A DNA stretch of 64,000 nucleotides from NCBI GenBank assembly GCA_902826695.1, contig CADEFU010000009.1, positions 1-64,000 on the forward strand, in the 5' to 3' direction. A program made the position numbers and the translations under genes. Under the pieces are notes generated by a model. It saw nothing but the letters and a program-made list of their open reading frames with translations, had not been told where the DNA came from and made no database searches. Positions 1-64,000 of the stretch are shown in pieces; positions within the stretch are counted from its first letter, which is position 1; each line of letters begins with the position of its first letter. Origin of the DNA: an uncultured Alphaproteobacteria bacterium. GTDB lineage: Bacteria > Pseudomonadota > Alphaproteobacteria > Micropepsales > Micropepsaceae.

Positions 1-112
1 CGCCAGCATACCTGTCTCTCAATTTCCGTGTCTCAACAACCGGGTGCAGTTCAGTCTCATGTCCCATATTTTTCTGTCACCCAATTCCAGGAGGGCCAAA
101 GGGGAGTGAAAC

Positions 113-421
113 ATGGTGCAGGCAAAGCGTATCTATCTTTACCTGAGCGTACCTCTAGGTGGACGGCAGAAATTCACGCTTGGCACATTTGAAGATCTGG
201 CAGCCAACCACATCGAGCCTAGGGAAGGCCTCCGGTTGCACTTCTATTGCGATGATGCGAACCCTTCGACCGGCGAACGAGACGATCTGTTGTTCGAGGG
301 CGTCATTGGTTTTGACGCGAACTTAGGGTGGCATGCCATCGTCGACGAGGGCGCTGTACGATCCCAGTCGGAATTGAATAGCGGTGAGGGAATTCGGGAG
401 GAACGTGACAAGTTCGACTGA
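113..421 (+). CDS. small hypothetical protein (102 aa)
   Basis: I do not recognise this protein. It is a soluble, acidic protein with no signal peptide, membrane segment or clear motif. The ATG is preceded by a good Shine-Dalgarno (AAGGGGAG, about 99-106), which is the main reason to believe the gene. It sits alone, upstream of a toxin-antitoxin operon on the other strand. It lies between two inverted 14-bp matches (75-88 and 691-704), which suggests an accessory segment. Its opposite-strand frames look less protein-like. Confidence 0.5.
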   Translation: MVQAKRIYLYLSVPLGGRQKFTLGTFEDLAANHIEPREGLRLHFYCDDANPSTGERDDLLFEGVIGFDANLGWHAIVDEGAVRSQSELNSGEGIREERDKFD

Positions 422-824
422 CCTCCCTGCGTGTCCAGGCATGGCTCGTCGCGCAAGTCGCGCAGCGGGAACGAATACGGCGACGGCTTAGGTGTTCCCC
501 CGGCGCTCTGGAACATGCGACGATCTCGGCGCCTGAGAATGGCGTGCGGCACGCTTGCACTCCTAGACAAATCCCGATCCACAGCAGAAACCGGAGTAGG
601 ACATTGATTAAGCTGCGAAGGAACATCATCCCGGCACTAGTTGTGGGGTCGCTGGTGTGGTTCGTGGGCGGCACGCCCTGAACAGGAATTGGAATTGGGT
701 GACAGCATACCCATTCCCCATGATCGAAACCGGCGGGAATAGGTATACTGTCACTGTATTCGTGCAACTCTCAAGCCACAGTGATCGCCGGGCGGTAGGT
801 GGTGCCGCCGACATATTCTAAAGA
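422..824. other. gene-free stretch with REP-like palindrome
   Basis: No convincing gene lies between the small orphan gene and the HigA-type antitoxin. The only structure seen is the palindrome at 699-754 and the 14-bp match to 75-88. The open frames on the minus strand here are poor: arginine/serine-rich, no ribosome site, overlapping one another. Confidence 0.5.
691..754. repeat. REP-like imperfect palindrome
   Basis: Arms 699-718 and 735-754 pair at 18 of 20 positions around a 16-nt loop. The sequence just left of the first arm, 691-704 (GGAATTGGGTGACA), recurs as its exact reverse complement at 75-88. From memory, motifs of the type GTGACAGTATACC are seen around REP-associated transposases. 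No transposase is present here, so that link is inference. Confidence 0.45.
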
Positions 825-1133
825 TCACTTGCGGACGTTCGTCAGATGCATCTGCAACTCGCAATTCACCGCGGACGCGGCGCGGGCGAGCGTGTCGAGT
901 TGGACGTCGGCGTTTTCCGGGTCAAGCAGGCGGTCGAGTTGGCTTCGGCTTGTTGCCATGCGCTTGGCCATGGCACTTTTCGTCAGCTTCTGTTTTTTCA
1001 TCGCTTCGGTCAGTTGCCAGGCGAGTACGCGCTTGATCGCGACGGCTTGCGCCTCCGCGTAGAGGCCCTCTTCCCGCAGGAAGTCGTCGAACCGCGAACC
1101 GATCTTACCTTTGGGTTCTTTTGTTTTGGTCAT
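825..1133 (-). CDS. HigA-like XRE-family antitoxin
   Basis: This 102-residue DNA-binding protein is the likely antitoxin partner of the upstream toxin. It has an XRE helix-turn-helix in the centre (LTKSAMAKRMATSRSQLDRL) and the usual tail found in short HigA-type antitoxins (TLARAASAVNCELQMHL). The start is fixed by a 4-bp ATGA overlap with the toxin stop codon. Toxin-first order with overlap is typical of HigBA modules. It should bind and neutralise the toxin and, with it, repress the operon through the palindrome at 1508-1525. Confidence 0.8.
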   Translation of the reverse strand: MTKTKEPKGKIGSRFDDFLREEGLYAEAQAVAIKRVLAWQLTEAMKKQKLTKSAMAKRMATSRSQLDRLLDPENADVQLDTLARAASAVNCELQMHLTNVRK

Positions 1134-1498
1134 TCGTCGATATCCTTCTTCCGTTTGCGGGCAAGCGCCAGATCGCCCGCCGGGGTCTTCTGCGTCTTCT
1201 TCATGAAGGCGTGCAGCAGAACGAGACTCTCCTTCGTCGTGCAAAATAGTATCCGCGCGATTCGATTGCCTTCGAGCGTCGATCGCACTTCGAACAAACC
1301 GTCACCCAAAGGGCGGCATACCGGCATTCCGACGGGCCAGGCGAATTCCAACGTTGCAATGTCCTCACCGATGATCTTTCGGTCGGCGTGGTGGAGCGCC
1401 TTGATCCACTCACGCACCGGCGCAGCGCCGGCGGACGTTTCGTAGAAGCTCGCCGGAAGCTTCTTCGGTTGTCGGTCCGACTTTGGGATTTTGGTCAC
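1130..1498 (-). CDS. HigB-like (Gp49/RelE superfamily) toxin
   Basis: At 122 residues this matches phage-derived Gp49/HigB-type mRNA interferases in length and layout. The family core is visible: a G-P-x-x-R/K-x-L-x-x-G-L-x-E-x-R segment (PVCRPLGDGLFEVRSTLEG), then a basic strand (NRIARILFCTTKESLVLLH) and FMKKTQKTP. The C-terminal helix is lysine/arginine-rich. Members cleave mRNA on the ribosome until neutralised by the XRE partner. It is the first gene of the operon, with a sigma70-like promoter and palindromic operator just upstream. Toxicity is inferred, not shown. Confidence 0.8.
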   Translation of the reverse strand: MTKIPKSDRQPKKLPASFYETSAGAAPVREWIKALHHADRKIIGEDIATLEFAWPVGMPVCRPLGDGLFEVRSTLEGNRIARILFCTTKESLVLLHAFMKKTQKTPAGDLALARKRKKDIDE

Positions 1499-1505
1499 AT
1501 CGGGA

Positions 1506-1534
1506 TGTGTACCTCATACGGTACATCATGTCAA
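1506..1534 (-). promoter_or_regulatory. higBA promoter with palindromic operator
   Basis: On the minus strand TTGACA (1534-1529) and TACACA (1511-1506) are separated by exactly 17 nt. Between and over the -10 lies a perfect 6-bp inverted repeat, TGTACC-6-GGTACA (1508-1525). The -10 is only 7 nt from the toxin start codon, so the leader would be very short. Autorepression by the antitoxin is inferred from known TA operons. Confidence 0.6.
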
Positions 1535-1566
1535 GTGGTTTCGCGGCAGGGCGTCGCGTCAGCAAG

Positions 1567-1593
1567 GGCCGGCAGGATGCCGGCGGTCCCAGG
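1567..1593. repeat. half copy of the CTGGGA-type palindromic repeat
   Basis: The sequence GGCCGGCAGGATGCCGGC followed by GGTCCCAGG resembles one arm of the repeat at 44584-44671. It keeps the terminal CCCAGG and an internal GCCGGC...GCCGGC hairpin. No second arm is seen nearby. Confidence 0.35.
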
Positions 1594-1597
1594 CAAG

Positions 1598-1626
1598 AAA
1601 GAGCGGCCGGTTTGAGCGGCCGCTTT
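1598..1626 (-). terminator. possible Rho-independent terminator of the ArsR/SRPBCC operon
   Basis: AGCGGCC (1602-1608) pairs with GGCCGCT (1618-1624). Read on the minus strand, the hairpin is followed by CTCTTTCTTG. It lies 17 nt past the SRPBCC stop codon. The T-run is imperfect. Confidence 0.4.
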
Positions 1627-1642
1627 GGCTGCTGTGCGCGGG

Positions 1643-2149
1643 TCAGGGCGCCAGGGTGGTCAAGAGTCCATCCAACTCCGCGAACTGTTCGGGCAACGCC
1701 GCGGCGGAGCCTTCGAGGGCTTCGTCGGCGGCTTGTTTTGTTGGGTAGCGTTCGGTCAGCGTCAGCTCGGTTTTGCCGTTCTTTTCTTCGAACGTTACCG
1801 TGGTGACGGCGCCGCCTTCGCTTTCTTCGTTTGTCCAGACGATGCGGGCGTTCGGGATCACTTCGAGGTATTTGCCGAAGAACGGCATGGGTTGCTCGAA
1901 GTCCGGGTGGCGGATCTCGAGGCGGTAGGTGCCGCCGGTGCGGACATCCATCTCGCAAGAGACGACGGTCATGCCCATGGCCTTCGGGATCCACCAGCGC
2001 TGGAAGAGTTCGGGCCTCGCCCACGCTTGAAAGACGATGCGCGCGGGCGCGTCGAAGGTTCGCGTGACCGTCAGTTCGCGGTCGGACTTGCGCTTCACCG
2101 CCGTGCGGACGTTCATGGGGACGTCGCCGCTATCGTTTTTTCCGGCCAT
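1643..2149 (-). CDS. SRPBCC / AHSA1-family protein
   Basis: This 168-residue START-like ligand-binding fold belongs to the activator-of-Hsp90-ATPase C-terminal family. The family pattern FDAPARIVFQAWARPELFQRWW appears near residues 29-50, followed by GGTYRLEI and a C-terminal helix. Such proteins are very often the second gene after an ArsR regulator. That is the case here: its start overlaps the regulator's end by 20 bp, so the two are translationally coupled. The ligand is unknown. An ArsR-controlled stress or lipid-binding role is the usual assumption. Confidence 0.85.
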   Translation of the reverse strand: MAGKNDSGDVPMNVRTAVKRKSDRELTVTRTFDAPARIVFQAWARPELFQRWWIPKAMGMTVVSCEMDVRTGGTYRLEIRHPDFEQPMPFFGKYLEVIPNARIVWTNEESEGGAVTTVTFEEKNGKTELTLTERYPTKQAADEALEGSAAALPEQFAELDGLLTTLAP

Positions 2150-2492
2150 CGGCTTTCTCCTTGCGTTTCAGCTCTTCGATGATGTTGTCCAATTCGTCGA
2201 AACGTGCGGCCCAGAGCCTTCGGTAGCGTTCGATCCAGGCCGCCTCTTCCTCAAGCGTGCGGCGGCCGAGCTTGCAGGTTCGCACGCGGCCGACCTTTTG
2301 CGTTGCAACGAGCCCCGCCTGCTCCAGAACGGCGACGTGCTTCTTCATGCCCGTGAGGGTCATGTCGAACTTTTCGGCGAGATCGGTGATCGACGCGTCG
2401 GAGCGGACGAGCTGCTCCAGGATGCCGCGGCGGGTGGCATCCGAGAGCGCGGCGAACGAGGCGTCGAAGCGGGTTTGTTGATACTGAACCAT
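2130..2492 (-). CDS. ArsR-family HTH repressor
   Basis: This is a 120-residue winged-helix regulator of the ArsR subgroup that pairs with SRPBCC proteins. The LSDATRRGILEQLV helix starts near residue 16. The recognition region is MTLTGMKKHVAVLEQAGLV, then the wing VGRVRTCKLG. No metal-binding ELCVC-type cysteines are present, so the signal is not an obvious metal. It is first in a two-gene operon with the SRPBCC gene. The start codon lies inside a perfect 20-bp palindrome and directly downstream of a -10 element, implying autoregulation and probably a leaderless message. Confidence 0.9.
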   Translation of the reverse strand: MVQYQQTRFDASFAALSDATRRGILEQLVRSDASITDLAEKFDMTLTGMKKHVAVLEQAGLVATQKVGRVRTCKLGRRTLEEEAAWIERYRRLWAARFDELDNIIEELKRKEKADGRKKR

Positions 2493-2530
2493 TTGGTTCA
2501 GTTTATAGCGCGAGGTGGACCGGTGCGCAA
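2483..2530 (-). promoter_or_regulatory. promoter and 20-bp operator overlapping the arsR start codon
   Basis: A perfect palindrome with 9-bp arms, ACTGAACCA-TT-TGGTTCAGT (2483-2502), covers the ATG at 2492-2490. On the minus strand TATAAA (2507-2502) follows TTGCGC (2530-2525) at 17 nt. The -10 ends 9 nt before the ATG, placing the expected transcription start at or next to the start codon. Confidence 0.6.
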
Positions 2531-2548
2531 GGGGCTTGGTATTGGCGG

Positions 2549-2659
2549 AGCGCAGTCTGGGAGCGCGGGCGTCCCGCCCGCTCTTGTCTGACTCGCTTAC
2601 GTTGGTGCTTTGGAGAGTGTTTAAGAGCGGGCGGGACGCCCGCGCTCCCAGACTGCGCT
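2549..2659. repeat. palindromic repeat element, copy 1 (37-bp perfect arms)
   Basis: The left arm 2549-2585 and right arm 2623-2659 are perfect reverse complements over 37 bp, with a 37-nt spacer. Each arm also contains a smaller hairpin (GCGGGCG-TCC-CGCCCGC). Both arms are identical to those of the element at 36643-36753, and the spacers are recognisably related. The element lies in the space between the ArsR operon and the PhoD-like gene, which otherwise holds nothing visible. Confidence 0.9.
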
Positions 2660-2808
2660 TGCGACTATTTAAGCGAGGCGCACGAAGTTTTGATTCAACC
2701 AGCGAGCTAGATGCCAGCCCGGCGGCTTGCGCGCTTACGCGATTGTGATCGGTTTCCGGCGTTTGGCTTCGCTAGGCTCTTGGCCACGATCAGGGGATGG
2801 AACGGGGC

Positions 2809-4851
2809 ATGCCGAAAACAATCAATCGCCGGCAATTGATGTCGGAAGCTGCCGCGCTGGGCGCGGTGCTTGCGCTCGGGACGGCTTCCGCGAAGAGCCG
2901 CACGGCCAAGCCGGTCGAGCGGCGCGATCTCTATCCGCAAGGGGTCGCGTCCGGCGATCCGGATTCGACGAGCGTGATCCTGTGGACGCGCCGGCCGCCC
3001 GATGTCTCTCGCTCCAAACGGCTGACGGTCGAGGTTTCGTCCGACCGTGAGTTTCGCAACATCGTGGCGCATGGCGCCTCCGCCATCGGCGAGAACACCG
3101 ATTGGACATGCCGGTTCTTGGCGGCGGGTCTCGAGCCCGCACGGGAGTATTGGTACCGGTTCATCGACGAGAAGGGTAACGCGAGCCGCGTCGGGCGCTC
3201 GCTGACGGCGCCGGCCGACGACGACGCCCGTCCCGTTCGCTTCGCTTTCGTGAGCTGCCACGACGTGACGATCGGCGCGGGCAACGCCTATCGGCGCATG
3301 AAATACGAGGACGAGCAGCGCCCGCGCGAGGAGCAGCTTAGCTTCGTGCTGCATCTCGGCGATTTCGTCTACGAGATGGTTTGGTATCCGGAAGAAACGC
3401 CGGGCGGCATTCTGCGCGGCCGGCGGCTTCGCGACATCGTGCGCTATCCGAACGGCGAGAAGATCGGCAAGTTCTATGTGCCGACAAGCCTCGCGGACTA
3501 TCGTGCGCTCTATCGCGGCTATCTGACGGATCCCGATCTGCAAGACGCGCGCGCGCAATGGCCGTTCGTGCCCGTGTGGGACAATCACGAGTTCTCTTGG
3601 CAGGCCTATCAGAGCCAGCAGGTGTTCGGCGGCAAGGTGCGTCCGGCGCAGCGCGTCAAGGTGGCGGCGAGCCAAGCTTGGTACGAGTTTCAGCCTGCGC
3701 GCGTACGCAAGTCCGGCGCGGGCGATGCGTTCGAGGCGCCTGTGGTTCAGGATGCGCCGCTGACGACGTTGGACGAGCGCGGCCTTGGGCTGGAGCCGAA
3801 CAACCTGACCGCGGTGAACGCGCTCAAGATTTATCGCGCGTTCCGCTTCGGCCGGAACGTCGACATGATCCTGACCGACAACCGGTCGTATGCGGGGCCG
3901 CCTGCGGACGGCAGTTCGCTTCCGGCCATTCCGATCGGTGCGATTCCAGAAGACGCGAACGAGATCCTCGACATGGGGCGCGCCTATAACGGCGGCTCGC
4001 CCCCGGCGACGATCCGCGTCGGCGCTACCGATATCGCGAACACGCAGAAGGATGCGCCGCCGCAAACCTATCTGGGCCTTGAGCAGATTGCCTGGTTCAA
4101 GGATCGGCTGCGGGATGCGAAAGCGCCATGGAAGATCTGGGGTCATTCGCTTGGAACGCTAAGCTGGCGCATGGATCCTCAGAACATGCCGGCGCCGCAC
4201 CGGAAGGATTGGCCAAGCAAGGGGTACGGCGTTCTCAACGCGGGCAATTTCGTCGAGCATTCGGACATTTTCGGGATGTTGCAGAAGGAAGGCATCACGG
4301 GCTTTGCGATCGTGGCGGGCGACAAGCACTCGTTCTGGGCCGGCTATCCCAGCAACACGCTGCCGCCGCGCGCGTTCGAGCCGGTCGGCGTCGAGTTCAT
4401 CACGGGCTCGATTACCGCGCAGGGCGCGGCCGAGGTGCAGGAACTGACGATGAAGAAAGACAATCCGTTCCGCGCGCTCTACATCCACGACAAGCCGGAC
4501 GGATCGATGGAGTGCACGTTCGGCATGACCTTGATGCACGGCGTGAAGTCGTCGCTGACGCTTGCCGAGACGCACGATCCTGCGCGGGCGCGGGCCGCGC
4601 GCAATCCGGAGCTTGCGCCGCATTTGAAGTTCGTCGATCACGGCGGGCATGGCTATGCGACGGTCAGGGCGTCGGCGGAGGAGCTTGTCACGGAGTTCGT
4701 CTGCATCCCGCGGCCGCTCGAGCGCAGCGCCACCGACGACGGCGGGCCGATCGTCTATCGCGTGCGGCACCGGGTGCCTTTGTGGCGCGCTGGTGAGCGG
4801 CCGCAGATGGTGCAGGAGGTTGTCGAGGGCGACCCGGGGCTGGCGATCTGA
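2809..4851 (+). CDS. PhoD-like alkaline phosphatase/phosphodiesterase
   Basis: This is a calcineurin-like metallophosphatase of the PhoD family, normally exported and acting on phosphate esters. The N-terminus has a Tat-like NRRQLM followed by a hydrophobic stretch and ASAKS. A PhoD N-terminal domain (YPQGVASGDPDSTSVILWTR) follows. The metal-site motifs are FVSCHD, LHLGDFVYE, WDNHEFSW, MILTDNRSY, WGHSLGT and VAGDKHSFWAG. About 680 residues is longer than classical PhoD but fits the alphaproteobacterial type. An in-frame ATG at 2797 is also possible but would sit directly on its Shine-Dalgarno. It stands alone, with a repeat element upstream. No Pho box was identified. Confidence 0.85.
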   Translation: MPKTINRRQLMSEAAALGAVLALGTASAKSRTAKPVERRDLYPQGVASGDPDSTSVILWTRRPPDVSRSKRLTVEVSSDREFRNIVAHGASAIGENTDWTCRFLAAGLEPAREYWYRFIDEKGNASRVGRSLTAPADDDARPVRFAFVSCHDVTIGAGNAYRRMKYEDEQRPREEQLSFVLHLGDFVYEMVWYPEETPGGILRGRRLRDIVRYPNGEKIGKFYVPTSLADYRALYRGYLTDPDLQDARAQWPFVPVWDNHEFSWQAYQSQQVFGGKVRPAQRVKVAASQAWYEFQPARVRKSGAGDAFEAPVVQDAPLTTLDERGLGLEPNNLTAVNALKIYRAFRFGRNVDMILTDNRSYAGPPADGSSLPAIPIGAIPEDANEILDMGRAYNGGSPPATIRVGATDIANTQKDAPPQTYLGLEQIAWFKDRLRDAKAPWKIWGHSLGTLSWRMDPQNMPAPHRKDWPSKGYGVLNAGNFVEHSDIFGMLQKEGITGFAIVAGDKHSFWAGYPSNTLPPRAFEPVGVEFITGSITAQGAAEVQELTMKKDNPFRALYIHDKPDGSMECTFGMTLMHGVKSSLTLAETHDPARARAARNPELAPHLKFVDHGGHGYATVRASAEELVTEFVCIPRPLERSATDDGGPIVYRVRHRVPLWRAGERPQMVQEVVEGDPGLAI

Positions 4852-4903
4852 GTTTTGCGCGGGAAGGTGTGCTAGAATCGGGCGTCTTCACGGGAGGCGG
4901 TGG

Positions 4904-5353
4904 ATGCTCGCCTATCAAGCTCAGGATTGCGCTGCAACTTTGGCCGAGGGGATCGGCGCCTACTACGGCGCGCATCCGTTCCTGAAGCGCGGGGCCGCGC
5001 TTTCGGCAGAGGCGCAGGAGTTCTTCCGCTGTCACGATGCGGTGCATGTCGTCTATGGCTGCGATACGTCGCTGCCGCATGAGGCGATCGTGAAGCTTTC
5101 GAGTTTCTTCGGCACGACGGAGGGCTTTGGCGTCATGCGCGGGTACCGGCTTTACGAGTCGCTCGACATTTACCGCGAGCTTCGCGCCGCGGACATTCTG
5201 CACACGATCGCGCTCGCGCCGGTGCTGGTTCCGCGCACGCTCTGGCGATGCGCGCGGCAGACACGGCGCTGGCCGTGGGCGGCGTTCGATGCGTTCATGG
5301 ACGTGCCGCTGCGCGACATACGCGCGGATTTCGGGATCCGGGTGGCGGCGTAG
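4904..5353 (+). CDS. short Coq4-like protein
   Basis: This 149-residue protein carries the Coq4 signature HDxxH-x11-E exactly (H44, D45, H48, E60), followed by a GYRLYE segment. In Coq4 this motif binds metal and is needed for ubiquinone biosynthesis, as a scaffold or in ring decarboxylation. The protein is much shorter than usual Coq4 (over 200 residues) and lacks the N-terminal helical part. Its true role, quinone or other, is therefore open. The start is set by a strong Shine-Dalgarno (GGGAGGCGG) at about 4891-4899. The genes around it (phosphatase, VOC protein) say nothing about function. Confidence 0.6.
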   Translation: MLAYQAQDCAATLAEGIGAYYGAHPFLKRGAALSAEAQEFFRCHDAVHVVYGCDTSLPHEAIVKLSSFFGTTEGFGVMRGYRLYESLDIYRELRAADILHTIALAPVLVPRTLWRCARQTRRWPWAAFDAFMDVPLRDIRADFGIRVAA

Positions 5354-5404
5354 CTTGAGCGCTCGTGATATACAGTGCGCACTTACGGACCAGGAGACCT
5401 ATCG

Positions 5405-5791
5405 ATGCCGCGCATTTCGCATTTCGAGATTCATGCCAGCGAGCCTGCGAAGCTTGCTGCCTATTACCGCGAGTTGTTCGGGTGGAAGATGCAGCATATG
5501 GCGCATATCGACTATTGGCTGATCGATACGAGCGAGGGGACTGAGCCCGGCATCAACGGCGGCCTGCTGCAACGGCGCGGACCTAAGCCCGCCGACGGTC
5601 AAGCGGTCAACGCGTTCATGTGCACGGTCAGCGTGAACTCGGTCGATGCGTACCGGGCGAAGGCGATCCAGCTCGGCGGGACCGAGGCCTTGCCCAAGAT
5701 GGCGATCCCGGGCGTCGGTTGGGTTGCCTATTGCAAAGATCCGGACGGGAACATCTTCGGCTTGCACCAGGCAGACGCCAACGCGAAGTAG
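5405..5791 (+). CDS. VOC (glyoxalase-fold) family protein
   Basis: This 128-residue single VOC protein has paired beta-alpha-beta-beta-beta modules. The first begins ISHFEIHASEPAKLAAYYRELFGWKM and the last strand ends PDGNIFGLHQ. It resembles the short bleomycin-resistance/glyoxalase-like proteins of unknown substrate. The start at 5405 is chosen because CAGGAGA lies 7-8 nt upstream. It follows the Coq4-like gene at 51 bp on the same strand and faces a beta-lactamase-like gene whose stop is 5 bp away. Confidence 0.85.
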   Translation: MPRISHFEIHASEPAKLAAYYRELFGWKMQHMAHIDYWLIDTSEGTEPGINGGLLQRRGPKPADGQAVNAFMCTVSVNSVDAYRAKAIQLGGTEALPKMAIPGVGWVAYCKDPDGNIFGLHQADANAK

Positions 5792-5796
5792 CGGTC

Positions 5797-7212
5797 TCAA
5801 GGGCGCGAGATTAGGGCGACGGCGATCGCGCTCGCGATGCTCTCGGCGATCGGTCCACTCACGTTCGCGGTGACGATGACAGCCCAGGCACCGTCGCTCT
5901 CGAGCGCCGCGTTCGTGCCGGGGGCACCACCGGCGATGCTCATCTTCGCGTTCGCGTCGCCACGCAAGACCCAGGCGGTCATTTCGGGGTTGAGCAGGCG
6001 GCCTTGCCGGAGCGCGTTGTTGAAGGCGAGCAGGTCCTTGGCGGTGGCAAAGACGCCGCCTGCGCCACTGCCCGTCGCACCGTGCATGTCGCGCGTGCTT
6101 TCGTATGGGGCGGCGGGACCCTTGAGGCGCGCGTAGGGGGTGGCGACGTTCGCGGGCAGGCTTCCTCTGTTGAAGTAGCCGCTTCGGCTCATGCCAGCGG
6201 GGGTGAGCACGTTCGCTTGGACGAAATCTTCGAAGCGTTGGCGGGCGAGGCGCTCGACCATTTCGCCGAGCACGATGTAGCAACCGTTGCAGTACTCGCG
6301 CTTGGCGCCGGGCGCGAAACTCGCCGGCAAGCCGGCCACGTGCAGATAGTAGGCGTGGTTCGACGTGAACTTCGTCCGGTCAGCGCGTGCGAATTCGGGG
6401 CCAAAGACATCCGCGATGCCGCCTTGCATATCGATCAGCTGGGCGACCGTCGCCGCACGCGAAACGGCGTTCGGGTAGTCGGGGATGACGTCGCCGACTT
6501 TCGTTGTGAGTTTCAGTTTTCCCTGCTGGATCAGCTTGGCGACGGCCGCTTGCGTGAACGACTTGCCGATCGAGGCGACGTCGTAGGCGGTGTTGGTGTT
6601 TGCGGGCGTCTTCTTCTCGCGTTGGGCGGGGCCGTAGGCGCGGTGGAACACAGACGTGCCTTGTTTGGCGACAAGTACGACGCCCGCGAACGTATCGTTC
6701 GTGACGAGCGGGGCGAGCCAGGCGTCGAGCTTTGCTGCAAGTTCGCCTTGCGGCATGTCCGGTTTGATCGGCGGGGGCGGCAGCGGTGGCAGGGCGGCGC
6801 CTTCGCCGCCAGCCCCAGCCTCTATGCTTAAGGCTGCGATGCGCGCGTCCGGCGTGCTGTCGAAGGTGAAGACAAAGGTGAGGCTCAGGCCTTTCGCGCC
6901 GCGGGTTTTGATCCTGAGACCATTGCTGTTTGCGTCGACCGAAACGACCTCCATCGCGCCGGCGTCGCCGTGAATACGGGCCACCATCTCGGCGCGCTGC
7001 TGCGGGGTGCGCTGGGCGAGGGCTGCGGGGGCGAAGTGTTCTTGCGCCGCACGCTCGTAGACGGCCGCGTTGCCGGTTGAGAGCGCTTCGATGATGGCGC
7101 GAGCGCGCGCTTCACCCTTGGACGCAGCCGGCGGGGCAGCGCGTGCCAGCGTGGCGATAAGCGCTAAGACAAGCAGAAACGCGAACGCGCGGACAAAGTG
7201 GACAACGGACAT
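5797..7212 (-). CDS. exported serine beta-lactamase-like hydrolase
   Basis: The N-terminal signal peptide (residues 1-26) ends at ARA. An approximately 120-residue NTF2-like/DUF3471-type region then precedes a proline-rich linker (PPLPPPP, near 141-148). The class C beta-lactamase/esterase domain has the nucleophile motif SIGK (S214, K217) and YCN as the second motif. No canonical KTG is visible; the C-terminal GGAPGTN may play that part. Such proteins are esterases, D-peptidases or uncharacterised hydrolases in the periplasm. Substrate cannot be told. Confidence 0.8.
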   Translation of the reverse strand: MSVVHFVRAFAFLLVLALIATLARAAPPAASKGEARARAIIEALSTGNAAVYERAAQEHFAPAALAQRTPQQRAEMVARIHGDAGAMEVVSVDANSNGLRIKTRGAKGLSLTFVFTFDSTPDARIAALSIEAGAGGEGAALPPLPPPPIKPDMPQGELAAKLDAWLAPLVTNDTFAGVVLVAKQGTSVFHRAYGPAQREKKTPANTNTAYDVASIGKSFTQAAVAKLIQQGKLKLTTKVGDVIPDYPNAVSRAATVAQLIDMQGGIADVFGPEFARADRTKFTSNHAYYLHVAGLPASFAPGAKREYCNGCYIVLGEMVERLARQRFEDFVQANVLTPAGMSRSGYFNRGSLPANVATPYARLKGPAAPYESTRDMHGATGSGAGGVFATAKDLLAFNNALRQGRLLNPEMTAWVLRGDANAKMSIAGGAPGTNAALESDGAWAVIVTANVSGPIAESIASAIAVALISRP

Positions 7213-7337
7213 CAGTGGCCTTCCCTTTGCGCCCATTGCTAGCGCTGCCAGTTTTCAGAAGTTTGTCGCCGCACGCGCGATTGTGTCAGGGCTGACAAAC
7301 TTCCCGCGCGCCAACTCAGGGGACACGCCGGAAACGC

Positions 7338-8234
7338 TTAGGCGCGGCCGGCTTCGACTCTGCGGATGAAGTCGATCATCGGCCCCGTGACCGCCGGCAC
7401 GGCTGCGATCGGCATGTTGTGGCCCCAACCCTTGATGATGTGGAGTTCGGCGCCTTTGATGCACTCTGCGGTGTGGCGGCCCGCTTCGGGCTTGATCAGG
7501 ATGTCGGCGTCGCCATGGATGACGAGTGCACGGGTGTTGAGGCGCTTCAGCTGTTCCGTGCGGGGCGCGGTCGCCATGATCGCGGTCCATTGGCGGATCG
7601 CGCCTTCGGGGTAGTAGCTGCGGTCGTAGTTTGCGGCGAAGCGAGCGCGGACTTTGACTTGATCCTCGGGATAGCCGGGGCTTGCGATCACCAAGCGGGT
7701 TTTCGTGGCGTGGTCGGCGACGCTGTCCTTGTCTTCGGCTGGCGGTTTGGCCATCAGCGCTTCTTGCGCGGCCGGGTCGGAGCGCGGAAGCGACGGGTCG
7801 CTCGTCGTGGACATGAGCGAGATGAGGCTGCGCGTCTTCTGCGGGTGGCGTATCGCGACCAGCTGGGCGATCATGCCGCCCATCGAGGCGCCGGCAATGT
7901 GCGCGGACTGGACGTTCAGCGCGTCGAGCAGGGCGGCCACGTCGTCGGCCATGTCGTTCAGCGTGTAGGGGACCGGCGGTGTTGTGCCCTCCTTCACCGC
8001 GGCGGCGACGGCACGGATGTCGGGGATCACACCGTGGTGCTTATGGCCCAGGCCCACGTCGCGGTTGTCGAAGCGGATGACGCGCAGTCCTGCGGCTGCC
8101 AGAGCCTCATGGAACTCGTCGGGCCAAGACGTCATCTGCGAGGCGTAACCTTGAATAAGGACGATCGGTGCGCCCGTGGCGGGGCCTGAAAGCTCAACTT
8201 CGGTTTCGATGTTGTTCAGTTTGACGCGGGTCAT
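7338..8234 (-). CDS. alpha/beta hydrolase
   Basis: This 298-residue cytoplasmic alpha/beta hydrolase has oxyanion region LIQGYASQMTSW, nucleophile elbow GASMGG, acid HGDADILI and catalytic His in GWGHNMP. The closest look is to tetracycline-degrading or epoxide/ester hydrolases of the TPR-like broad alpha/beta family. A cap of about 60 residues follows the nucleophile. It lies downstream of nothing obvious and divergent from glpD. The function is probably ester hydrolysis; substrate unknown. Confidence 0.85.
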   Translation of the reverse strand: MTRVKLNNIETEVELSGPATGAPIVLIQGYASQMTSWPDEFHEALAAAGLRVIRFDNRDVGLGHKHHGVIPDIRAVAAAVKEGTTPPVPYTLNDMADDVAALLDALNVQSAHIAGASMGGMIAQLVAIRHPQKTRSLISLMSTTSDPSLPRSDPAAQEALMAKPPAEDKDSVADHATKTRLVIASPGYPEDQVKVRARFAANYDRSYYPEGAIRQWTAIMATAPRTEQLKRLNTRALVIHGDADILIKPEAGRHTAECIKGAELHIIKGWGHNMPIAAVPAVTGPMIDFIRRVEAGRA

Positions 8235-8368
8235 GAGCGGTCCGTTTGGTGAATGGCGTGTGGCTTAATCGTAGCAGAGTTTTTCCGCCCCCGCTTGCCG
8301 GGGCCGGGGGTGACAGGGCTGGCACACGTATATAAGGAGTGCGGGCAGCAGCTATCTCCTCAAGGCAC

Positions 8369-9985
8369 ATGCAACGGAACTTTCGCGGGCTCAACGCCAC
8401 TTTCGACGTCGCCATCATCGGCGGCGGGATTACCGGAGCCTGCATTGCGCGGGATGCGGCGCGGCGCGGGTATTCGGTCGCACTGATCGAGAAGCGCGAC
8501 TTTTCCTGTGGGACGTCGTCGGGGTCGTCGAAGCTCGTACACGGAGGCTTGCGCTATCTGAAGACGTTCGAGTTCGGGCTCATTCGCGAATCGCTGAAGG
8601 AGCGGCGCGTGTGGGAGAAGATTGCGCCGCACATGGTCTATCCGCTGCAGTTCATGTTGCCGGTGAAGAGTTCGAGCGAGAAGTGGTTCGTTGGGGCGGG
8701 GTTGACCGTTTACGATTTGCTCGCGTTCGACCGGAACAGGCTTGACGATCCGGATCAGCGTATGGCCGGACACCGGGCGATCTCGGCGAACGAAGCGCGG
8801 CGGTTGGAGCCTGCGGTCGAGCGCGAAGGGTTGTCGGGGGCGCTGCTCTACTACGACTGCCAGATGTATTCGCCGGAGCGGCTTGGTCTCGAGTGTTTGA
8901 TCGATGCGGCGGCGCATGGCGCGGTTGTTGCGAACTACGCGGAAGCCGTCGGGTTCGAACGGGCGAATGGCGGGATTCGCGCGGTGCGCGTGCGCGACAT
9001 CGCCGGCGGCGACGACGCGACGGTGAAGGCGAAACTCTTCATCAATGCGGCGGGACCCTGGGCCGACCGGTTGCTCGAGCTGATCTCCGGCGGCGAAGCC
9101 TCGCACAAACTAATTCGTTCGAAGGGCATTCACATCGTCACCCACAAACTGACGAACGGACGGGCGCTCGCGGTGAGCCACGAGGGCGGACACATCTTTG
9201 TCTTGCCGTGGCGCGACCATACGATCATCGGCACGACCGATACCGTGTTCAGCGAGAAGCCGGATTCGTTGAAGGTGACCGACGGCGATATCAGCGACTA
9301 CCTCGCCTACGTGAACGCGGCGTTACCAACATTGAAGCTGCAGCGCGAGCATGTGCTCTATGCATATGCGGGGTTGCGGCCATTGGTCGATGACGGATCG
9401 AAGGATTCCTACAACGCGAGCCGGCGCGCGGAGTTGGTGGACCATGCGGCGGAGGGCGGGCCTGCAAATCTCATCTCGGCGATTGGCGGCAAGTGGACGA
9501 CCTCGCGCGACAATGCAGAGAAGTGCGTCGATATGATCGCGGGCAAGCTTGGCGCGCAAAAGGACTGCGATACGGGTGACGTGCCGCTGCCGGGGGCGAC
9601 CGGACGGTTCAAGCATTTTGTCGAGAAGCTCACGCCGGATGCGCCATCGCCATCGATCGCGGCGAACCTTGCGCGCAACTATGGCGCGCGGGCGGCGCAG
9701 GTTTTGGCGCTTGGCGCGGAAGATAAGGCTTTGCTGAGCGCCGTTTCGCAACGTCTGCCCGATATTGCGGCCCAAGTCGCGTTCGCCGTACGATCGGAGA
9801 TGGCGATGACTTTGGACGATGTGCTGTTCCGGCGGACCGGGCTTGGCACGCTTGGGCCGCTTGAACCTAGCGCGGTCGAAGGTGTCGCTTCGATGATGGC
9901 CGGGTTGCTGGGCTGGAGCGAGCAGGAAAAGCAGCAGCAGCTGGCTTCAGTCGCCTGGCGGTACGAGGCTTTGGGACGCGCATGA
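8369..9985 (+). CDS. glpD: FAD-dependent glycerol-3-phosphate dehydrogenase
   Basis: This enzyme oxidises sn-glycerol-3-phosphate to dihydroxyacetone phosphate at the membrane, feeding electrons to quinone. The N-terminal FAD motif is VAIIGGGITGACIARDAA, followed by the GlpD hallmark GTSSGSSKLVHGGLRYL. The middle contains INAAGPWADRL and LPWRDHTIIGTTDT. At 538 residues it has the normal length, including the C-terminal helical domain. The lipid-kinase gene overlaps its stop by 4 bp (ATGA), so glycerophosphate oxidation and lipid phosphorylation appear to be co-expressed. Confidence 0.92.
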   Translation: MQRNFRGLNATFDVAIIGGGITGACIARDAARRGYSVALIEKRDFSCGTSSGSSKLVHGGLRYLKTFEFGLIRESLKERRVWEKIAPHMVYPLQFMLPVKSSSEKWFVGAGLTVYDLLAFDRNRLDDPDQRMAGHRAISANEARRLEPAVEREGLSGALLYYDCQMYSPERLGLECLIDAAAHGAVVANYAEAVGFERANGGIRAVRVRDIAGGDDATVKAKLFINAAGPWADRLLELISGGEASHKLIRSKGIHIVTHKLTNGRALAVSHEGGHIFVLPWRDHTIIGTTDTVFSEKPDSLKVTDGDISDYLAYVNAALPTLKLQREHVLYAYAGLRPLVDDGSKDSYNASRRAELVDHAAEGGPANLISAIGGKWTTSRDNAEKCVDMIAGKLGAQKDCDTGDVPLPGATGRFKHFVEKLTPDAPSPSIAANLARNYGARAAQVLALGAEDKALLSAVSQRLPDIAAQVAFAVRSEMAMTLDDVLFRRTGLGTLGPLEPSAVEGVASMMAGLLGWSEQEKQQQLASVAWRYEALGRA

Positions 9986-10917
9986 AAACGCTTGCGGTCA
10001 TCAATCCGCGGTCGGGCGGCGGCAAGGCGGGGCGCGACGCGCAGTCGATCGCAACGCGGCTCGCCGAAGTTACCGGACCGATCACGGTTGCGATGACGAA
10101 CGGTCCGATGGATGCGATGCGGATCACGACGCATGCGTTGATGGACGGGTTTGAGCGCGTGGTCGCCGTCGGTGGCGACGGCACGATCAACGAGGTCGTG
10201 AACGGCTTCTTTCAAAACGGCCAGGCGATCAACCCGGAGGCTGAGTTCGCGCTGCTGAACCTCGGCACCGGCGGCGATTTCCGCAAGACTTTCGATATAG
10301 ACGCCGGGTTCGATGCCTCGCTTGAGCGGATCGCCGAGGGACGCGTCAGATACATCGATGTGGGGCGCTTTACGTTCGTGACGCCCGAGGGCAAGAGCGG
10401 CGTGAGGCACTTTGCGAACATCGCAAGCTTCGGCATGAGCGGGCACGTGGTCGATCGCGTGAACCGGTCGCCTTTGAAGCGCGCGCTGGGCGGGTTCGTC
10501 TACACCTGGGCGAGCGTGACGGCGTTGTTCAGCTACAGGGCCAAGCCGGTGCGGTTGAAGGTGGACGACGTGTTCGACGAGGTCGTCAAGATTTCAACCT
10601 GCGCAGTCTGCAACGGCCAATTCTTCGGCGGCGGGATGCGGGTTGCGCCCGATGCCGCGCCCGACGACGGGTTCCTCGACGTGATCATCATGGCGGATGC
10701 GCCGAAGATGAACGTGCTGAAGTCGCTCGGCGACATCAAGTCGGGCGCGCACGTCAACAATGAGAATGTGAAGGTGTTTCGCGCGAAGTCCGTGATCGCG
10801 ACGCCCGTCGAGGCGACGGCGGGCGCGGCGGTGCATATCGAGGCCGACGGTGAGGCACCGGGGCGCCTGCCCGCAATGTTCGAGGTTATGCCGAAAGCGT
10901 TGAAGTTTAGGGCTTGA
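9982..10917 (+). CDS. diacylglycerol kinase-like lipid kinase (YegS/DgkB type)
   Basis: This 311-residue ATP-dependent lipid kinase belongs to the DAGK catalytic family. It begins KTLAVINPRSGGGKAG, has the nucleotide-binding GGDGTINEVVNGF near residue 58 and GTGGDFRKTF. The C-terminal beta-sandwich includes GGGMRVAPDAAPDDGFLDV. It phosphorylates diacylglycerol or a related lipid at the inner membrane. It is translationally coupled to glpD (4-bp overlap), pointing to recycling of glycerolipid backbones. Confidence 0.88.
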   Translation: MKTLAVINPRSGGGKAGRDAQSIATRLAEVTGPITVAMTNGPMDAMRITTHALMDGFERVVAVGGDGTINEVVNGFFQNGQAINPEAEFALLNLGTGGDFRKTFDIDAGFDASLERIAEGRVRYIDVGRFTFVTPEGKSGVRHFANIASFGMSGHVVDRVNRSPLKRALGGFVYTWASVTALFSYRAKPVRLKVDDVFDEVVKISTCAVCNGQFFGGGMRVAPDAAPDDGFLDVIIMADAPKMNVLKSLGDIKSGAHVNNENVKVFRAKSVIATPVEATAGAAVHIEADGEAPGRLPAMFEVMPKALKFRA

Positions 10918-10952
10918 GGCGACAGCGCCGCGTTTCCAGCTCTGCTCGTCTT

Positions 10953-11146
10953 GCTCACGCCAATTTGCCACGGCGCAAAGAGAAGAATTCTCACACAATG
11001 AAACAATGACACAATGAGGGGTGATCGCCCGTGCGCAGGCGCGATGCCGCTCTTGGATGGCGCTTCGCGCCGGATGAGCGATCTCCCATTGTGTCATTGT
11101 TTCATTGTGTGAGGCATTCTTTGCGCCTTGACGCCTTGGCGTGAGG
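10953..11146. repeat. long imperfect palindrome with 26-bp perfect core arms
   Basis: Positions 10991-11016 and 11087-11112 are perfect 26-bp inverted repeats built from the word ACAATG. Outside them a second, weaker layer pairs (CTCACGCCAA...GGCGCAAAGA on the left with TTTGCGCC...TTGGCGTGAG on the right). The loop of about 70 nt is GC-rich. It occupies most of the gap between the lipid kinase and the next gene. Unlike the 2.5-kb repeat, it has no GGGAGC core. Confidence 0.85.
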
Positions 11147-11187
11147 CTCTTTTGCCGACAGTATTGAGATGATCTGGAGATTCACGC

Positions 11188-12846
11188 ATGCCGATTGATC
11201 GCAAAGACACGCGTTGGAACGGGTGGGGATGGGTGAAGGCGCACAATCCGCTCGAGGGGCGCGAGGCGGCGTTCGGGTGGATGGCGGATGCGCTCGGCAC
11301 CGGGCCGCTACCGCAGACGCCGGCGAAGAAACTGGAAGAGTGTACGCTGCCGGCGACGCGGCTCGGGAGCAAGCGGGCGGCGCTGGCTGCGATCGCTGAG
11401 GTGCGCGACGACACGTTCGAACGCGCGGCGCACACGCGCGGCAAGAGCTATTTCGACTTGTTGAAGCTGCGCGCGGGCGATCTTGTCGACGCGCCGGATG
11501 CGGTCGTTTATCCGAAGACGGCGGACGAGGTCGTGCGCGTTCTCGCCTGGGCTTCCGCCGAGCGCGTTGCCGTCGTGCCGTTTGCCGGCGGGTCGAGCGT
11601 GGTCGGCGGGCTGACCGGATCGGCGAAGGGGTTCGAGGCGACGATCGCGCTCGATCTCACCGCGATGAACAAGTTTGGCGCCATCGACAAAACCTCGCTG
11701 ACCGCGACGGCGGAGGCTGGGATCTACGGCGTCGACTTCGAGGCGGCGTTGAACGCCCAAGGCTTCAAGCACGGGCATCATCCGCAGTCGTTCGAGTTCT
11801 CGACGCTGGGCGGATGGATAGCGGCGTCGGGTGCGGGGCAGCAGTCGAACGCCTATGGCCGCGCGGGCGATTGGTTTGCGGGCGCGACGGTGGCGACGGC
11901 GAAGGGGCTGTGGCGGCTCCCTGCCCTGCCCGCGTCGGCGGCCGGGCCCGATTTGCGGGCGCTTCTCGTTGGCTCGGAAGGTGCGTTCGGCGTGATCACC
12001 GAGGCGACCGTGCGCATTCATGCCAAGCCGGAGGCGAGCGAATACACCGCCTATCTCTTCCCCGACTTTGCGAGCGGGGCGGAGGCGATCCGGCGCATGG
12101 TGCAAGCGGAACTGCCGACGGCGACGATGCGCCTTTCGGATGCGGACGAGACATATTTCTTCCAAGCTCTCGGCAAGGCCGGTGCGGCGCCGACGTTCAA
12201 GGACAAGCTGCAGGCGCGCTATCTCGCGGCGCGGGGCATGGGCGAGAAACCGTGCGCGATGATCTTGGGCTTTGAGGGCGATCAGGATCGCGTGGACTAT
12301 GGCGCGGCGGCGGCGCGAAAAATCATTCGCGCGTGCGGTGGCATCGGTGTCGGCAAGTCGCCCGCGAACCGCTGGTATCAAGGACGCTTTCATGGGCCGT
12401 ACTCGCGCGATCCGATGATGGATCGTGGGCTTGGCGTCGATACGCTCGAGACCGCGACGACGTGGTCGAACGTCGACAACTTATGGAAGGCCGTGCGCGG
12501 CGCGCTCGACGAGGCGATGCGCGCCAAGGCGCCCACGAAAGGCGCGCACGGTATCGTGCTCGCGCATATCAGCCACGCCTACCACGACGGCGCGAGCCTC
12601 TATTTCACGTATGCGTGGCCGCGCGATCTCGCCGATCCGGTCGGCCAGTGGCGCGTGATCAAAGGCGCCGCGTCAGACGCGATCGTACGCGCGGGCGGCA
12701 CGATCACGCACCACCACGGCGTGGGCGAAGATCACCTGCCCTGGCTTGAGGCGGAGAAAGGTGCGACGGGGATCGGCGTGCTCAAGGCCGTGAAGCGGGA
12801 GCTGGATCCGGCCGGCGTGATGAATCCGGGGAAGATGGTGGGGTGA
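11188..12846 (+). CDS. FAD-binding oxidase, alkyl-DHAP synthase-like
   Basis: This is a 552-residue flavoprotein of the FAD_binding_4 plus C-terminal FAD-oxidase type. Its features point to the alkylglycerone-phosphate synthase group: an N-terminal WNGWGW segment, the pyrophosphate loop VVPFAGGSSVVGGL, GHHPQSFEFSTLGGWIA, and a C-terminal GGTITHHHGVGEDH. The last matches the active-site histidine patch of AGPS. AGPS makes the ether bond of ether lipids from acyl-DHAP. Just downstream of glpD (a DHAP source) and a lipid kinase, an ether-lipid role is attractive but unproven. A D-lactate/glycolate-type oxidase is the alternative. Confidence 0.75.
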   Translation: MPIDRKDTRWNGWGWVKAHNPLEGREAAFGWMADALGTGPLPQTPAKKLEECTLPATRLGSKRAALAAIAEVRDDTFERAAHTRGKSYFDLLKLRAGDLVDAPDAVVYPKTADEVVRVLAWASAERVAVVPFAGGSSVVGGLTGSAKGFEATIALDLTAMNKFGAIDKTSLTATAEAGIYGVDFEAALNAQGFKHGHHPQSFEFSTLGGWIAASGAGQQSNAYGRAGDWFAGATVATAKGLWRLPALPASAAGPDLRALLVGSEGAFGVITEATVRIHAKPEASEYTAYLFPDFASGAEAIRRMVQAELPTATMRLSDADETYFFQALGKAGAAPTFKDKLQARYLAARGMGEKPCAMILGFEGDQDRVDYGAAAARKIIRACGGIGVGKSPANRWYQGRFHGPYSRDPMMDRGLGVDTLETATTWSNVDNLWKAVRGALDEAMRAKAPTKGAHGIVLAHISHAYHDGASLYFTYAWPRDLADPVGQWRVIKGAASDAIVRAGGTITHHHGVGEDHLPWLEAEKGATGIGVLKAVKRELDPAGVMNPGKMVG

Positions 12847-12849
12847 TCG

Positions 12850-13281
12850 ATGCGCTGGTGGATTCTCGGGGCTGTGGTTGTGCTTGCGGGCACCGTTGCT
12901 GCCGACAAGTTGTTTGGACCTTCGCGAAATCTCTATGCTGAACGCGTCGCACCGTATGCGGCGTCAGCTTCGGTGGTTTGCGCTAAGGAACCCGGACTCT
13001 TGGCTGGCCCATTCGTCGCCAAAGCGGAAACCGCGCGCGCTATTTTTGATGCCGTTGCACGCGGATTGCGCGGCGACGCGCACATGGCGGCGTACGAAAT
13101 CAAAGTGCGCGAGGAAGTCGACCATTGGGCCGTCTATCAAGCGCTCAAGCCCGAACCCGGCGACTGTGGCGTTGCCCCTTCAGGAGCCCGGACCTGCTCC
13201 GTCACAAGTGGCGGCGGCGGTCTTCAGATGCGCATCGACAAGTGTACCGGAGCGATATCTCACGCGCATTTCGCAAGATGA
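12850..13281 (+). CDS. exported small hypothetical protein
   Basis: I do not recognise this 143-residue protein. The N-terminus is a signal peptide or single anchor (WWILGAVVVLAGTVAADKL). Three cysteines in the C-terminal half (CGV, TCSV, KCTG) suggest disulfides in the periplasm. It starts 3 bp after the flavoprotein stop, with a GGGGTG just before, so it is probably co-transcribed with that gene. Its end faces the S41 protease. Confidence 0.6.
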   Translation: MRWWILGAVVVLAGTVAADKLFGPSRNLYAERVAPYAASASVVCAKEPGLLAGPFVAKAETARAIFDAVARGLRGDAHMAAYEIKVREEVDHWAVYQALKPEPGDCGVAPSGARTCSVTSGGGGLQMRIDKCTGAISHAHFAR

Positions 13282-13300
13282 CTATCGGGCTGCGGATCGT

Positions 13301-14728
13301 TTAGCGCAGCTCGCGTTCCAGAACCGCCGCCAGCGCCGGGTCGATACCTTGGCGGTAGGCGGCGAAGGTTGGTGGGGCTGCGATGTCGGGCTTCAGCGTT
13401 GCGATGCGGACGGGGTAGCGGTCGTTCAGCCAGAAGCAGGTTTCGACGTCGATGCACGGGCCGTTGTAGACGTGGCGGCCGGCTGCGTAGCTGACGGTGA
13501 AGAAGGCGTTGGGTAGGTTGAACGTGCCACCTTCGGCCCAGAAGTCGAGGCGGTCGCCCACCTCTTCGCCCACGATTTTCGCGCGGGGGCCGGCGGCCTC
13601 TTTCACTGCGGCAACCGTCGTGATGGCGGCGGAGAACGTGTAGGGCGAGGTTAGGACGTAGATGTTCGCGTCTGCCGCCGCGCTCGGTAGCGCGCGGGCG
13701 AAGGCGTACGTCTTCGTGTAGTCGCCGCCGCCATTCATACGCATGTCGAGGACGACGAAGGCAGGGCGCTCTTGCCGCACGCGTGCTAGTGCGCCGTCGA
13801 GGAAGGGCCTAAGCGGTTCTTCGTCGCCGTCGTCGTTGTGAGTGAGGCCGATGTAGAGCCCTCGCTTCGGCAACTGCGCGATCGTGAAGAGCTTCATCGG
13901 GGCTTGCAAAGCGACGGGAAGGCTGGGGCCGGGTTTCAAGAGGCTCACCATGCCGTCGCCGGCCGCGCGCGGATAGAGCAGGCGGGCCGTGTTCGAGACC
14001 CAGGCGGAGCGGTCGCGCCGTTCGGCTTCGATGCGGCGCGTGAAGGGCGTTCCGTTGCCGAGGACGCCGCTCAGCGTCAGGGCGTTGCGATCATTCGCGA
14101 GCCCTGCTGCTTGCAGCAACGCCGGCGACTCCAGCATTGGGATGAGGCGCACGCGGCGGCGCGCTTCGGTGCCGCCGTGGTAGCGGCGGATGACGGCGTA
14201 GATGTCGTCGATGCGCTTGCCGTCGATTGTGTCGATACGGGCGCCGAGGAGCTCGGCGAAGGCGGGGTTCGTCCAGAGCACGTGGAGACCGTCGGCGAAC
14301 AGGTACGTGCGCAGCGGCAGACGCGGCGTGTTCTTGCGGAACGCGTTCTCGCCGATCGCGGTGTGGGCGTTGTCAGCAAGCGCCGCGATTTCGGCGATGC
14401 GCAGCACGAACTGTTCGTGGCTGAGGTTGCGTGCGTCTGCGGCGAGCGCCTTCGCTCGGCGTTGTGCTTCGGCGCGGGCGGCGGGTGCGTACGATCGGTC
14501 GTACCCCGGGAAAGCGGCAAAGTAGGCTGCGTCGACAGCTTGGCCCTCACGTTCGTCAGGCAGTTCGGCGGGTTCGGGTTGCGGCGGGCCGTAGTGGAAG
14601 CGGCGCTCAAGCTCGCGGTCGAACGTCGCGTCGTCGAGCGCGCGCGGGTCGATGGGAGCGGCCATCGCGGCGGCGACGAGGACCCCCACGATCGCGGCAG
14701 CGTTTACAAGGTTCGCTACGTGCTTCAT
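13301..14728 (-). CDS. exported S41-family (C-terminal processing-like) peptidase
   Basis: This 475-residue protein has a signal peptide (VGVLVAAAMAAP). Its C-terminal tail-specific protease fold has the strand VVLDMRMNGGGD and the nucleophile region TSPYTFSAAITTVAAVKEA, where the serine of FSAA is the likely catalytic residue. No PDZ domain is obvious, and the canonical lysine is at the usual spacing (AVK). These secreted S41 proteins are often of unknown substrate. It is divergent from the Lrp-family gene, with 100 bp between. Confidence 0.8.
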   Translation of the reverse strand: MKHVANLVNAAAIVGVLVAAAMAAPIDPRALDDATFDRELERRFHYGPPQPEPAELPDEREGQAVDAAYFAAFPGYDRSYAPAARAEAQRRAKALAADARNLSHEQFVLRIAEIAALADNAHTAIGENAFRKNTPRLPLRTYLFADGLHVLWTNPAFAELLGARIDTIDGKRIDDIYAVIRRYHGGTEARRRVRLIPMLESPALLQAAGLANDRNALTLSGVLGNGTPFTRRIEAERRDRSAWVSNTARLLYPRAAGDGMVSLLKPGPSLPVALQAPMKLFTIAQLPKRGLYIGLTHNDDGDEEPLRPFLDGALARVRQERPAFVVLDMRMNGGGDYTKTYAFARALPSAAADANIYVLTSPYTFSAAITTVAAVKEAAGPRAKIVGEEVGDRLDFWAEGGTFNLPNAFFTVSYAAGRHVYNGPCIDVETCFWLNDRYPVRIATLKPDIAAPPTFAAYRQGIDPALAAVLERELR

Positions 14729-14828
14729 TCTCAGCACGATAGTGCAATCTTCCGCGCGACGGTACGCGAGTGCGCTTCGTCAACGCGAAATTCTTGCACT
14801 GTTGGACACCGGAACGCGTGGTTTTTGC

Positions 14829-15341
14829 ATGTACGATCGTCAAGACTTGTTGATCGCCGCCGCTTTGCAGGACGACAACCGGCTGGGTGTCGACGAGCTC
14901 GCACGGAAAGTCGAGCTCTCGCCCTCGGCGGTTCACCGGCGGATCGCGCGGCTGCGCGAGGACGGCATCATCAAGGCGGATGTTTCCGTGCTCGATCCGA
15001 AGGCGCTTGGCTTCGGCATGACGTTCATCGTCGAGGTCATTCTGGAAAAGGTGCGCGTCGGCGAGGTTTCGGCGATCAAGAAGCGGCTGAAGGCGGCGCC
15101 GGAGGTGCAGCAGATCTACAACGTCACCGGCGACGTCGATCTACTGCTGATCGTGCTTGCGCGCGATGTGGAGCACTTCGAGCAGATATCGCGCGAGCTG
15201 TTCTCCGCCGATCCGCACGTGCGACGTTACAAGACGAGTGTTGTCATGGACCGGGTGAAGACGGGGCAGACGGTGCCTATCCTCGCTTCATCAGCCGCCG
15301 CTAGTTCAGTGCGGCGCTCGCCTCGCGTGCCAAGCCGATGA
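14829..15341 (+). CDS. Lrp/AsnC-family transcriptional regulator
   Basis: It has an N-terminal winged helix-turn-helix (DLLIAAALQDDNRLGVDELA, then LSPSAVHRRIARLREDGII) and a C-terminal RAM/AsnC ligand domain ending near IYNVTGDVDLLLIVLARD. Lrp-type proteins form octamers that sense amino acids. The ATG at 14829 is used because the fold begins there. The last 15 residues run past the usual end and overlap the convergent DinB gene by 41 bp. Placed divergently from the S41 peptidase, it may regulate that gene. A link to amino-acid release is inference. Confidence 0.88.
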   Translation: MYDRQDLLIAAALQDDNRLGVDELARKVELSPSAVHRRIARLREDGIIKADVSVLDPKALGFGMTFIVEVILEKVRVGEVSAIKKRLKAAPEVQQIYNVTGDVDLLLIVLARDVEHFEQISRELFSADPHVRRYKTSVVMDRVKTGQTVPILASSAAASSVRRSPRVPSR

Positions 15342-15792
15342 GTTGAGAGCGGTGACGCTCGATGTGCGCGCCGGCAAAGATGAGCCATTGCACGCCGTCT
15401 AGCGTCCCGAAGACGGGATGCGCCGCGCCGCGAGCGCGCAAGTCTTCAATGGCTGCTGCCTCACGAACGGCGGCGACGGCTGCACGGAAAGTGTCCGCGT
15501 GATCGGTCCACCGCGTCCATGTGCCGGTCGGGGTCGCGACGTTTGGCGGCTCATCGCCACGGTAGAAGAGGTAGGGAATTTCCTCGTCGACGATGTCCGG
15601 CGCCTTGCCGAGCGGCGCGAGCGTACGAAAGCGCTTCGCGATGTTCCCGGTGGCGATCGTGACATGTTCGGCGACATCGCCCATCGACCAAGCACCAGGT
15701 TTTGACCGGAACGCCCAGCGCGCCTCGGCGACGCCGAGGCATTGTTGCTCGAAGCGATCGGCGGCCGCGATCAGGAAGCCGGTCGGGCTCAT
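15301..15792 (-). CDS. DinB-superfamily protein
   Basis: This 163-residue four-helix protein of the DinB/YfiT type has the family's histidine pattern: MGDVAEHVTIATGNIA in helix 2 and FAGAHIERHRSQL in the last helix. These histidines form a metal site in related proteins. Members are stress-induced or thiol-transferase related, with mostly unknown substrates. It lies 1 bp after the quinone-oxidoreductase-like gene on the same strand, probably one operon. Confidence 0.75.
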   Translation of the reverse strand: MSPTGFLIAAADRFEQQCLGVAEARWAFRSKPGAWSMGDVAEHVTIATGNIAKRFRTLAPLGKAPDIVDEEIPYLFYRGDEPPNVATPTGTWTRWTDHADTFRAAVAAVREAAAIEDLRARGAAHPVFGTLDGVQWLIFAGAHIERHRSQLIGLAREASAALN

Positions 15793-15793
15793 C

Positions 15794-16789
15794 TCACCCC
15801 ACCCGCACCATGCGTTTGCCGAAGTTGTCGCCGGCGAGGAGGCCGATGAGCGCCTTCGGGGTGCTTTCGAGGCCGTCCATGATGTCTTCGGGGACTTTGA
15901 TTTGGCCGGATTTCACCCAGGATTGCAGATCGCTTAGCGCCTTGTCGCGTTCGGCGTTGTAGTCCATCACGATGAAGCCTTGCATGGTCAGCCGCTTCGT
16001 CACGATGAGGCCGGGGATGCCGCGGGGGCCATGTTGCGGCGCCGCGCCGTCGTATTGGCTCACCGCGCCGCAGCAGGAAATGCGGCCGTGCAGGTTCATG
16101 CGGAAGAGGCAGGCTTCCAGGATGTCGCCGCCGACATTGTCGAAGTAGACGTCGATGCCGTTCGGCGCCGCTTGTTTCAGGGCGCCGCCGACGGCCTTGG
16201 CCTTGTAGTCGATCGTCGCGTCGAAGCCGAGGTCGCGTTCGAGCCACTCGCACTTCTTCGCGCCGCCCGCGATGCCGACGACGCGGCAGCCTTTGAGCTT
16301 TGCAATCTGGCCGACGAAGACGCCGACGGAACCTGCGGCGGCCGAGACGACGACGGTTTCACCGGCCTTCGGTTTGCCGACGTTGAGCAGTCCGAAATAG
16401 GCAGTGAGGCCCGCGATGCCGTACACGCTGAGCAGGTGGGAGATCGGTTCGATGCGCGGGAGCTTTTGCGCGTGCTTTGCGGGAAGGCTTGCGTATTCCT
16501 GCCAACCGGTGTCGGCGAAAACGAGATCGCCCTTCGCGAAGCCCGGCGCCTTTGCGTCGACGACTTCGGCGACGGCGCCGCCGGCCATCACCTGCCCCGC
16601 TTCGATCGCGGCGCGGTAGGTCGCGCCTTGCATCCAGGCGCGGTTAGCAGCGTCGAGCGAGATGAGCTTCGTCTTCAGGAGGAGTTCGCCGTCCTTGGGC
16701 TGGGGCATAGGCCCTTCGGCGAGGCGGAAGTGTTCGGGCCCAAGCTTGTCTTTCGGCAGTGCTACGATGTGAACCTGGCGGTTGGTCAT
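15794..16789 (-). CDS. NADPH-dependent MDR oxidoreductase (CurA/leukotriene-B4 dehydrogenase type)
   Basis: This 331-residue zinc-independent medium-chain reductase has the NADP-binding segment GETVVVSAAAGSVGVFVGQIA and the family motifs IDVYFDNVGGDILEA and ISCCGAVSQYD. It probably reduces alpha,beta-unsaturated ketones or aldehydes. The start at 16789 (MTNRQVH) is where homologous proteins begin. It is first in a likely two-gene operon with the DinB protein. Confidence 0.9.
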   Translation of the reverse strand: MTNRQVHIVALPKDKLGPEHFRLAEGPMPQPKDGELLLKTKLISLDAANRAWMQGATYRAAIEAGQVMAGGAVAEVVDAKAPGFAKGDLVFADTGWQEYASLPAKHAQKLPRIEPISHLLSVYGIAGLTAYFGLLNVGKPKAGETVVVSAAAGSVGVFVGQIAKLKGCRVVGIAGGAKKCEWLERDLGFDATIDYKAKAVGGALKQAAPNGIDVYFDNVGGDILEACLFRMNLHGRISCCGAVSQYDGAAPQHGPRGIPGLIVTKRLTMQGFIVMDYNAERDKALSDLQSWVKSGQIKVPEDIMDGLESTPKALIGLLAGDNFGKRMVRVG

Positions 16790-16971
16790 TGGGCCTCGCG
16801 GGTGGTCGGTTGCGTTTCGGGATGCGCGTCTCGAAAGTCGTTGTAGCCCAGGATTTCCGCGGCGGCCAGATGCGCAGGCGAGCACTCTTCACCACTCGGT
16901 AATACTTCTAAACGAAGTTCGTTCTTTGTGCGTCCCTTGCGGGCGCCGACGGCGTTTGAGCGGGGGCCTTC

Positions 16972-18912
16972 GTGTTCGACAGATCGGGGAGAATGCTGCG
17001 CGCTTTCTCGATCGTTGCGACGATCCTGTGCCTCCTTGCGATGCCGGTCAGCGCCGACCTGCGCTCGAGCCCGACATGGTGGGACCAGAATGCCGTCGGG
17101 TCTTCGCCCGATTGGCACTACCGTGTGCCCGTGAACGTACCGGCCGGCGCCACCGTCAATTCGACGGTGCGGGTCGATGTCGACTTCAACGCGTTGATGG
17201 CCACGATGGGGGTCAGCGGCACGTTCGACGTGAACAGCCCGCGCATCGTGCGGCCCGGCGGGTCCCTTGCCACGCGGCAGGAGTTCACGGACACGGTCTA
17301 CAACGGCGCGACCGATGCGGCGAACAACGGGCGCGGCGAGATACGCTTCATCCTCGAAGACGCGGGGGCCAGCGTCTATCACGTCTACTTCGACATCACG
17401 CAGAACGGCGCGAAGGCCGCGAACCCGCAAACACCGATCAACGGCAACTTCGAGCGCGGCGCGACAGGTACAACGCAGCCTGCCGCGTGGAACGCGCCGA
17501 CCGGGTCGTCGAGCCTCGATGCGCAGGTGCGACCCTCGGAGAATCCGTCGGTGACGACCGACGGAACCAACGCGTATCCCACGCCGAAGACGACCAACGG
17601 CACGCCGCGCACCGGCGCCTTCTCATACATGATTGGGTCGCGCAGTCAGAACGAGACGAGCGATTCCTCGCGCACGATCACGCGGACTTTCACTGTGCCC
17701 GCGTCAAATCCGGGTGACTTTACGGTGCGCTGGCGCGTCGAAGGTTGGGATTCGACCGGCTACGACACGTTGACGATCCGGCTCAACGCGGGCGCAACGA
17801 CGATCAATGTCGTCGGGCCCGCCTACGGCAACTACACGACGGCCCCGCACAGTCCAAACCTCAGCAACCCCACGAACGCCCCGCAGAGCACGACGCAGCC
17901 GGGTTATCGAGCCTACAACCACTTCGACATGACATCGACCGGCGCGCACACGCAGGGCATGACCGTCGCTGCGCAGGCAGAGCCCTGGTGGACGCGCACC
18001 GTGTCGCTTGCGTCGCTTGCGGGGCAGACAGTGACACTGACCATTCAGACGAACCACATCACCCGGTTTCGTTCGTGGTTTCATATCGACGACATTGAGT
18101 GGTCGGTGGTGAACGGCACTCTGGGGACGCCACAGGGGTTTGGCGTCGTGTTCTTAACCCCGACGGCGGCAACAGCCGGGATCACGCCGCTTTCGATCTC
18201 CGTTCGGGTCGATGCGAATCCGACCGCCGCGTCGTCGCCGGTCACGGTCGAATTGATCAACCCCGGTGGCAGTTCGACTCGCACCGTGCCGTTGTTCAAC
18301 GACGGCTCGCATGGCGACGCGGTAGCCGGCGATGCCATCTGGACCAACAACGGAAGCGTCGTGGCGGATAGGATGGTGCTGCCGGGCGGCGCACTCAACG
18401 GCTCATGGCGGCTACGCGCTTTCGCACGCGACGCGTCGACGAGCACGGTCGGCGCGCGCAACGGCGTGATCCGGGGACCGGGGACCGGGTCTGCGCCCGA
18501 GACGGAGGCCAATTATTGGAATATCGACGACTTCCTGCTTGGCGCAGGCTCGTTGAGTGTCACTAAGACCAGCACCGTCGTCAGCGATCCGTTCAACGGA
18601 ACGGCGAATCCGAAACGCATACCCGGTTCGACAATCCGCTATTGCGTCCTGATCACGAATACCGGCAGCAGCTCTGCCACGTCGATCGTGCTGTCCGACA
18701 CGATCAATTTGCCGGAGGTCTATGTCGCCGGGTCGATCCGATCGGGAACGTCTTGCGCGACTGCCGTCATTGTCGAAGACGACAACAATACCGGCGGGGA
18801 CGAGAGCGATCCGGTCGGCGCCAGCTTCGCCGCGAATACGGTGACGGGCCGAACGGCGACGATCGCCGCCGGTGCTTCCGTCGCGCTCGTCTACAACATC
18901 ACGGTGCAGTAG
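16972..18912 (+). CDS. large exported protein with C-terminal DUF11-like repeat domain
   Basis: This 646-residue protein has a signal peptide (FSIVATILCLLAMPVSA). The first third resembles a DUF2341-like beta domain (TWWDQNAVGSSPDWHYRVPV). The centre is a beta-sandwich rich in T, S, N and G, with a Big/CARDB-like stretch. The C-terminal 100 residues (TKTSTVVSD...IRYCVLITNTGSSSAT...) fit the DUF11 'conserved repeat' domain of surface proteins. No LPXTG, PEP-CTERM or type IX signal is seen at the end. GTG start with a purine-rich site 5 nt before. Probably extracellular or outer-surface; function unknown. Confidence 0.75.
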   Translation: MFDRSGRMLRAFSIVATILCLLAMPVSADLRSSPTWWDQNAVGSSPDWHYRVPVNVPAGATVNSTVRVDVDFNALMATMGVSGTFDVNSPRIVRPGGSLATRQEFTDTVYNGATDAANNGRGEIRFILEDAGASVYHVYFDITQNGAKAANPQTPINGNFERGATGTTQPAAWNAPTGSSSLDAQVRPSENPSVTTDGTNAYPTPKTTNGTPRTGAFSYMIGSRSQNETSDSSRTITRTFTVPASNPGDFTVRWRVEGWDSTGYDTLTIRLNAGATTINVVGPAYGNYTTAPHSPNLSNPTNAPQSTTQPGYRAYNHFDMTSTGAHTQGMTVAAQAEPWWTRTVSLASLAGQTVTLTIQTNHITRFRSWFHIDDIEWSVVNGTLGTPQGFGVVFLTPTAATAGITPLSISVRVDANPTAASSPVTVELINPGGSSTRTVPLFNDGSHGDAVAGDAIWTNNGSVVADRMVLPGGALNGSWRLRAFARDASTSTVGARNGVIRGPGTGSAPETEANYWNIDDFLLGAGSLSVTKTSTVVSDPFNGTANPKRIPGSTIRYCVLITNTGSSSATSIVLSDTINLPEVYVAGSIRSGTSCATAVIVEDDNNTGGDESDPVGASFAANTVTGRTATIAAGASVALVYNITVQ

Positions 18913-18915
18913 GCG

Positions 18916-19854
18916 CTATTGCCCGAAGGCTTGGCGCACGGCTTTCGCAGCCTCTGCGATGGCTTCGCGCGCGGTTGGAATCACGCCCGACATGTTGAAG
19001 AAGCCGTGCACCATGCCGGGGTAGTCCGTGTAAACCGCCGCAACGCCCGCGCGGTTCAGTTTGTCGGCATAGGCTTTGCCCTCGTCGCGCAGAGGATCGA
19101 AGCCTGCCGTCACGACGTAGGCGCGCGGAAGCCCCGCCATATCGGGCGCTGCTAGAGGGGACAAACGCCAGTCGCTCGGGTCGGCGCCCGGCGCGTACTG
19201 ATCGAAGAACCAATGCATCGTCTTTCTCTCGAGGAAGTAGCCCTCGGCAAAGCTGCTCATCGAGCCGGTGTCGGCCTTCCATTGCGTGACGGGATAGATC
19301 AGCAGCTGGTGCACGATGCGGGGCCCGCCCTTCTGCTTGGCGATCAAGCACACGACCGCGGCGAGGTTGCCGCCGGCGCTGTCGCCCGCGACGGCAATGC
19401 GGTTCGGATCGACGCCCAACTGCGACGCGTTTTCTTCAATCCATTTGACGGCGGCATAGGCATCGTCGGCTGCGGCGGGGAACTTGTGTTCGGGTGCCAA
19501 GCGGTAGTCGACCGCGATCACGCGCGCGCCGGTTTCGTTCGCGAGCGTGCGGCAGAGCGCGTCGTGCGTATCGAGGTCGCCAATCACCCAGCCACCACCA
19601 TGAAAATAAATCAGCGCGGGGAGCGCGGCGCCGCCGCCGGCGACCGGCGTATAGAGGCGCAGCTTGATCTCGCCTGCCGGGCCTGGCATCGCGGTGTTTT
19701 CGATCTTGCCGATCGCTATGGCAGGCGGCTCCAACACGGTTGCCATGGCGCGATACATCTCCCGCCCTTGCGCGGGTGCGAGCTCCCACAGCTTCGGCTG
19801 CGGGTTCGCCGCCATTTGATCCATGAGACCTTTGACTATCGCGTCGAGCGCCAT
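18916..19854 (-). CDS. alpha/beta hydrolase, hormone-sensitive lipase family
   Basis: This 312-residue esterase has the HSL/GDXG signature: oxyanion motif FHGGGWVIGDLDTHD and nucleophile GDSAGG. The acid and base lie in the C-terminal part (TAGFDPLRDEG, PGMVHGF). These enzymes hydrolyse short-chain esters. No signal peptide, so cytoplasmic. It converges on the exported protein gene with a 3-bp gap and is monocistronic as far as visible. Confidence 0.92.
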   Translation of the reverse strand: MALDAIVKGLMDQMAANPQPKLWELAPAQGREMYRAMATVLEPPAIAIGKIENTAMPGPAGEIKLRLYTPVAGGGAALPALIYFHGGGWVIGDLDTHDALCRTLANETGARVIAVDYRLAPEHKFPAAADDAYAAVKWIEENASQLGVDPNRIAVAGDSAGGNLAAVVCLIAKQKGGPRIVHQLLIYPVTQWKADTGSMSSFAEGYFLERKTMHWFFDQYAPGADPSDWRLSPLAAPDMAGLPRAYVVTAGFDPLRDEGKAYADKLNRAGVAAVYTDYPGMVHGFFNMSGVIPTAREAIAEAAKAVRQAFGQ

Positions 19855-19968
19855 CGCTTTGCTTCCACTATTTGCGCGCGCATCAAACAGATGCGCACGG
19901 GCGTGTGCAAGGGTTCACGACTCAATTGGCGCGTTAGCAGCCGGCGCGCGTTAACACTTTGCGGGCCG

Positions 19969-21189
19969 CTAGCGCCCCTCTGCGAACAGCACGGCGATGT
20001 CGGTGGCGGCATCGAACATGCCGCGCGCCGGAGGCTGGGTCGTCGCGTTCATGCTCAAAGCCACAACGATCTTCTGATCCGGCAGCATAACCAGCATTGC
20101 CTGCGAGCCGACGGCGACGCCGCCATGATGGACGGCGCGCCACGTCTTGCCCGGGAACGCTTCATCCGTGATTTGGTCCACGCGGACGCCGAGCGCGTAG
20201 TCTTGCGGGTTGACCTTGCCGTTCGCGAGCTTGCGCGGTGTGAACATCATCTGCAGCGTTTCTTGCCCGACAACGTCGCCGCGCAGCAGCGCCGCGCCAA
20301 AGCGCGCCAAGTCGGTTGGGGTCGCGCGGAAGCCGCCGCCTGCCCACTTGCCGCTTGAGTTCGTGAACGGCGCGGGGATGACGGCGCCGTCGCGCAGCAT
20401 GTTCTGGTAGTCGGACGCACGGCCGGGCACGGGACGCCGCTTGTCGTCGGGGCCGGTGCCGGCGAGTTCGAGCGGCGTGAACAGCTCGGCTTGCATTAGG
20501 TCAAGGAACGGTTTGCCGGCCGCAGCCTCCATCACGGCACTCAGCAGGTTGAAGCCGTAGGAGCTGTAGGCGAAGTTCGTGTCCGGCTTGAACAGCAGCG
20601 GGTCGTTTGCGAATACGGTTAGGCTGTCGGCAACACGATCGTATTGCTCGGTTGCGCCGAACTCAGAGAATGTCGGCGGCGAGAGCGCGAAGTTGTAGTG
20701 ACGAATGCCGGCTTGATGCGAAAGCAATTGGCGCGCCGTAATGACGTGTTCCTTTTGCGGGAAGGACGGCAGGTACTTCCGGATGTCCGCGTCGAGTTCG
20801 AGGGCGCCGCGCTCGGCGAGCTTCATCGCAACGGCGGCGGTCAGGGTCTTCGAGACGCTGCCGATCGCGAAGGGCGTGTCAATCTTCGCCGGTGCCTTGC
20901 GCTCAAGCGAGGCCCAGCCGCGTGCTTCTTGCCAGACGACGGTGCCATCGACGGCGACAGCGGCCGAGACGCCAGGATAACCGATTTCCCGCCGCAGTTG
21001 TTCGAGACGGTCGGTGGCTCGCGCGATCGGGCCGCTGGGCGCGCCTTCCGCCCTGCGGCTGTCGATAACGGACGATTTCGCAAGGTCGGGAATAACGACC
21101 TTGTTCGACTCGTAGAGCGCGAAGAGCGACCCGGCTGCCAATGCAGAAAGCAGCAGCAAGCCAAGCACAATGCGGATCAGCCAACGCAT
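19969..21189 (-). CDS. membrane-anchored beta-lactamase-family hydrolase
   Basis: This 406-residue protein has one N-terminal transmembrane helix (IRIVLGLLLLSALAAGSLFAL) and a class C beta-lactamase-type domain. The nucleophile motif is SVSK (S111, K114), the tyrosine motif YSS, and the third motif HHGG stands in place of KTG. HHGG at this position is common in esterases and D-aminopeptidases of the family, not in true beta-lactamases. It lies in the same direction as the feruloyl-CoA-synthase gene (82 bp between). It acts in the periplasm; substrate unknown. Confidence 0.85.
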   Translation of the reverse strand: MRWLIRIVLGLLLLSALAAGSLFALYESNKVVIPDLAKSSVIDSRRAEGAPSGPIARATDRLEQLRREIGYPGVSAAVAVDGTVVWQEARGWASLERKAPAKIDTPFAIGSVSKTLTAAVAMKLAERGALELDADIRKYLPSFPQKEHVITARQLLSHQAGIRHYNFALSPPTFSEFGATEQYDRVADSLTVFANDPLLFKPDTNFAYSSYGFNLLSAVMEAAAGKPFLDLMQAELFTPLELAGTGPDDKRRPVPGRASDYQNMLRDGAVIPAPFTNSSGKWAGGGFRATPTDLARFGAALLRGDVVGQETLQMMFTPRKLANGKVNPQDYALGVRVDQITDEAFPGKTWRAVHHGGVAVGSQAMLVMLPDQKIVVALSMNATTQPPARGMFDAATDIAVLFAEGR

Positions 21190-21271
21190 ATTGTCCCCCT
21201 TTTTCGCCCGACCGCGGTGGTAGAGAGCAAATGGGACCAAATTCGGGCGGGCGCAAGCCCCTCAAGCGCGA

Positions 21272-23128
21272 TCAAACGGCGATGACATCTTCCGCCGGCG
21301 TCTTCGCGTAGAGCGCTTCAACCAGCTTGGCGCGGCGGTCGAGCGTTGCGCGCTGGTTGACGTAGCCCTTGTCTGTGATTTCGTGGCCGTCGATCGAGGG
21401 CGGCTCGGTCATCAGCATCAGGCGCGCGATTCTGCCGGAGGAGCCGCCCGCTGCTTTGTTGTGTTTTTGCAGAGCCTCGCGGATAAAATCGACGATCGCC
21501 TGCGAGCGTAGGATTTCGTCCGGTGTCTTCAGGTTCGGGTCGGCGCAGATTTCGCGCGCCGCGGTCATGTTCGGCCAGGCGAGGACGCCGACGAATTCCT
21601 TGTCGAGGCCCGCGATCACGCAATCTTGGATCAGGGGCGAGGCGGCGGCAATGACTTCGGCGCGCAGCGTGCCGACCGAAACCCAGGTGCCGGAGGAGAG
21701 TTTGAAGTCTTCCGTCACGCGGCCGTCGAAGATCAAGCCCTTTGCGGGTTCGTAGGGATCGACGAATTTCGCAGCGTCACCGAGTTTGTAGAAGCCTTCC
21801 TCGTCGAAGGCGGCTTCGGTGAGGTCGGGGCGATTCAGGTAACCGGGGGTGACGGTCGGACCTTTGGCGCGGACCTCCAGCTTCTGGCCGTTCGGGACGA
21901 GCTTCAGCGTGATGCCGGGGAGCGGCAAGCCGATGAGCCCTACCCGCTCCGTCAGCCAGTGCACGACCGTAATGCCTTGCGTTTCAGTGGCGCCATACAT
22001 CGTGGTGAGCGCGATGCGTTGGCCCGTCGACTTGATCGCGAGCGCTTGCATGCGGTCGTAGAGATCGTCGGACAGCGTTGCGCCGCCGTAACCCATGTAT
22101 TTCAGCTTGGCGAAGAACCGGTCGCGCAGCTTGTCGTCGCGCTCCATCGCGTCGGCGAGCATCGTGAAGGCGATCGGCGCGGAGCCGAAGACCAATGGCG
22201 AGACTTCGCGCAGGTTCCTGATCGTCTCGTCGAACATGCCGGGAATCGGTTTGCCGTTGTCGAGATAGATCGTGCCGCCGGAATTCAGGTTGCCGTTGAA
22301 GCCGATGTTGCCGGCGGAGATGTGGTTCCACGGCATCCATTCGAGGCTTTCGGGGATTTCATCGGGGTTCGGCGGTTCGGCGCGCAGAGACTCGCCGCCC
22401 GCAATCACAGCGCACATCATGCCGTGCGTTTGGATGACGCCCTTCGGCATGCCGGTCGAGCCCGACGTGAAGAGATACTTCGCGACCGTTTGATGGTCGA
22501 TCTTGTCCATCGCAGCGCGAACGGCCGGGCCGGCGTTCGTTTGCAGCAAGCTCTCGTAAGAAGTTGAGGCCAAGTCGGGTGCGGAGACGACGGTCACGAC
22601 CTCGACGCCGGTAAGGTCGAGCGCCTTGATCGCGCGTTCGTAGAGCGGGCCGTTGTCGACGAAGATCATCTTCGGCTTCGTGAGCGCGGCAACGTGGCGG
22701 AGTTTGCCATGATCTTGGCTGAACAACGAATAGGCGACGGAGACCGGTGCGACCGGTACGCGTGCCTTCATCGCGCCCAGCATCATGGTCGCGTGCTCGA
22801 TCGAATTGCCGGAGAGGATGAGCAGCGGCGTGTCGGGGCCGAGGCTGCGGTCGAGCAGCGCCTGGGCGATTGCGGTCGCGCGTTGGTTCATCTCGCCGTA
22901 GGTGATGAAACGCCAGGGACCTTGGGGCGTGCGTTGGGCGAGAAGGTTTCGGGTCGGGTGTTCGGCCGCGCGCTCCTCCAGCAGGTGGGCGATCGAGCGG
23001 TGCATCGGCCCCAGATCGTAGAGCGAGCGGATGATGTAGGAGCCGTCGCCGCGGCGCTGGGAATAGAGCTTCGGCGGCAGCATGGGCAAGGGCTTGAACG
23101 GCGGGAGAGCTGTGGCTGTCGCGGTCAT
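21272..23128 (-). CDS. feruloyl-CoA synthase-like acyl-CoA ligase
   Basis: This 618-residue AMP-forming ligase has the P-loop YLFTSGSTGMPKGVIQTHG, the A5 motif TTMYGATETQG and the A7 region YKLGDAAKFVDP. Together with an N-terminus that begins ...PKLYSQRRGDGSYIIRS, this fits the feruloyl-CoA synthase group, which activates hydroxycinnamates for side-chain removal. No enoyl-CoA hydratase/lyase or vanillin dehydrogenase lies nearby, so the substrate remains uncertain. It is divergent from a CoA-transferase gene with only 68 bp between, suggesting a shared control region for aromatic or fatty acid metabolism. Confidence 0.8.
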   Translation of the reverse strand: MTATATALPPFKPLPMLPPKLYSQRRGDGSYIIRSLYDLGPMHRSIAHLLEERAAEHPTRNLLAQRTPQGPWRFITYGEMNQRATAIAQALLDRSLGPDTPLLILSGNSIEHATMMLGAMKARVPVAPVSVAYSLFSQDHGKLRHVAALTKPKMIFVDNGPLYERAIKALDLTGVEVVTVVSAPDLASTSYESLLQTNAGPAVRAAMDKIDHQTVAKYLFTSGSTGMPKGVIQTHGMMCAVIAGGESLRAEPPNPDEIPESLEWMPWNHISAGNIGFNGNLNSGGTIYLDNGKPIPGMFDETIRNLREVSPLVFGSAPIAFTMLADAMERDDKLRDRFFAKLKYMGYGGATLSDDLYDRMQALAIKSTGQRIALTTMYGATETQGITVVHWLTERVGLIGLPLPGITLKLVPNGQKLEVRAKGPTVTPGYLNRPDLTEAAFDEEGFYKLGDAAKFVDPYEPAKGLIFDGRVTEDFKLSSGTWVSVGTLRAEVIAAASPLIQDCVIAGLDKEFVGVLAWPNMTAAREICADPNLKTPDEILRSQAIVDFIREALQKHNKAAGGSSGRIARLMLMTEPPSIDGHEITDKGYVNQRATLDRRAKLVEALYAKTPAEDVIAV

Positions 23129-23196
23129 GGGGCGTTCTTCCGTATTAGCGCGGTTCCTGATATTGCACGCGAACCGCCATCGGAGGAATACGTCTC

Positions 23197-24546
23197 ATGC
23201 TCAAGCGCGCAGCCGCAGCTCCCGCCAAGCACATCTCAGCCGCGGAGGCGGCGGCGCTGGTCAAGTCCGGCATGTGGCTCGACTTCGGGGGCATCAACGT
23301 GCAGCCGGACGTGTTCGACACGGCGCTCGCCGCGCGGACGAAGGAGCTTTCGAACGTGAAAGTGCGCAACGTGCTGTCGGTCCGGCCGCTCGCCTTTCTG
23401 GAGGCGGATCCCGAGGGCAAGCACTTCCATTGCTACAATTGGCACTTCAGCGGCTATGACCGGGCAAAGCACGACGCCGGCCGCGTCGTCTATATCCCGC
23501 TCAATCTGGGCGAGGTGCCGGATTATTATCGCCGCTTCATCGCCCCCACCGACATGGTCGTGATCCGCACCGCGCCGATGGACAGCGAGGGCATGTTCAA
23601 TTTCGGTCCGACGAACGCGTGGATGCGCGCGCTCATCGAGCGTGCGAAGACGGTCGTCGTGGAGGCGTCGCCGGGCATACCTTATGTGTACGGACCTGAA
23701 AACGGCGTACATGTCAGCGAGGTTGACTACGTCATCGAAGGCGGGGCGACGCCGCTGGCCGAACTACCCAAGGCGCCGCTGACGGACGTCGACCGGAAGG
23801 TTGCCAGCTACGTCGCAGCCGAAATCGACGACGGCGCGTGCGTTCAGATCGGCATTGGCGGCATGCCGAACGCGGCTTGCGCGGTTATCGCGGAGAGCGG
23901 GGTCAAGGACCTCGGCATTCATACCGAGATGCTGACCGACGGGTTGATCGATCTCGTGAAGGCCGGCTGCGTGACGGGCGCGCGCAAACAACTCGATCGG
24001 GGCAAGATCGTGTTCACGTTCGCGTTCGGCTCGAAGTATATGTACGACGCGATCACACGCAACCCGGACGCCGTGTGCCATACGGTCGACTATACGAACC
24101 TGCCGCACATCATTATGCAAAACGATAACGCGGTTTCGATCAACAACACGACGCAGATCGACTTGCAGGGTCAATGCGCGTCGGAATCGGACGGGCATCG
24201 CCATTTGACCGGCACGGGGGGGCAGCTGCAGTTCGTGCGGGGCGCCTATGCGTCGAAGGGCGGCAAGTCGTTCATGCTGCTCTCCTCGACTTACGAGCGT
24301 AAAGGCGTCCGCAAGAGCCGCATCGTGTTGGATTTGACGCCGGGCAATATCGTGACGACGCCGCGGTCGGACGTCATGTACGTCGTGACGGAGTACGGGA
24401 TAGTCAATTTGAAGGGCAAGTCCGTTTCCGAGCGCGCGAAGGCGCTGATCGGCCTTGCGCACCCCGACTTCCGCGAAGGGTTGGAGCGCGACGCGCACAA
24501 GGCCGGGTTGCTGCCGCGGTGGTTTGCGATGGGTGGCGTCGCCTAG
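23197..24546 (+). CDS. acetyl-CoA hydrolase/CoA-transferase family protein
   Basis: This 449-residue class I CoA-transferase-fold protein of the acetyl-CoA hydrolase/4-hydroxybutyrate CoA-transferase family has two domains. The second contains QIGIGGMPNAACAVI, then HTEMLTDGLIDLV, and a QIDLQGQCASES segment whose glutamate matches the catalytic residue position. It ends PRSDVMYVVTEYGIVNLKGKS. It moves CoA between short or medium acids. AGGA lies upstream of the ATG. Divergent from the acyl-CoA ligase, it may handle the acids released by that pathway. Confidence 0.88.
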   Translation: MLKRAAAAPAKHISAAEAAALVKSGMWLDFGGINVQPDVFDTALAARTKELSNVKVRNVLSVRPLAFLEADPEGKHFHCYNWHFSGYDRAKHDAGRVVYIPLNLGEVPDYYRRFIAPTDMVVIRTAPMDSEGMFNFGPTNAWMRALIERAKTVVVEASPGIPYVYGPENGVHVSEVDYVIEGGATPLAELPKAPLTDVDRKVASYVAAEIDDGACVQIGIGGMPNAACAVIAESGVKDLGIHTEMLTDGLIDLVKAGCVTGARKQLDRGKIVFTFAFGSKYMYDAITRNPDAVCHTVDYTNLPHIIMQNDNAVSINNTTQIDLQGQCASESDGHRHLTGTGGQLQFVRGAYASKGGKSFMLLSSTYERKGVRKSRIVLDLTPGNIVTTPRSDVMYVVTEYGIVNLKGKSVSERAKALIGLAHPDFREGLERDAHKAGLLPRWFAMGGVA

Positions 24547-24559
24547 AGCGGCGCTTTCT

Positions 24560-25033
24560 TCACGCCAAGGAGAGCTTCAAGCGCGGGATCGTGCGGCCGG
24601 GGATGGATCCCGACGGGACGACGCCGTCGTCGCTCGCGCCCATGCGGCGGTAGAACCCGGCGGCGCCTGGGTCGGATTCGATGACAAGCGTGCAAGCGCC
24701 GGCCGATTGCGCTTCCGCACGCGCCCAGGCGAAAAGTTCGCGGCCGGCACCACTGCGGAGCGATGCGGGGTCGACAAAGAGTCGTTCGAGGTGCGCCGTG
24801 TCAAGCGCCACGGAAACCTGCGCGACACCTAAGATGCGACCGTCGCGCTCCGCCACTTGTACTTTGGTCGCCGACAACTCCGCCGGCCGAATGGTGAGCT
24901 CCGCACGGCAGGCGGCAAGAAATGCATCGTCGTAGCCCCACACGGCTTTTGAGCGCAGGCAGAGATCAGACAGCTGCTTCAGCTCTTCGACGCGCGCAGG
25001 GCGCAGGACAAGCGAATTGTTGGATTGCGACAT
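24560..25033 (-). CDS. GNAT-family N-acetyltransferase
   Basis: This 157-residue acetyltransferase has strand beta4 HLERLFVDPASLRSGAGREL. It contains the acetyl-CoA loop R-S-G-A-G-R, then AEAQSAGACTLVIESDPGAAGFYRRMGA. The ATG at 25033 is used because the fold starts a few residues later. The downstream CoA-transferase is on the opposite strand. Substrate unknown. Confidence 0.88.
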   Translation of the reverse strand: MSQSNNSLVLRPARVEELKQLSDLCLRSKAVWGYDDAFLAACRAELTIRPAELSATKVQVAERDGRILGVAQVSVALDTAHLERLFVDPASLRSGAGRELFAWARAEAQSAGACTLVIESDPGAAGFYRRMGASDDGVVPSGSIPGRTIPRLKLSLA

Positions 25034-25881
25034 GAGGGCAGAGATCACGACCGGTTGGAGCAATCAAGAGATCGAGTGGCGTTTCACGCTCGCCCAACCA
25101 ATCCCGAGCGCCGGCGGCAATTCGATTGCGCCAATCCGCTCGTGTGCGTGAAACACTCGTGCTTCACAGAATGCAGCAGCGTTGCGTTACAGCGAGTTAA
25201 CGCGGGTTCTTGTCGCTGCACCATTCGCCACAATCGTCGACGACACGTTGGTGCTTCAGCAACGCGTCGCTTCCACGCGAGTTAGCGATCAGCAGCACGT
25301 CATCGGCGTGTTTCACACGACAGCGTGCCTCACGATTGTGCGCGCACGAAATCGTACGCGTGTTACAGCGCGCTTGTTTTCTGCTGCGCATAAAAAAAGA
25401 GTGCGACACGCGGACACAGAACAAGAAGAAAACTTCACGCGCGCTCGCGCACCGCGGAAAAAAAATTGCATCCGCTTTTGTGCGGAAAGGTTGCGCGCGA
25501 CTTTCGGAAATACGGCATCGTCCGTATACAGATCATCTTACAAAGCGCACAACGTGCGAATCGCTTATTGACGACCCAACGCGCGTTGGCTAGGTTTGTG
25601 ATGCTTCAGTGAACTCCCCCAACGTTGCGCGGCATTCCTTGCACAACGCACTCACGATAAGCCGGGCGGCGCCCACGATGACGGATGCAATAACGATGAA
25701 ACAAGAAACGCGCGTTCGCACCAGATCGACCAAGAACTGTCCGGCCTGGGCGCCGACTACCTAAGCGCCCCCAAAGAACACACGAGATCGCTGACTTATC
25801 AGGCCGCCTACGCGGGCGGCGACGCCATACTTCTGTCACGAACCAACTTCGTTGCAACGACACAAAATGAGGGAAGCATCA
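25034..25881. other. 848-bp stretch without a convincing gene, upstream of the DnaA-like gene
   Basis: This is the largest gene-free interval here. Its base composition is visibly less GC-rich, with A-runs at 25391-25398 and 25459-25466. It contains many short near-repeats: GTTACAGCG twice, GCGAGTTA(A/G)CG twice, ACAATCG/CGATTGT inverted. It also has hairpins: TCCGC-6-GCGGA, the palindrome CCAACGCGCGTTGG, and GCCGCC-6-GGCGGC near 25803-25820. One near match to a DnaA box (TGCGCATAA) was seen, no perfect one. Overlapping open frames of up to 129 codons exist but lack ribosome sites and protein-like composition. Confidence 0.5.
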
Positions 25882-26532
25882 ATGCCGACACCCAAACTGG
25901 CATCTGCACCAGACGAACCTGAGAACGATTTCTGGCCGCGGGTTCAGGCCGCCCTACGCGCAGAACTTGGCGATTACCGCTTTGGTATGTGGATCGCGCA
26001 GATCGCCGTTAAATCGGCTGACGATGAGCGCGTCGTGCTCACATGCCCCACGGCATTCCGTAGCCTCAATGTGCAGGAGAAGTTCGGCGAGCGGATTAGC
26101 GCGTTGATTGCGCACTTCTCGGGCAAACGGCGGGGCGTGGAGTTCGAGCCGTTGGTAAAGCTTGATGGTCCGCGCGATCCGCAGGCGCTGTTCGCGACTG
26201 TGATTGAGTCACCGGCGCCGATGGCAGAACGGCGTGTCACCGTCGATCACGTGAAACGTCGTGCCACCGAATGGTACAACCTACAGCCCGGCGATCTGGA
26301 GTCGCGTAGTCGCAAGCGCGAGATCGTGCGGCCGCGGCAGATCGCGACCTATGTCGCGCGGCAACTGACGGGCCAGTCGTTCCCGCAAATCGCGCGCCGG
26401 TTCGGACCACGGGACCACACGACAATTTTACATGGATGTCAGCTGGTCGCTCAGAAGATGGCTAGCGATCCGGACTTCGCGGCCCAGGTCGAGGCGTTCA
26501 TCGACGCCGTCCGCGAAAGCAATCCGAGCTAG
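25882..26532 (+). CDS. DnaA-like protein with domains I and IV but no AAA+ domain
   Basis: The 216 residues form two known halves of DnaA. Residues 16-80 match domain I (FWPRVQAALRAELGDYRFGMW...LTCPTAFRSLNVQEKFGERI), the helicase-loading/oligomerisation domain. Residues 117-208 match the complete DNA-binding domain IV (VTVDHVKRRATEWYNL, then RPRQIATYVARQL and the signature FGPRDHTTILHG). Only about 35 residues separate them: Walker A, Walker B and the sensor regions are absent, so it cannot bind ATP like DnaA. The start at 25882 has GAGGGA 8 nt upstream; in-frame ATGs at 25852 and 25867 are weaker. It could bind DnaA boxes and dimerise as a competitor or transcription factor. It is not a fragment, since both domains are intact and in frame. 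Confidence 0.85.
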   Translation: MPTPKLASAPDEPENDFWPRVQAALRAELGDYRFGMWIAQIAVKSADDERVVLTCPTAFRSLNVQEKFGERISALIAHFSGKRRGVEFEPLVKLDGPRDPQALFATVIESPAPMAERRVTVDHVKRRATEWYNLQPGDLESRSRKREIVRPRQIATYVARQLTGQSFPQIARRFGPRDHTTILHGCQLVAQKMASDPDFAAQVEAFIDAVRESNPS

Positions 26533-26625
26533 AATACGAACAATTGCGCTTGGGTCACGCGGCAGTTCGCCTATGGCGAGCTGCCGCGTTTGCGCATGAG
26601 GCTCGGGTCGGGCTAGGAGAGCCCG

Positions 26626-27543
26626 ATGCAGGAGCCTATCGATCGCGACGCTATCATCCAGTGTCTGAAGCACATCAGACCGCATGTGCGGCGAACGCCC
26701 GTGCTCGCGGCGGGCGGCGATGTCACGCTCAAGCTTGAGTTCATGCAGCACGCAGGTTCGTTCAAGGCGCGAGGCGCCTTCACGAATCTGTTGCTGCGCG
26801 AGGTGCCGAAGGCCGGCGTCGTTGCAGCTTCCGGGGGCAATCACGGCGCGGCGGTTGCTTTCGCGGCGCAGAGACTTGGCAAGCCGGCAAAGATTTTTGT
26901 GCCGCAAATCTCCTCGCCGGCAAAGGTCGAGCGCATTCGCAGCTACGGTGCCGACTTGGTCGTGGGTGGAGCCGCCTATGCAGACGCACTCGCGGCAAGC
27001 GAGGCTTGGGCGGAGAGTTCCGGCGCGATGCGCGTGCATGCTTACGATCAACGCGAGACGCTGCTTGGCGCCGGCACAGTCGGGCTTGAAGTCGAAGAAC
27101 AGGTCGAAGGTGCCGAGACCGTGATTGCGGCCGTCGGCGGCGGAGGACTTCTGGGCGGCATTGCGGCGGCGGTTGCCGGGCGGATGCGTGTGATCGGTGT
27201 CGAGCCGGAGGGGTGCCCTACCCTAACCCATGCGCTGGCCGCCGGTCGGCCGGTCGATGCGCCGGTTGGTGGGATTGCCGCCGACTCGCTCGGCGCGAAG
27301 CGGATCGGCGACTTGATGTTTCCGATTGCCCGGCGCCATGTCGCGCAGGTCGTGCTCGTCAGCGACGAGGACATTCGCGCGGCGCAGCGGGCGCTGTGGG
27401 CCCAGTTCCGTATCGTCGCCGAACCCGGCGGAGCGGCAGCGTTTGCTGCGGTGCATGCGGGCCGCTACAAGCCGCATCCGGGTGAGCGGGTGGCGGTGGT
27501 CGTCAGCGGCGCGAACACGACGGCTGTGAACTTCGAGGCCTAA
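26626..27543 (+). CDS. PLP-dependent threonine/serine dehydratase-like enzyme
   Basis: This 305-residue fold-type II PLP enzyme has the Schiff-base lysine in HAGSFKARGA (K47), a substrate loop SGGNHGAAVAFAA and the phosphate-binding GGGGLLGGI. There is no ACT regulatory domain, so it is the catabolic or short biosynthetic type. It deaminates threonine or serine, or acts on hydroxyaspartate. The methyltransferase gene follows after 5 bp, so they are likely co-transcribed. The DnaA-like gene is 93 bp upstream. Confidence 0.9.
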   Translation: MQEPIDRDAIIQCLKHIRPHVRRTPVLAAGGDVTLKLEFMQHAGSFKARGAFTNLLLREVPKAGVVAASGGNHGAAVAFAAQRLGKPAKIFVPQISSPAKVERIRSYGADLVVGGAAYADALAASEAWAESSGAMRVHAYDQRETLLGAGTVGLEVEEQVEGAETVIAAVGGGGLLGGIAAAVAGRMRVIGVEPEGCPTLTHALAAGRPVDAPVGGIAADSLGAKRIGDLMFPIARRHVAQVVLVSDEDIRAAQRALWAQFRIVAEPGGAAAFAAVHAGRYKPHPGERVAVVVSGANTTAVNFEA

Positions 27544-27548
27544 GCTCC

Positions 27549-28238
27549 ATGACGGACGTCTATGACGACTATCGCGACGAATTCCGCAAGCGCGTGCTTG
27601 CGGGGCGGCCGCGCACGATCTTGGAGGTCGGGGCGGGCGACGGCGCCTTCTTGCGGACGGTTGCGGGCCAAGTCGATCGGCTCGCCGGGCTCGATCCCGA
27701 TGCGATGAACGTCGCCAATCTCAAGATGGAAGGCTTCGAAGCGGTCGAAGGCGTCGCGGAGCGGTTGCCGTTTGCGGACGGGGAATTCGACATCGTCGTG
27801 TTCTCGTTCACGCCGCATCACACCAGCGACTGGAACGCGGCGCTCAACGAAGCGATGCGCGTCGCGCGCAATGGGATCGAGATCCTGGACGTTTGGTACG
27901 ACGAGAGCATCGCCGATCAGCGCACGACGCTGGCGCTCGACCGTTGGTACAAGACGATCGACCGGCGCTTAGGGCTGGTGCACCACGACTGCCTCACGCC
28001 AGGCGCGCTGCTTCAGCCCGTGATTGCGCGGCCGGACATCACGTTCGACTATGCGTGCCGGCGCATCGCTTCCTCTCTCGATATGGCGGAGACGCTGGAG
28101 CACGGGCGCACGAAGCTCGCGAAGGTCGACAACGACCCGGCGCTTGCGCGCGCGTTCGAGGAGATCATGGCCGCCGGCCGGCGCGACGGGATGAGCGACG
28201 AAGGCGCGATCCTGATGACGATCGAGAAGCGGCGGTAG
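27549..28238 (+). CDS. class I SAM-dependent methyltransferase
   Basis: This 229-residue protein has the SAM motif I ILEVGAGDGAFLRTV near residues 20-34. The acidic residue comes after strand 2 (LAGLDPDAMNVANL), and motif IV is FDIVVFSFTPHHTSDW. It is of the Methyltransf_11 type. It follows the dehydratase by 5 bp and ends 0 bp from the convergent protease-like gene. Substrate unknown. Confidence 0.85.
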   Translation: MTDVYDDYRDEFRKRVLAGRPRTILEVGAGDGAFLRTVAGQVDRLAGLDPDAMNVANLKMEGFEAVEGVAERLPFADGEFDIVVFSFTPHHTSDWNAALNEAMRVARNGIEILDVWYDESIADQRTTLALDRWYKTIDRRLGLVHHDCLTPGALLQPVIARPDITFDYACRRIASSLDMAETLEHGRTKLAKVDNDPALARAFEEIMAAGRRDGMSDEGAILMTIEKRR

Positions 28239-29081
28239 CTACTCCTTGATGAGCCAGCTGCGCTTTTCTGCCGGGTCCAAGACGAGGACGTAGTCCTTCA
28301 AGATCGAGAAGCCGACATTTGCGTATTCGAGGCGCTCGATGAACGTCACTTCCGGGTTCGTGAGTGTGATCGGGCCGGCGCGCACGACGCCGTTGATGCG
28401 CGATAGGAACGCTTTGCGCTCTCCGCCGGCCATCTTCGCGGGCTTGGTTGGCGTCAGCGGTGCGCTGAGGGAAACGCGGTCGGCGACTTCGAGCGGCAGG
28501 CTGAAGCCTCGACCGGAGCCGGTATCCATATGCGCGCTGAACTTGACCCCGGCGACGTCGACCTCGATCGACGGGAGGGGATGTGCGCCGGAATAGGGAT
28601 GGGCGGGCGCGGCCGGGATCGTTGCCGGCGACTTCGCGGCGACCACCACACGAGACTTCGGCAATTCGAAGCGAACGAGCGAACCCGCAAAGAGATTGGG
28701 GCTCATAACGCCCGAGATTCCCGGCAACGGAATACCGAGGTCGCCGACGACGACACGGGCGCCCGAGACATCGGCGTCGCCCAGGCGCGCTGTCGGAAGG
28801 CGCGAGAGCTGCGCTTGGATTGTCCTGCTCGATCCCGGACTTCCGATATGCACGATACCTTCGTTTGGAAGGCTATGACGCTGGCCGATGTCGCTGCCTA
28901 ACACCGCGCCTCCGGCACCGCTGTCGAAGATGACGGTCACCGATGGCGCGTCTGCGATCGTCAGCTGAGCAGTTGGGCGCGGACCGGTCGTGTCCAACGG
29001 GATGACGCCGCCGGCAACGGCGACCTTTGTTAGCGCTGCTGCGATCAGCGCGGCCAGAGCAAAGCTTCCAAACGATTTCAT
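28239..29081 (-). CDS. exported retropepsin-like aspartyl protease family protein
   Basis: The 280-residue product has a signal peptide (FALAALIAAALTKVAVAGG). It has two aspartyl-protease-like halves, each with an active-site motif: FDSGAGGAVLG near residue 50 and MDTGSGRGFSLP in the second half. Having both D-S/T-G motifs in one chain resembles a pepsin-like duplicated arrangement rather than a single retropepsin domain. Bacterial members are periplasmic and mostly uncharacterised. The start is placed at 29081 so that the signal peptide is at the N-terminus. Confidence 0.75.
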   Translation of the reverse strand: MKSFGSFALAALIAAALTKVAVAGGVIPLDTTGPRPTAQLTIADAPSVTVIFDSGAGGAVLGSDIGQRHSLPNEGIVHIGSPGSSRTIQAQLSRLPTARLGDADVSGARVVVGDLGIPLPGISGVMSPNLFAGSLVRFELPKSRVVVAAKSPATIPAAPAHPYSGAHPLPSIEVDVAGVKFSAHMDTGSGRGFSLPLEVADRVSLSAPLTPTKPAKMAGGERKAFLSRINGVVRAGPITLTNPEVTFIERLEYANVGFSILKDYVLVLDPAEKRSWLIKE

Positions 29082-29178
29082 GTCGATCCCCCGAATTGTC
29101 TGGTCATTTTGTTCTGTGCCATCCGCTGCGTCACCCCGGTTCATGTCCATGCCGGCGCAAGTTGTGGTGAGAACTTTG

Positions 29179-29826
29179 TCAAATTGTGTCGGCCGGCGGC
29201 TTACGGACAAACAATCCAACGGCGGCCAAGACGAACCATGCGCCTTGGGCGACCACGACCGCGCCCATGCCGTGCACGTTCAGCGTCAGCGTGCCGGAGA
29301 CGAGCCAGGCGAACACGCCGATGCCGACGATGAAGCCTGCAATCTGGATGGCGGCGGCGAGGATGCCCTTCTCCGGCCAAGCGAGCGCGTAGAGCACGAT
29401 CGCGGCCGAGAAGAAGCCGACATGCAGCGTCGCGAAGGACTGGTTCAAGTACCACTCCAGGCGCAGGAGGCCGTGCAGGAGATCCTTCTCCGCACCGGTT
29501 GCCGACATCATGTTTTGGATAAGGCGCGGCGCGACCAGTCCGCTCATGGTGGCGGCGAGCATCACCGTGATCGCGCCGAAGAGATAGAAGAAGAATGCAA
29601 GTGCGGAGGCGGGCTTGGCAAACCCGATGCTGCGCGAGAGCGCAAACATACCGAACGTGAGGAGCGGCGCCACGGCGATCGCAACGCCGTGGACGACGAT
29701 GCCGAGCAGGATCACCCGTTCTGCGTCTGCGTTATGGGGGACGCCCGAGGGGTGAAGCGCCATCACGCCCAACATGGCCAAAGTTCCAGCAATCAGCGCC
29801 GCGGCGCCGGTGCGTTCAAGCGTCAT
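29179..29826 (-). CDS. multi-span inner-membrane protein (DUF4386-like)
   Basis: This 215-residue protein has about six hydrophobic segments: near residues 5-25, 40-65, 75-100, 130-150, 157-180 and 185-208. Conserved-looking loops are MALHPSG and LEWYLNQSFATLHVGF. I do not recognise a catalytic motif. Membrane proteins of this size next to a TetR gene are often regulated by it, and the TetR gene is divergent here, 110 bp away. Function unknown. Confidence 0.7.
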   Translation of the reverse strand: MTLERTGAAALIAGTLAMLGVMALHPSGVPHNADAERVILLGIVVHGVAIAVAPLLTFGMFALSRSIGFAKPASALAFFFYLFGAITVMLAATMSGLVAPRLIQNMMSATGAEKDLLHGLLRLEWYLNQSFATLHVGFFSAAIVLYALAWPEKGILAAAIQIAGFIVGIGVFAWLVSGTLTLNVHGMGAVVVAQGAWFVLAAVGLFVRKPPADTI

Positions 29827-29936
29827 CGAAATTCCCCTCGTTGGAAGCCGTTGTCGGCGCGTGATAGGGTCCCGACCGTCGCGCGCCTAGTCACGTGCGC
29901 GTGGGTTTCGGCGGTTTGGAGACAAGGGGCGGACAC

Positions 29937-30524
29937 GTGTCCAACAAATCCGTACGGCGGCGCGTGAAGCGGGCGAGCATCGACAAGCGTTCGCTGCGCA
30001 CGCGGGGCGCGCTGGCGATGGCTCTGATCGATCTCGTTCCGCATCACGGGATCGATACGCTTGAGGTGCGCAAGCTTGCGGCGGCTGCGGGCGTCGGACG
30101 TTCGACGTTCTACAAGCACTATGCGGACAAGGGCGATTTTCTGATCAAGTCGTTTGCGGGCATGGTCGGCGCGATGGACGCGCGGGCGCGGCGCGACCGG
30201 CGCGACTACGATACGATGCTGCCGGCGGCGGAAGTGTTCCACCATGTGGAGGAGGCGCGCGCGTTCGCGCTGTCGCTGGCGGCGTCGGGCGGGTTTGCGC
30301 GCACGATCGCGCAGCGTGAGGATGTGCTGCAAGCGGTCGCCGAGCAGAACCTCAAACGGCTCCGGCCGGGCCTGAGCTTGCTGCGGCGGCAGGAAACGGC
30401 GGTCGTGTTGGCGGGCGTGTTCATGAGCTTGATGCGCTGGTGGATGGAAGGCGGCATGCGGCGGCGCGCGGACGATGTGGCCGCACTCTACGATGCCGCG
30501 GCGCGGCGGCTGTTGCAGGGTTAG
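29937..30524 (+). CDS. TetR/AcrR-family repressor
   Basis: This is a 195-residue TetR-type regulator. The N-terminal HTH is VRKLAAAAGVGRSTFYKHYADKGDFL; the remainder is a helical ligand domain of no clear type. The GTG at 29937 has AAGGGGCGG upstream and is preferred to a GTG at 29895. It faces the membrane-protein gene divergently and may control it. The intergenic stretch includes CACGTGCGCGTG but no clean long palindrome. Confidence 0.85.
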   Translation: MSNKSVRRRVKRASIDKRSLRTRGALAMALIDLVPHHGIDTLEVRKLAAAAGVGRSTFYKHYADKGDFLIKSFAGMVGAMDARARRDRRDYDTMLPAAEVFHHVEEARAFALSLAASGGFARTIAQREDVLQAVAEQNLKRLRPGLSLLRRQETAVVLAGVFMSLMRWWMEGGMRRRADDVAALYDAAARRLLQG

Positions 30525-30632
30525 CGCGGGCCGTTAACTTCGAGCGCGCAATTCCCTCCGCTGTCGCGGCGGTGCGTCTGTCCGCGGCGGCACATCCGGC
30601 GGTACGGTCAGGGCAGGCTTGGGGGAGCCGCC

Positions 30633-30842
30633 ATGACCGTCATTCGTTTTCTGGGCGCGCTTGCGTCCCTTGTCGCGCTGGGCGCTGCGGCCGATGCGGC
30701 GCACACGCGCGCCAATCTCGGCGTCAGCGTGACCGTTACGTACAACTGCGCGATGGACATGTCGAAGCTGACCGCGGAACAGCGCAAGGTCGTCGAGGAC
30801 TATTGCCGCCAACAACGTGCGCCACGGCAAAGCGGAAAGTAG
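30633..30842 (+). CDS. small exported hypothetical protein (69 aa)
   Basis: A signal peptide (FLGALASLVALGAAADAA) is followed by a 45-residue mature chain with two cysteines (YNCAMD, DYCRQQ) and a helical KLTAEQRKVVEDY segment. A good Shine-Dalgarno (GGGGGAG) lies before the ATG. It resembles the small secreted hypothetical proteins common in Alphaproteobacteria. Not otherwise recognised. It converges on a GST gene. Confidence 0.6.
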   Translation: MTVIRFLGALASLVALGAAADAAHTRANLGVSVTVTYNCAMDMSKLTAEQRKVVEDYCRQQRAPRQSGK

Positions 30843-30847
30843 CGAGA

Positions 30848-31522
30848 CTACGCGCCGCCCAGAGCGCGCGCTTGGGCGAGGCGTTGTTCGGGGACTTCGA
30901 AGGTGGCCGACGGACGGGCGCTGACACGCGCGTACCAGGCGGCCAACGCAGGGCAATCGGCGGGGATGTCGACACCGATGAAGCGCGCGAAGTCGAACGT
31001 CGTTTGCGCGACGATGTCGGCCATGGTGTAGCGCGGGCCTGCTATGAAGTCGCGGCCTTCGATCTCCCGATCGAAGAGTTTGCAGCCGCTTGCGAAGACT
31101 TTGCGGTTGGCGGCGCCGTAGTCCTTGAACTGTTGGCCGAACGCTTGGGTCGCGACCGCAGCGGTGAACGGGTGGCTGTGCACCCAAACTTGGCCGAGCG
31201 GCTGCATCAGGCGGAACTCGACGCGGCGGAGCCACATGTCGATCATGGCGCGTTCCTTCGCGTCGCGGCCGAAGAGGTTCGGTTCCGGATGCAGCTCTTC
31301 CAGATAGCGGCAGATCGAGGCGCTCTCGGAGATGTGCGTGCCGTCGTCGAGTTCGAGCACCGGCACTTGGCCTAGCGGATTGCGCGCGAGGTGCTCCGCC
31401 GACTTGTGCGCGCGGCTCATCAACGGCGTCGGCACCAGTTCGATGTCGACGCCCTTCTCCTTCAAGAAGATGCGTACCCGGCGTGGGTTCGGGGCGGGGT
31501 CGGCTTCGTTGTAGAGTTTCAT
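30848..31522 (-). CDS. glutathione S-transferase
   Basis: This 224-residue cytosolic GST has a thioredoxin-like N-domain beginning MKLYNEADPAPNPRRVRIFL. The cis-proline region is NPLGQVPVLELDDG and the gamma-glutamyl site SESASICRYLEEL. A helical C-domain follows. The S/N of NPRRV is the likely glutathione-activating position. It overlaps the upstream unknown gene by 4 bp (ATGA), so they are coupled. Confidence 0.92.
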   Translation of the reverse strand: MKLYNEADPAPNPRRVRIFLKEKGVDIELVPTPLMSRAHKSAEHLARNPLGQVPVLELDDGTHISESASICRYLEELHPEPNLFGRDAKERAMIDMWLRRVEFRLMQPLGQVWVHSHPFTAAVATQAFGQQFKDYGAANRKVFASGCKLFDREIEGRDFIAGPRYTMADIVAQTTFDFARFIGVDIPADCPALAAWYARVSARPSATFEVPEQRLAQARALGGA

Positions 31523-32073
31523 GCGCGCGGCATTGCTGCTTTCTGAGTGTAGACTACGATTAGTTCGTTTTGATTCATGTTTCTGACAGCCCCGATCACG
31601 TCATCCCGCGTCAGGATGTTCTGGCGGGTCGCATCAAACGTTTCGTCGCCGCTGCGGCCGTAGTGATGCACGATGAGGCCCGCCGCCGTCGCGCCAGGCA
31701 ATGCATGTACCTCACGGATGAGGTTTAGCCAGAAGTCGAACTCATCGCCCGAGCCTTCGCTCGCGACCGAGCCTTGCGTAGATTTCCGGTCCTTGAGCCA
31801 GCGTTCGATCTTCGCCTTCGACCAGCCCTGTCTGACCTTTGCCGCCGTCAGTTTCGAGACATCTTTCGGCTGCTTGGTTAGGTAGGGGATGTTCCCAAGT
31901 TCCGTGCCGCAATCGCAGTGGCGAGCGGTCAGGTATTGCCGCTCACCCTTCACTAGCAGTTTTTGTATCGACGGATTATCGTCGGGCGTTAACTTCCGAT
32001 CGTGCTTGTGCAGTAACGCCTTGAGTTGCGTTTCATCGGTGCAGTTGGTGACAAGCGAGATGTAATGGCACAT
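31519..32073 (-). CDS. hypothetical protein (184 aa)
   Basis: I do not recognise this protein. It begins MCHYISLVTNC and contains HCDCGTELG, giving several closely placed Cys/His residues that could bind metal. The middle is basic (VRQGWSKAKIERWLKDRKS) and the end is LIVHHYGRSGDETFDATRQ followed by a strand ELIVVYTQ. No signal or membrane segment. Its stop overlaps the GST start (ATGA), indicating co-translation. Confidence 0.65.
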   Translation of the reverse strand: MCHYISLVTNCTDETQLKALLHKHDRKLTPDDNPSIQKLLVKGERQYLTARHCDCGTELGNIPYLTKQPKDVSKLTAAKVRQGWSKAKIERWLKDRKSTQGSVASEGSGDEFDFWLNLIREVHALPGATAAGLIVHHYGRSGDETFDATRQNILTRDDVIGAVRNMNQNELIVVYTQKAAMPRA

Positions 32074-32119
32074 CGTTGCGTTCGTGAGGCACGCTAAGTC
32101 TTTGCATATGGTTGGCGTG

Positions 32120-33685
32120 CTAATTCACCCTTCTCTCTTTGCCGGCCCAATACGGTTCGCGCAGTTCGCGGCGGAGGATTTTGCCGCTGGGGTTGCGGGG
32201 TAAGGCTTCGATGAAGTCGACGGTCTTCGGGAGCTTGTAGCCGGCGATGCGCGAGCGCGTGAAGGCGATGATGTCGTCGGCGGTTGCTTGTTGGCCGGGT
32301 TTTAGGACCACGATCGCTTTCACGGCTTCGCCCCATTTGTCGTCGGGGACGCCGATGACCGCCACGTCGGCGATCGCGGCGTGGCCGAAGATCGCGTTCT
32401 CGACTTCGGCGGGGTAGATGTTCTCGCCGCCGGAGACGATCATGTCCTTCACGCGATCATGGATGAACAGGAAGCCGTCCTTGTCGAAGAAACCGGCGTC
32501 GCCGGTATAGAACCAGCCGTTCTTGATCGATTTTGCGGTGGCGTCGGGTTTGTTCCAGTAACCCTTCATGGTCGTGCCGCCGCGGATCAGGATTTCGCCG
32601 ACTTCGCCTTGCTTCACTTCGCGGTCGTCGCCATCGACGACTTTGATGTCGAGGCCGGGATAGGCTTTGCCACAAGAGCGGAGCAGCGCGCCTTTGTGAT
32701 CGGCGGGCTGGAGCGCCGTGCCGGCGCCGACGGTTTCGGTGAGGCCGTAGAGTTGGAAGAAGCCGCAGCCTTTGAAGATCGCCTGCGCAGTCTTCAGTAG
32801 TTCCTCCGTGATCGGCGACGCGCCATAGAACATGCGCTTCACGCACGAGATGTCGGTCGTCTTGATGCGCGGGTGCTGCACCAGCATCAGGATCACCGCG
32901 GGCACCAGGAACATGTTCTTGATACGAAACTTTTCGATCGCATCGAAGGCCGCGTCCGGCGTCACGGTTTTGAGGATGACGCCGAAGCTACCTTGTGCGA
33001 GCGTCGTCAGCCCCATGTTGGCGCCTGCGACATGGAAGTTCGGCATGGCGACCAGGTTCGGGTCGCCGGCCTCGAAGTCGGCCCATTGCGCATCCGTGCT
33101 CGACTTGAAGAACGCCATATAGTTGCCGTTCGTCAGTTGAACGCCCTTCGGGTGGCCGGTCGTGCCGGAGGTGTAGAGCTGGATCGCGTCGTCGTCGGCC
33201 GTGATCTTCAAATGCGGGTCCTTGTCGCTTTGCTTGTCACGCCATTCGGCATAGGCGGGCCAGGACTTGTGGCCGCCGTCGATGGCGATGATGTGCTTCA
33301 GCTTCGGGCAGTTCGCCTTGATCGCCTCGATCAGCGGCACGAACTCTGCGCCCACGAACATCGTTTCGCAGCCGGCGTCGTTCAGGACGTAGACGACCTC
33401 AGGGCCGGCCAGGCGCCAGTTGATGCCGACGAGGACCGTGTTCGCTTTGGCGGCGCCGAGCAGAACTTCGAAATAGCGGTCGGAGTTCATGCCCATGTAA
33501 CCGATGCGGGCGCTCGGCCTTTGAGCTAAGGCGATCAGGCCATTGGCGACTTGGCTCGTGTACTTGTCGAACGCCGAATAGGTGGTCTCCCGGCCCTCGA
33601 AGTAGAAGGCGGTCGAATTGCCCCGCTTGCGGGCTTGCTGGCGCGAGATGTCGGCAAGCGTCGTCAGGCCGTCGAAATCGTACAT
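32120..33685 (-). CDS. AMP-forming fatty-acid/acyl-CoA synthetase
   Basis: This 521-residue ANL-superfamily ligase has the P-loop LYTSGTTGHPKGVQLTN, A5 FQLYGLTETVG, A7 GWFYTGDAGFFDKDGFL, A8 DRVKDMIVSGGENIYPAEVE and the catalytic lysine in PRNPSGKILRREL. All core motifs are intact. It is of the medium/long-chain or cyclohexane-carboxylate type. It stands divergent from the CMD/SDR/M20 genes and probably feeds beta-oxidation. Substrate not determinable. Confidence 0.92.
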   Translation of the reverse strand: MYDFDGLTTLADISRQQARKRGNSTAFYFEGRETTYSAFDKYTSQVANGLIALAQRPSARIGYMGMNSDRYFEVLLGAAKANTVLVGINWRLAGPEVVYVLNDAGCETMFVGAEFVPLIEAIKANCPKLKHIIAIDGGHKSWPAYAEWRDKQSDKDPHLKITADDDAIQLYTSGTTGHPKGVQLTNGNYMAFFKSSTDAQWADFEAGDPNLVAMPNFHVAGANMGLTTLAQGSFGVILKTVTPDAAFDAIEKFRIKNMFLVPAVILMLVQHPRIKTTDISCVKRMFYGASPITEELLKTAQAIFKGCGFFQLYGLTETVGAGTALQPADHKGALLRSCGKAYPGLDIKVVDGDDREVKQGEVGEILIRGGTTMKGYWNKPDATAKSIKNGWFYTGDAGFFDKDGFLFIHDRVKDMIVSGGENIYPAEVENAIFGHAAIADVAVIGVPDDKWGEAVKAIVVLKPGQQATADDIIAFTRSRIAGYKLPKTVDFIEALPRNPSGKILRRELREPYWAGKERRVN

Positions 33686-33782
33686 TCTTCATCCTCCCAA
33701 GGCGTCTTTTCGTTGCGCTCAATCTAGCGCCCGCTTCGGCTGTGGCAATAGAGTGCGGGAGCCGCAACTGGAGACATGACCG

Positions 33783-34340
33783 ATGGCCCGCGTGCCCTAC
33801 CCCGATCCCGCCAAGCTTTTGCCAGAGACGCAGGAGGCGTTGGGCAAGATCGCCCCCTTGAACATCTTCCGGATGCTGGCCGGGGGTGAGGGGTTGATGC
33901 CCGCGTTCCTGAAGCTTGGAAACTACATCCTGTTCAGGTCAAAATTGGACCCGATCCTGCGCGAGATCGCGATCATACGCGTTGGGGTGTTGTCGAAGGC
34001 GAAGTACGAGGTGCATCAGCACGAACGGATCGGTCGCGACCTCGGCATGAGTGAGGCGCTCATCGAGGCGATGCACAAGGGACCGGATCATCCGGCACTG
34101 AACGAGATGCAGCGGCTCGTCATGCGCTACACCGACGACGTGGTGCTGAACGTGCGGGCGAACGATGCGACGTTCAAGCCGCTGATGGAGCGGCTATCGC
34201 TGCAGGAGATGCACGAGCTGATGATCACGATCGGCTTCTACATGATGGTGAGCCGGTTCCTCGAGACCTATGACATTCAGATCGAGGCGCCGGGGACGGC
34301 TGGCGTGAAGTTTCCCGACAGCCAGAAGCGTCCGTCATGA
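33783..34340 (+). CDS. carboxymuconolactone decarboxylase-like protein
   Basis: This 185-residue all-helical AhpD/CMD-fold protein has the core REIAIIRVGVLSKAKYEVHQHERIG. This holds the E...H pair of the family but lacks the CxxC of the peroxidase AhpD, so a lyase or unknown role is more likely. It is coupled by a 4-bp ATGA overlap to the SDR gene downstream, suggesting a shared catabolic pathway. Confidence 0.85.
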   Translation: MARVPYPDPAKLLPETQEALGKIAPLNIFRMLAGGEGLMPAFLKLGNYILFRSKLDPILREIAIIRVGVLSKAKYEVHQHERIGRDLGMSEALIEAMHKGPDHPALNEMQRLVMRYTDDVVLNVRANDATFKPLMERLSLQEMHELMITIGFYMMVSRFLETYDIQIEAPGTAGVKFPDSQKRPS

Positions 34341-35164
34341 GCGACGCTGTCGAGCGGCCGATGCCAGCGGAGTCGCGGGGCGAGGCGCCCGGGCGGGACC
34401 GGCTCAAAGGGCGGCGCATTCTCGTGGTCGGCGGCGGTCAGGATGCGCGTGGACTTGAAGACGCGCCCGTCGGGAACGGGCGCGCCATGTCGATCCTGTT
34501 CGCGCGCGAAGGCGCGAAGGTGGCGGTCGCCGATTGGAACTATGTCAGCGCCGAGGACACGGTCGCAATGATTAGCGGCCCCGGCGCCATCGCGCTGGAG
34601 GCGAACGTCGCCATCCCCTCCGATATCGATGTGATGGTGCGCGATACGGTCGAGAAGGTCGGCGGGATCGACGGGCTCGTCTACAATGTCGGCATCGGCG
34701 TGGGCGATCCGTGGCTTGCGGGCGCGAAGATGGATCAATGGGATCGCGTGTTTGCGGTGAATGTTCGCGGAGCGATGCTGACGCTGAAAGCTGCGCTGCC
34801 GGTCATGGCGGATGGCGGGTCGATCGTGCTGATCTCGTCGATCGCGTCGATGAAGCCGGGAAGCCGCCTACCCGCTTACGATGCGTCGAAGGCAGCGCTC
34901 GCCGGACTGATGCGGCACGCGGGGATCGAAGGCGAGCGGCGCGGCATTCGCGTCAACATCGTCGCGCCCGGGCTGATGGATACCTCGATCGGTCGCGCGG
35001 CGACGGCCGGGCGGCCGGGACGCGCGAAGACGCCGGTGCCGCTCGGCCGGCAAGGCACCGGGTGGGAGACGGCCTACGCGGCGCTGTTTCTCTTGTCGGA
35101 TGAGGCTGCTTACATCACGGGACAGGTTCTTGCCGTCGACGGCGGGATGACGGGGTTGAGGTAG
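34337..35164 (+). CDS. SDR-family oxidoreductase
   Basis: This 275-residue short-chain dehydrogenase has an atypical glycine loop, VVGGGQDARG, with a following insertion before GNGRAMSILFAREGA. The active site is ISSIASMK (Ser) and YDASKAAL (Tyr, Lys). The C-terminus has the usual SDEAAYITGQVLAVDGGM. It is coupled to the CMD gene upstream. Substrate unknown; probably a hydroxyacyl or alicyclic alcohol. Confidence 0.9.
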   Translation: MSDAVERPMPAESRGEAPGRDRLKGRRILVVGGGQDARGLEDAPVGNGRAMSILFAREGAKVAVADWNYVSAEDTVAMISGPGAIALEANVAIPSDIDVMVRDTVEKVGGIDGLVYNVGIGVGDPWLAGAKMDQWDRVFAVNVRGAMLTLKAALPVMADGGSIVLISSIASMKPGSRLPAYDASKAALAGLMRHAGIEGERRGIRVNIVAPGLMDTSIGRAATAGRPGRAKTPVPLGRQGTGWETAYAALFLLSDEAAYITGQVLAVDGGMTGLR

Positions 35165-35193
35165 GGGGCTCGTTGCTCTTCGGCGACTTTGGC

Positions 35194-35340
35194 GCCGCCC
35201 CCCTCGAGTGCAGCAGCTACGCTGCGCACCCACTCCCCCAACAAGTTGGGGGAGACATCAATTTTGAAGTTTGTCTCCCCCGAACAATGTTCGGGGGCGT
35301 GGGTGCGCAAGCGGAGCTTGCTGCACCCGAGGGGGGCGGC
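35194..35340. repeat. long palindrome with nested hairpins
   Basis: The left part 35194-35256 and right part 35273-35340 are inverted copies, about 63 and 68 nt, with the ends nearly perfect (GCCGCCCCCCTCG at the left). Inside, each arm forms its own hairpin (CCCCCAACAAGTTGGGGG on the left, CCCCCGAACAATGTTCGGGGG-type on the right). It fills most of the space between the SDR and the M20 gene. The arms are not related to the 2.5-kb repeat. Confidence 0.85.
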
Positions 35341-35422
35341 TCCGAGGTTGCGGTTGGCGCCCTTCCTTGCGGCGCGCGCATCGGGCTGATTACATGGTCA
35401 TTGACAGCTAGGAGTGACGCGC

Positions 35423-36634
35423 GTGGAGAACGGTGAAGTTTGGCTCAAAGGGGCGAAGGCTTTGTTGCCGGAGACGGTGACGCTGCGGCGGAAGATTCAC
35501 GAGCATCCGGAGCTTGGGCTGCATTTGCCGAAGACGGTCGCTGCCGTGCGCGAGGCACTGGACGGGCTCGACGTGAAGATCGAGCATGGGCCGTCGTCGT
35601 CGGGGATGATCGTGACGCTGCAGGGGCCGACGCAGGGGCGGACCGTTCTCTTGCGCGGCGATATGGATGCGCTGCCGATGCCGGAGGACACGGACCTGCC
35701 GTTCAAATCGAAAGAAGCGGGGCGGATGCATGCGTGCGGGCACGATGCGCACACGGCGATGCTTGCAGGCGCGGTGAAGCTGCTGCATGCGAACCGCGCG
35801 CGGCTGGCAGGCACGGTGAAGTTCATGTTCCAGCCGGGCGAGGAAGGTTACTTCGGCGCGGTCAAGATGATCGAGGACGGGCTCATCGACCGGCATCCGA
35901 AGCCCGACGGCGCGTTTGCGATGCACATCACGCCGAACGTACCGAGCGGCATGTTCACCTCGAAAGCCGGCGCGATGATGGCCGCGACCGACGTGATCAA
36001 CATCAAGGTGTCGGGCAAAGGCGGGCATGCCTCGCAGCCGCATTTCGCGGTCGATCCGATGCCGGTTGCGTGCGAAATCGTGCTCGCGCTGCAAAGCTTC
36101 GTCACGCGCAAGATTTCCGCGTTCGATCCGGTGGTGCTCACGATCGCGAAGATCGACGGCGGGACGACGAACAACGTCATTCCGGAGACGGTGAATCTGG
36201 TCGGCACGCTGCGTTCGGTGTCGGAGCATTCGCGTAAACGCGCTAAGGAAGGCCTCACCCATGTCGCGAAGAAGATCGCCGAGGCGCACGAAGCGCGCGC
36301 GGAGGTGACGCTGACGCCGGGCTACGACGTGACGATCAACGACGGGCGGATGGTGGACCTTGCGGCGGCAACGGTGCGCGACATGTTCGGCGAGCGCGGG
36401 TTCATGACGATGCCCTCGCCCGTCATGGGCGCGGAGGATTGGAGTTACGTGCTGCAGCGGATTCCCGGCTGCATGGTGTTCCTCGGCGTCGCGCCGGAAG
36501 GCTGCGATCACCACCACGCGGCGCCTTGTCATTCGAACAAGATGATGCTCGACGAAGACGCCATGGCGAACGGAGTCGCGCTCTATGCGGCGGTGGCGGA
36601 GCGGTTCTTGGAGCAGGGGTTGCCGGCGCGGTAG
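35423..36634 (+). CDS. M20-family amidohydrolase (hippurate hydrolase-like)
   Basis: This 403-residue metallopeptidase-family amidohydrolase has the catalytic domain with LLRGDMDALPM, HACGHDAHTAMLAGAVKLL and FQPGEEGYFGAVKMIEDG. The dimerisation domain has GKGGHASQPH, and VMGAEDWSYVL lies near the end. It hydrolyses N-acyl amino acids or similar amides. The GTG at 35423 is chosen because AGGAG lies 8 nt upstream; an earlier GTG at 35414 would overlap that site. An IR element sits upstream and a repeat copy downstream. Confidence 0.92.
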   Translation: MENGEVWLKGAKALLPETVTLRRKIHEHPELGLHLPKTVAAVREALDGLDVKIEHGPSSSGMIVTLQGPTQGRTVLLRGDMDALPMPEDTDLPFKSKEAGRMHACGHDAHTAMLAGAVKLLHANRARLAGTVKFMFQPGEEGYFGAVKMIEDGLIDRHPKPDGAFAMHITPNVPSGMFTSKAGAMMAATDVINIKVSGKGGHASQPHFAVDPMPVACEIVLALQSFVTRKISAFDPVVLTIAKIDGGTTNNVIPETVNLVGTLRSVSEHSRKRAKEGLTHVAKKIAEAHEARAEVTLTPGYDVTINDGRMVDLAAATVRDMFGERGFMTMPSPVMGAEDWSYVLQRIPGCMVFLGVAPEGCDHHHAAPCHSNKMMLDEDAMANGVALYAAVAERFLEQGLPAR

Positions 36635-36642
36635 CAAGCTGC

Positions 36643-36753
36643 AGCGCAGTCTGGGAGCGCGGGCGTCCCGCCCGCTCTTTCTGACTTGTTGACGTTTGCG
36701 TGTTGGATATCTGATTAAGAGCGGGCGGGACGCCCGCGCTCCCAGACTGCGCT
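36643..36753. repeat. palindromic repeat element, copy 2 (37-bp perfect arms)
   Basis: The left arm 36643-36679 and right arm 36717-36753 are perfect 37-bp inverted repeats, identical to the arms at 2549-2659. The spacer is also 37 nt and recognisably related. It ends 9 nt before the ATG of the next gene, so it would lie in that gene's leader or block read-through from the M20 gene. Confidence 0.92.
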
Positions 36754-36762
36754 GCGCCAAAG

Positions 36763-37746
36763 ATGGAGATGCAAGTGTCACTCGCGAAGAATGGATACGC
36801 CTTCAAGCGCGGTCTTACCGACCTCGGCAATGGGACGTTCGCGTACCTGCAGCCCGATGGGTCTTGGGGGTGGTCGAATGCGGGGTTGATTACCGATGGG
36901 GATCAGTCGCTGCTGATCGATACGTTGTTTGATCTGAAGCTGACGCGCGAGATGCTTTCCGCCATGCGGGCGGCGGCGCCTCGGGCGGCGAAGACGATCG
37001 GGACGCTCGTCAACACGCATCACAACGGCGATCATTGTTATGGGAACGAGCTTGTCGAGGGGGCGGAGATCATCGCGTCCGAGCATGCGGCCGAGGAGAT
37101 GAAGCGCGAGCAGCCGACGTTGCTTGCGAACTTCCTGAAGGCTGCGCCGGGCTTGGGGCTGACCGGCGAGTATCTTATGCACTGCTTTGGGGCGTTCGAC
37201 TTCAACGGGATTACGCCGACGGGGCCCACGACGACGTTCAGCGGGCGGATGCGCCGGCACGTCGGTGCGAAGGCGGTTGAGCTCATCGAGGTGGGCCCCG
37301 CGCATACCGGCGGCGATGTGTTGGTGCATGTGCCGGCGGACAAGGCCGTGTTCACGGGCGACATTCTCTTCATCGAAGGCACGCCGATCATGTGGGCGGG
37401 GCCGGTTGGGAATTGGATTGCGGCGTGCGATCAGATCTTGCGGCTCGACTGCGAGACGATCGTGCCGGGGCACGGGCCGGTCACGGACAAGCGCGGCGTG
37501 AAGGCCGTGCAGAGCTACCTCACCTATATCCGCGATGAGGCGCGCGAGCGGTTCGATGCGGGCCTTTCGGCGCGCGATGCGGCGCATGACATTGCGCTCG
37601 GCGACTACGACTCGTGGGGCGATGCGGAACGGATCGCCGTTAACGTTGCGACGCTCTACCGCGAATTCTCCGGCGATCAGACGCCGCCCAATCCGGCGGA
37701 GTTGTTTGCGCTGATGGGCGAGATTTGGAAGAAACGGCGGCGCTAG
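36763..37746 (+). CDS. MBL-fold metallo-hydrolase with altered metal motif
   Basis: This 327-residue protein of the metallo-beta-lactamase fold has strands around GLITDGDQSLLIDTLFD and the metal loop NTHHNGDHCYGN. Here the third position of HxHxDH is Asn (H86-x-N88-x-D90-H91). Further ligands are GPAHTGGDVLVHVP (His), the bridging Asp in FTGDILF and the last His in IVPGHGPV. It resembles the quinoprotein-relay and SoxH-like hydrolase types. Substrate unknown. It starts 9 nt after the repeat element, with only a weak GGAG nearby. Its stop overlaps the GNAT stop by 4 bp. Confidence 0.8.
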   Translation: MEMQVSLAKNGYAFKRGLTDLGNGTFAYLQPDGSWGWSNAGLITDGDQSLLIDTLFDLKLTREMLSAMRAAAPRAAKTIGTLVNTHHNGDHCYGNELVEGAEIIASEHAAEEMKREQPTLLANFLKAAPGLGLTGEYLMHCFGAFDFNGITPTGPTTTFSGRMRRHVGAKAVELIEVGPAHTGGDVLVHVPADKAVFTGDILFIEGTPIMWAGPVGNWIAACDQILRLDCETIVPGHGPVTDKRGVKAVQSYLTYIRDEARERFDAGLSARDAAHDIALGDYDSWGDAERIAVNVATLYREFSGDQTPPNPAELFALMGEIWKKRRR

Positions 37747-38240
37747 AGCTTCTTGCCGTACTGGATGAAGCCGGTGCGATCCGCGACGCGGTCGTAGAGG
37801 CGACGTCCGACGGCATTGGTTTCGTGCGTCATCCAGTAGACACGCGTGCCGCCGGCCGCTTTCGTCACGTGAGAAACGTGTTCGATGAGGGCGCGGCCCA
37901 TGCCGGTGCTGCGAAGATCAGGGTCGACGTACAGATCCTGGAGGTAGCACGTGGCCGCATCCATCCAGCCGTGGCGGTGCAGGATGGTGTGGGTCAGGCC
38001 GCGCGGCTTTCCTTCATGCTCCGCAAGATAGGCAAACATCGGTTCGGCAGGGTCGAGGTACCGGGCGAAGGTCAGGTCGTACTGCGCCTTGGACAGTGTC
38101 GTTTCGTAGAAATCGAGATAGCCCTTCCAGAGGCGGTCCCACTCGGTGCGGTCGGCCTTTGTGAGCGGGCGCACGGTTACAGTTCCGTACACGCGCGCTT
38201 GATCGAATGCCCTAGCGTCAAGACCCATGTGCGTGTGCAT
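37743..38240 (-). CDS. GNAT-family N-acetyltransferase
   Basis: This 165-residue acetyltransferase has beta4 CYLQDLYVDPDLRSTGMGRAL. It contains the acetyl-CoA loop R-S-T-G-M-G-R, then the beta5 region VYWMTHETNAVGRRLYDRV. The C-terminal RTGFIQYGKKL is typical of the group. AGAGGG lies 8 nt before the ATG. It converges on the MBL gene with a 4-bp overlap and is divergent from the GST gene. Confidence 0.9.
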   Translation of the reverse strand: MHTHMGLDARAFDQARVYGTVTVRPLTKADRTEWDRLWKGYLDFYETTLSKAQYDLTFARYLDPAEPMFAYLAEHEGKPRGLTHTILHRHGWMDAATCYLQDLYVDPDLRSTGMGRALIEHVSHVTKAAGGTRVYWMTHETNAVGRRLYDRVADRTGFIQYGKKL

Positions 38241-38306
38241 CCGAACTGCCCTCTCGTTCGTAGTTCTGGTAAGCCAAGCTACCTCAGCGCTTGAAGGTCG
38301 TCACGC

Positions 38307-39089
38307 ATGCTTACGCTCTACGAACACCCGCTCAGCCCCTACGCACAGAAGTGCAAGATCGCGCTGTTGGAAAAAGGCGTGCCGTTCCAGTTGAAGATGC
38401 CGGCCGCGATCGGGACGGGCCAGGTCGATGCGGCGTTCCTGAAGGCCAGCCCGCGCGGCGAGGTCCCGGCGCTGGTGGACGGCGATTTCGCGGTGTTCGA
38501 TTCGACGGTCATTCTCGAGTACATCGAGGATGCGTTCCCCTCACCCGCCATGCTGCCTTACGATCCCAAACTTCGCGCGAAGGCGCGGATGATCGAAGAC
38601 GCGATGGATACGCTCTATGAGCCGATCAATTGGGGTCTTGGCGAGATTCGCTGGTTCAAGCGTGCCGAGGGCGAGCAAGCGCGCGTGATCGAGGCGCGGG
38701 CTGTCGGCCAAGCGCGCGACTTCTACACGTGGCTGGAGCGACAGCTCGGCGATCAAGACTGGTTCTGCGGCGAATTCGGGTGGGCGGACCTTTCCGTCAT
38801 TCCCTATATCAACGGATCGGCGGGCTTAGGCGTCGGGCCTTCGGCATCTTCGAAGCTTGGGGCCTGGCAAGCGCGGGCGAATGCGCGGGCTTCCGTCGCG
38901 CAAGCTGCGCAACAGGCCGCTGAGTCGATCAAAGGTATGGCGATGCTCGGCGAGGCGGTGAAGCAACGGCTCTTTAAGCGGGAGTATCGCGATCACCGGC
39001 TTGAGTGGATGATACGGTCCGGCGGACTCGATGTCGTGCTTGACGGCATCAAGGCCGATACGATTCGCTTCTCGAACGAATTCAAATGA
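38307..39089 (+). CDS. glutathione S-transferase family protein
   Basis: This 260-residue GST has a thioredoxin-like N-domain (LTLYEHPLSPYAQKCKIALL). The cis-proline motif is SPRGEVPALVDGD and the gamma-glutamyl site FDSTVILEYIED. A longer C-terminal helical region extends past the usual end (GMAMLGEAVKQRLFKREYR). The Ser/Pro around LSPYAQK is the likely active site. A second GST follows after 55 bp on the same strand. Possibly detoxifies substrates of the neighbouring esterase and oxidoreductases. Confidence 0.88.
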   Translation: MLTLYEHPLSPYAQKCKIALLEKGVPFQLKMPAAIGTGQVDAAFLKASPRGEVPALVDGDFAVFDSTVILEYIEDAFPSPAMLPYDPKLRAKARMIEDAMDTLYEPINWGLGEIRWFKRAEGEQARVIEARAVGQARDFYTWLERQLGDQDWFCGEFGWADLSVIPYINGSAGLGVGPSASSKLGAWQARANARASVAQAAQQAAESIKGMAMLGEAVKQRLFKREYRDHRLEWMIRSGGLDVVLDGIKADTIRFSNEFK

Positions 39090-39144
39090 TCCTGCTTCGC
39101 GCCAAGCGCTACGCAGGACTGACGGCCCTCAAGGAGATCAAGTC

Positions 39145-40068
39145 GTGAGCCAAGAGATTATCTTCCATCACTATTGGACGTCGCCGTTTTCGGAGAAGGT
39201 GCGCATCATCTTCGGGATGAAGGGGCTCACGTGGCGCTCCGTCGAGATTCCAAGCATAATGCCGAAGCCCGATCTGATGCCCTTGACCGGCGGCTACCGG
39301 AAGACGCCGGTGATGCAAATCGGCGCCGACATCTATTGCGATACGCAGCTCATCATCCGCGCGTTGGAGCGGCTGCATCCCACGCCCGCCATCATTCCCC
39401 ATGCGGGGTTGAGCTTCGCGCTGGCGTTCTGGTCGGACCGGCCGTTTTTTCAGGCGACCGTGCCGCTGATCTTCGGCGAGGTGGGACCGATGATCCCGGA
39501 AGCGTTCAAGAAAGATCGCGAGAAGATGTTCCCGGATCGGCCGTTCAACTATGAGCAGATGAAGGCGGCGATCCCGGCGTTCAAGGATCAATGGCGCGCC
39601 AATGCCGATTTCCTCGAAGCTCAGCTCGGCGACGGGCGGAAGTTCGTGCTGGGCGAGGTTGCCACCGTCGACGACGCGCATGCCTACATGAACTTCTGGT
39701 TCCTCAAAAGCTTCTTTGCGCCGACGGCGGATGCCCTGCTCAAAGAGTTTCCGCGGACGACAGCGTGGCTCGATCGCGTCAAAGCGATCGGCCACGGCAC
39801 GCACACGCCGATGGATTCGAAAGAGGCCTTGGCGATCGCGAAGGCCGCGATGTCGACCGCCGTTGCGCGCCCCGACGATCACGATCCGAACGGCCGCAAG
39901 CCCGGCGACAAGGTCGCCGTGATGGCCGACGACTATGGGCGCGATCCGGTCGCGGGCGAACTTGTGTTTTCGAACGCGCAAGAGATTGCTATCAAGCGCA
40001 CAGATCCTGCGGTCGGCGAGGTCGTCGTGCATTTCCCGCGCGCGGGGTTTCTTGTGATATCGGCTTGA
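39145..40068 (+). CDS. glutathione S-transferase with an extra C-terminal domain
   Basis: The N-terminal thioredoxin-like domain (FHHYWTSPFSEKVRIIFGMK), the cis-proline (YRKTPVMQIGADIY) and CDTQLIIRALERL identify a GST. After the helical domain, the last 80 or so residues (PDDHDPNGRKPGDKVAVMAD...VVHFPRAGFLVISA) are not part of the usual GST fold and look like a small beta domain. GTG start with AAGGAG 8 nt upstream. Total 307 residues. Between another GST and a type B esterase, probably co-transcribed. Confidence 0.8.
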   Translation: MSQEIIFHHYWTSPFSEKVRIIFGMKGLTWRSVEIPSIMPKPDLMPLTGGYRKTPVMQIGADIYCDTQLIIRALERLHPTPAIIPHAGLSFALAFWSDRPFFQATVPLIFGEVGPMIPEAFKKDREKMFPDRPFNYEQMKAAIPAFKDQWRANADFLEAQLGDGRKFVLGEVATVDDAHAYMNFWFLKSFFAPTADALLKEFPRTTAWLDRVKAIGHGTHTPMDSKEALAIAKAAMSTAVARPDDHDPNGRKPGDKVAVMADDYGRDPVAGELVFSNAQEIAIKRTDPAVGEVVVHFPRAGFLVISA

Positions 40069-40081
40069 GAGGTTTGAAGAG

Positions 40082-41605
40082 ATGAACGTCGCTGAGTCCG
40101 TTCCTGTTCTGGTCGATGCACCCTGCGGGAAACTTGAGGGCGCTCGCCGCGGCGGCGTTTCGACCTTCAAGGGCATTCCCTTTGCGACGGCGCGCCGCTG
40201 GCGTATGCCGGGGCGCGCGCCATCTTGGAGCGGTGTCCGCTCTGCGCGTGCGCCTGGCGCGGTTGCGCCGCAGAACCCGACGCCGCTTGAAGGCTTGATC
40301 GCGAGCGGCGGCAAAAACGAGCAGAGCGAAGACTGTCTGCACCTCAACGTCTGGACGCCGTCGTGCGACGAGCGCAAGCGGCCGGTGATGGTGTGGATTC
40401 ACGGCGGCGCTTTTTCGACCGGCGCGGGCAGCATCGGGCTCTATTCGGGCAAAAACCTTGCCGCGACCGGCGACGTGGTCGTGGTGACGATCAACTACCG
40501 TTTGTCGAGCCTCGGGTTTCTGCGCCTTACCGACCACACGAACGGACGCATTCCATCGTCGGGGGCGGAAGGCCTTGCCGATCAGATCACCGCGCTCACT
40601 TGGGTGCGGGACAACATCTCCGCGTTCGGCGGCGATCCGGGCAACGTGACGATCTTCGGTGAGAGCGCGGGCGGCATGTCGGTTGGGTGCTTGCTCGCAA
40701 GCCCCAAGGCGCGGGGCCTGTTTCACAAAGCGATTTCTCAAAGCGGCGGTGCGCATATCGCGCGGCCGCGCGCGCACGCGAACCGCGTGGCTGAAGTTTT
40801 TCTGAGGCACCTTGGCGCGAATGCGAACGACGATCTCGAGAAGGTGCCTGTCGCGGCGCTCTTGAAGGCGCAAGCGGCCCTCGTGGCGGAAGTAGACAAT
40901 CAAGACCCGCACAAGCTTGGTGCGATGGCTCTGCAGCCGGCGGTCGATGGTGATGTGTTGCCGTTGTGGCCGATCGAGGCGGTTCGCGCGGCGTCCGCCG
41001 TGGGCGTGCCCGTGATGGCTGGAACGACGACCGAGGAGTGGAAGCTCTGGACGGCGCTCGACCAGAAGTTCCACACGATGGACGAAAACAAGTTGGCGCG
41101 TTGGGCCGAACGCATGTTCGGCGAAGAAGCGGCGGCGCTTTTGGCTGCGGACAACGACGGCACGCCCTACGAACGTTACGTGTCGATGCAAACGGACCGC
41201 GCGTTTCGCGAGCCGACGCTCAGGCTGCTTGGGGCTCAAAGTGCGCAGGCACCGGTCTATGAATACGTGTTCGATTGGCGTTCGCCTGCCGCCGGTGGCG
41301 TGTTCGGGGCGTGCCATGCGATCGAGCTTGGGTTCGTGTTCGGCACGCACAGTCTGCCGGGCGCCGACAATTTCTTCGGCAAGGGACCTGAGGCCGATGC
41401 GATCAACCGGGCGATGATGCAGGCTTGGACTTCTTTCGCGCGCACCGGCGTGCCTGCGGCCGACGGCGTCGAGGCTTGGCCGCAGTGGTCGAAAGCAGCG
41501 CCCGCCGCGATGGTGTTCGGCGCGGACTCGCGTGCCGCCCACGTGACGAGGTTCGAGTTGCCGAAGGCGTGGAGCGCCCTGCCCGATCGTCTCGTCGGGC
41601 CTTAA
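40082..41605 (+). CDS. carboxylesterase type B
   Basis: This 507-residue alpha/beta hydrolase of the pNB-esterase/cholinesterase family has the N-terminal pattern GARRGGVSTFKGIPFA, SEDCLHLNVWTP and the oxyanion motif VWIHGGAFSTGAG. The nucleophile elbow is FGESAGGMSVG, and the acid/base lie in the C-terminal half (GVFGACHAIELGFVF). No signal peptide. It follows the GST gene after 13 bp. It hydrolyses esters; substrate unknown. Confidence 0.93.
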   Translation: MNVAESVPVLVDAPCGKLEGARRGGVSTFKGIPFATARRWRMPGRAPSWSGVRSARAPGAVAPQNPTPLEGLIASGGKNEQSEDCLHLNVWTPSCDERKRPVMVWIHGGAFSTGAGSIGLYSGKNLAATGDVVVVTINYRLSSLGFLRLTDHTNGRIPSSGAEGLADQITALTWVRDNISAFGGDPGNVTIFGESAGGMSVGCLLASPKARGLFHKAISQSGGAHIARPRAHANRVAEVFLRHLGANANDDLEKVPVAALLKAQAALVAEVDNQDPHKLGAMALQPAVDGDVLPLWPIEAVRAASAVGVPVMAGTTTEEWKLWTALDQKFHTMDENKLARWAERMFGEEAAALLAADNDGTPYERYVSMQTDRAFREPTLRLLGAQSAQAPVYEYVFDWRSPAAGGVFGACHAIELGFVFGTHSLPGADNFFGKGPEADAINRAMMQAWTSFARTGVPAADGVEAWPQWSKAAPAAMVFGADSRAAHVTRFELPKAWSALPDRLVGP

Positions 41606-42276
41606 GCCGCTTCCGCTTCGTCCTGCTTCTTCAGCTTCGCCGCGAGGTCACGGCCGATCACGCGGTGGATCGCGACCGCGACAAGATCGTCGGTTGCGAC
41701 GAGCTTGCGCAGACGCGCCATGTCGAAGACGAACGCGCGCGTCGGCTGCTCGATGACAACCGTCGCCGACGCTGGGTTGCCGGACACAAACGCCATCTCA
41801 CCGACAAAGGCGCCGCCCCGCAGATGCGCGACGGTTGAGCCGTGCACGTCGACGATGGCACTTCCGTCGCAAAGCAAAACCAACTCGGGAACGTGCTTTC
41901 CTTGCTCGGTCAGTACGACGCCGGGCTCGAGTTCGCGCCAACTCCCCGAGGTGATGAGGCGGGCCAGCTGCGCGTCGGTGAAGCCGGCGAACACGCCTTG
42001 GCGCAGGAGGTGGGCGTGCTCCATCGTCTTAAGTTTGCGCCGCTCGGCGACGAGCCAATAGATCTGGTAGAGGTTGATCGCGATGAAGACGAGGTCCCAG
42101 CCGATGCCGGCGCCAAGGTCGCCGCCGGACAAGCGAAAGTAAACGATCTCAAGGCTGAGGCCGAGCACCGCCGTCACGCGCAGCCAGTAGATGTTCGTCA
42201 GCCAGTACGAGATCGCAATCAGGACATAGGAGATATGTCCCGGCACGTCGGCCCACGGCAGTGTAAACGCATCCAT
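41602..42276 (-). CDS. Popeye-like membrane protein with cyclic-nucleotide-binding domain
   Basis: The 224 residues start with three hydrophobic helices (about 14-31, 32-49 and 58-76). A C-terminal jelly-roll of the cNMP-binding type follows: LITSGSWRELEPGVVLTEQG, LVLLCDGSAIVDVHG, GGAFVGEMAFVSGNPASATV. Three spans plus a cyclic-nucleotide-binding-like domain is the arrangement of Popeye domain proteins, best known from animals. The phosphate-binding cassette FVGEMAFVSGNPASATV is close to canonical. It could bind cAMP or cGMP at the inner membrane. It converges on the esterase with a 4-bp overlap. Confidence 0.75.
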   Translation of the reverse strand: MDAFTLPWADVPGHISYVLIAISYWLTNIYWLRVTAVLGLSLEIVYFRLSGGDLGAGIGWDLVFIAINLYQIYWLVAERRKLKTMEHAHLLRQGVFAGFTDAQLARLITSGSWRELEPGVVLTEQGKHVPELVLLCDGSAIVDVHGSTVAHLRGGAFVGEMAFVSGNPASATVVIEQPTRAFVFDMARLRKLVATDDLVAVAIHRVIGRDLAAKLKKQDEAEAA

Positions 42277-42294
42277 GAGCGCGCCCCAGTTCCC

Positions 42295-43323
42295 TTAGTT
42301 CTCGAGCATCACCTTACACTGGTGCACCGGCTTTCGCAGCGCCTCGAAGGCGGCCGGGAGCCCGTCCAGGTTAACGACGTCGGTGATCATGTGGTCGACG
42401 TCGATGCGGTCTTTCGCAATCATTTCAATCACATAATCGAAGTCAGGCGGCCGGTAGCCGAGCACGAACTGCAGGTTGAGCTCCTTAACGATGCCGACAA
42501 GCGGCATGATCATGTCCATTTGCTGACACACGCCGGCGATGACGATCTTGCAGTTGCGCGGCGCCATCATCATGACCTCGTTGATGAGGCCCGGCGCGCC
42601 GACGCATTCGAAGATGATGTCAGGGCCGCGGCCCGCAATCGCTTCGACTTGCGGCATCACGGCCTTTGAAGGATCGACTGCATCCGTCGCGCCGAAGCGG
42701 GCGGCCATTTTCGCGCGGGTCTCGGCTTTCTCGCTGACGATGACGTGACGCGCGCCTAAGAACTTTGCCCAGAGCATGACGGCGAGGCCAACGGGCCCGG
42801 CGCCGATGACGAGCACGGTCGCGCCGCGTTCCATGTTCGCTTTGTCGACCGCGTGCAGGCCGACGGCGAGCGGTTCGACCATCGCGCCTTCGCGGAAGCT
42901 CACGTTGTCGGGGAGTTTGTGCGCGCCGAGGCCGCTGATCTTCACGAACTCGGCATAGGCGCCGTGGCTTTGACCGAGGCCGACGCCCATGCCCTTCGCG
43001 CAGGCGCCAAAGCCGCCGGTGAAGTTCACGCACGGGCTTTGGTCACCGCAGCACAAAAACGGGAAGCCGGCGACGCGGTCGCCCGCTTTCCATTTTCCCT
43101 TCCAGGCGGAGCCGACCTCGAGCACTTCGCCTGCGAATTCGTGACCCATGACGGCGCCGCCGGGGAGCGGCTGGATCGACGTCGCCTCGGTCATATGCAG
43201 GTCGGAACCGCAGATGCCGCAGTTCTTCACTTTCAGTATCAGATGCGAGGGGCCGCACTCCGGGGTCGAAAGCGTTTCAACGGCGAGCGGTTTGCCGATT
43301 TCCTTGAAGACGGCGGCGCGCAT
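42295..43323 (-). CDS. zinc-dependent MDR alcohol dehydrogenase
   Basis: This 342-residue zinc-binding medium-chain dehydrogenase has the catalytic zinc site [10 protein letters not shown] and GHEFAGEV. The segment [12 protein letters not shown] may replace the usual structural zinc loop. The NAD(P) Rossmann motif is [15 protein letters not shown]. It is related to threonine/butanediol/sorbitol dehydrogenases. ATG at 43323 with GAGGA about 8 nt before. It is divergent from the LLM oxidoreductase with 83 bp between, possibly sharing regulation. Confidence 0.9.
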
Positions 43324-43406
43324 GGGGTTTCCTCGTCGGTTGTCAATGTTCTGATCGGCTGACAATATGTCAGGCGAAACGCCATTGTCACCGAAGGAAA
43401 TCGTCC

Positions 43407-44582
43407 ATGACCATCAAACTCCGTAACGGCATCTTTCTCGCCCCGTTTCATCCGCTCGACGAAGATCCGACGCTCTGTTTGCATCGCGACCTGGAGCTGA
43501 TCGAACATCTGGACCGACTCGGCTATGACGAGGCGTGGGTTGGTGAGCACCACTCCGCCGGCTACGAGATCATCGCCTCGCCGGAGCTGTTCATTGCGGC
43601 GGCCGCGGAACGGACGAAGCGGATCAAGCTCGGCACGGGCGTCGTATCGCTGCCCTACCACAACCCGCTCACCGTCGCGAACCGGATGATCCAGCTCGAT
43701 CATCAGACGCGCGGACGCGTGATGTTCGGCGTGGGGCCCGGCCTGTTGCCGTCCGATGCGTTCCAACTCGGCATCGATCCGAACACCCAGCGCGACCGTA
43801 TGGTCGAGGCGATCGAGGTGATCCTGCAGCTGTTCAAGGGCGAACGCGTCACGAAGAAGACGGACTGGTTCAACCTCTCGAACGCGATTTCGCAGCTTCG
43901 ACCGTACACGTGGCCGCATCCGGAGATTTGCGTCGCCTCCAGCGTGACGCCTTCAGGCGGCAAGCTTGCGGGCAAGCACGGCTTCGGCATGCTGTGCGTG
44001 GCGGCGACGCAGACCGGCGGCTATGACTCGCTCGGCATCAATTGGAAGATCGCCAACGACGTTGCGGCCGAGCACGGGCGCAAGATGGATCCGGAACGGT
44101 TGCGCCTCGTTGGGCCGATGCACATCGCCGAGACGAAGCAGCAGGCGATCGACAACATCAAGTTCGGCTTCCACAAGTGGGCGGACTATTTCTCGAAGAT
44201 CAATCCGGCCAGCGCCGCTCAAGACAAGAACATGGATCCGCTCGAGCAGGGCATCAAAGACGGCGTGATCGTCGTCGGCACGCCGGACGATGCGATCGCG
44301 CAGATCAAGCGCCTGCAAGCCAAGCAAGGCGAGTTCGGTTGCTTCCTGCAGCTCGCGCATAACTGGGCCGATTTCGACAAGACGAAGAAGTCGTTCGAGC
44401 TTTGGCAGCGGCACGTGACGCCGGTGATCAACAAGGCGAACGTCAACCGGCAGGACAGCTTCGACGACGCGTCGCGTCATTCAGAGAAGTACATCGGTGC
44501 CGCGATGGGTGCGGCGATGGCGACGATCCAGAAGCACGCGATCGAACAGGCGGCGAAAGAGAAGAAGCCGGCGGCGGAGTAG
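43407..44582 (+). CDS. LLM-class flavin-dependent oxidoreductase (limonene monooxygenase-like)
   Basis: This 391-residue bacterial-luciferase-like monooxygenase has a TIM-barrel start IKLRNGIFLAPFHPLDEDPT. Family motifs are YDEAWVGEHHSAGYEI, GTGVVSLPYHNPLTVANRM and RGRVMFGVGPGLLPSDA. The GEHHSAG loop and length match limonene 1,2-monooxygenase/alkane-type members that use reduced flavin from a partner reductase. It is divergent from an alcohol dehydrogenase; together they could oxidise a terpene or alicyclic compound. Substrate is inference. Confidence 0.9.
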   Translation: MTIKLRNGIFLAPFHPLDEDPTLCLHRDLELIEHLDRLGYDEAWVGEHHSAGYEIIASPELFIAAAAERTKRIKLGTGVVSLPYHNPLTVANRMIQLDHQTRGRVMFGVGPGLLPSDAFQLGIDPNTQRDRMVEAIEVILQLFKGERVTKKTDWFNLSNAISQLRPYTWPHPEICVASSVTPSGGKLAGKHGFGMLCVAATQTGGYDSLGINWKIANDVAAEHGRKMDPERLRLVGPMHIAETKQQAIDNIKFGFHKWADYFSKINPASAAQDKNMDPLEQGIKDGVIVVGTPDDAIAQIKRLQAKQGEFGCFLQLAHNWADFDKTKKSFELWQRHVTPVINKANVNRQDSFDDASRHSEKYIGAAMGAAMATIQKHAIEQAAKEKKPAAE

Positions 44583-44583
44583 G

Positions 44584-44671
44584 CCTGGGAGCGCCGGCCT
44601 CCGGCCGGCACTTTGCTGAGCCTCAAACCGATCGAAGAAGGAAGTGCCGGCCGGAGGCCGGCGCTCCCAGG
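44584..44671. repeat. palindromic repeat, variant family with compensated arms
   Basis: Arms 44584-44613 and 44642-44671 are perfect 30-bp inverted repeats with a 28-nt spacer. Like the 2.5-kb element they begin CTGGGAGCGC and carry an inner GGC-TCC-GCC hairpin, but the paired bases differ in a compensatory way (CGGCC/GGCCGG against GGGCG/CGCCCGC). It fills the space between two convergent genes and probably also stops transcription. Confidence 0.85.
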
Positions 44672-44672
44672 G

Positions 44673-46454
44673 CTAGAGCCTAATCTCGCCGGCCACGATG
44701 CGGTCGTGGAGTTCCGGTGTGAGCGCTACGTACTGACCGTCGACGGGGTCGAGGAAGTAGAGCGGGTCTGAGACCGTGCGCGGGTCGTAGCCCTCTTTCA
44801 CCAGTTCGACCTTGCGATGCTTAAACGTGCCGGTGATTTCGATTTCCGGCTGCATGCGCAGGAAGACCGGGCGCGCGTAGGCTGCCAGGTTCTTTTCAAG
44901 GTGGGCTTTGAACTTACCGAGGTCGAGCGGAGCTGAGGCGACGAGTGCCGCCATGCCGGCGCGGCCATCGGTGCCGGGCACCTTCACGCCGTAGACGTTT
45001 GCTTCCTTGATACCGGGGAAGATCGAGATCGCTTCGGCGACTTCGCTCGTTGCCACGTTTTCGCCCTTCCAGCGGAACGTGTCGCCGATACGGTCGATGA
45101 AGTAGTAGTAGTTTTGCTTGTCGCGCTTCAGCAGATCGCCGGTGCGGAACCAGGCGTCGCCCTTTTCGAAGACATCGCGCAGGATCTTCTTTTCCGTGTC
45201 CGTGCCCTTCGAATAGCCCTCGAAGCGGCCGCGCTGTTCATCGATCTTGCCGATCGCTTCGCCTGCTTCGTCGGGCTTGCATTCGACGCAGAAACCTTTG
45301 TCGGTGCGAACGGGTTGCTCGCTTTCGATGTCGAACTGCACCAGGCGCGTTTGGATGACGCGGCGCATGTAACCCGGGATGCGGCCGATCGCGCCGACCT
45401 TGCCGTCGGCGTTGACCATCGAGACGTTGCCCTCGGTGGCACCGTAGAACTCGATGATCTTCGGGATGCGAAACCGCGCCTTGAACGCGGGCCAGATTTC
45501 GGGACGAAGGCCGTTGCCCATCACGACGCGCAAGCTGTGGCGCCGTTCGAGCTTGTGGGGCGGCGAGTTCAAGAGATAGCGGCAGAGTTCGCCGATGTAC
45601 TGGAACTGCGTTGCGCGATACTTCACGCAATCGTCCCAGAACGCTGTCGCCGAGAACTTGCGGCGGATGATGACGGAGCCACCGACGGTCAAGACTGAGC
45701 CGATCGCGCAGACGCCGCCTGCGGAGTGATAGAGCGGCAACACGTCGTACATGCGGTCGCGCTCGGTCGATTTCATCGCGATGGCGAACGAGTGCATCAT
45801 CATCTGGATGCGCAAATGGCTCATATTTGCGGCCTTCGGCAGGCCGGTCGTGCCGGATGTGTAGATGAAGAAGCACTTGTCGTTCGCGGTCATGTCCTTG
45901 CGAACGTCTTTGGGCAGCGGGGCATCCGACTGCGCGGCGAGCGCATTGTCGAGATCTTGCGCACCGTCGATCGTGCCGCCGGTCGCCCACACCGTGAGCT
46001 TTTCCTTTATGTCGTCCACGGCGGAGGCGTAGTTGGCGGCGAGTTCGGCGCCGAGCACGAGATGCTTTGCGCCGGAGATCGTGAGGCTGTGGGCGAGAGC
46101 GCGCTCGCGCAGGTTCGTGTTGATGAGTGCGACCGTCACGCCGATTTTGATGAGGCCGCCCCAAGCGAACATGTATTCGGGGCGGTTTTCCATCAGCAGC
46201 GCGACCGCGTCGCCGCGCTTTAGCCCCAACGATTGCGCCCAGCGGGCGTAACGGTTCGCGGCCGCGTTGAACTCGCGGTAGGTGAATTTCTTGTCTTCAA
46301 ACCAGATCGCGACATTCTTCGGGCGCTTCTCGGCCCAGTGCTCGATGATGTCGGCGACGGTGTGGGGCGAGTCCGGGGTGATCTTGCCCATCCGGCGAAG
46401 CAGCCGGGTGGTGGTGGAAATGAATCGCCACTCGCGTGCTATTGCGCCGAACAC
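44673..46454 (-). CDS. long-chain acyl-CoA synthetase, FATP type
   Basis: This 593-residue ANL ligase belongs to the very-long-chain/FATP group. It has the P-loop FIYTSGTTGLPKAANMSH, FYGATEGNVSMVN as A5, ...DAWFRTGDLLKRDKQNYYYF and DRIGDTFRWKGENVATSEV. The C-terminal tail has TGTFKHRKVELVKEGYDP, typical of FATP proteins. It activates long-chain or bile-acid-like fatty acids, possibly with import. Next to an LLM oxygenase and a zinc dehydrogenase, it fits a lipid/terpenoid catabolic cluster. The start near 46454 is uncertain; MGKITPDS is another possibility. Confidence 0.9.
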   Translation of the reverse strand: MFGAIAREWRFISTTTRLLRRMGKITPDSPHTVADIIEHWAEKRPKNVAIWFEDKKFTYREFNAAANRYARWAQSLGLKRGDAVALLMENRPEYMFAWGGLIKIGVTVALINTNLRERALAHSLTISGAKHLVLGAELAANYASAVDDIKEKLTVWATGGTIDGAQDLDNALAAQSDAPLPKDVRKDMTANDKCFFIYTSGTTGLPKAANMSHLRIQMMMHSFAIAMKSTERDRMYDVLPLYHSAGGVCAIGSVLTVGGSVIIRRKFSATAFWDDCVKYRATQFQYIGELCRYLLNSPPHKLERRHSLRVVMGNGLRPEIWPAFKARFRIPKIIEFYGATEGNVSMVNADGKVGAIGRIPGYMRRVIQTRLVQFDIESEQPVRTDKGFCVECKPDEAGEAIGKIDEQRGRFEGYSKGTDTEKKILRDVFEKGDAWFRTGDLLKRDKQNYYYFIDRIGDTFRWKGENVATSEVAEAISIFPGIKEANVYGVKVPGTDGRAGMAALVASAPLDLGKFKAHLEKNLAAYARPVFLRMQPEIEITGTFKHRKVELVKEGYDPRTVSDPLYFLDPVDGQYVALTPELHDRIVAGEIRL

Positions 46455-46571
46455 TCTGAATTCCCCCTGCGGCGGTTTTGCCGGTTTTGTCGGATTCGCT
46501 TGCGACGGACCACGCCGCTTGCTGTCTTTGCGAAATTAGGGGCTAACGGCGAACGGTCAATCGAACTTTCC

Positions 46572-46826
46572 ATGAACGAAGCAGCTTGGACCGCAGCGCG
46601 ACAACTGGACCTTACCGGGCTGAAGTGTCCGATGCCGTCGCTCATGACCGAGAAAGCGCTGCGGGGGATGGCCCAAGGGGAACATCTGGCCGTGACGGTG
46701 ACGGATGCGCTTGCGCCGTTGGACTTGCGTCACCTTTGTCAGAAGGACGGACACGAGGTCATCGGCGAGAGCCAAAACGATTTCGGGGCCCGGCGGCTTT
46801 TGATTTGCCGCGGGCCCCGATCGTGA
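46572..46826 (+). CDS. tusA: TusA/SirA-family sulfur carrier protein
   Basis: This 84-residue protein of the TusA/SirA-like fold has the persulfide-carrying cysteine in the signature LKCPMP (C19). The family pattern continues with TEKALRGMAQGEHLAVTVTD and a C-terminal HLCQKDGHEV. It relays sulfur for tRNA thiolation or other pathways. It starts divergently from the acyl-CoA ligase, with no obvious operon partner. A strong hairpin lies over its last codons. Confidence 0.9.
   Translation: MNEAAWTAARQLDLTGLKCPMPSLMTEKALRGMAQGEHLAVTVTDALAPLDLRHLCQKDGHEVIGESQNDFGARRLLICRGPRS
46783..46820. terminator. hairpin at the 3' end of tusA, possible bidirectional terminator
   Basis: TCGGGGCCCG-G-CGGC (from 46783) pairs with GCCG-C-GGGCCCCGA (to 46820) around a TTTTGATTT loop. 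It lies inside the last tusA codons. On the minus strand it is followed by AAATCGTTTTGG, so it could end transcription from the small-peptide genes. Neither strand has a perfect T-run. Confidence 0.4.
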
Positions 46827-46843
46827 ACTCAGCTTCATCGGAC

Positions 46844-46945
46844 TTAAGCGAAAAAGCCCGGCGTTCCGACGAAAAATGCCGTGATGCCCAAGTAGCCAAC
46901 GATAGCGATCGCGGACCATTGGATGAGTGTCGTGAGGGTTTGCAT
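46844..46945 (-). CDS. 33-residue single-span membrane peptide (paralogue 1)
   Basis: It is too short for most gene callers. The ATG at 46945 has GGAG 6 nt upstream (CGGAGTACGAC). The product begins MQTLTTLIQWSAIAIVGYLG and ends in ITAFFVGTPGFFA: one hydrophobic helix with almost no charged residues. It is clearly related to the gene at 46997-47101: M-(K/Q)-T-(M/L)-T-x-(M/L)-I-(E/Q)-W-S-A-(V/I)-A-I is shared. The 51-bp gap between them points to a two-gene transcript. I do not recognise a named family; a small membrane-protein regulator, subunit or toxin-like peptide are all possible. Confidence 0.7.
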   Translation of the reverse strand: MQTLTTLIQWSAIAIVGYLGITAFFVGTPGFFA

Positions 46946-46996
46946 GTCGTACTCCGTATTGTTCGTGTGCGGGGGCGTTGACCGTTTCGGCAGCGC

Positions 46997-47101
46997 TTAG
47001 ACGATCGAGGCGAGTGCTTCGATCGGCATTGCCAGGGTGAGGGTCGCGTAGAGCGCGATTGCCACCGCCGACCACTCGATCATCACTGTCATCGTCTTCA
47101 T
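46997..47101 (-). CDS. 34-residue single-span membrane peptide (paralogue 2)
   Basis: The ATG at 47101 has an excellent Shine-Dalgarno (AAGGAGAG, 8 nt before). The product begins MKTMTVMIEWSAVAIALYAT, followed by LTLAMPIEALASIV: a lone hydrophobic helix with an N-terminal lysine and one glutamate in IEW. Shared start and spacing with the 46844-46945 gene show an old tandem duplication. It is the first of the pair. A possible promoter lies at 47171-47200. No role is known to me. Confidence 0.75.
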   Translation of the reverse strand: MKTMTVMIEWSAVAIALYATLTLAMPIEALASIV

Positions 47102-47170
47102 TGCCGTCTCTCCTTCTGGGTGCCGGTCCTTGGGTCCTGCGGGCCGGCGTTTTCGTCCGTCTGATGGACT

Positions 47171-47200
47171 AGTATGTTGTTCGTAGTACTATGAATTCAA
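47171..47200 (-). promoter_or_regulatory. possible promoter of the tandem small-peptide genes
   Basis: On the minus strand TTGAAT (47200-47195) and CATACT (47176-47171) are 18 nt apart, 69 nt before the first small ORF. Matches to consensus are 4 of 6 in each box. Confidence 0.3.
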
Positions 47201-47312
47201 CTGCATTGTGTGCATGTCAGCTCTGTGGCTCGCGCATGGCTCGCGCGGATTTCTCTTTTTCTTATGCTTTTCAGTGGCTTAACCAAGTATCATCGGTAAC
47301 CACTTCTTAATC

Positions 47313-47358
47313 TTGTTCACGAACTCGCCAGCTGTTACTAAATGACTGGTCAGTTATT
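47313..47358 (+). promoter_or_regulatory. promoter and operator of the TetR-HlyD-ABC operon
   Basis: TTGTTC (47313-47318), 17 nt, TACTAA (47336-47341). The region just after is a near-perfect palindrome, AATGACTG-GT-CAGTTATT (47341-47358), with 7 of 8 arm pairs. The expected transcription start falls inside it, which is the usual layout of an autorepressed TetR operon. Confidence 0.6.
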
Positions 47359-47367
47359 TTTAGAGCC

Positions 47368-48009
47368 ATGAACCAACCTGCCCGATCCCAACGCTGGCAA
47401 CGACGGAAAGAGGCGCGCCCCACGGAGCTCCTCGACGCGGCGCTCGACGTCTTCTTCGAGAAAGGGTTTGCGGCAGCCCGGCTTGAAGACATCGCGACAC
47501 GCGCGGGGGTGAGCAAAGGCACCGTCTATCTCTACTTCAAGAGCAAGGACGACGTGTTCGAAGCGCTCGTCCACGCGATCCCCGAGCCGAACATCGAGCA
47601 GCTACGCGCGGTCGCGGCCGATGCGAACGTTCCGGCGGACGAGACACTGCGGCGGGTGCTGACGTTTGTAGGCCTCATGTTCAAGGACGAGCGCATGATG
47701 AAGTTCCCTCGCCTGATTATCGGCGAGGGCGGGCGCTTTCCGAAGATCGCCGAGACCTACAAGCGGCTGGTCATCTCGCGCGGCGTCAACATTCTGTCGG
47801 CGATCATCGAGCGGGGGATCGAAGAGGGGCGCTTTCGCATCGTCGATCCGAAGCATGCAGCTTACGGCGCGATGGCGCCGTTGTTGTTCGGGGCGATCTG
47901 GAAAACGACGTTCGAGCGGTTCGACGATGGGCCCCTCGACGCGCAAGCACTTATCGAGCAGCACATCGATACCTTTCTTAGGGGCATCACTGTTGGGAGT
48001 GGGCCATGA
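47368..48009 (+). CDS. TetR/AcrR-family repressor of the efflux operon
   Basis: This 213-residue regulator has an HTH at residues 20-55 (LLDAALDVFFEKGFAAARLE, then DIATRAGVSKGTVYLYFKSK) and a TetR_C-like helical ligand domain. It is the first gene of an operon with HlyD-type, ATPase and permease genes, overlapping the next start by 4 bp (ATGA). The palindrome across its promoter makes autoregulation likely. The inducer is probably a substrate of the pump. Confidence 0.92.
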   Translation: MNQPARSQRWQRRKEARPTELLDAALDVFFEKGFAAARLEDIATRAGVSKGTVYLYFKSKDDVFEALVHAIPEPNIEQLRAVAADANVPADETLRRVLTFVGLMFKDERMMKFPRLIIGEGGRFPKIAETYKRLVISRGVNILSAIIERGIEEGRFRIVDPKHAAYGAMAPLLFGAIWKTTFERFDDGPLDAQALIEQHIDTFLRGITVGSGP

Positions 48010-48950
48010 ACATACGCACGGCAACGATACTGATCGCGGTACTCGGCTTGAACGCCTGCAACGGCGAGCCGCCTCGAACACTCACCGGATACGCCGAGGG
48101 CGAGTACGTCTCTGTGGCGGCACCGGAAGGCGGTTGGGTCAGCGAGATGCTGGTTCAACGCGGCGCTCTGGTGAACGTGGGGGATCCTTTGTTTACGCTG
48201 GATGCCGATGCGCAAGTGGCGCAACGCGACCAGGCGGCGGCTCAGCTGAAGCAGGCGGAGGCGCAGCTTGCCAACCTTGAAAAGGGGCGGCGACCGGACG
48301 AGATCGCAGCGCTTGAAGCCGCGCTGACGCAGGCTTCCGCCAACCGCACGCTAACCGAGGCCGAATACAAACGCACGCTTGAGCTGAAAAAGCGCGGGTT
48401 TGTTTCGCAAGCCGCGCTCGACACGCGGCGGGCGCAACGCGATGCGGCGGCGATGCAAGTGAATCAGACGCAGGCGAACCTTGCTCTTGCTCGCAAAGGT
48501 GCGCGCAACGATGAGATTGCCGCGGCACGCGCGGCGGCGGACGGTGCGCAGGCCGCATTGGCGCGCGCCGAATACGGGCTTAGCCAACGGCGCATCCGGG
48601 CTAAGGTTGCCGGGCGGATCGAAGACACGCTGCGCCGGGCAGGCGAGTTCGTGCCGCCGGGCGGTGCCGTCGTTCAGATGCTGCCGCCGCAGAACGTAAA
48701 GCTGCGCTTTTTCGTGCCGGAACAGCAACGGTCGAAAGTGACTGTGGGTACGGTGGTCGGCGTGGCGTGCGATGCATGCGCGAAGAACATGAAGGCCCGT
48801 GTGACGTTCGTGGCGTCGGCGGCCGAGTTCACACCGCCCGTCATCTACAGCGTGGGGTCGCGCGAAAAGCTTGTGTGGATGGTCGAGGCCACGCCGGAGG
48901 GAGACCTGCAGCTCAACCCGGGTCAGCCGCTCGACGTAACACTGCCATGA
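48006..48950 (+). CDS. HlyD-type membrane fusion lipoprotein (YbhG/YhiI-like)
   Basis: This 314-residue periplasmic adaptor has a lipobox-like LGLNAC (C18), so it is probably anchored as a lipoprotein. A biotinyl-lipoyl half (VSVAAPEGGWVSEMLVQRGA) flanks a long coiled-coil hairpin (about 70-190), then AKVAGRIEDTLRRAGEFVPPG and a beta-barrel. It should connect the ABC pump to an outer-membrane factor not in this window. Its stop overlaps the ATPase start by 4 bp. Confidence 0.9.
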   Translation: MNIRTATILIAVLGLNACNGEPPRTLTGYAEGEYVSVAAPEGGWVSEMLVQRGALVNVGDPLFTLDADAQVAQRDQAAAQLKQAEAQLANLEKGRRPDEIAALEAALTQASANRTLTEAEYKRTLELKKRGFVSQAALDTRRAQRDAAAMQVNQTQANLALARKGARNDEIAAARAAADGAQAALARAEYGLSQRRIRAKVAGRIEDTLRRAGEFVPPGGAVVQMLPPQNVKLRFFVPEQQRSKVTVGTVVGVACDACAKNMKARVTFVASAAEFTPPVIYSVGSREKLVWMVEATPEGDLQLNPGQPLDVTLP

Positions 48951-49876
48951 GCGGTGCGCTCGCGATCGACGTCAGCGAGCTCACGAAGAGCTTCGGCGCG
49001 CGCAAGGTCGTCGACAAGTTCTCGATTCAAGTGCCGAAGGGCCAGGTGTGGGGCTTCCTGGGGCCGAACGGCAGCGGCAAGACGACGACGATCCGCATGC
49101 TGTGCGGGCTCTTGCTACCGGACAGCGGCAGCGGGACGTGCCTCGGCTATGACATCCGGAAGCAAGCCGCGCTCATCAAGCGCAATGTCGGGTACATGAC
49201 GCAGAAGTTCTCGTTCTATGAGGACTTGTCGATCCGCGAAAACCTGGACTTCGTGGCCCGCGTCTACGAGATGGACGATCGGGTGCGCGCCGTCGATCAG
49301 GCGATCGAGCGGCTCGGGCTCGTGGAACGGCAGCAACAGTTGGCCGGCACGTTGTCGGGCGGGTGGAAACAGCGGCTGGCGCTCGCAGCCTGCATTCTGC
49401 ACCGGCCGCAATTGCTGCTGCTGGATGAGCCGACGGCCGGCGTCGATCCGCAGGCGCGGCGCGACTTCTGGGACGAGATCCACCAACTGGCGGCGCAAGG
49501 GCTGACCGTGCTGGTCTCCACGCACTACATGGACGAGGCCGAGCGGTGCGATCGCATCGTCTATCTGGCGTATGGAACGGTGCTGGCGCGCGGCACCGTC
49601 GGCGAGGTCATCGGCGCATCGACACTGAATACGTGGATCGTCACCGGCGAGGACGTGCGGGCGCTTGCAGGCGAACTGCAAGGACGCCCGGGGGTCGATC
49701 AAGTTTCGGTATTCGGCGTGACGCTGCACGTCAGCGGCACGGACGCTGGCGCGCTTGAGCGTGCGATCGAGCCCTACCGGGCTCGCGCGGGCTTTGCATG
49801 GAAGAAGTCGAGCCCCAGCCTTGAGGACGTGTTCATCCACCTGATGGCGCCGTTCCGCGCCCGGCTGACGGGGTGA
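48947..49876 (+). CDS. ABC transporter ATP-binding protein
   Basis: This 309-residue ATPase has Walker A GPNGSGKTTT, signature LSGGWKQRLALA, Walker B LLLLDEPTAGVDP and the switch His in VSTHYMDEAERCDR. A C-terminal extra domain follows, as in drug-efflux ATPases of the YbhF type, although with only one nucleotide-binding domain. It starts within the stop of the HlyD gene (ATGA) and ends in the permease start. Confidence 0.94.
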   Translation: MSGALAIDVSELTKSFGARKVVDKFSIQVPKGQVWGFLGPNGSGKTTTIRMLCGLLLPDSGSGTCLGYDIRKQAALIKRNVGYMTQKFSFYEDLSIRENLDFVARVYEMDDRVRAVDQAIERLGLVERQQQLAGTLSGGWKQRLALAACILHRPQLLLLDEPTAGVDPQARRDFWDEIHQLAAQGLTVLVSTHYMDEAERCDRIVYLAYGTVLARGTVGEVIGASTLNTWIVTGEDVRALAGELQGRPGVDQVSVFGVTLHVSGTDAGALERAIEPYRARAGFAWKKSSPSLEDVFIHLMAPFRARLTG

Positions 49877-51015
49877 GGCAGATGTTCGGGATCTCGCTTT
49901 CGCGGATCGGCGCCGTGTTCCTCAAAGAACTCATTCAGATGCGGCGGGACCGGCTGACATTCGGAATGATCATTGGGATACCGATCATTCAGCTGATCCT
50001 GTTCGGGTACGCGATCAACAGCGATCCGAAACATCTGCCGACAGCAATCAATGTGCAGGATCCGAGCGTGTATTCGCGCACGCTTGTCCGCGCGCTGGAG
50101 AATTCCGGCTATTTCCGGGTGACGCACGTCATCAACGGCGAACGCGAAGGTGCGGCGCTGCTTGCGAGCGGCAGCGTCGCTTTCGTGGTGACAGTGCCGC
50201 CCGAGTTCTCGCGGGCGCTGGCGCGGGGCGAGCGGCCGCAGGTGTTGATCGAGGCGGATGCAAGCGATCCCGCAGCGGCGGCGAATGCGGTCGGCGCCGT
50301 CGCGCAGCTGCCGGCGACCGTGTTCAATCGCGAACTGTCGGGCGGGCTAAGTTCGCTGCGCCCCACCCCCGCGCCGTTCGAGGTCGTCGTGCACCGGCGG
50401 TACAACCCGGAAGGTATCTCCGCCTACAACGTCGTGCCCGGGCTGATCGGCGTCATCTTGACGATGACGATGGTGATGATCACAGCGCTTGCGGTGACGC
50501 GCGAGGTCGAACGCGGCACGATGGAAAATCTGCTGGCAATGCCGCTGCAACCTTTCGAAGTCATGGCCGGCAAGATCTTGCCTTACATCGTCATGGGCTA
50601 CATTCAGGTCACGGTCGTCCTGATCGCGGCGCGCGTGCTGTTCGGCGTGCCGATGCTGGGGTCCTATTTCGATTTGTCGATCGCGCTCGCGCTGTTCATC
50701 GCGGCGAATCTCTCCGTCGGCTTTACGATTTCGACGGTCGCGAGCAATCAGCTGCAAGCGATGCAGATGACGTTCTTCTTCTTCCTGCCGTCGATCCTGC
50801 TATCGGGTTTCATGTTTCCGTTTCGCGGAATGCCGGAATGGGCGCAATGGATCGGCACGGTGCTTCCGAACACGCATTTCATGCGCATCGTGCGCGGCGT
50901 GATGCTGAAAGGCAGTCACCTGCACGACATGCTTGCAGACGTCTGGCCGCTGATTGCGTTCATGTTGTTTGCAATGGCGGTTGCGCTGCTGCGCTACCGG
51001 CGGACGCTCGACTAA
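49873..51015 (+). CDS. ABC transporter permease (ABC-2 type)
   Basis: This 380-residue permease of the YbhS/YhhJ type has one N-terminal span (LTFGMIIGIPIIQLILFGYAI), then a large periplasmic domain (about 60-175). Five spans follow (VVPGLIGVILTMTMVMITALAV... PSILLSGFMFPF... WPLIAFMLFAMAVALL). GTG at 49873 overlaps the ATPase stop; an ATG at 49882 is an alternative. Only one permease gene is seen, so it would work as a homodimer. Together with the HlyD and TetR genes, a drug or lipophilic-compound exporter is likely. Confidence 0.92.
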   Translation: MRQMFGISLSRIGAVFLKELIQMRRDRLTFGMIIGIPIIQLILFGYAINSDPKHLPTAINVQDPSVYSRTLVRALENSGYFRVTHVINGEREGAALLASGSVAFVVTVPPEFSRALARGERPQVLIEADASDPAAAANAVGAVAQLPATVFNRELSGGLSSLRPTPAPFEVVVHRRYNPEGISAYNVVPGLIGVILTMTMVMITALAVTREVERGTMENLLAMPLQPFEVMAGKILPYIVMGYIQVTVVLIAARVLFGVPMLGSYFDLSIALALFIAANLSVGFTISTVASNQLQAMQMTFFFFLPSILLSGFMFPFRGMPEWAQWIGTVLPNTHFMRIVRGVMLKGSHLHDMLADVWPLIAFMLFAMAVALLRYRRTLD

Positions 51016-51227
51016 AGTTCGTGGAAAACATTCCCAACGCGCTTTATGCCGCATAAACCAGCGCGAACGGACGTTTTGGCGCAATTCCTGGTCTGTTGCA
51101 GTTTGAATTAAAAGCGCCTTCTGAATCCAACGGCCCCTGAATGGGGGTGGCGGCAGACTGTCTCCCGCAAACGAAACCAACTTTGGGCCGTCGGCCGCGC
51201 AAACAACGCTCCGGTGGTAAAGAGATT

Positions 51228-51761
51228 ATGAATAAGCGCACTGTTCTCTCGTTGATCGCGGCCTTAGGGCTGAGCCTCGGCGGTTGCGCGAGCTTTGACG
51301 ATCCGGGGCCTGTGGCGTGGAATTCGACCGGCGCGAAGCCGCGGGTCGTGCGCAACGGGCGGCCGCTCCAGTGCGTGCCTTACGCCCGCCAGCAGTCGGG
51401 GGTCGGCATCTTTGGGGACGCCTATACCTGGTGGGACAAGGCGGCCGGGCGGTTTGAGCGCTCGTCTGCGCCCGAGGCTGGCGCTGTCATGGTGATGAAG
51501 AGTTACGGCAACGCCCAGCGCGGGCATGTGGCGGTGGTCCGCCGGGTGATCAACGACCGGGAAATCGTGGTCGACCACGCCAACTGGCTGAACGGCGGCG
51601 AGATCGGGCTCGACAACCCCGTTATGGACGTTTCGGACGACAACGATTGGTCCGAGGTCCGGGTCTGGTACGCCCCCGGCGGGCACTACGGCGGGCGCGT
51701 TTATGAGGTTCAGGGGTTCATTTTGAGCCCGTCGGGCGGCCAGCAGATCGCGGCCCGCTGA
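51228..51761 (+). CDS. CHAP-domain lipoprotein 1
   Basis: This 177-residue lipoprotein has signal peptide and lipobox LSLGGC (C20). The rest is a single CHAP domain: catalytic Cys in QCVPYARQ (C49), His in RGHVAVVRRV (H100), and DHANW near 116-120 for the third residue. CHAP enzymes cut peptidoglycan peptide or amide bonds. No cell-wall-binding module is present, so localisation relies on the lipid anchor. It is paralogous to the next gene. Confidence 0.85.
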   Translation: MNKRTVLSLIAALGLSLGGCASFDDPGPVAWNSTGAKPRVVRNGRPLQCVPYARQQSGVGIFGDAYTWWDKAAGRFERSSAPEAGAVMVMKSYGNAQRGHVAVVRRVINDREIVVDHANWLNGGEIGLDNPVMDVSDDNDWSEVRVWYAPGGHYGGRVYEVQGFILSPSGGQQIAAR

Positions 51762-51967
51762 CCAAAAATCACACAGCCCTTCAAAAACGTCGTAGTCCGT
51801 GAGCCACATATTGTGGTTCCGGACCGCTCATTTCCCACGATCTGGTATCAAAGGTTAACGGTAATCAATCATTAAGTTGACTACCTCAGCCTGTGGCGCC
51901 AGGAAGCCCGGCCCGATAGGTGCTTATGACCTCGGGTTGGCGCGTTCCAGTCGAGGGAGTGTATCGT

Positions 51968-52636
51968 TTGAAGACCAATACCGCTCGTTGTCTCGCGGCA
52001 CTCGTCCTTGCTGGCGCTGGCTTGTCTGCATGCCAGACTGTTCCGTCCGACTATTCAACTTCATTCACCGAAAGCCGGTCCTCGTCTTTGGACATCTCGT
52101 TGCCAAGCTTCTTGCGCGGCTCGGATGACACCGGGTTGGAGGCCGAGGGGGTTGCGACGCCCCGGGCGAAGCCAACCACTGCGGCAGAGCTGCTGTCAGA
52201 TCTTCGCCCCCGGATCGTGGACGCCGACGTCCAATGCGTACCTTTCGCCCGGGAGGCTTCCGGCATCGAAATTCGCGGCGATGCGAACCGCTGGTGGAAG
52301 TTGGCCGAGGGGCGCTACACGCGCGCCCGCCGCCCTGCCGAAGGGGCGGTTTTGGTGATGCGCGGCTACCGCACGGCGCGCCGCGGGCACGTGGCCGTCG
52401 TCCGGCAAGTCGTCGATCCGCGGACCATTGTCGTGGATCACGCGAACTGGGGGAATGACGGGCGCATCTACTTGAGCGCCCCTATCCTGGACGAGAGCCC
52501 GAAGAACGACTGGAGCCGGGTGCGCGTGTGGCACACGCCCACGAACCAGTGGGGCAAGCGCATCTACAAGGCAAAGGGCTTCATTCTGCCGACGACCGCT
52601 GTCGCCGGCGCCGGGATGATCTCAGGCAGCAATTGA
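51968..52636 (+). CDS. CHAP-domain lipoprotein 2
   Basis: This 222-residue paralogue of the preceding gene has catalytic Cys in QCVPFAREA (C90), His in RGHVAVVRQV (H141) and VDHANW. It has a lipobox LSAC (C22) and a 60-residue linker before the domain. The start is set at the TTG 51968: GAGGGAG lies 8 nt upstream and the signal peptide begins there; upstream frame starts are weaker. It converges on the hybrid kinase with a 15-bp overlap. The tandem layout suggests duplication with a longer linker in copy 2. Confidence 0.8.
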   Translation: MKTNTARCLAALVLAGAGLSACQTVPSDYSTSFTESRSSSLDISLPSFLRGSDDTGLEAEGVATPRAKPTTAAELLSDLRPRIVDADVQCVPFAREASGIEIRGDANRWWKLAEGRYTRARRPAEGAVLVMRGYRTARRGHVAVVRQVVDPRTIVVDHANWGNDGRIYLSAPILDESPKNDWSRVRVWHTPTNQWGKRIYKAKGFILPTTAVAGAGMISGSN

Positions 52637-55303
52637 GAGCGCCGATAGTTTCACGCTGAGCTCTTTCTCGGCCTCTGCAAAGAGGCGGGTAAGTTCGTTG
52701 AGGTGCGCGACGGCGGCTTCACTATCGAGCACGGCCGATGCTTCTTCCAACGCCATTGCCGCGTCGCCAAGCGCGGTGGCGCCCAGCAAACGAGCGGCAC
52801 CCTTTAGAGAATGCGCCCGGCGGCACAGCGCTTCGCGGTCGTTGCCCGCGATGTCGGCAAGCATGGCTTCCATTTCGCGCGCCTGATTGGTTAGGAACGT
52901 CGTTGTCAGCTTCCTGACGGCTTCGGGCGGCATGTCGCTTTGCAGTTCAGACCAGGTTCTCGCACAGAGCACGGACTTCGCCGCCTCGGCCGGTTTGCGA
53001 TCGGCGAGATGGCGTTGCAGTGCGGCTTCGAGCACGTGGCGGCGGATCGGCTTCGTCAGATGCTCATTCATGCCGGCAGCTTTGCAACGGGCGGCATCTT
53101 CCACAAACGCGTTGGCAGTGAGTGCCAGGATCGGCTTGTTGCGGTTAGGGCCAGCCGTGGAGCGGATGTGGCGCGAGGCTTCGAGGCCGTCCATCACTGG
53201 CATTTGCATGTCCATGAGGATCAGATCGAACTGCTTCGCGGTCGCTTCGCGCACCGCCTCTAGGCCAGAGCGCGCGGTCGTCACCGTGCAGCCCAACTGG
53301 GTCAGCATTGTGGTCGCCGCGTAGAGATTCGTTTCATTGTCTTCGACGAGCAAGATTTCTGCGCCGGCGAGGCGGGCGTCTGTGGTCTTGCCACCTGCCT
53401 CCCATGCAAGCGGGTTGTCGTGGAAGACGTTCGTGAGTGCTTCGAGCAGCGCGCTTTGTACAAGCGGCTTGAAGAGAACAGCGTCGAACTGTGCGCCGTC
53501 AGGGGTCGCCACCGATACGCCGTGGCTGATCGACGAGCAGAGAACGAGCTTGATGTGGGGCCCGAACTCGAATTTGCGGATGGCGGCCGCCACTTCGTGA
53601 CCCGTCTGGCCGGGCATGTGACGATCGAGAAGGACGACGTCGAACGGCTTTGCGTCCTGGGCGGCGCGGTCGATGGCGGCCAAGGCTGCGATGCCGTCGT
53701 GTGCCGCCTCAACACGCATGTTCCAACGGGAAAGCTGGCGCATCAGGATGTCGCGATTGAGCGCGACATCGTCCACGATCAGCGCCCGTTTGCCGGCGAG
53801 CGTGCTGACGTCGGCGGCGAGGGCCGGCGACGTGGTGCGCGGGAGCGGCAACTCGAACGTGAAGGCCGTGCCTTTGCCGACTTCGCTTTGTACGACAATT
53901 TGGCCCTGCATCGCCGTGATGATTTCTTTGCAGATCGCGAGGCCGAGTCCGGTGCCGCCGAACTTGCGGGTGATGGACTCGTCGCCTTGCGAGAATTTCT
54001 GGAACAACTTCGAACGCGCTTGCGGCGACATGCCGGGGCCCGTGTCGCGCACGCGGAAGCGCAGCTTACCGTTCACGGCGGCAACTTGAACCGAGATCAG
54101 CCCCTTCTCGGTGAACTTCACGGCGTTGCCAATGAGGTTCAAGAGAACTTGCCGAAGGCGGGTCGGATCGCCTTGATAGGCGCCTTCGGCGCTGGCGGCG
54201 ATGTCCACGCAGATCTCGATGCGTTTGGCCTGCGCCTTGGCGGCGAACGTCTGCGCCGCGCTCTCGACCAAGGGGACGAGGTCGAACGGCACGGATTCGA
54301 GCGACAGGGAGCCTGCCTCAAGTTTCGAGATGTCGAGAATGTTGCCGATGACCTGCAGCAATTGATCGGCGGATGCGCGGGCGGTTTCGGCTTGAACGCG
54401 CTGCTCGTGACTGAGCGAGGAGTCCAGCATGATCTCGACCATGCCGACGATGCCGTTCAAGGGCGTACGGATTTCGTGGCTCATGTTGGCCAAAAATGCC
54501 GACTTCGCCTCGTTCGCATGCTCGGCCGCTAGCTTGGCCTTTTCAAGCTCATCGACGTAGACCTGACGCTGCTCGTCGCCTTGACGCCAAAGACGGTTGG
54601 CGGAGCGCGCGTAGAGTATGCTCGCGAGCACGAGGACGATGACCAGCGCAGCGAATGCGTACTCGGCGAACTGCGCGTCGTTGATCGAATTGCTGAGTTC
54701 GGCGAGTTCGTCGTTCTGATCGGCGATGATCAGCTGCATGATCTGCGTCAGCGCGGTGCCGGCGCGCTTGTACAGATTGTCGACTTCGACCATCTCTTTG
54801 GCAGAGTCTGCGCGACGGCCGATTGCGTAGTAATCGAGCACGACTTGGGTGCGCTGGATCATCTCGCCGCCCGCGTCGCGCACCTTGTCCAACTCGAAGC
54901 GGATCGCGCGAGCGATCGAGCTCATGCGCGTGTTGGATTCAGCGAGTGTTTGGTTCGCCTCCGAGAACTTGGTCAGCACGATGCCGAATTCGCTGCTGGC
55001 GCGCGCGAGGCGGTTGCGTTCCAGCGCGACGTCTTCGCTTTGGAAGATCGAGTTCGCCGGCACGTCGAGTTCGGTGAGCACGTCGCGCAGCTTTATCAGC
55101 TGTGCGTTTTGCTCGTTCCATTCCTTGCCTTCGGCTTGGCGGTCGCCAAGAAGCTTCAGCGTGTAGTGACCGACCGACAGGCCGCCGATCGCGGTGACGA
55201 CGTTCAAGATCGCCAGAATGGCGAAAATTCGCCCCAAACCCTTGCGCGAGTTTGCGGGACTCAGATCACCGGTCACGGGTTTGTTGGCGCCCACGGAGGT
55301 CAC
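52622..55303 (-). CDS. hybrid histidine kinase (HK-REC-REC-HPT)
   Basis: The 893 residues run in order. TM1 is about 26-48, an approximately 165-residue all-helical periplasmic sensor domain follows (48-215), and TM2 is about 214-232. HisKA has the phospho-acceptor in NMSHEIRTPLN (H276). The ATPase domain has LIGNAVKF, DTGPGM and GTGLGLAI. REC1 is about 505-620 with VVLLDRHMPG (D560). REC2 is about 648-765 with LILMDMQMPVMDG (D698). HPT near 785-890 has HSLKGAARLL (H831). The full phosphorelay chain is therefore in one chain. GTG start, 6 bp after the response regulator stop: one operon. The input and output genes are not shown here. Confidence 0.93.
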   Translation of the reverse strand: MTSVGANKPVTGDLSPANSRKGLGRIFAILAILNVVTAIGGLSVGHYTLKLLGDRQAEGKEWNEQNAQLIKLRDVLTELDVPANSIFQSEDVALERNRLARASSEFGIVLTKFSEANQTLAESNTRMSSIARAIRFELDKVRDAGGEMIQRTQVVLDYYAIGRRADSAKEMVEVDNLYKRAGTALTQIMQLIIADQNDELAELSNSINDAQFAEYAFAALVIVLVLASILYARSANRLWRQGDEQRQVYVDELEKAKLAAEHANEAKSAFLANMSHEIRTPLNGIVGMVEIMLDSSLSHEQRVQAETARASADQLLQVIGNILDISKLEAGSLSLESVPFDLVPLVESAAQTFAAKAQAKRIEICVDIAASAEGAYQGDPTRLRQVLLNLIGNAVKFTEKGLISVQVAAVNGKLRFRVRDTGPGMSPQARSKLFQKFSQGDESITRKFGGTGLGLAICKEIITAMQGQIVVQSEVGKGTAFTFELPLPRTTSPALAADVSTLAGKRALIVDDVALNRDILMRQLSRWNMRVEAAHDGIAALAAIDRAAQDAKPFDVVLLDRHMPGQTGHEVAAAIRKFEFGPHIKLVLCSSISHGVSVATPDGAQFDAVLFKPLVQSALLEALTNVFHDNPLAWEAGGKTTDARLAGAEILLVEDNETNLYAATTMLTQLGCTVTTARSGLEAVREATAKQFDLILMDMQMPVMDGLEASRHIRSTAGPNRNKPILALTANAFVEDAARCKAAGMNEHLTKPIRRHVLEAALQRHLADRKPAEAAKSVLCARTWSELQSDMPPEAVRKLTTTFLTNQAREMEAMLADIAGNDREALCRRAHSLKGAARLLGATALGDAAMALEEASAVLDSEAAVAHLNELTRLFAEAEKELSVKLSALSIAA

Positions 55304-55309
55304 TCGTCC

Positions 55310-55768
55310 CTAGACGGCGATTGACGTTTGGTCTTTTTGCGCCCGCGCGATCAGCGCCTCGGCGCGCTCACGCAGGGCTTGCGGGCGGAACGGCTTTTGG
55401 ATGACGTCGTTGGCGCCCAGTGCCGATGCGGCCACAAGCAATGGCTCTTTGAGAGAGGCCACGCCTGCGGTCATGGCGAGAATAGGCGTTGCAGTGTTGC
55501 GCTCACGAACCGAACGGATGACTTCCAGACCGTCCTTATCGGGCATGACGAGATCGGTCACGATAAGATCAAACGGCGTCTTGGCGGCGGCCACGTGGCT
55601 CATCGCCTGACGGCCGTTGACCGCGAACAGCACTTCGTGCCCGCTGCCGGCGAACGCGGCGTCGGCGATTTGCTGATAGAGTTCGTCGTCTTCGCAGATC
55701 AGAATTCTTGCCACCGTCTTCGCGCCTTTATCGAACGTCTTGATGGTTTGTTTCCCAACATCGCTCAA
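55310..55768 (-). CDS. single-domain response regulator
   Basis: This 152-residue protein is a receiver only: ILICEDDEL acidic pair, phospho-site IVTDLVMPDKDG (D72), then MTAGVA and QKPFRP with the conserved lysine. No output domain. It is first in the two-gene operon with the hybrid kinase. An N-terminal extension of about 18 residues is possible; a GTG at 55714 is an alternative start. It may act as a phosphate acceptor or adaptor. Confidence 0.92.
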   Translation of the reverse strand: MSDVGKQTIKTFDKGAKTVARILICEDDELYQQIADAAFAGSGHEVLFAVNGRQAMSHVAAAKTPFDLIVTDLVMPDKDGLEVIRSVRERNTATPILAMTAGVASLKEPLLVAASALGANDVIQKPFRPQALRERAEALIARAQKDQTSIAV

Positions 55769-55846
55769 ATGTGCGAAAGAGGCGTTAAGTTGCGCGCCAT
55801 AAGATGGCTAATATTGGGTTAATGCCCGCGCTAATTTGGGGACGGT

Positions 55847-56638
55847 ATGACTAAAGCGCTTCGAAAGCTCATCGCACTTGCTACGAGCCCGCACCGGCTT
55901 GCCCATACGCAAAATCTCGTTGAAGTCCGCCTGAACAAGGCTTTCGCCGGCGGCCACGTCAGCGCTGGTGCGGCGACCGCTTTCGATTCCTTTCGCGAAC
56001 GGGTCGAGCCTGGCGACCTTCGCGTCCTGCTGCAGCGCGACGGCGAGGCCGAAAGTGCCGTCGCCAAGGCGCGGGCGGCGTTCGATGCGGCGGCTACGAC
56101 GCGCGCCGACTTGCCGTTTCCAGCTAGTTTCAACGCGGACACGTCGTTTGCGCTGCTTGCCTATGGCTACGCCCGCGTTCTGGCGCCCGAGGTCGCGATC
56201 GAGATGGGTGTGGGTTACGGCGTGACGTCGGCACTGCTGTTAGCGGCGGCGGCGCGAAACGAGCGCGGCCGGGTCGTTAGCGTGGACTTGCCGTCGCTTG
56301 GCGACGCCCACGGCAGCTGCATCGGCATGGCGATCCCACAAACGCTGCGCACACGCTGGACACTGCACGCAGGTAGCAACCGGCAGTGGCTGCCGCGCAT
56401 TCTGGACGATGTTGCGGAGGTCGGCCTCTTCGTTTCGGACAGCGCGAACGTCTATAGCGTTCAGCGATTTGAGTTCGATCGCACGTGGCCGAAACTGCGT
56501 CCAGGCGGATGCATGCTCTTCAACAATGTTGGGGCTAAATTCCTTTCGTTTCTGCAGGCGAATCCGGCTGCGAGGCTGGCCTGCGTGCGGCAGTTGGAGA
56601 AAGCGCCGCACGTTACGGCGATTGTGACGAAGGCATGA
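55847..56638 (+). CDS. class I SAM-dependent methyltransferase-like protein
   Basis: This 263-residue protein has a helical N-terminal part and the SAM motif AIEMGVGYGVTSALLLAA. It continues with VVSVDLPSL for the acidic loop, then LFVSDSANVYSVQRFEFDRTWPKLRPGGCMLFNNVG. The D-S-A-N-V-Y segment and MLFNNVG resemble the O-methyltransferase/class I 'Methyltransf_24' type. It is divergent from the response regulator operon. Substrate unknown. Confidence 0.8.
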   Translation: MTKALRKLIALATSPHRLAHTQNLVEVRLNKAFAGGHVSAGAATAFDSFRERVEPGDLRVLLQRDGEAESAVAKARAAFDAAATTRADLPFPASFNADTSFALLAYGYARVLAPEVAIEMGVGYGVTSALLLAAAARNERGRVVSVDLPSLGDAHGSCIGMAIPQTLRTRWTLHAGSNRQWLPRILDDVAEVGLFVSDSANVYSVQRFEFDRTWPKLRPGGCMLFNNVGAKFLSFLQANPAARLACVRQLEKAPHVTAIVTKA

Positions 56639-56815
56639 CTACTTCACGCTCGTTGAAAATGCGGGAATCCGGCCGAGGCGGGCGACGGTTCCCTGCGGAC
56701 AGGTCCAGGTGAAGTGACCGGGGACACTTGACCCCGCTCGCCGGCGACCGGCACATTCCCGACCGATTTGCACGATTGGGCGCGACGAAGCCCACCTCAC
56801 TCAAGGATCAACGAG

Positions 56816-58378
56816 ATGAAACGCAGACCCATGGCGTGGCGCACGATTCCTGCGCTGGCGCTTACGATCTTTCTCTCCGCATGCGGCGGTTCCAGTTCGG
56901 GGCCGGCTGTCGACGCGAAGCTGCTTCAGCAGCGGCTCGACCAGTTCGTCACGGCGGTCACAAAGCCGGAACCGGGGTCCGAATTGGTTGCGAAGGCTGA
57001 TGGCCCCGCCAAGGTCGAGACGCAAAGCGACGGCACCGTTGTCGGCAAGTTGCCGCGCCTTTCGTTCCAGGGATCGGATGGTGTGTCGGCGGTGCTTGAT
57101 CCTGTGACGCTGAAGTTCAGCAATGGGGGCGACGGGCTCGTCAACGTAGAGGCCGTGCTACCGTCCACGATGGCGGTCAAGGACAAGGCCGGTAAGGTCG
57201 AAGGCGAGGTCAAGATCGGCAGCCAGACGCTGAAGGGCGTTTGGGTGGAGAAGCTGCAGTCGATCGATAAGCTCGACATACGGCTGGGCAACGTCACGAT
57301 CACATCGCCGAACCAGGCGGGCTCGGGCAAAATCGATCAGATCGTGATGACCGGCGGGCTGACGCCGAAAGGCGGCGGGCTCTACGACGGCAAGTACGAC
57401 ATGACGATGACCGGCTTCGTGGCGGATGATCCGAGCGAGAAGACGGTCATGAAGATGGCCTCGATCACTGCGGTCGGCACGATGGCAGGCGCTCGCATGG
57501 AAGACTGGGCGAAGGCGGCAAAGGAAGCGGGCTATACGCTCTCCAACCCCGACATCTTCAAGACGTGGACGGGCGGGCAGATCGACCCGAAGATGATCGC
57601 GTTCATGAAGAAAATGCCTGAGTACATGGGCACCGTCGAATACAGCTACGGGCTCAACGGGCTTGAGATGCTGAAGGACGGCAAGCTGGAGTTCGGTCTG
57701 AAGAAGACCACCTTCGTCGGTGGTGCAGGACCCGATGGCGCAGGCACGACGAAGGTGAAGCTGGGCATGAGCGCCGGTGGCATGTCGGGCACGCCAGAGG
57801 AGCCGATGCTTCCGCCGGAGGCCGACGTGCAAGATGCGACCATGGAGCTTGAAGCGTCGGGCGTACCGGGGCAGAAGCTTTGGGAAATTTACATGGACGC
57901 CCTGCCCCAGCTGCAAGCCGAGGCGCGGAAAGTTGCCTCAGACACGGCCAAGGGGCAGGACGCGACGACCACAGGGGCTGCAGCGCTCGAGCAGGTCAGC
58001 GGCGAGCTATCGGCCAAGGCGATGGAAGTGTTGATGGCGGCGAAGCTGCAGATCGCGCTCAACAAACTCAACCTGATGACGCCGACGGCGAAGATGACCG
58101 GCAAAGGTGTGGCGAGCTATCTCCCCGCCGTGAACATGATGCCGGACGGTAAAGTCAGCTTGCGCTTCACTGGTATCGACGCGCTTGCCAAGGCGATGGA
58201 AAAGCGCGGCGCGAAGGACGAGATGGCGCAGCAGGTTATGGGGATCATCGCCGGCGTGCGCGCGATGGGCAAACCGGACCCGGCGTCGCCGAAGGACGAC
58301 CGTGCCTACATCATCGACATCGTGTTCACGAAGGACGGCAAGGTCCTGGCGAACGGCCAGGATTTGATGGCGCAGTAA
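56816..58378 (+). CDS. exported lipoprotein, YdgA/DUF945-like
   Basis: This 520-residue lipoprotein has lipobox FLSACGG (C23). The rest is beta-rich with long repeated amphipathic strands and a helical part (EDWAKAAKEAGYTL). It resembles the YdgA/DUF945 or DUF2125 type of periplasmic lipoproteins, but this is a look-alike judgement and not a firm match. The ATG is chosen for AAGGA 8 nt upstream. A hairpin beyond the stop probably ends the message. Confidence 0.65.
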   Translation: MKRRPMAWRTIPALALTIFLSACGGSSSGPAVDAKLLQQRLDQFVTAVTKPEPGSELVAKADGPAKVETQSDGTVVGKLPRLSFQGSDGVSAVLDPVTLKFSNGGDGLVNVEAVLPSTMAVKDKAGKVEGEVKIGSQTLKGVWVEKLQSIDKLDIRLGNVTITSPNQAGSGKIDQIVMTGGLTPKGGGLYDGKYDMTMTGFVADDPSEKTVMKMASITAVGTMAGARMEDWAKAAKEAGYTLSNPDIFKTWTGGQIDPKMIAFMKKMPEYMGTVEYSYGLNGLEMLKDGKLEFGLKKTTFVGGAGPDGAGTTKVKLGMSAGGMSGTPEEPMLPPEADVQDATMELEASGVPGQKLWEIYMDALPQLQAEARKVASDTAKGQDATTTGAAALEQVSGELSAKAMEVLMAAKLQIALNKLNLMTPTAKMTGKGVASYLPAVNMMPDGKVSLRFTGIDALAKAMEKRGAKDEMAQQVMGIIAGVRAMGKPDPASPKDDRAYIIDIVFTKDGKVLANGQDLMAQ

Positions 58379-58391
58379 GCGACCGCTGAGT

Positions 58392-59402
58392 TTAGATACC
58401 CGGGCCCGGTTGATCACCGGGCCCGCTTTCGTTTGGGGCCTGGTTTTGCGGTAGGGCACTTTGCTCTGCCGTCAGCACCGCGTCGATCACGCGCATGACT
58501 TCGGTGATGTCGCCGACGATAGAGCGGGCGCGGGCAATGTCGTTCAAGTTCGAGAACATCGAACCCACCTCGAACTTATCGCCACCTTCGATCGCGATGA
58601 GCAGGTCGCCCTCGACGAAAGCTCCGCGCAGATTCTTGCCTTTGAAAGCGGTTTCAAGCTCGAGCAGGCGTTCCATGAAGACGGGATGTATCAGGTAACG
58701 CGCCTCTACCTGGTCGTTCGAAAAGACTTCGAACGCCCTTTCGAGCCGGCTATCGCCCAGGCCTACGTGCTGCATGGTCGACATCCAGCGCTGCATGAAG
58801 TTGAACATGCCCCGATCGCGCCGGATGATCGTTGTGCCGTGAAACTTCTTCGGGAAGGCGACGCGAACGAGCTGACCGCGGAAGACAGTCACCCAGCGTG
58901 TACCGTTCTTCGATTGAACCTTGTTCTCGAGATGCCCTTCGTAAAAGGCGAACTTGCAGCCGTGATGGCTGCCGCCGAAGCAGTCCTCGTAGTTCGACCG
59001 GTCGCAGCTGGGCAGGAGTTTGAGTTCGTTGAAGGCGGGCAACGCTTCCGGCTCAAACCCGGCACCCCGATAGGTGCACCCGATCGCGTTGGCGACGGCG
59101 GTCAGCGATTGCGCCTTTGTGGCGCTCGCCACGGCCTGAAGCGGCATATAGGCAAGTGCGCCGCCGCCGGCCACCGCGACGACGCAGGCAAAGAACACGG
59201 CCTCCAGGTCGGCGAAGGCCCACCAAATAAGTGCACCGCCGAGGGTGGTCGCCAGAGCGGTCAGCGCGACGCGGAACTGAAAGGTCTTCATCGCCGCGCG
59301 GCGGTTCTCTTCCTGCACGCGCAGGATGGGCTCGACGCGATCGGCGTAGAGCTTCGCCATACCGTCACCGGTCAACGACAAGATGTTCAAGACTTCACTC
59401 AT
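58392..59402 (-). CDS. DUF3137-like membrane protein
   Basis: The 336 residues have two adjacent hydrophobic segments (about 46-66 and 68-90), then a cytoplasmic beta-rich domain. The segment VSKNGTR-type loop (ENKVQSKNGTRWVTVFRGQL) and PVFMERLLELETAFKGKNLRGAFVEGDLLIAI are typical of the DUF3137 family. Function unknown. The 3' end overlaps a hairpin that ends the convergent gene. The SDR/hutI operon lies upstream with a 30-bp gap. Confidence 0.8.
   Translation of the reverse strand: MSEVLNILSLTGDGMAKLYADRVEPILRVQEENRRAAMKTFQFRVALTALATTLGGALIWWAFADLEAVFFACVVAVAGGGALAYMPLQAVASATKAQSLTAVANAIGCTYRGAGFEPEALPAFNELKLLPSCDRSNYEDCFGGSHHGCKFAFYEGHLENKVQSKNGTRWVTVFRGQLVRVAFPKKFHGTTIIRRDRGMFNFMQRWMSTMQHVGLGDSRLERAFEVFSNDQVEARYLIHPVFMERLLELETAFKGKNLRGAFVEGDLLIAIEGGDKFEVGSMFSNLNDIARARSIVGDITEVMRVIDAVLTAEQSALPQNQAPNESGPGDQPGPGI
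58401..58425 (+). terminator. terminator hairpin after the lipoprotein gene
   Basis: CGGGCCCGGT (58401-58410) pairs perfectly with ACCGGGCCCG (58416-58425) around TGATC, followed by CTTTCGTTT. It lies 23 nt after the lipoprotein stop and inside the last codons of the convergent DUF3137-like gene. Confidence 0.55.
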
Positions 59403-59432
59403 GCCGCGTTCGCCGTCCTGATTTCAAACCTC

Positions 59433-60179
59433 TTAGATCCAGCCGCCGTCGACGACGAAGCTCTGTGCGGTGACCATGCGGCTGTCGTCGGCGGCGAGCC
59501 ATAGCGCCATGCGCGCTACGTCGTCAGGATAGAGTTTTTCCTTTAAGCACTGCTTGGCCATGAGATCAGCCTCACCTTCGGGCGTCAGCCAGAGTTTGAT
59601 CTGGCGTTCGGTCATGATCCACCCTGGCACGAGGCAGTTAACACGAATGCAATCTGGGCCCAGGTCGCGGGCGAGGCCGCGCGTCAAGCCTTCGACCGCA
59701 GCTTTGGCGGTCACATAGGCGGGCATGCCGCCAAGCCCCAAACGCCAGCTGATCGAGCCCACGTTGATGACAGAACCGCGCTTGCGGGTGCGCATCGCGG
59801 GGACCACTGCTTGGGCCGCGAAGAATTGGTGGCGCAGGTTCGTCGCCATGCGCTCGTCCCAGTAGGCGGGGGTCACGTCACCTATCTTGTGGCGGTCGTC
59901 GCGGGCGGCATTGTTGACGAGCGCGAGCGTGGGGCCGTGGGCCGCTTCGAACTTCGCGATCGCAACGCGGAGGGCGTCGATGTCGCGTAGGTCGCATTTG
60001 ATGAACCTGGCGCCGCATTTGGCGGCAAGCGCCCTACCCGCTTCGTCGTCGAGGTCGAGGAAGCCGACGCGCGCGCCTTGGGCGGCGAAGTGTTCGACGA
60101 CCGAGGCGCCGATGCCGGAGGCGCCGCCGGTGACGATCACCGACTCGTTCTTGAGGCTGGGGTAAGAGGCGTAGTTCAT
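59433..60179 (-). CDS. SDR-family oxidoreductase
   Basis: This 248-residue short-chain dehydrogenase has the glycine loop [26 protein letters not shown] (Ser) and [10 protein letters not shown] (Tyr, Lys). The C-terminus is [18 protein letters not shown]. Its ATG overlaps the hutI stop by 4 bp (ATGA), so it is translated with the histidine-degradation gene. An SDR is not part of the known hut route; it may serve a neighbouring sugar or amino acid pathway. Confidence 0.9.
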
Positions 60180-61420
60180 TGTGATCCCGTGTTTGCGGAG
60201 GCGAGCGCGGCGCTGCGGCCGATCGCCGAAGGGTGCGTGCCGCCGATCCAGTAGCTGAGCTCGGCCGGGTGGCCGATGGGCCAGACGGCATAATCGGCGG
60301 CCTTGCCGACTTCGAGCGAGCCGGTTTCATGCGCGAGGCCGAGCGCGCGCGCGGCGTTGCGGGTGACGCCGGCGAGCGCTTCCTCGGGCGTAAGACCGAA
60401 CAGTGTGCATGCCATGTTCATCGTTGTGATCAACGAGACCGTTGGCGACGTGCCGGGGTTGCAATCGGTGGCGACGGCAATGGGCACTTTCGCGCGGCGC
60501 AGCGCTTCGACGGGCGGCTTGCGCGTTTCGCGCAGCGTGAAGAACGCGCCGGGAAGAAGAACAGCGACGGTGCCGGCCTTCGCCATCGCGGCCACGCCGG
60601 CTGCGTCCGTGTACTCGAGATGGTCGGCGGAGAGCGCTCGGAATCGCGCCGCCAACGCTGCACCGTTCGTGTCCGAGAGCTGGTCGGCGTGGAGTTTCAC
60701 CTTGAGACCAAGCGCACTGGCGGCAGCGAAAAACTGCGCGGTCTCGTCGGGCGTGAAGGCAATGCCTTCGCAGAACGCGTCTACCGCGTCGGCGAGGCCT
60801 TCGTCCGCGATCGCGCGCAGGATGGGGCCGCCCATGTCCGCGACGTAGGCGGCACGTTTCGCGGCGCTGTCCGGCGGCAGCGCGTGCAGACCCAAATACG
60901 TCGTCGTAACGCGAGCGTAGGTTTCTTGACCTAGCCGGCGGGCGACGCGGAGCATGCGCTTCTCTGTTTCGAGATCAAGGCCATAGCCGGACTTGATTTC
61001 GACGGTTGTGACGCCTTCGCTCAATAGGCCGTTGAAGCGCGCATGTGATTGCGTGAAAAGTTCGTCTTCCGTGACGGCACGTGTGGCGCGGACCGTGGAC
61101 ATGATGCCGCCACCGGCTTTGGCGATCTGTTCGTAGCTTGCACCCTTCAGTCGTTGCTCGAACTCGACGGCGCGATTGCCCGCAAAGACGAGGTGCGTGT
61201 GGCAGTCGATCAAGCCCGGCGTGATCCACTGATTCTGCGCGTCGATCACGCGCGTCGCGAGCGCTTCCGTCTTGCCGGGCAAGTCGCGCATCGGGCCCGC
61301 GTAGACGAGGCGTCCCGCTTTGTCGGCCAACGCCGCATTCTCGATGGCGCCATAGGCGCCCGCTCCTTCGCGCATGGTGGCGAGGCGCGCATTGATCCAC
61401 AGATGGTCCCATTTCGACAT
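60176..61420 (-). CDS. hutI: imidazolonepropionase
   Basis: The third step of histidine degradation: 4-imidazolone-5-propionate to N-formimino-L-glutamate. This 414-residue amidohydrolase has the metal motif [29 protein letters not shown] and [16 protein letters not shown] for further His ligands. The segment [13 protein letters not shown] follows, with a C-terminal [26 protein letters not shown]. It overlaps an SDR gene downstream and is divergent from hutF. hutH and hutU are not in this window. Confidence 0.94.
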
Positions 61421-61440
61421 CGGTGCATATTGTCATGCGC

Positions 61441-61595
61441 CGCAAGGAAGTTGAACCACCAAGAACACCAAGGACACTAAGGGCCGCGACCGGTCTGCGT
61501 TTGCGATTCGGTGCCGCAGCATTGGCGCTTCGCGCCGGTGGTTGTCTTGGTGTAGGTCTTGGTGACCTTGGTGTGCTTGGTGGTTCAATCTTGCG
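61441..61595. repeat. long imperfect palindrome with CACCAAG-type words
   Basis: Left part 61441-61482 and right part about 61546-61595 are inverted, sharing ends CGCAAG...TTGAACCACCAAG on the left and CTTGGTGGTTCAA...CTTGCG on the right. The arms are built from short direct repeats (ACCAAG, CACCAAG). It lies between hutI and hutF, which are transcribed away from each other, so the promoters of both must be close to or inside it. Confidence 0.8.
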
Positions 61596-61631
61596 ACGCG
61601 TTTTGAGCGCGCAGGTGTCGAAAGGTGTCCC

Positions 61632-62987
61632 GTGCAGCATTACTATGCCGATCATGCCTTGTTGCCCGACGGCGTTCGTAGCGGCGTTCGGATTGGGATC
61701 GAGGATGGGGCGATTCGTTCGGTTGATGTGGGTGCCTCCACGGAGGATTGTCAGCCGATCAAGGGGTTGATTTTGCCCGGCATGGCGAACGTACACAGCC
61801 ACGCTTTCCAACGGGCGATGGCGGGGCTTGCGGAGTGGGATGCTGGCGGCCGCGACAATTTCTGGAGCTGGCGCGAGGCGATGTATCGCTTTGCCGAGCG
61901 GCTCGATCCGGATGCGCAGCTTGCGATCGCGCGGTTTCTTTTCATCGAGATGTTGAAGGCGGGCTACACGTCTGTCGGCGAGTTCCACTATTTGCACAAT
62001 CAGCCGGGCGGGATTGCCTATTCGCCGCCGACGGCGATGGCCGAGGCCATTGCGCTCGCTGCCGCCGAGAGCGGGATCGCGCTGACGCTGATGCCGACGC
62101 TCTATGTTACGGGCGGCGCTGACGGACGGGCTTTGAGCGCGCGGCAGAAGCGGTTCGGCAAGAGCGTGCCGGAGTTGTTGGCGCTGCGCGAGGCGATGCG
62201 CGGTAAAGCGGGCGTCACACAGTTGGGACTTGCACTGCATTCGCTGCGCGCGGTGCCGCCCGCGTTGATGCGCGAGGCGATTGCCGGGGTGGAGGCTTCG
62301 TCGCCGATCCACTTGCATGCGGCGGAGCAGACCGGGGAAGTGGACGAGGCGATCGCGAAGTACGGAACGCGGCCGATCGACTACATCCTGACGCAGTTTC
62401 CGGTCGATCAGCGCTGGTGCTTCGTGCATGCGACGCACATGAACACGCGTGAGGCGCGGGCCTTGGCCGAGAGTGGCGCGGTGGCGGGCTTGTGCCCCAC
62501 CACGGAGGCGAACCTTGGCGATGGAATCTTCCGGCTCACCGAGTTTTTCAACGCAGGCGGGCGCATCGCGGTTGGCGGCGATAGTCATGTCGCGGTCGAT
62601 CCGGCCGAGGAGTTGAAGGCCCTCGAATACTCCCAACGCCTGTTGCATCGGCGACGGAATGTGTCGGCGAGCGCGGCGGTTCCGCAGACGGCGGCGCGGC
62701 TCTGGGGCGAGGCGGCGCGGAACGGCGCGCAGGTGCTTGGGCTTGATGCGGGTGAAATCGCTGTGGGCAAGCGCGCGGATTTGGTCGTGGTCGATACCGA
62801 GCATGTGTCGCTCGCCGGGCGCGACGGTAATCAGGCGCTCGCAAGCTATGTGTTCGTGACGGGGCGGCGTGCGGTGCGCGACGTAATGGTCGCCGGTGCG
62901 TGGCTTGTCAGAGACCGCCATCATGCGCGGGAGGCGGACGCAATTGACGCTTACCGCGGCGCTACAAGGAAGATAATTGCGGCCTAG
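61632..62987 (+). CDS. hutF: formimidoylglutamate deiminase
   Basis: It converts N-formimino-L-glutamate to N-formyl-L-glutamate in the alternative histidine pathway. The 451-residue amidohydrolase has the metal motif MANVHSHAFQRAMAGLAEW, PIHLHAAEQTGEVDEA, FVHATHMNTREA and LCPTTEANLGDGIFRL. Length and motifs fit HutF. GTG start. Its presence implies a HutG-type N-formylglutamate amidohydrolase elsewhere. Its stop overlaps the convergent VOC gene by 4 bp. Confidence 0.93.
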   Translation: MQHYYADHALLPDGVRSGVRIGIEDGAIRSVDVGASTEDCQPIKGLILPGMANVHSHAFQRAMAGLAEWDAGGRDNFWSWREAMYRFAERLDPDAQLAIARFLFIEMLKAGYTSVGEFHYLHNQPGGIAYSPPTAMAEAIALAAAESGIALTLMPTLYVTGGADGRALSARQKRFGKSVPELLALREAMRGKAGVTQLGLALHSLRAVPPALMREAIAGVEASSPIHLHAAEQTGEVDEAIAKYGTRPIDYILTQFPVDQRWCFVHATHMNTREARALAESGAVAGLCPTTEANLGDGIFRLTEFFNAGGRIAVGGDSHVAVDPAEELKALEYSQRLLHRRRNVSASAAVPQTAARLWGEAARNGAQVLGLDAGEIAVGKRADLVVVDTEHVSLAGRDGNQALASYVFVTGRRAVRDVMVAGAWLVRDRHHAREADAIDAYRGATRKIIAA

Positions 62988-63757
62988 CCGACTCCGATTA
63001 CCAACGTCGGCACGCCGAGCGTGTTGTTGCGTACGGTGAAGACGCGGGTGCCGGGTTTGCGGCCGGGGCGGATTTCGCTGATGTCGAAGGCGCTGGCTTT
63101 GAGCCGGGCGTGCGTGGCTTCGATGTTCGCCGCGCGCCAGGAAAGGCCCCAGAGCTTGTCCGGTGTGTCGGACGGTTCGTCGGCAAGATTGTGCACGACT
63201 TCAATGATGAGGTCGCCCGCGCGGAAGAACATCAGCCGCGCGCCCCATTTCGGTTCGGTGCGGTCGAGGCGCATGTCGAGGCCGAGGCGAGCGCCATAGA
63301 GCGCGGCGGCGCGGTTCGGATGCGTTGTGCGCACGACGACGTGGTCAAGGCCGGTGATGGCGCCCTCCTCCGCGTTGCGCGCCGGTTGCGGGGCCTTCGC
63401 GTATTCGACGAGCGAGACGGGCACGCCGAACGTTGCGGCAACATCGAGGTCGATATGGCGGCCCTCGCGCATGCCGGTTGCGTCGGCTTCGGCGAAGGCT
63501 GTCGGTGTGCCGGGCTTCAGCGCGCGGCGTTCGCAGATGCGGTGTGCGTGCTCGACGTTCTCAACCGCAAACGCGAGGCCGGCGAGGCCTTCGCGGCCGT
63601 CTTCGGAAAGTTGAAGGTCGAGCGCCATATTCGCGAGGCGGACGGTGGCACTCTCTTCGCCTGCCGTCACCGCTCGGCCGAGCAGACGCTTCATCGCTGC
63701 GGCCGCGGAGGCGATGTCGGCGGCGAGTAGTTTGATACTGTCGAGGGCGGTTATCAT
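62984..63757 (-). CDS. two-domain VOC (glyoxalase-fold) protein
   Basis: The 257 residues form two VOC modules: residues 1-125 and 133-257. The second begins ITGLDHVVVRTTHPNRAAAL and ends TRVFTVRNNTLGVPTLVI. The His in LDHVVV, and a probable Glu in DLIIEVVH, are candidate metal ligands of the second module; the first module (LLAADIASAAAAMKRLLG) lacks the His. It resembles the duplicated glyoxalase_3/DUF1338-like group. Substrate unknown. Confidence 0.8.
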   Translation of the reverse strand: MITALDSIKLLAADIASAAAAMKRLLGRAVTAGEESATVRLANMALDLQLSEDGREGLAGLAFAVENVEHAHRICERRALKPGTPTAFAEADATGMREGRHIDLDVAATFGVPVSLVEYAKAPQPARNAEEGAITGLDHVVVRTTHPNRAAALYGARLGLDMRLDRTEPKWGARLMFFRAGDLIIEVVHNLADEPSDTPDKLWGLSWRAANIEATHARLKASAFDISEIRPGRKPGTRVFTVRNNTLGVPTLVIGVG

Positions 63758-63766
63758 GGGTCTGTG

Positions 63767-63985
63767 CTAGCCCTCGTTGAGAGTTAAGTACAAGACCAAA
63801 CCAACGGCCCTGCACTCTCTTAGCGCACCGTCGTGGTGACCTGACTCCAACCGACGAACGATCGCATCGACTGCTTGCTCCGTCGTGATGCTTTTGCACG
63901 CTTCGAACGAGGGAAGCTCAGGATGGCAGGCAAACGAAATCTCGTTCAGGAGTCTTCCGTCTCGTCCAAACAACTGGACATCCAT
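63767..63985 (-). CDS. small hypothetical protein at the window edge, possibly partial
   Basis: I do not recognise this 72-residue product. It contains FACHPELPSFEACKS and EQAVDAIVRRLES. The frame stays open to the window end (codons for LFYLA precede the ATG), and the ATG at 63985 has no Shine-Dalgarno. The true start may therefore lie beyond the window and the gene may be longer. It ends 9 bp from the VOC gene start on the same strand. Confidence 0.45.
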   Translation of the reverse strand: MDVQLFGRDGRLLNEISFACHPELPSFEACKSITTEQAVDAIVRRLESGHHDGALRECRAVGLVLYLTLNEG

Positions 63986-64000
63986 CGCGAGGTAAAAAAG

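Follow-up and report, generated by a model that had tools for sequence, protein, structure and literature searches.

What does a DnaA protein become once its ATPase has been cut out? The protein is almost universal, and replicating once per cycle is considered to depend centrally on its ATP switch. The window analysed here, a 64,000-nucleotide stretch from the genome of an uncultured alphaproteobacterium (G000 below), raises this question directly. It carries a gene that a first-pass annotation had described as DnaA domain I joined to domain IV with the whole AAA+ module missing. The gene, its parts and its downstream neighbours are as follows.

25882..26532, forward strand: dnaA paralogue of 216 aa that lacks AAA+ and consists of domain I, a linker and domain IV; based on Pfam, AlphaFold2, Foldseek and the orthologue in a second genome (G007)
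25927..26112, forward strand: DnaA domain I (PF11638); 43.6 bits in the genome search, 41 bits as protein
26152..26232, forward strand: mostly disordered linker that retains a remnant of the domain IIIa start, RDPQALF (~26170-26190); based on alignment to full-length paralogues and low pLDDT
26245..26442, forward strand: DnaA domain IV helix-turn-helix (PF08299); 81.7 bits as protein, 84.2 in the genome search
26626..27543, forward strand: PALP-family (pyridoxal-phosphate) enzyme gene, the downstream neighbour; based on Pfam and synteny, and found at this place in G002 and G007 too
27549..28238, forward strand: class I methyltransferase gene; based on Pfam and synteny; in each of the seven same-locus genomes it lies downstream of the paralogue and on its strand

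The frame opens with an ATG at 25882, preceded by the ribosome-site-like GAGGGAAG, and its stop codon ends at 26532. Pfam places DnaA_N (PF11638) at residues 16-77 with 41.0 bits (cut-off 24.6) and Bac_DnaA_C (PF08299) at residues 122-187 with 81.7 bits (cut-off 31.5), and finds no match to Bac_DnaA (AAA+, PF00308) in the protein. The annotated architecture is thus borne out, and the reservation that neither domain might pass a profile threshold falls away. Pfam, alignment and tblastn agree that all of AAA+ domain III is deleted, including Walker A and B, the arginine finger and sensor 2. Against the NCBIfam DnaA equivalog the protein scores 121 bits, below the cut-off of 343.9; its sequence matches in the PDB are to DnaA domain IV and, weakly, to domain I. 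The annotation had also called for a fold prediction. AlphaFold2, given an input alignment of 18 sequences, returned two confident domains with low-confidence stretches between them (residues 93-99 and 102-115). Foldseek matched the model to the domain IV-DnaA-box complex 1j1v (rmsd 1.2, TM 0.92 by target) and to DnaA domain I in 4tps (TM 0.81). The connector is short, as first described, but runs to ~25-28 residues rather than ~35. This length includes RDPQALF, which aligns with LDPRLTF of a full-length paralogue and is the remnant of the domain IIIa start. For domain II, 21-27 residues have been reported as sufficient (PMC5835720), about the range of the linker seen here.

With a draft assembly of 30 contigs as the source, a sequencing or assembly error in a full-length dnaA has to be weighed; the evidence makes it negligibly probable. 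Exactly two genes in the genome carry each of domains I and IV: the window gene and an intact, full-length dnaA on contig C2. When the genome's canonical DnaA and a full-length paralogue were searched against the window by tblastn, the matches were confined to domain I (25.9-26.1 kb) and to domain IV (26.2-26.5 kb), with no AAA+ fragment in any frame. The window gene is therefore not the frameshifted full-length dnaA that the annotation had named as a possible refutation. Misassembly was rejected as well, since the independently assembled G007 contains an orthologue of the same architecture and junction, 59% identical to the window protein.

The history of the gene was traced in 11 genomes of the uncultured genus. 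Eight of them have a second dnaA-like gene, seven at one fixed locus; G003, G006 and G008 have none. Upstream of the paralogue, where the contig reaches, lie AMP-ligase, acetyl-CoA hydrolase and/or GNAT genes in the seven genomes. In G000, G002 and G007 the PALP gene sits between the paralogue and the methyltransferase gene. The methyltransferase gene follows on the same strand in seven genomes and no terminator-like site separates the two, which suggests co-transcription; the linkage has no bearing on targets. The empty site is preserved in G006 and G008, where the AMP-ligase and methyltransferase genes adjoin with no dnaA between. Among 96 genomes of the family, clear second domain I genes were found only in this genus, with one weak match elsewhere (G090, 26.6 bits). 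A contig search with the alignment as query matched only the public contigs of G007, G010 and G002; with the single window protein as query it gave no matches. In trees of domains I and IV the seven same-locus copies form one group (98/93) next to the canonical DnaA of the genus, and the two groups joined are supported at 93/89. The shared locus and the tree grouping together show that the second dnaA arose by duplication inside the genus or close to its base and has been passed on with its locus. In G001 the second dnaA is full length and lies at a locus unrelated to this one (L040 8135-9595, G001:C3); it branches apart from these paralogues and may stem from a separate duplication or have been relocated. 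An unrelated alphaproteobacterial family also contains a second full-length DnaA-like gene (469 aa frame; L154, G562:C13).

Copies of the paralogue differ in how much of the AAA+ module they retain. Those of G002 and G004 have a full module (PF00308 at 168 and 184 bits) in which Walker A and B, the arginine finger and sensor 2 are all there. The G009 copy, cut by a contig end, scores weakly for AAA+ and has a small deletion, a module that is eroding. In G005 the core IIIa is deleted and the lid IIIb kept, and in G000, G007 and G010 all of domain III is gone. Every deletion form keeps the same two domains in frame. The G000 and G007 copies share a junction that retains the first IIIa residues, whereas the G010 copy has a different linker. 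A single shared loss in these three genomes was considered and rejected: species markers (concatenated flanking-gene proteins plus canonical DnaA, incomplete for G002 and G005) group G000 with G007 (98/99) and reject a G000+G007+G010 clade (lnL 30 lower, p-AU 0.002). On the short I+IV paralogue alignment by itself, this clade is not rejected (p 0.066). Taken with vertical inheritance, which synteny supports, the rejected clade implies that the module was probably lost three separate times, in G000/G007, in G010 and, for IIIa only, in G005. Thus, sister species hold at one locus a second DnaA with its ATP switch intact, half removed or fully removed, which amounts to a natural experiment in initiator conversion. 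The interest of the case lies in the repetition of the loss and the survival of intermediates.

Repeated deletion and fast evolution could also mean that a dispensable second dnaA is losing pieces by chance, the I-IV form having no selected role. The eroding module in G009 and the absence of the gene from three genomes would accord with such decay. Between the I-IV orthologues of G000 and G007, dN/dS is 0.21 for domain I, 0.26 for domain IV and 0.25 overall, compared with 0.10 for the canonical DnaA pair of the same genomes (NG86; rough values, with synonymous sites near saturation). The paralogue evolves faster, and by these ratios its domains I and IV are under purifying selection that is weaker than on canonical DnaA but clear. 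Intact frames in both genomes despite near-saturated synonymous sites, the same two domains surviving in frame in each deletion form, and a similar form maintained in two Bosea species (below) all argue against chance decay, which we consider quite improbable.

Among the residues that survive are those by which DnaA reads its box. In E. coli DnaA, R399 reads the minor groove, and R399A and T435M impair box binding (PMC5742627). Domain IV of the window protein keeps the equivalents of R399, R407, Q408, P423, D433, H434, T435 and T436; across all eight copies these are identical except T435, which is T or S. Its domain I keeps the equivalents of Trp6, Trp25 and Phe46. Trp6, which supports domain I self-binding in E. 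coli (PMC5742627), has its equivalent in each of the seven copies with a domain I, and Phe46 in six of the seven. In E. coli, Glu21 and Phe46 bind DnaB and DiaA (PMC5742627); an equivalent of Glu21 is kept neither in the paralogue nor in the genus's canonical DnaA.

From these features we lean, with modest confidence, towards a protein that would act as an ATP-independent regulator binding DnaA-box-type DNA, derived from a second dnaA by deletion of its AAA+ module. The deletion would leave a box-reading domain IV and a protein-interaction domain I on a flexible linker. Such a protein may bind DnaA-box-like sites free of ATP control and may use domain I to pair weakly with another copy of itself or with DnaA. 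It would be unable to form the ATP-DnaA filament, to bind single-stranded origin DNA or to melt the origin, because filament formation, single-strand binding and melting are functions of domain III (PMC5835720). With that domain gone, the protein would not be expected to start replication at oriC. Regulation at box-like sites could then mean control of genes, occupation of sites that DnaA would use, or both. The first-pass suggestion of a dominant negative or a replication-linked transcription factor fits the kept box-contact residues and domain I tryptophans.

A more specific version of that suggestion is a replication brake: a natural dominant negative that would occupy oriC boxes and/or join DnaA through domain I in initiation-dead complexes. 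Base-contact residues matching canonical DnaA, the retained Trp6 equivalent and the loss of the module required for the ATP filament, single-strand binding and melting (PMC5835720) would all suit this role. Yet sister species retain copies with an intact AAA+ at this locus, and the gene is surrounded by metabolic genes and stands apart from dnaA. A search near it revealed neither a cluster of DnaA boxes nor a shared operator, and a second replication origin at the paralogue locus was rejected for want of such a cluster. The seven upstream regions have no 8-mer common to at least four of them, and their boxes are not consistently above chance. A dedicated brake seems unlikely, and a general DNA-binding regulator is favoured over it because of the missing box cluster, the metabolic surroundings and the absence of the gene from some species. 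Some of these observations also weigh against the regulator. There is no nearby box cluster or shared operator, and the 4.3 Mb genome has fewer perfect TTATCCACA sites than matches to a reversed control pattern (4 versus 15). Some species lack the paralogue, which moreover changes faster than canonical DnaA and so may be in slow decay. One perfect TTATCCACA site (G000:C2:112741-112749) lies ~1.6 kb upstream of the canonical dnaA.

Known relatives help to place the putative regulator. Canonical DnaA (TIGR00362; PF11638 + PF00308 + PF08299) shares domains I and IV with the window protein, box-contact residues included, and the window protein derives from it by duplication. It has domain III, however, and the window protein, having none, lacks the ATP switch, the filament and origin melting. 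Hda is an AAA+ protein homologous to DnaA domain III (PMC5835720). Like the window protein, Hda/HdaA derives from part of DnaA and is encoded alongside a complete DnaA; it is the AAA+ part, whereas the window protein, with no AAA+ match, is the converse, all but AAA+. Proteins with only domain IV (PRK06030-type, NF004686/NF004687) share the DnaA-type helix-turn-helix without an ATPase but have no domain I, and the window protein scores just 31.3 and 24.1 bits against the two models, below their cut-offs of 148 and 181. Duplicates beside the main dnaA are also described in two studies, as paralogues of Waddlia/Chlamydiae, treated as transcription factors in the Waddlia study (PMC4989314), and as tandem dnaA in Acidaminococcus (PMC4403523). 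Unlike here, the passages on these second copies mention no AAA+ deletion. DnaA, Hda, domain IV-only proteins and second full-length DnaA are thus known kinds. No description of a natural I-IV DnaA was found in the open-access literature; I-IV proteins are already in databases, unremarked.

Two such entries came from a tblastn search over plasmids: I-IV proteins of 261 and 278 aa on the megaplasmids pBSY19_1 of Bosea sp. RAC05 and pANAM02 of Bosea sp. ANAM02 (WP_083247352.1, WP_173051058.1). They score 28-29 bits for DnaA_N and 86-87 bits for Bac_DnaA_C, are 48% identical to each other and are annotated merely as helix-turn-helix proteins. Their genes occupy the same locus on both megaplasmids (L132 2926-3711, L168 3893-4729), downstream of an AAA family ATPase gene. 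A DotI/IcmL/TraM gene is close by on both. The Bosea proteins share with the window protein the I-IV architecture without AAA+. They differ in lying on plasmids of another order among other neighbours and in not keeping the P423 equivalent, and the RAC05 protein is 27% identical to the window protein; they are presumably of separate origin. The architecture therefore recurs and is not confined to this clade. It is tempting, if rather doubtful, to go further and see AAA+ deletion as a recurrent, selected route from a duplicated initiator to an ATP-independent antagonist or regulator of DnaA-box sites. This route, the converse of Hda, would have been taken some three times within this genus and independently on the Bosea megaplasmids. 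The effect of a box-binding DnaA without ATPase on initiation or transcription becomes directly testable with the copies found at one locus in the sister species, as does the recycling of an essential initiator after duplication.

A wider survey covered short frames with a second DnaA_N, leaving aside several longer secondary frames (~370-500 aa). Among the short frames read, no other I-IV gene turned up in the family set, the order set or the samples of 389 class and 397 phylum genomes, and the sampled phylum genomes outside the class gave no second DnaA_N match. In phage records, the best matches listed were domain IV or DnaA-like stretches, none covering 80% of the query. The short extra-DnaA_N frames read in the sampled genomes were replication or helix-turn-helix proteins with a C-terminal DnaA_N, or contig-end cuts. 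Many alphaproteobacteria encode proteins of the former kind, 180-400 aa long with an N-terminal HTH/replication-type part and DnaA domain I at the C-terminus (L155-L161, L163, L165, L104-L112, L116-L121), an architecture distinct from I-IV. One of them is a conserved gene of ~240 aa present in many genomes of family f22 (L155-L161, L163, L165).
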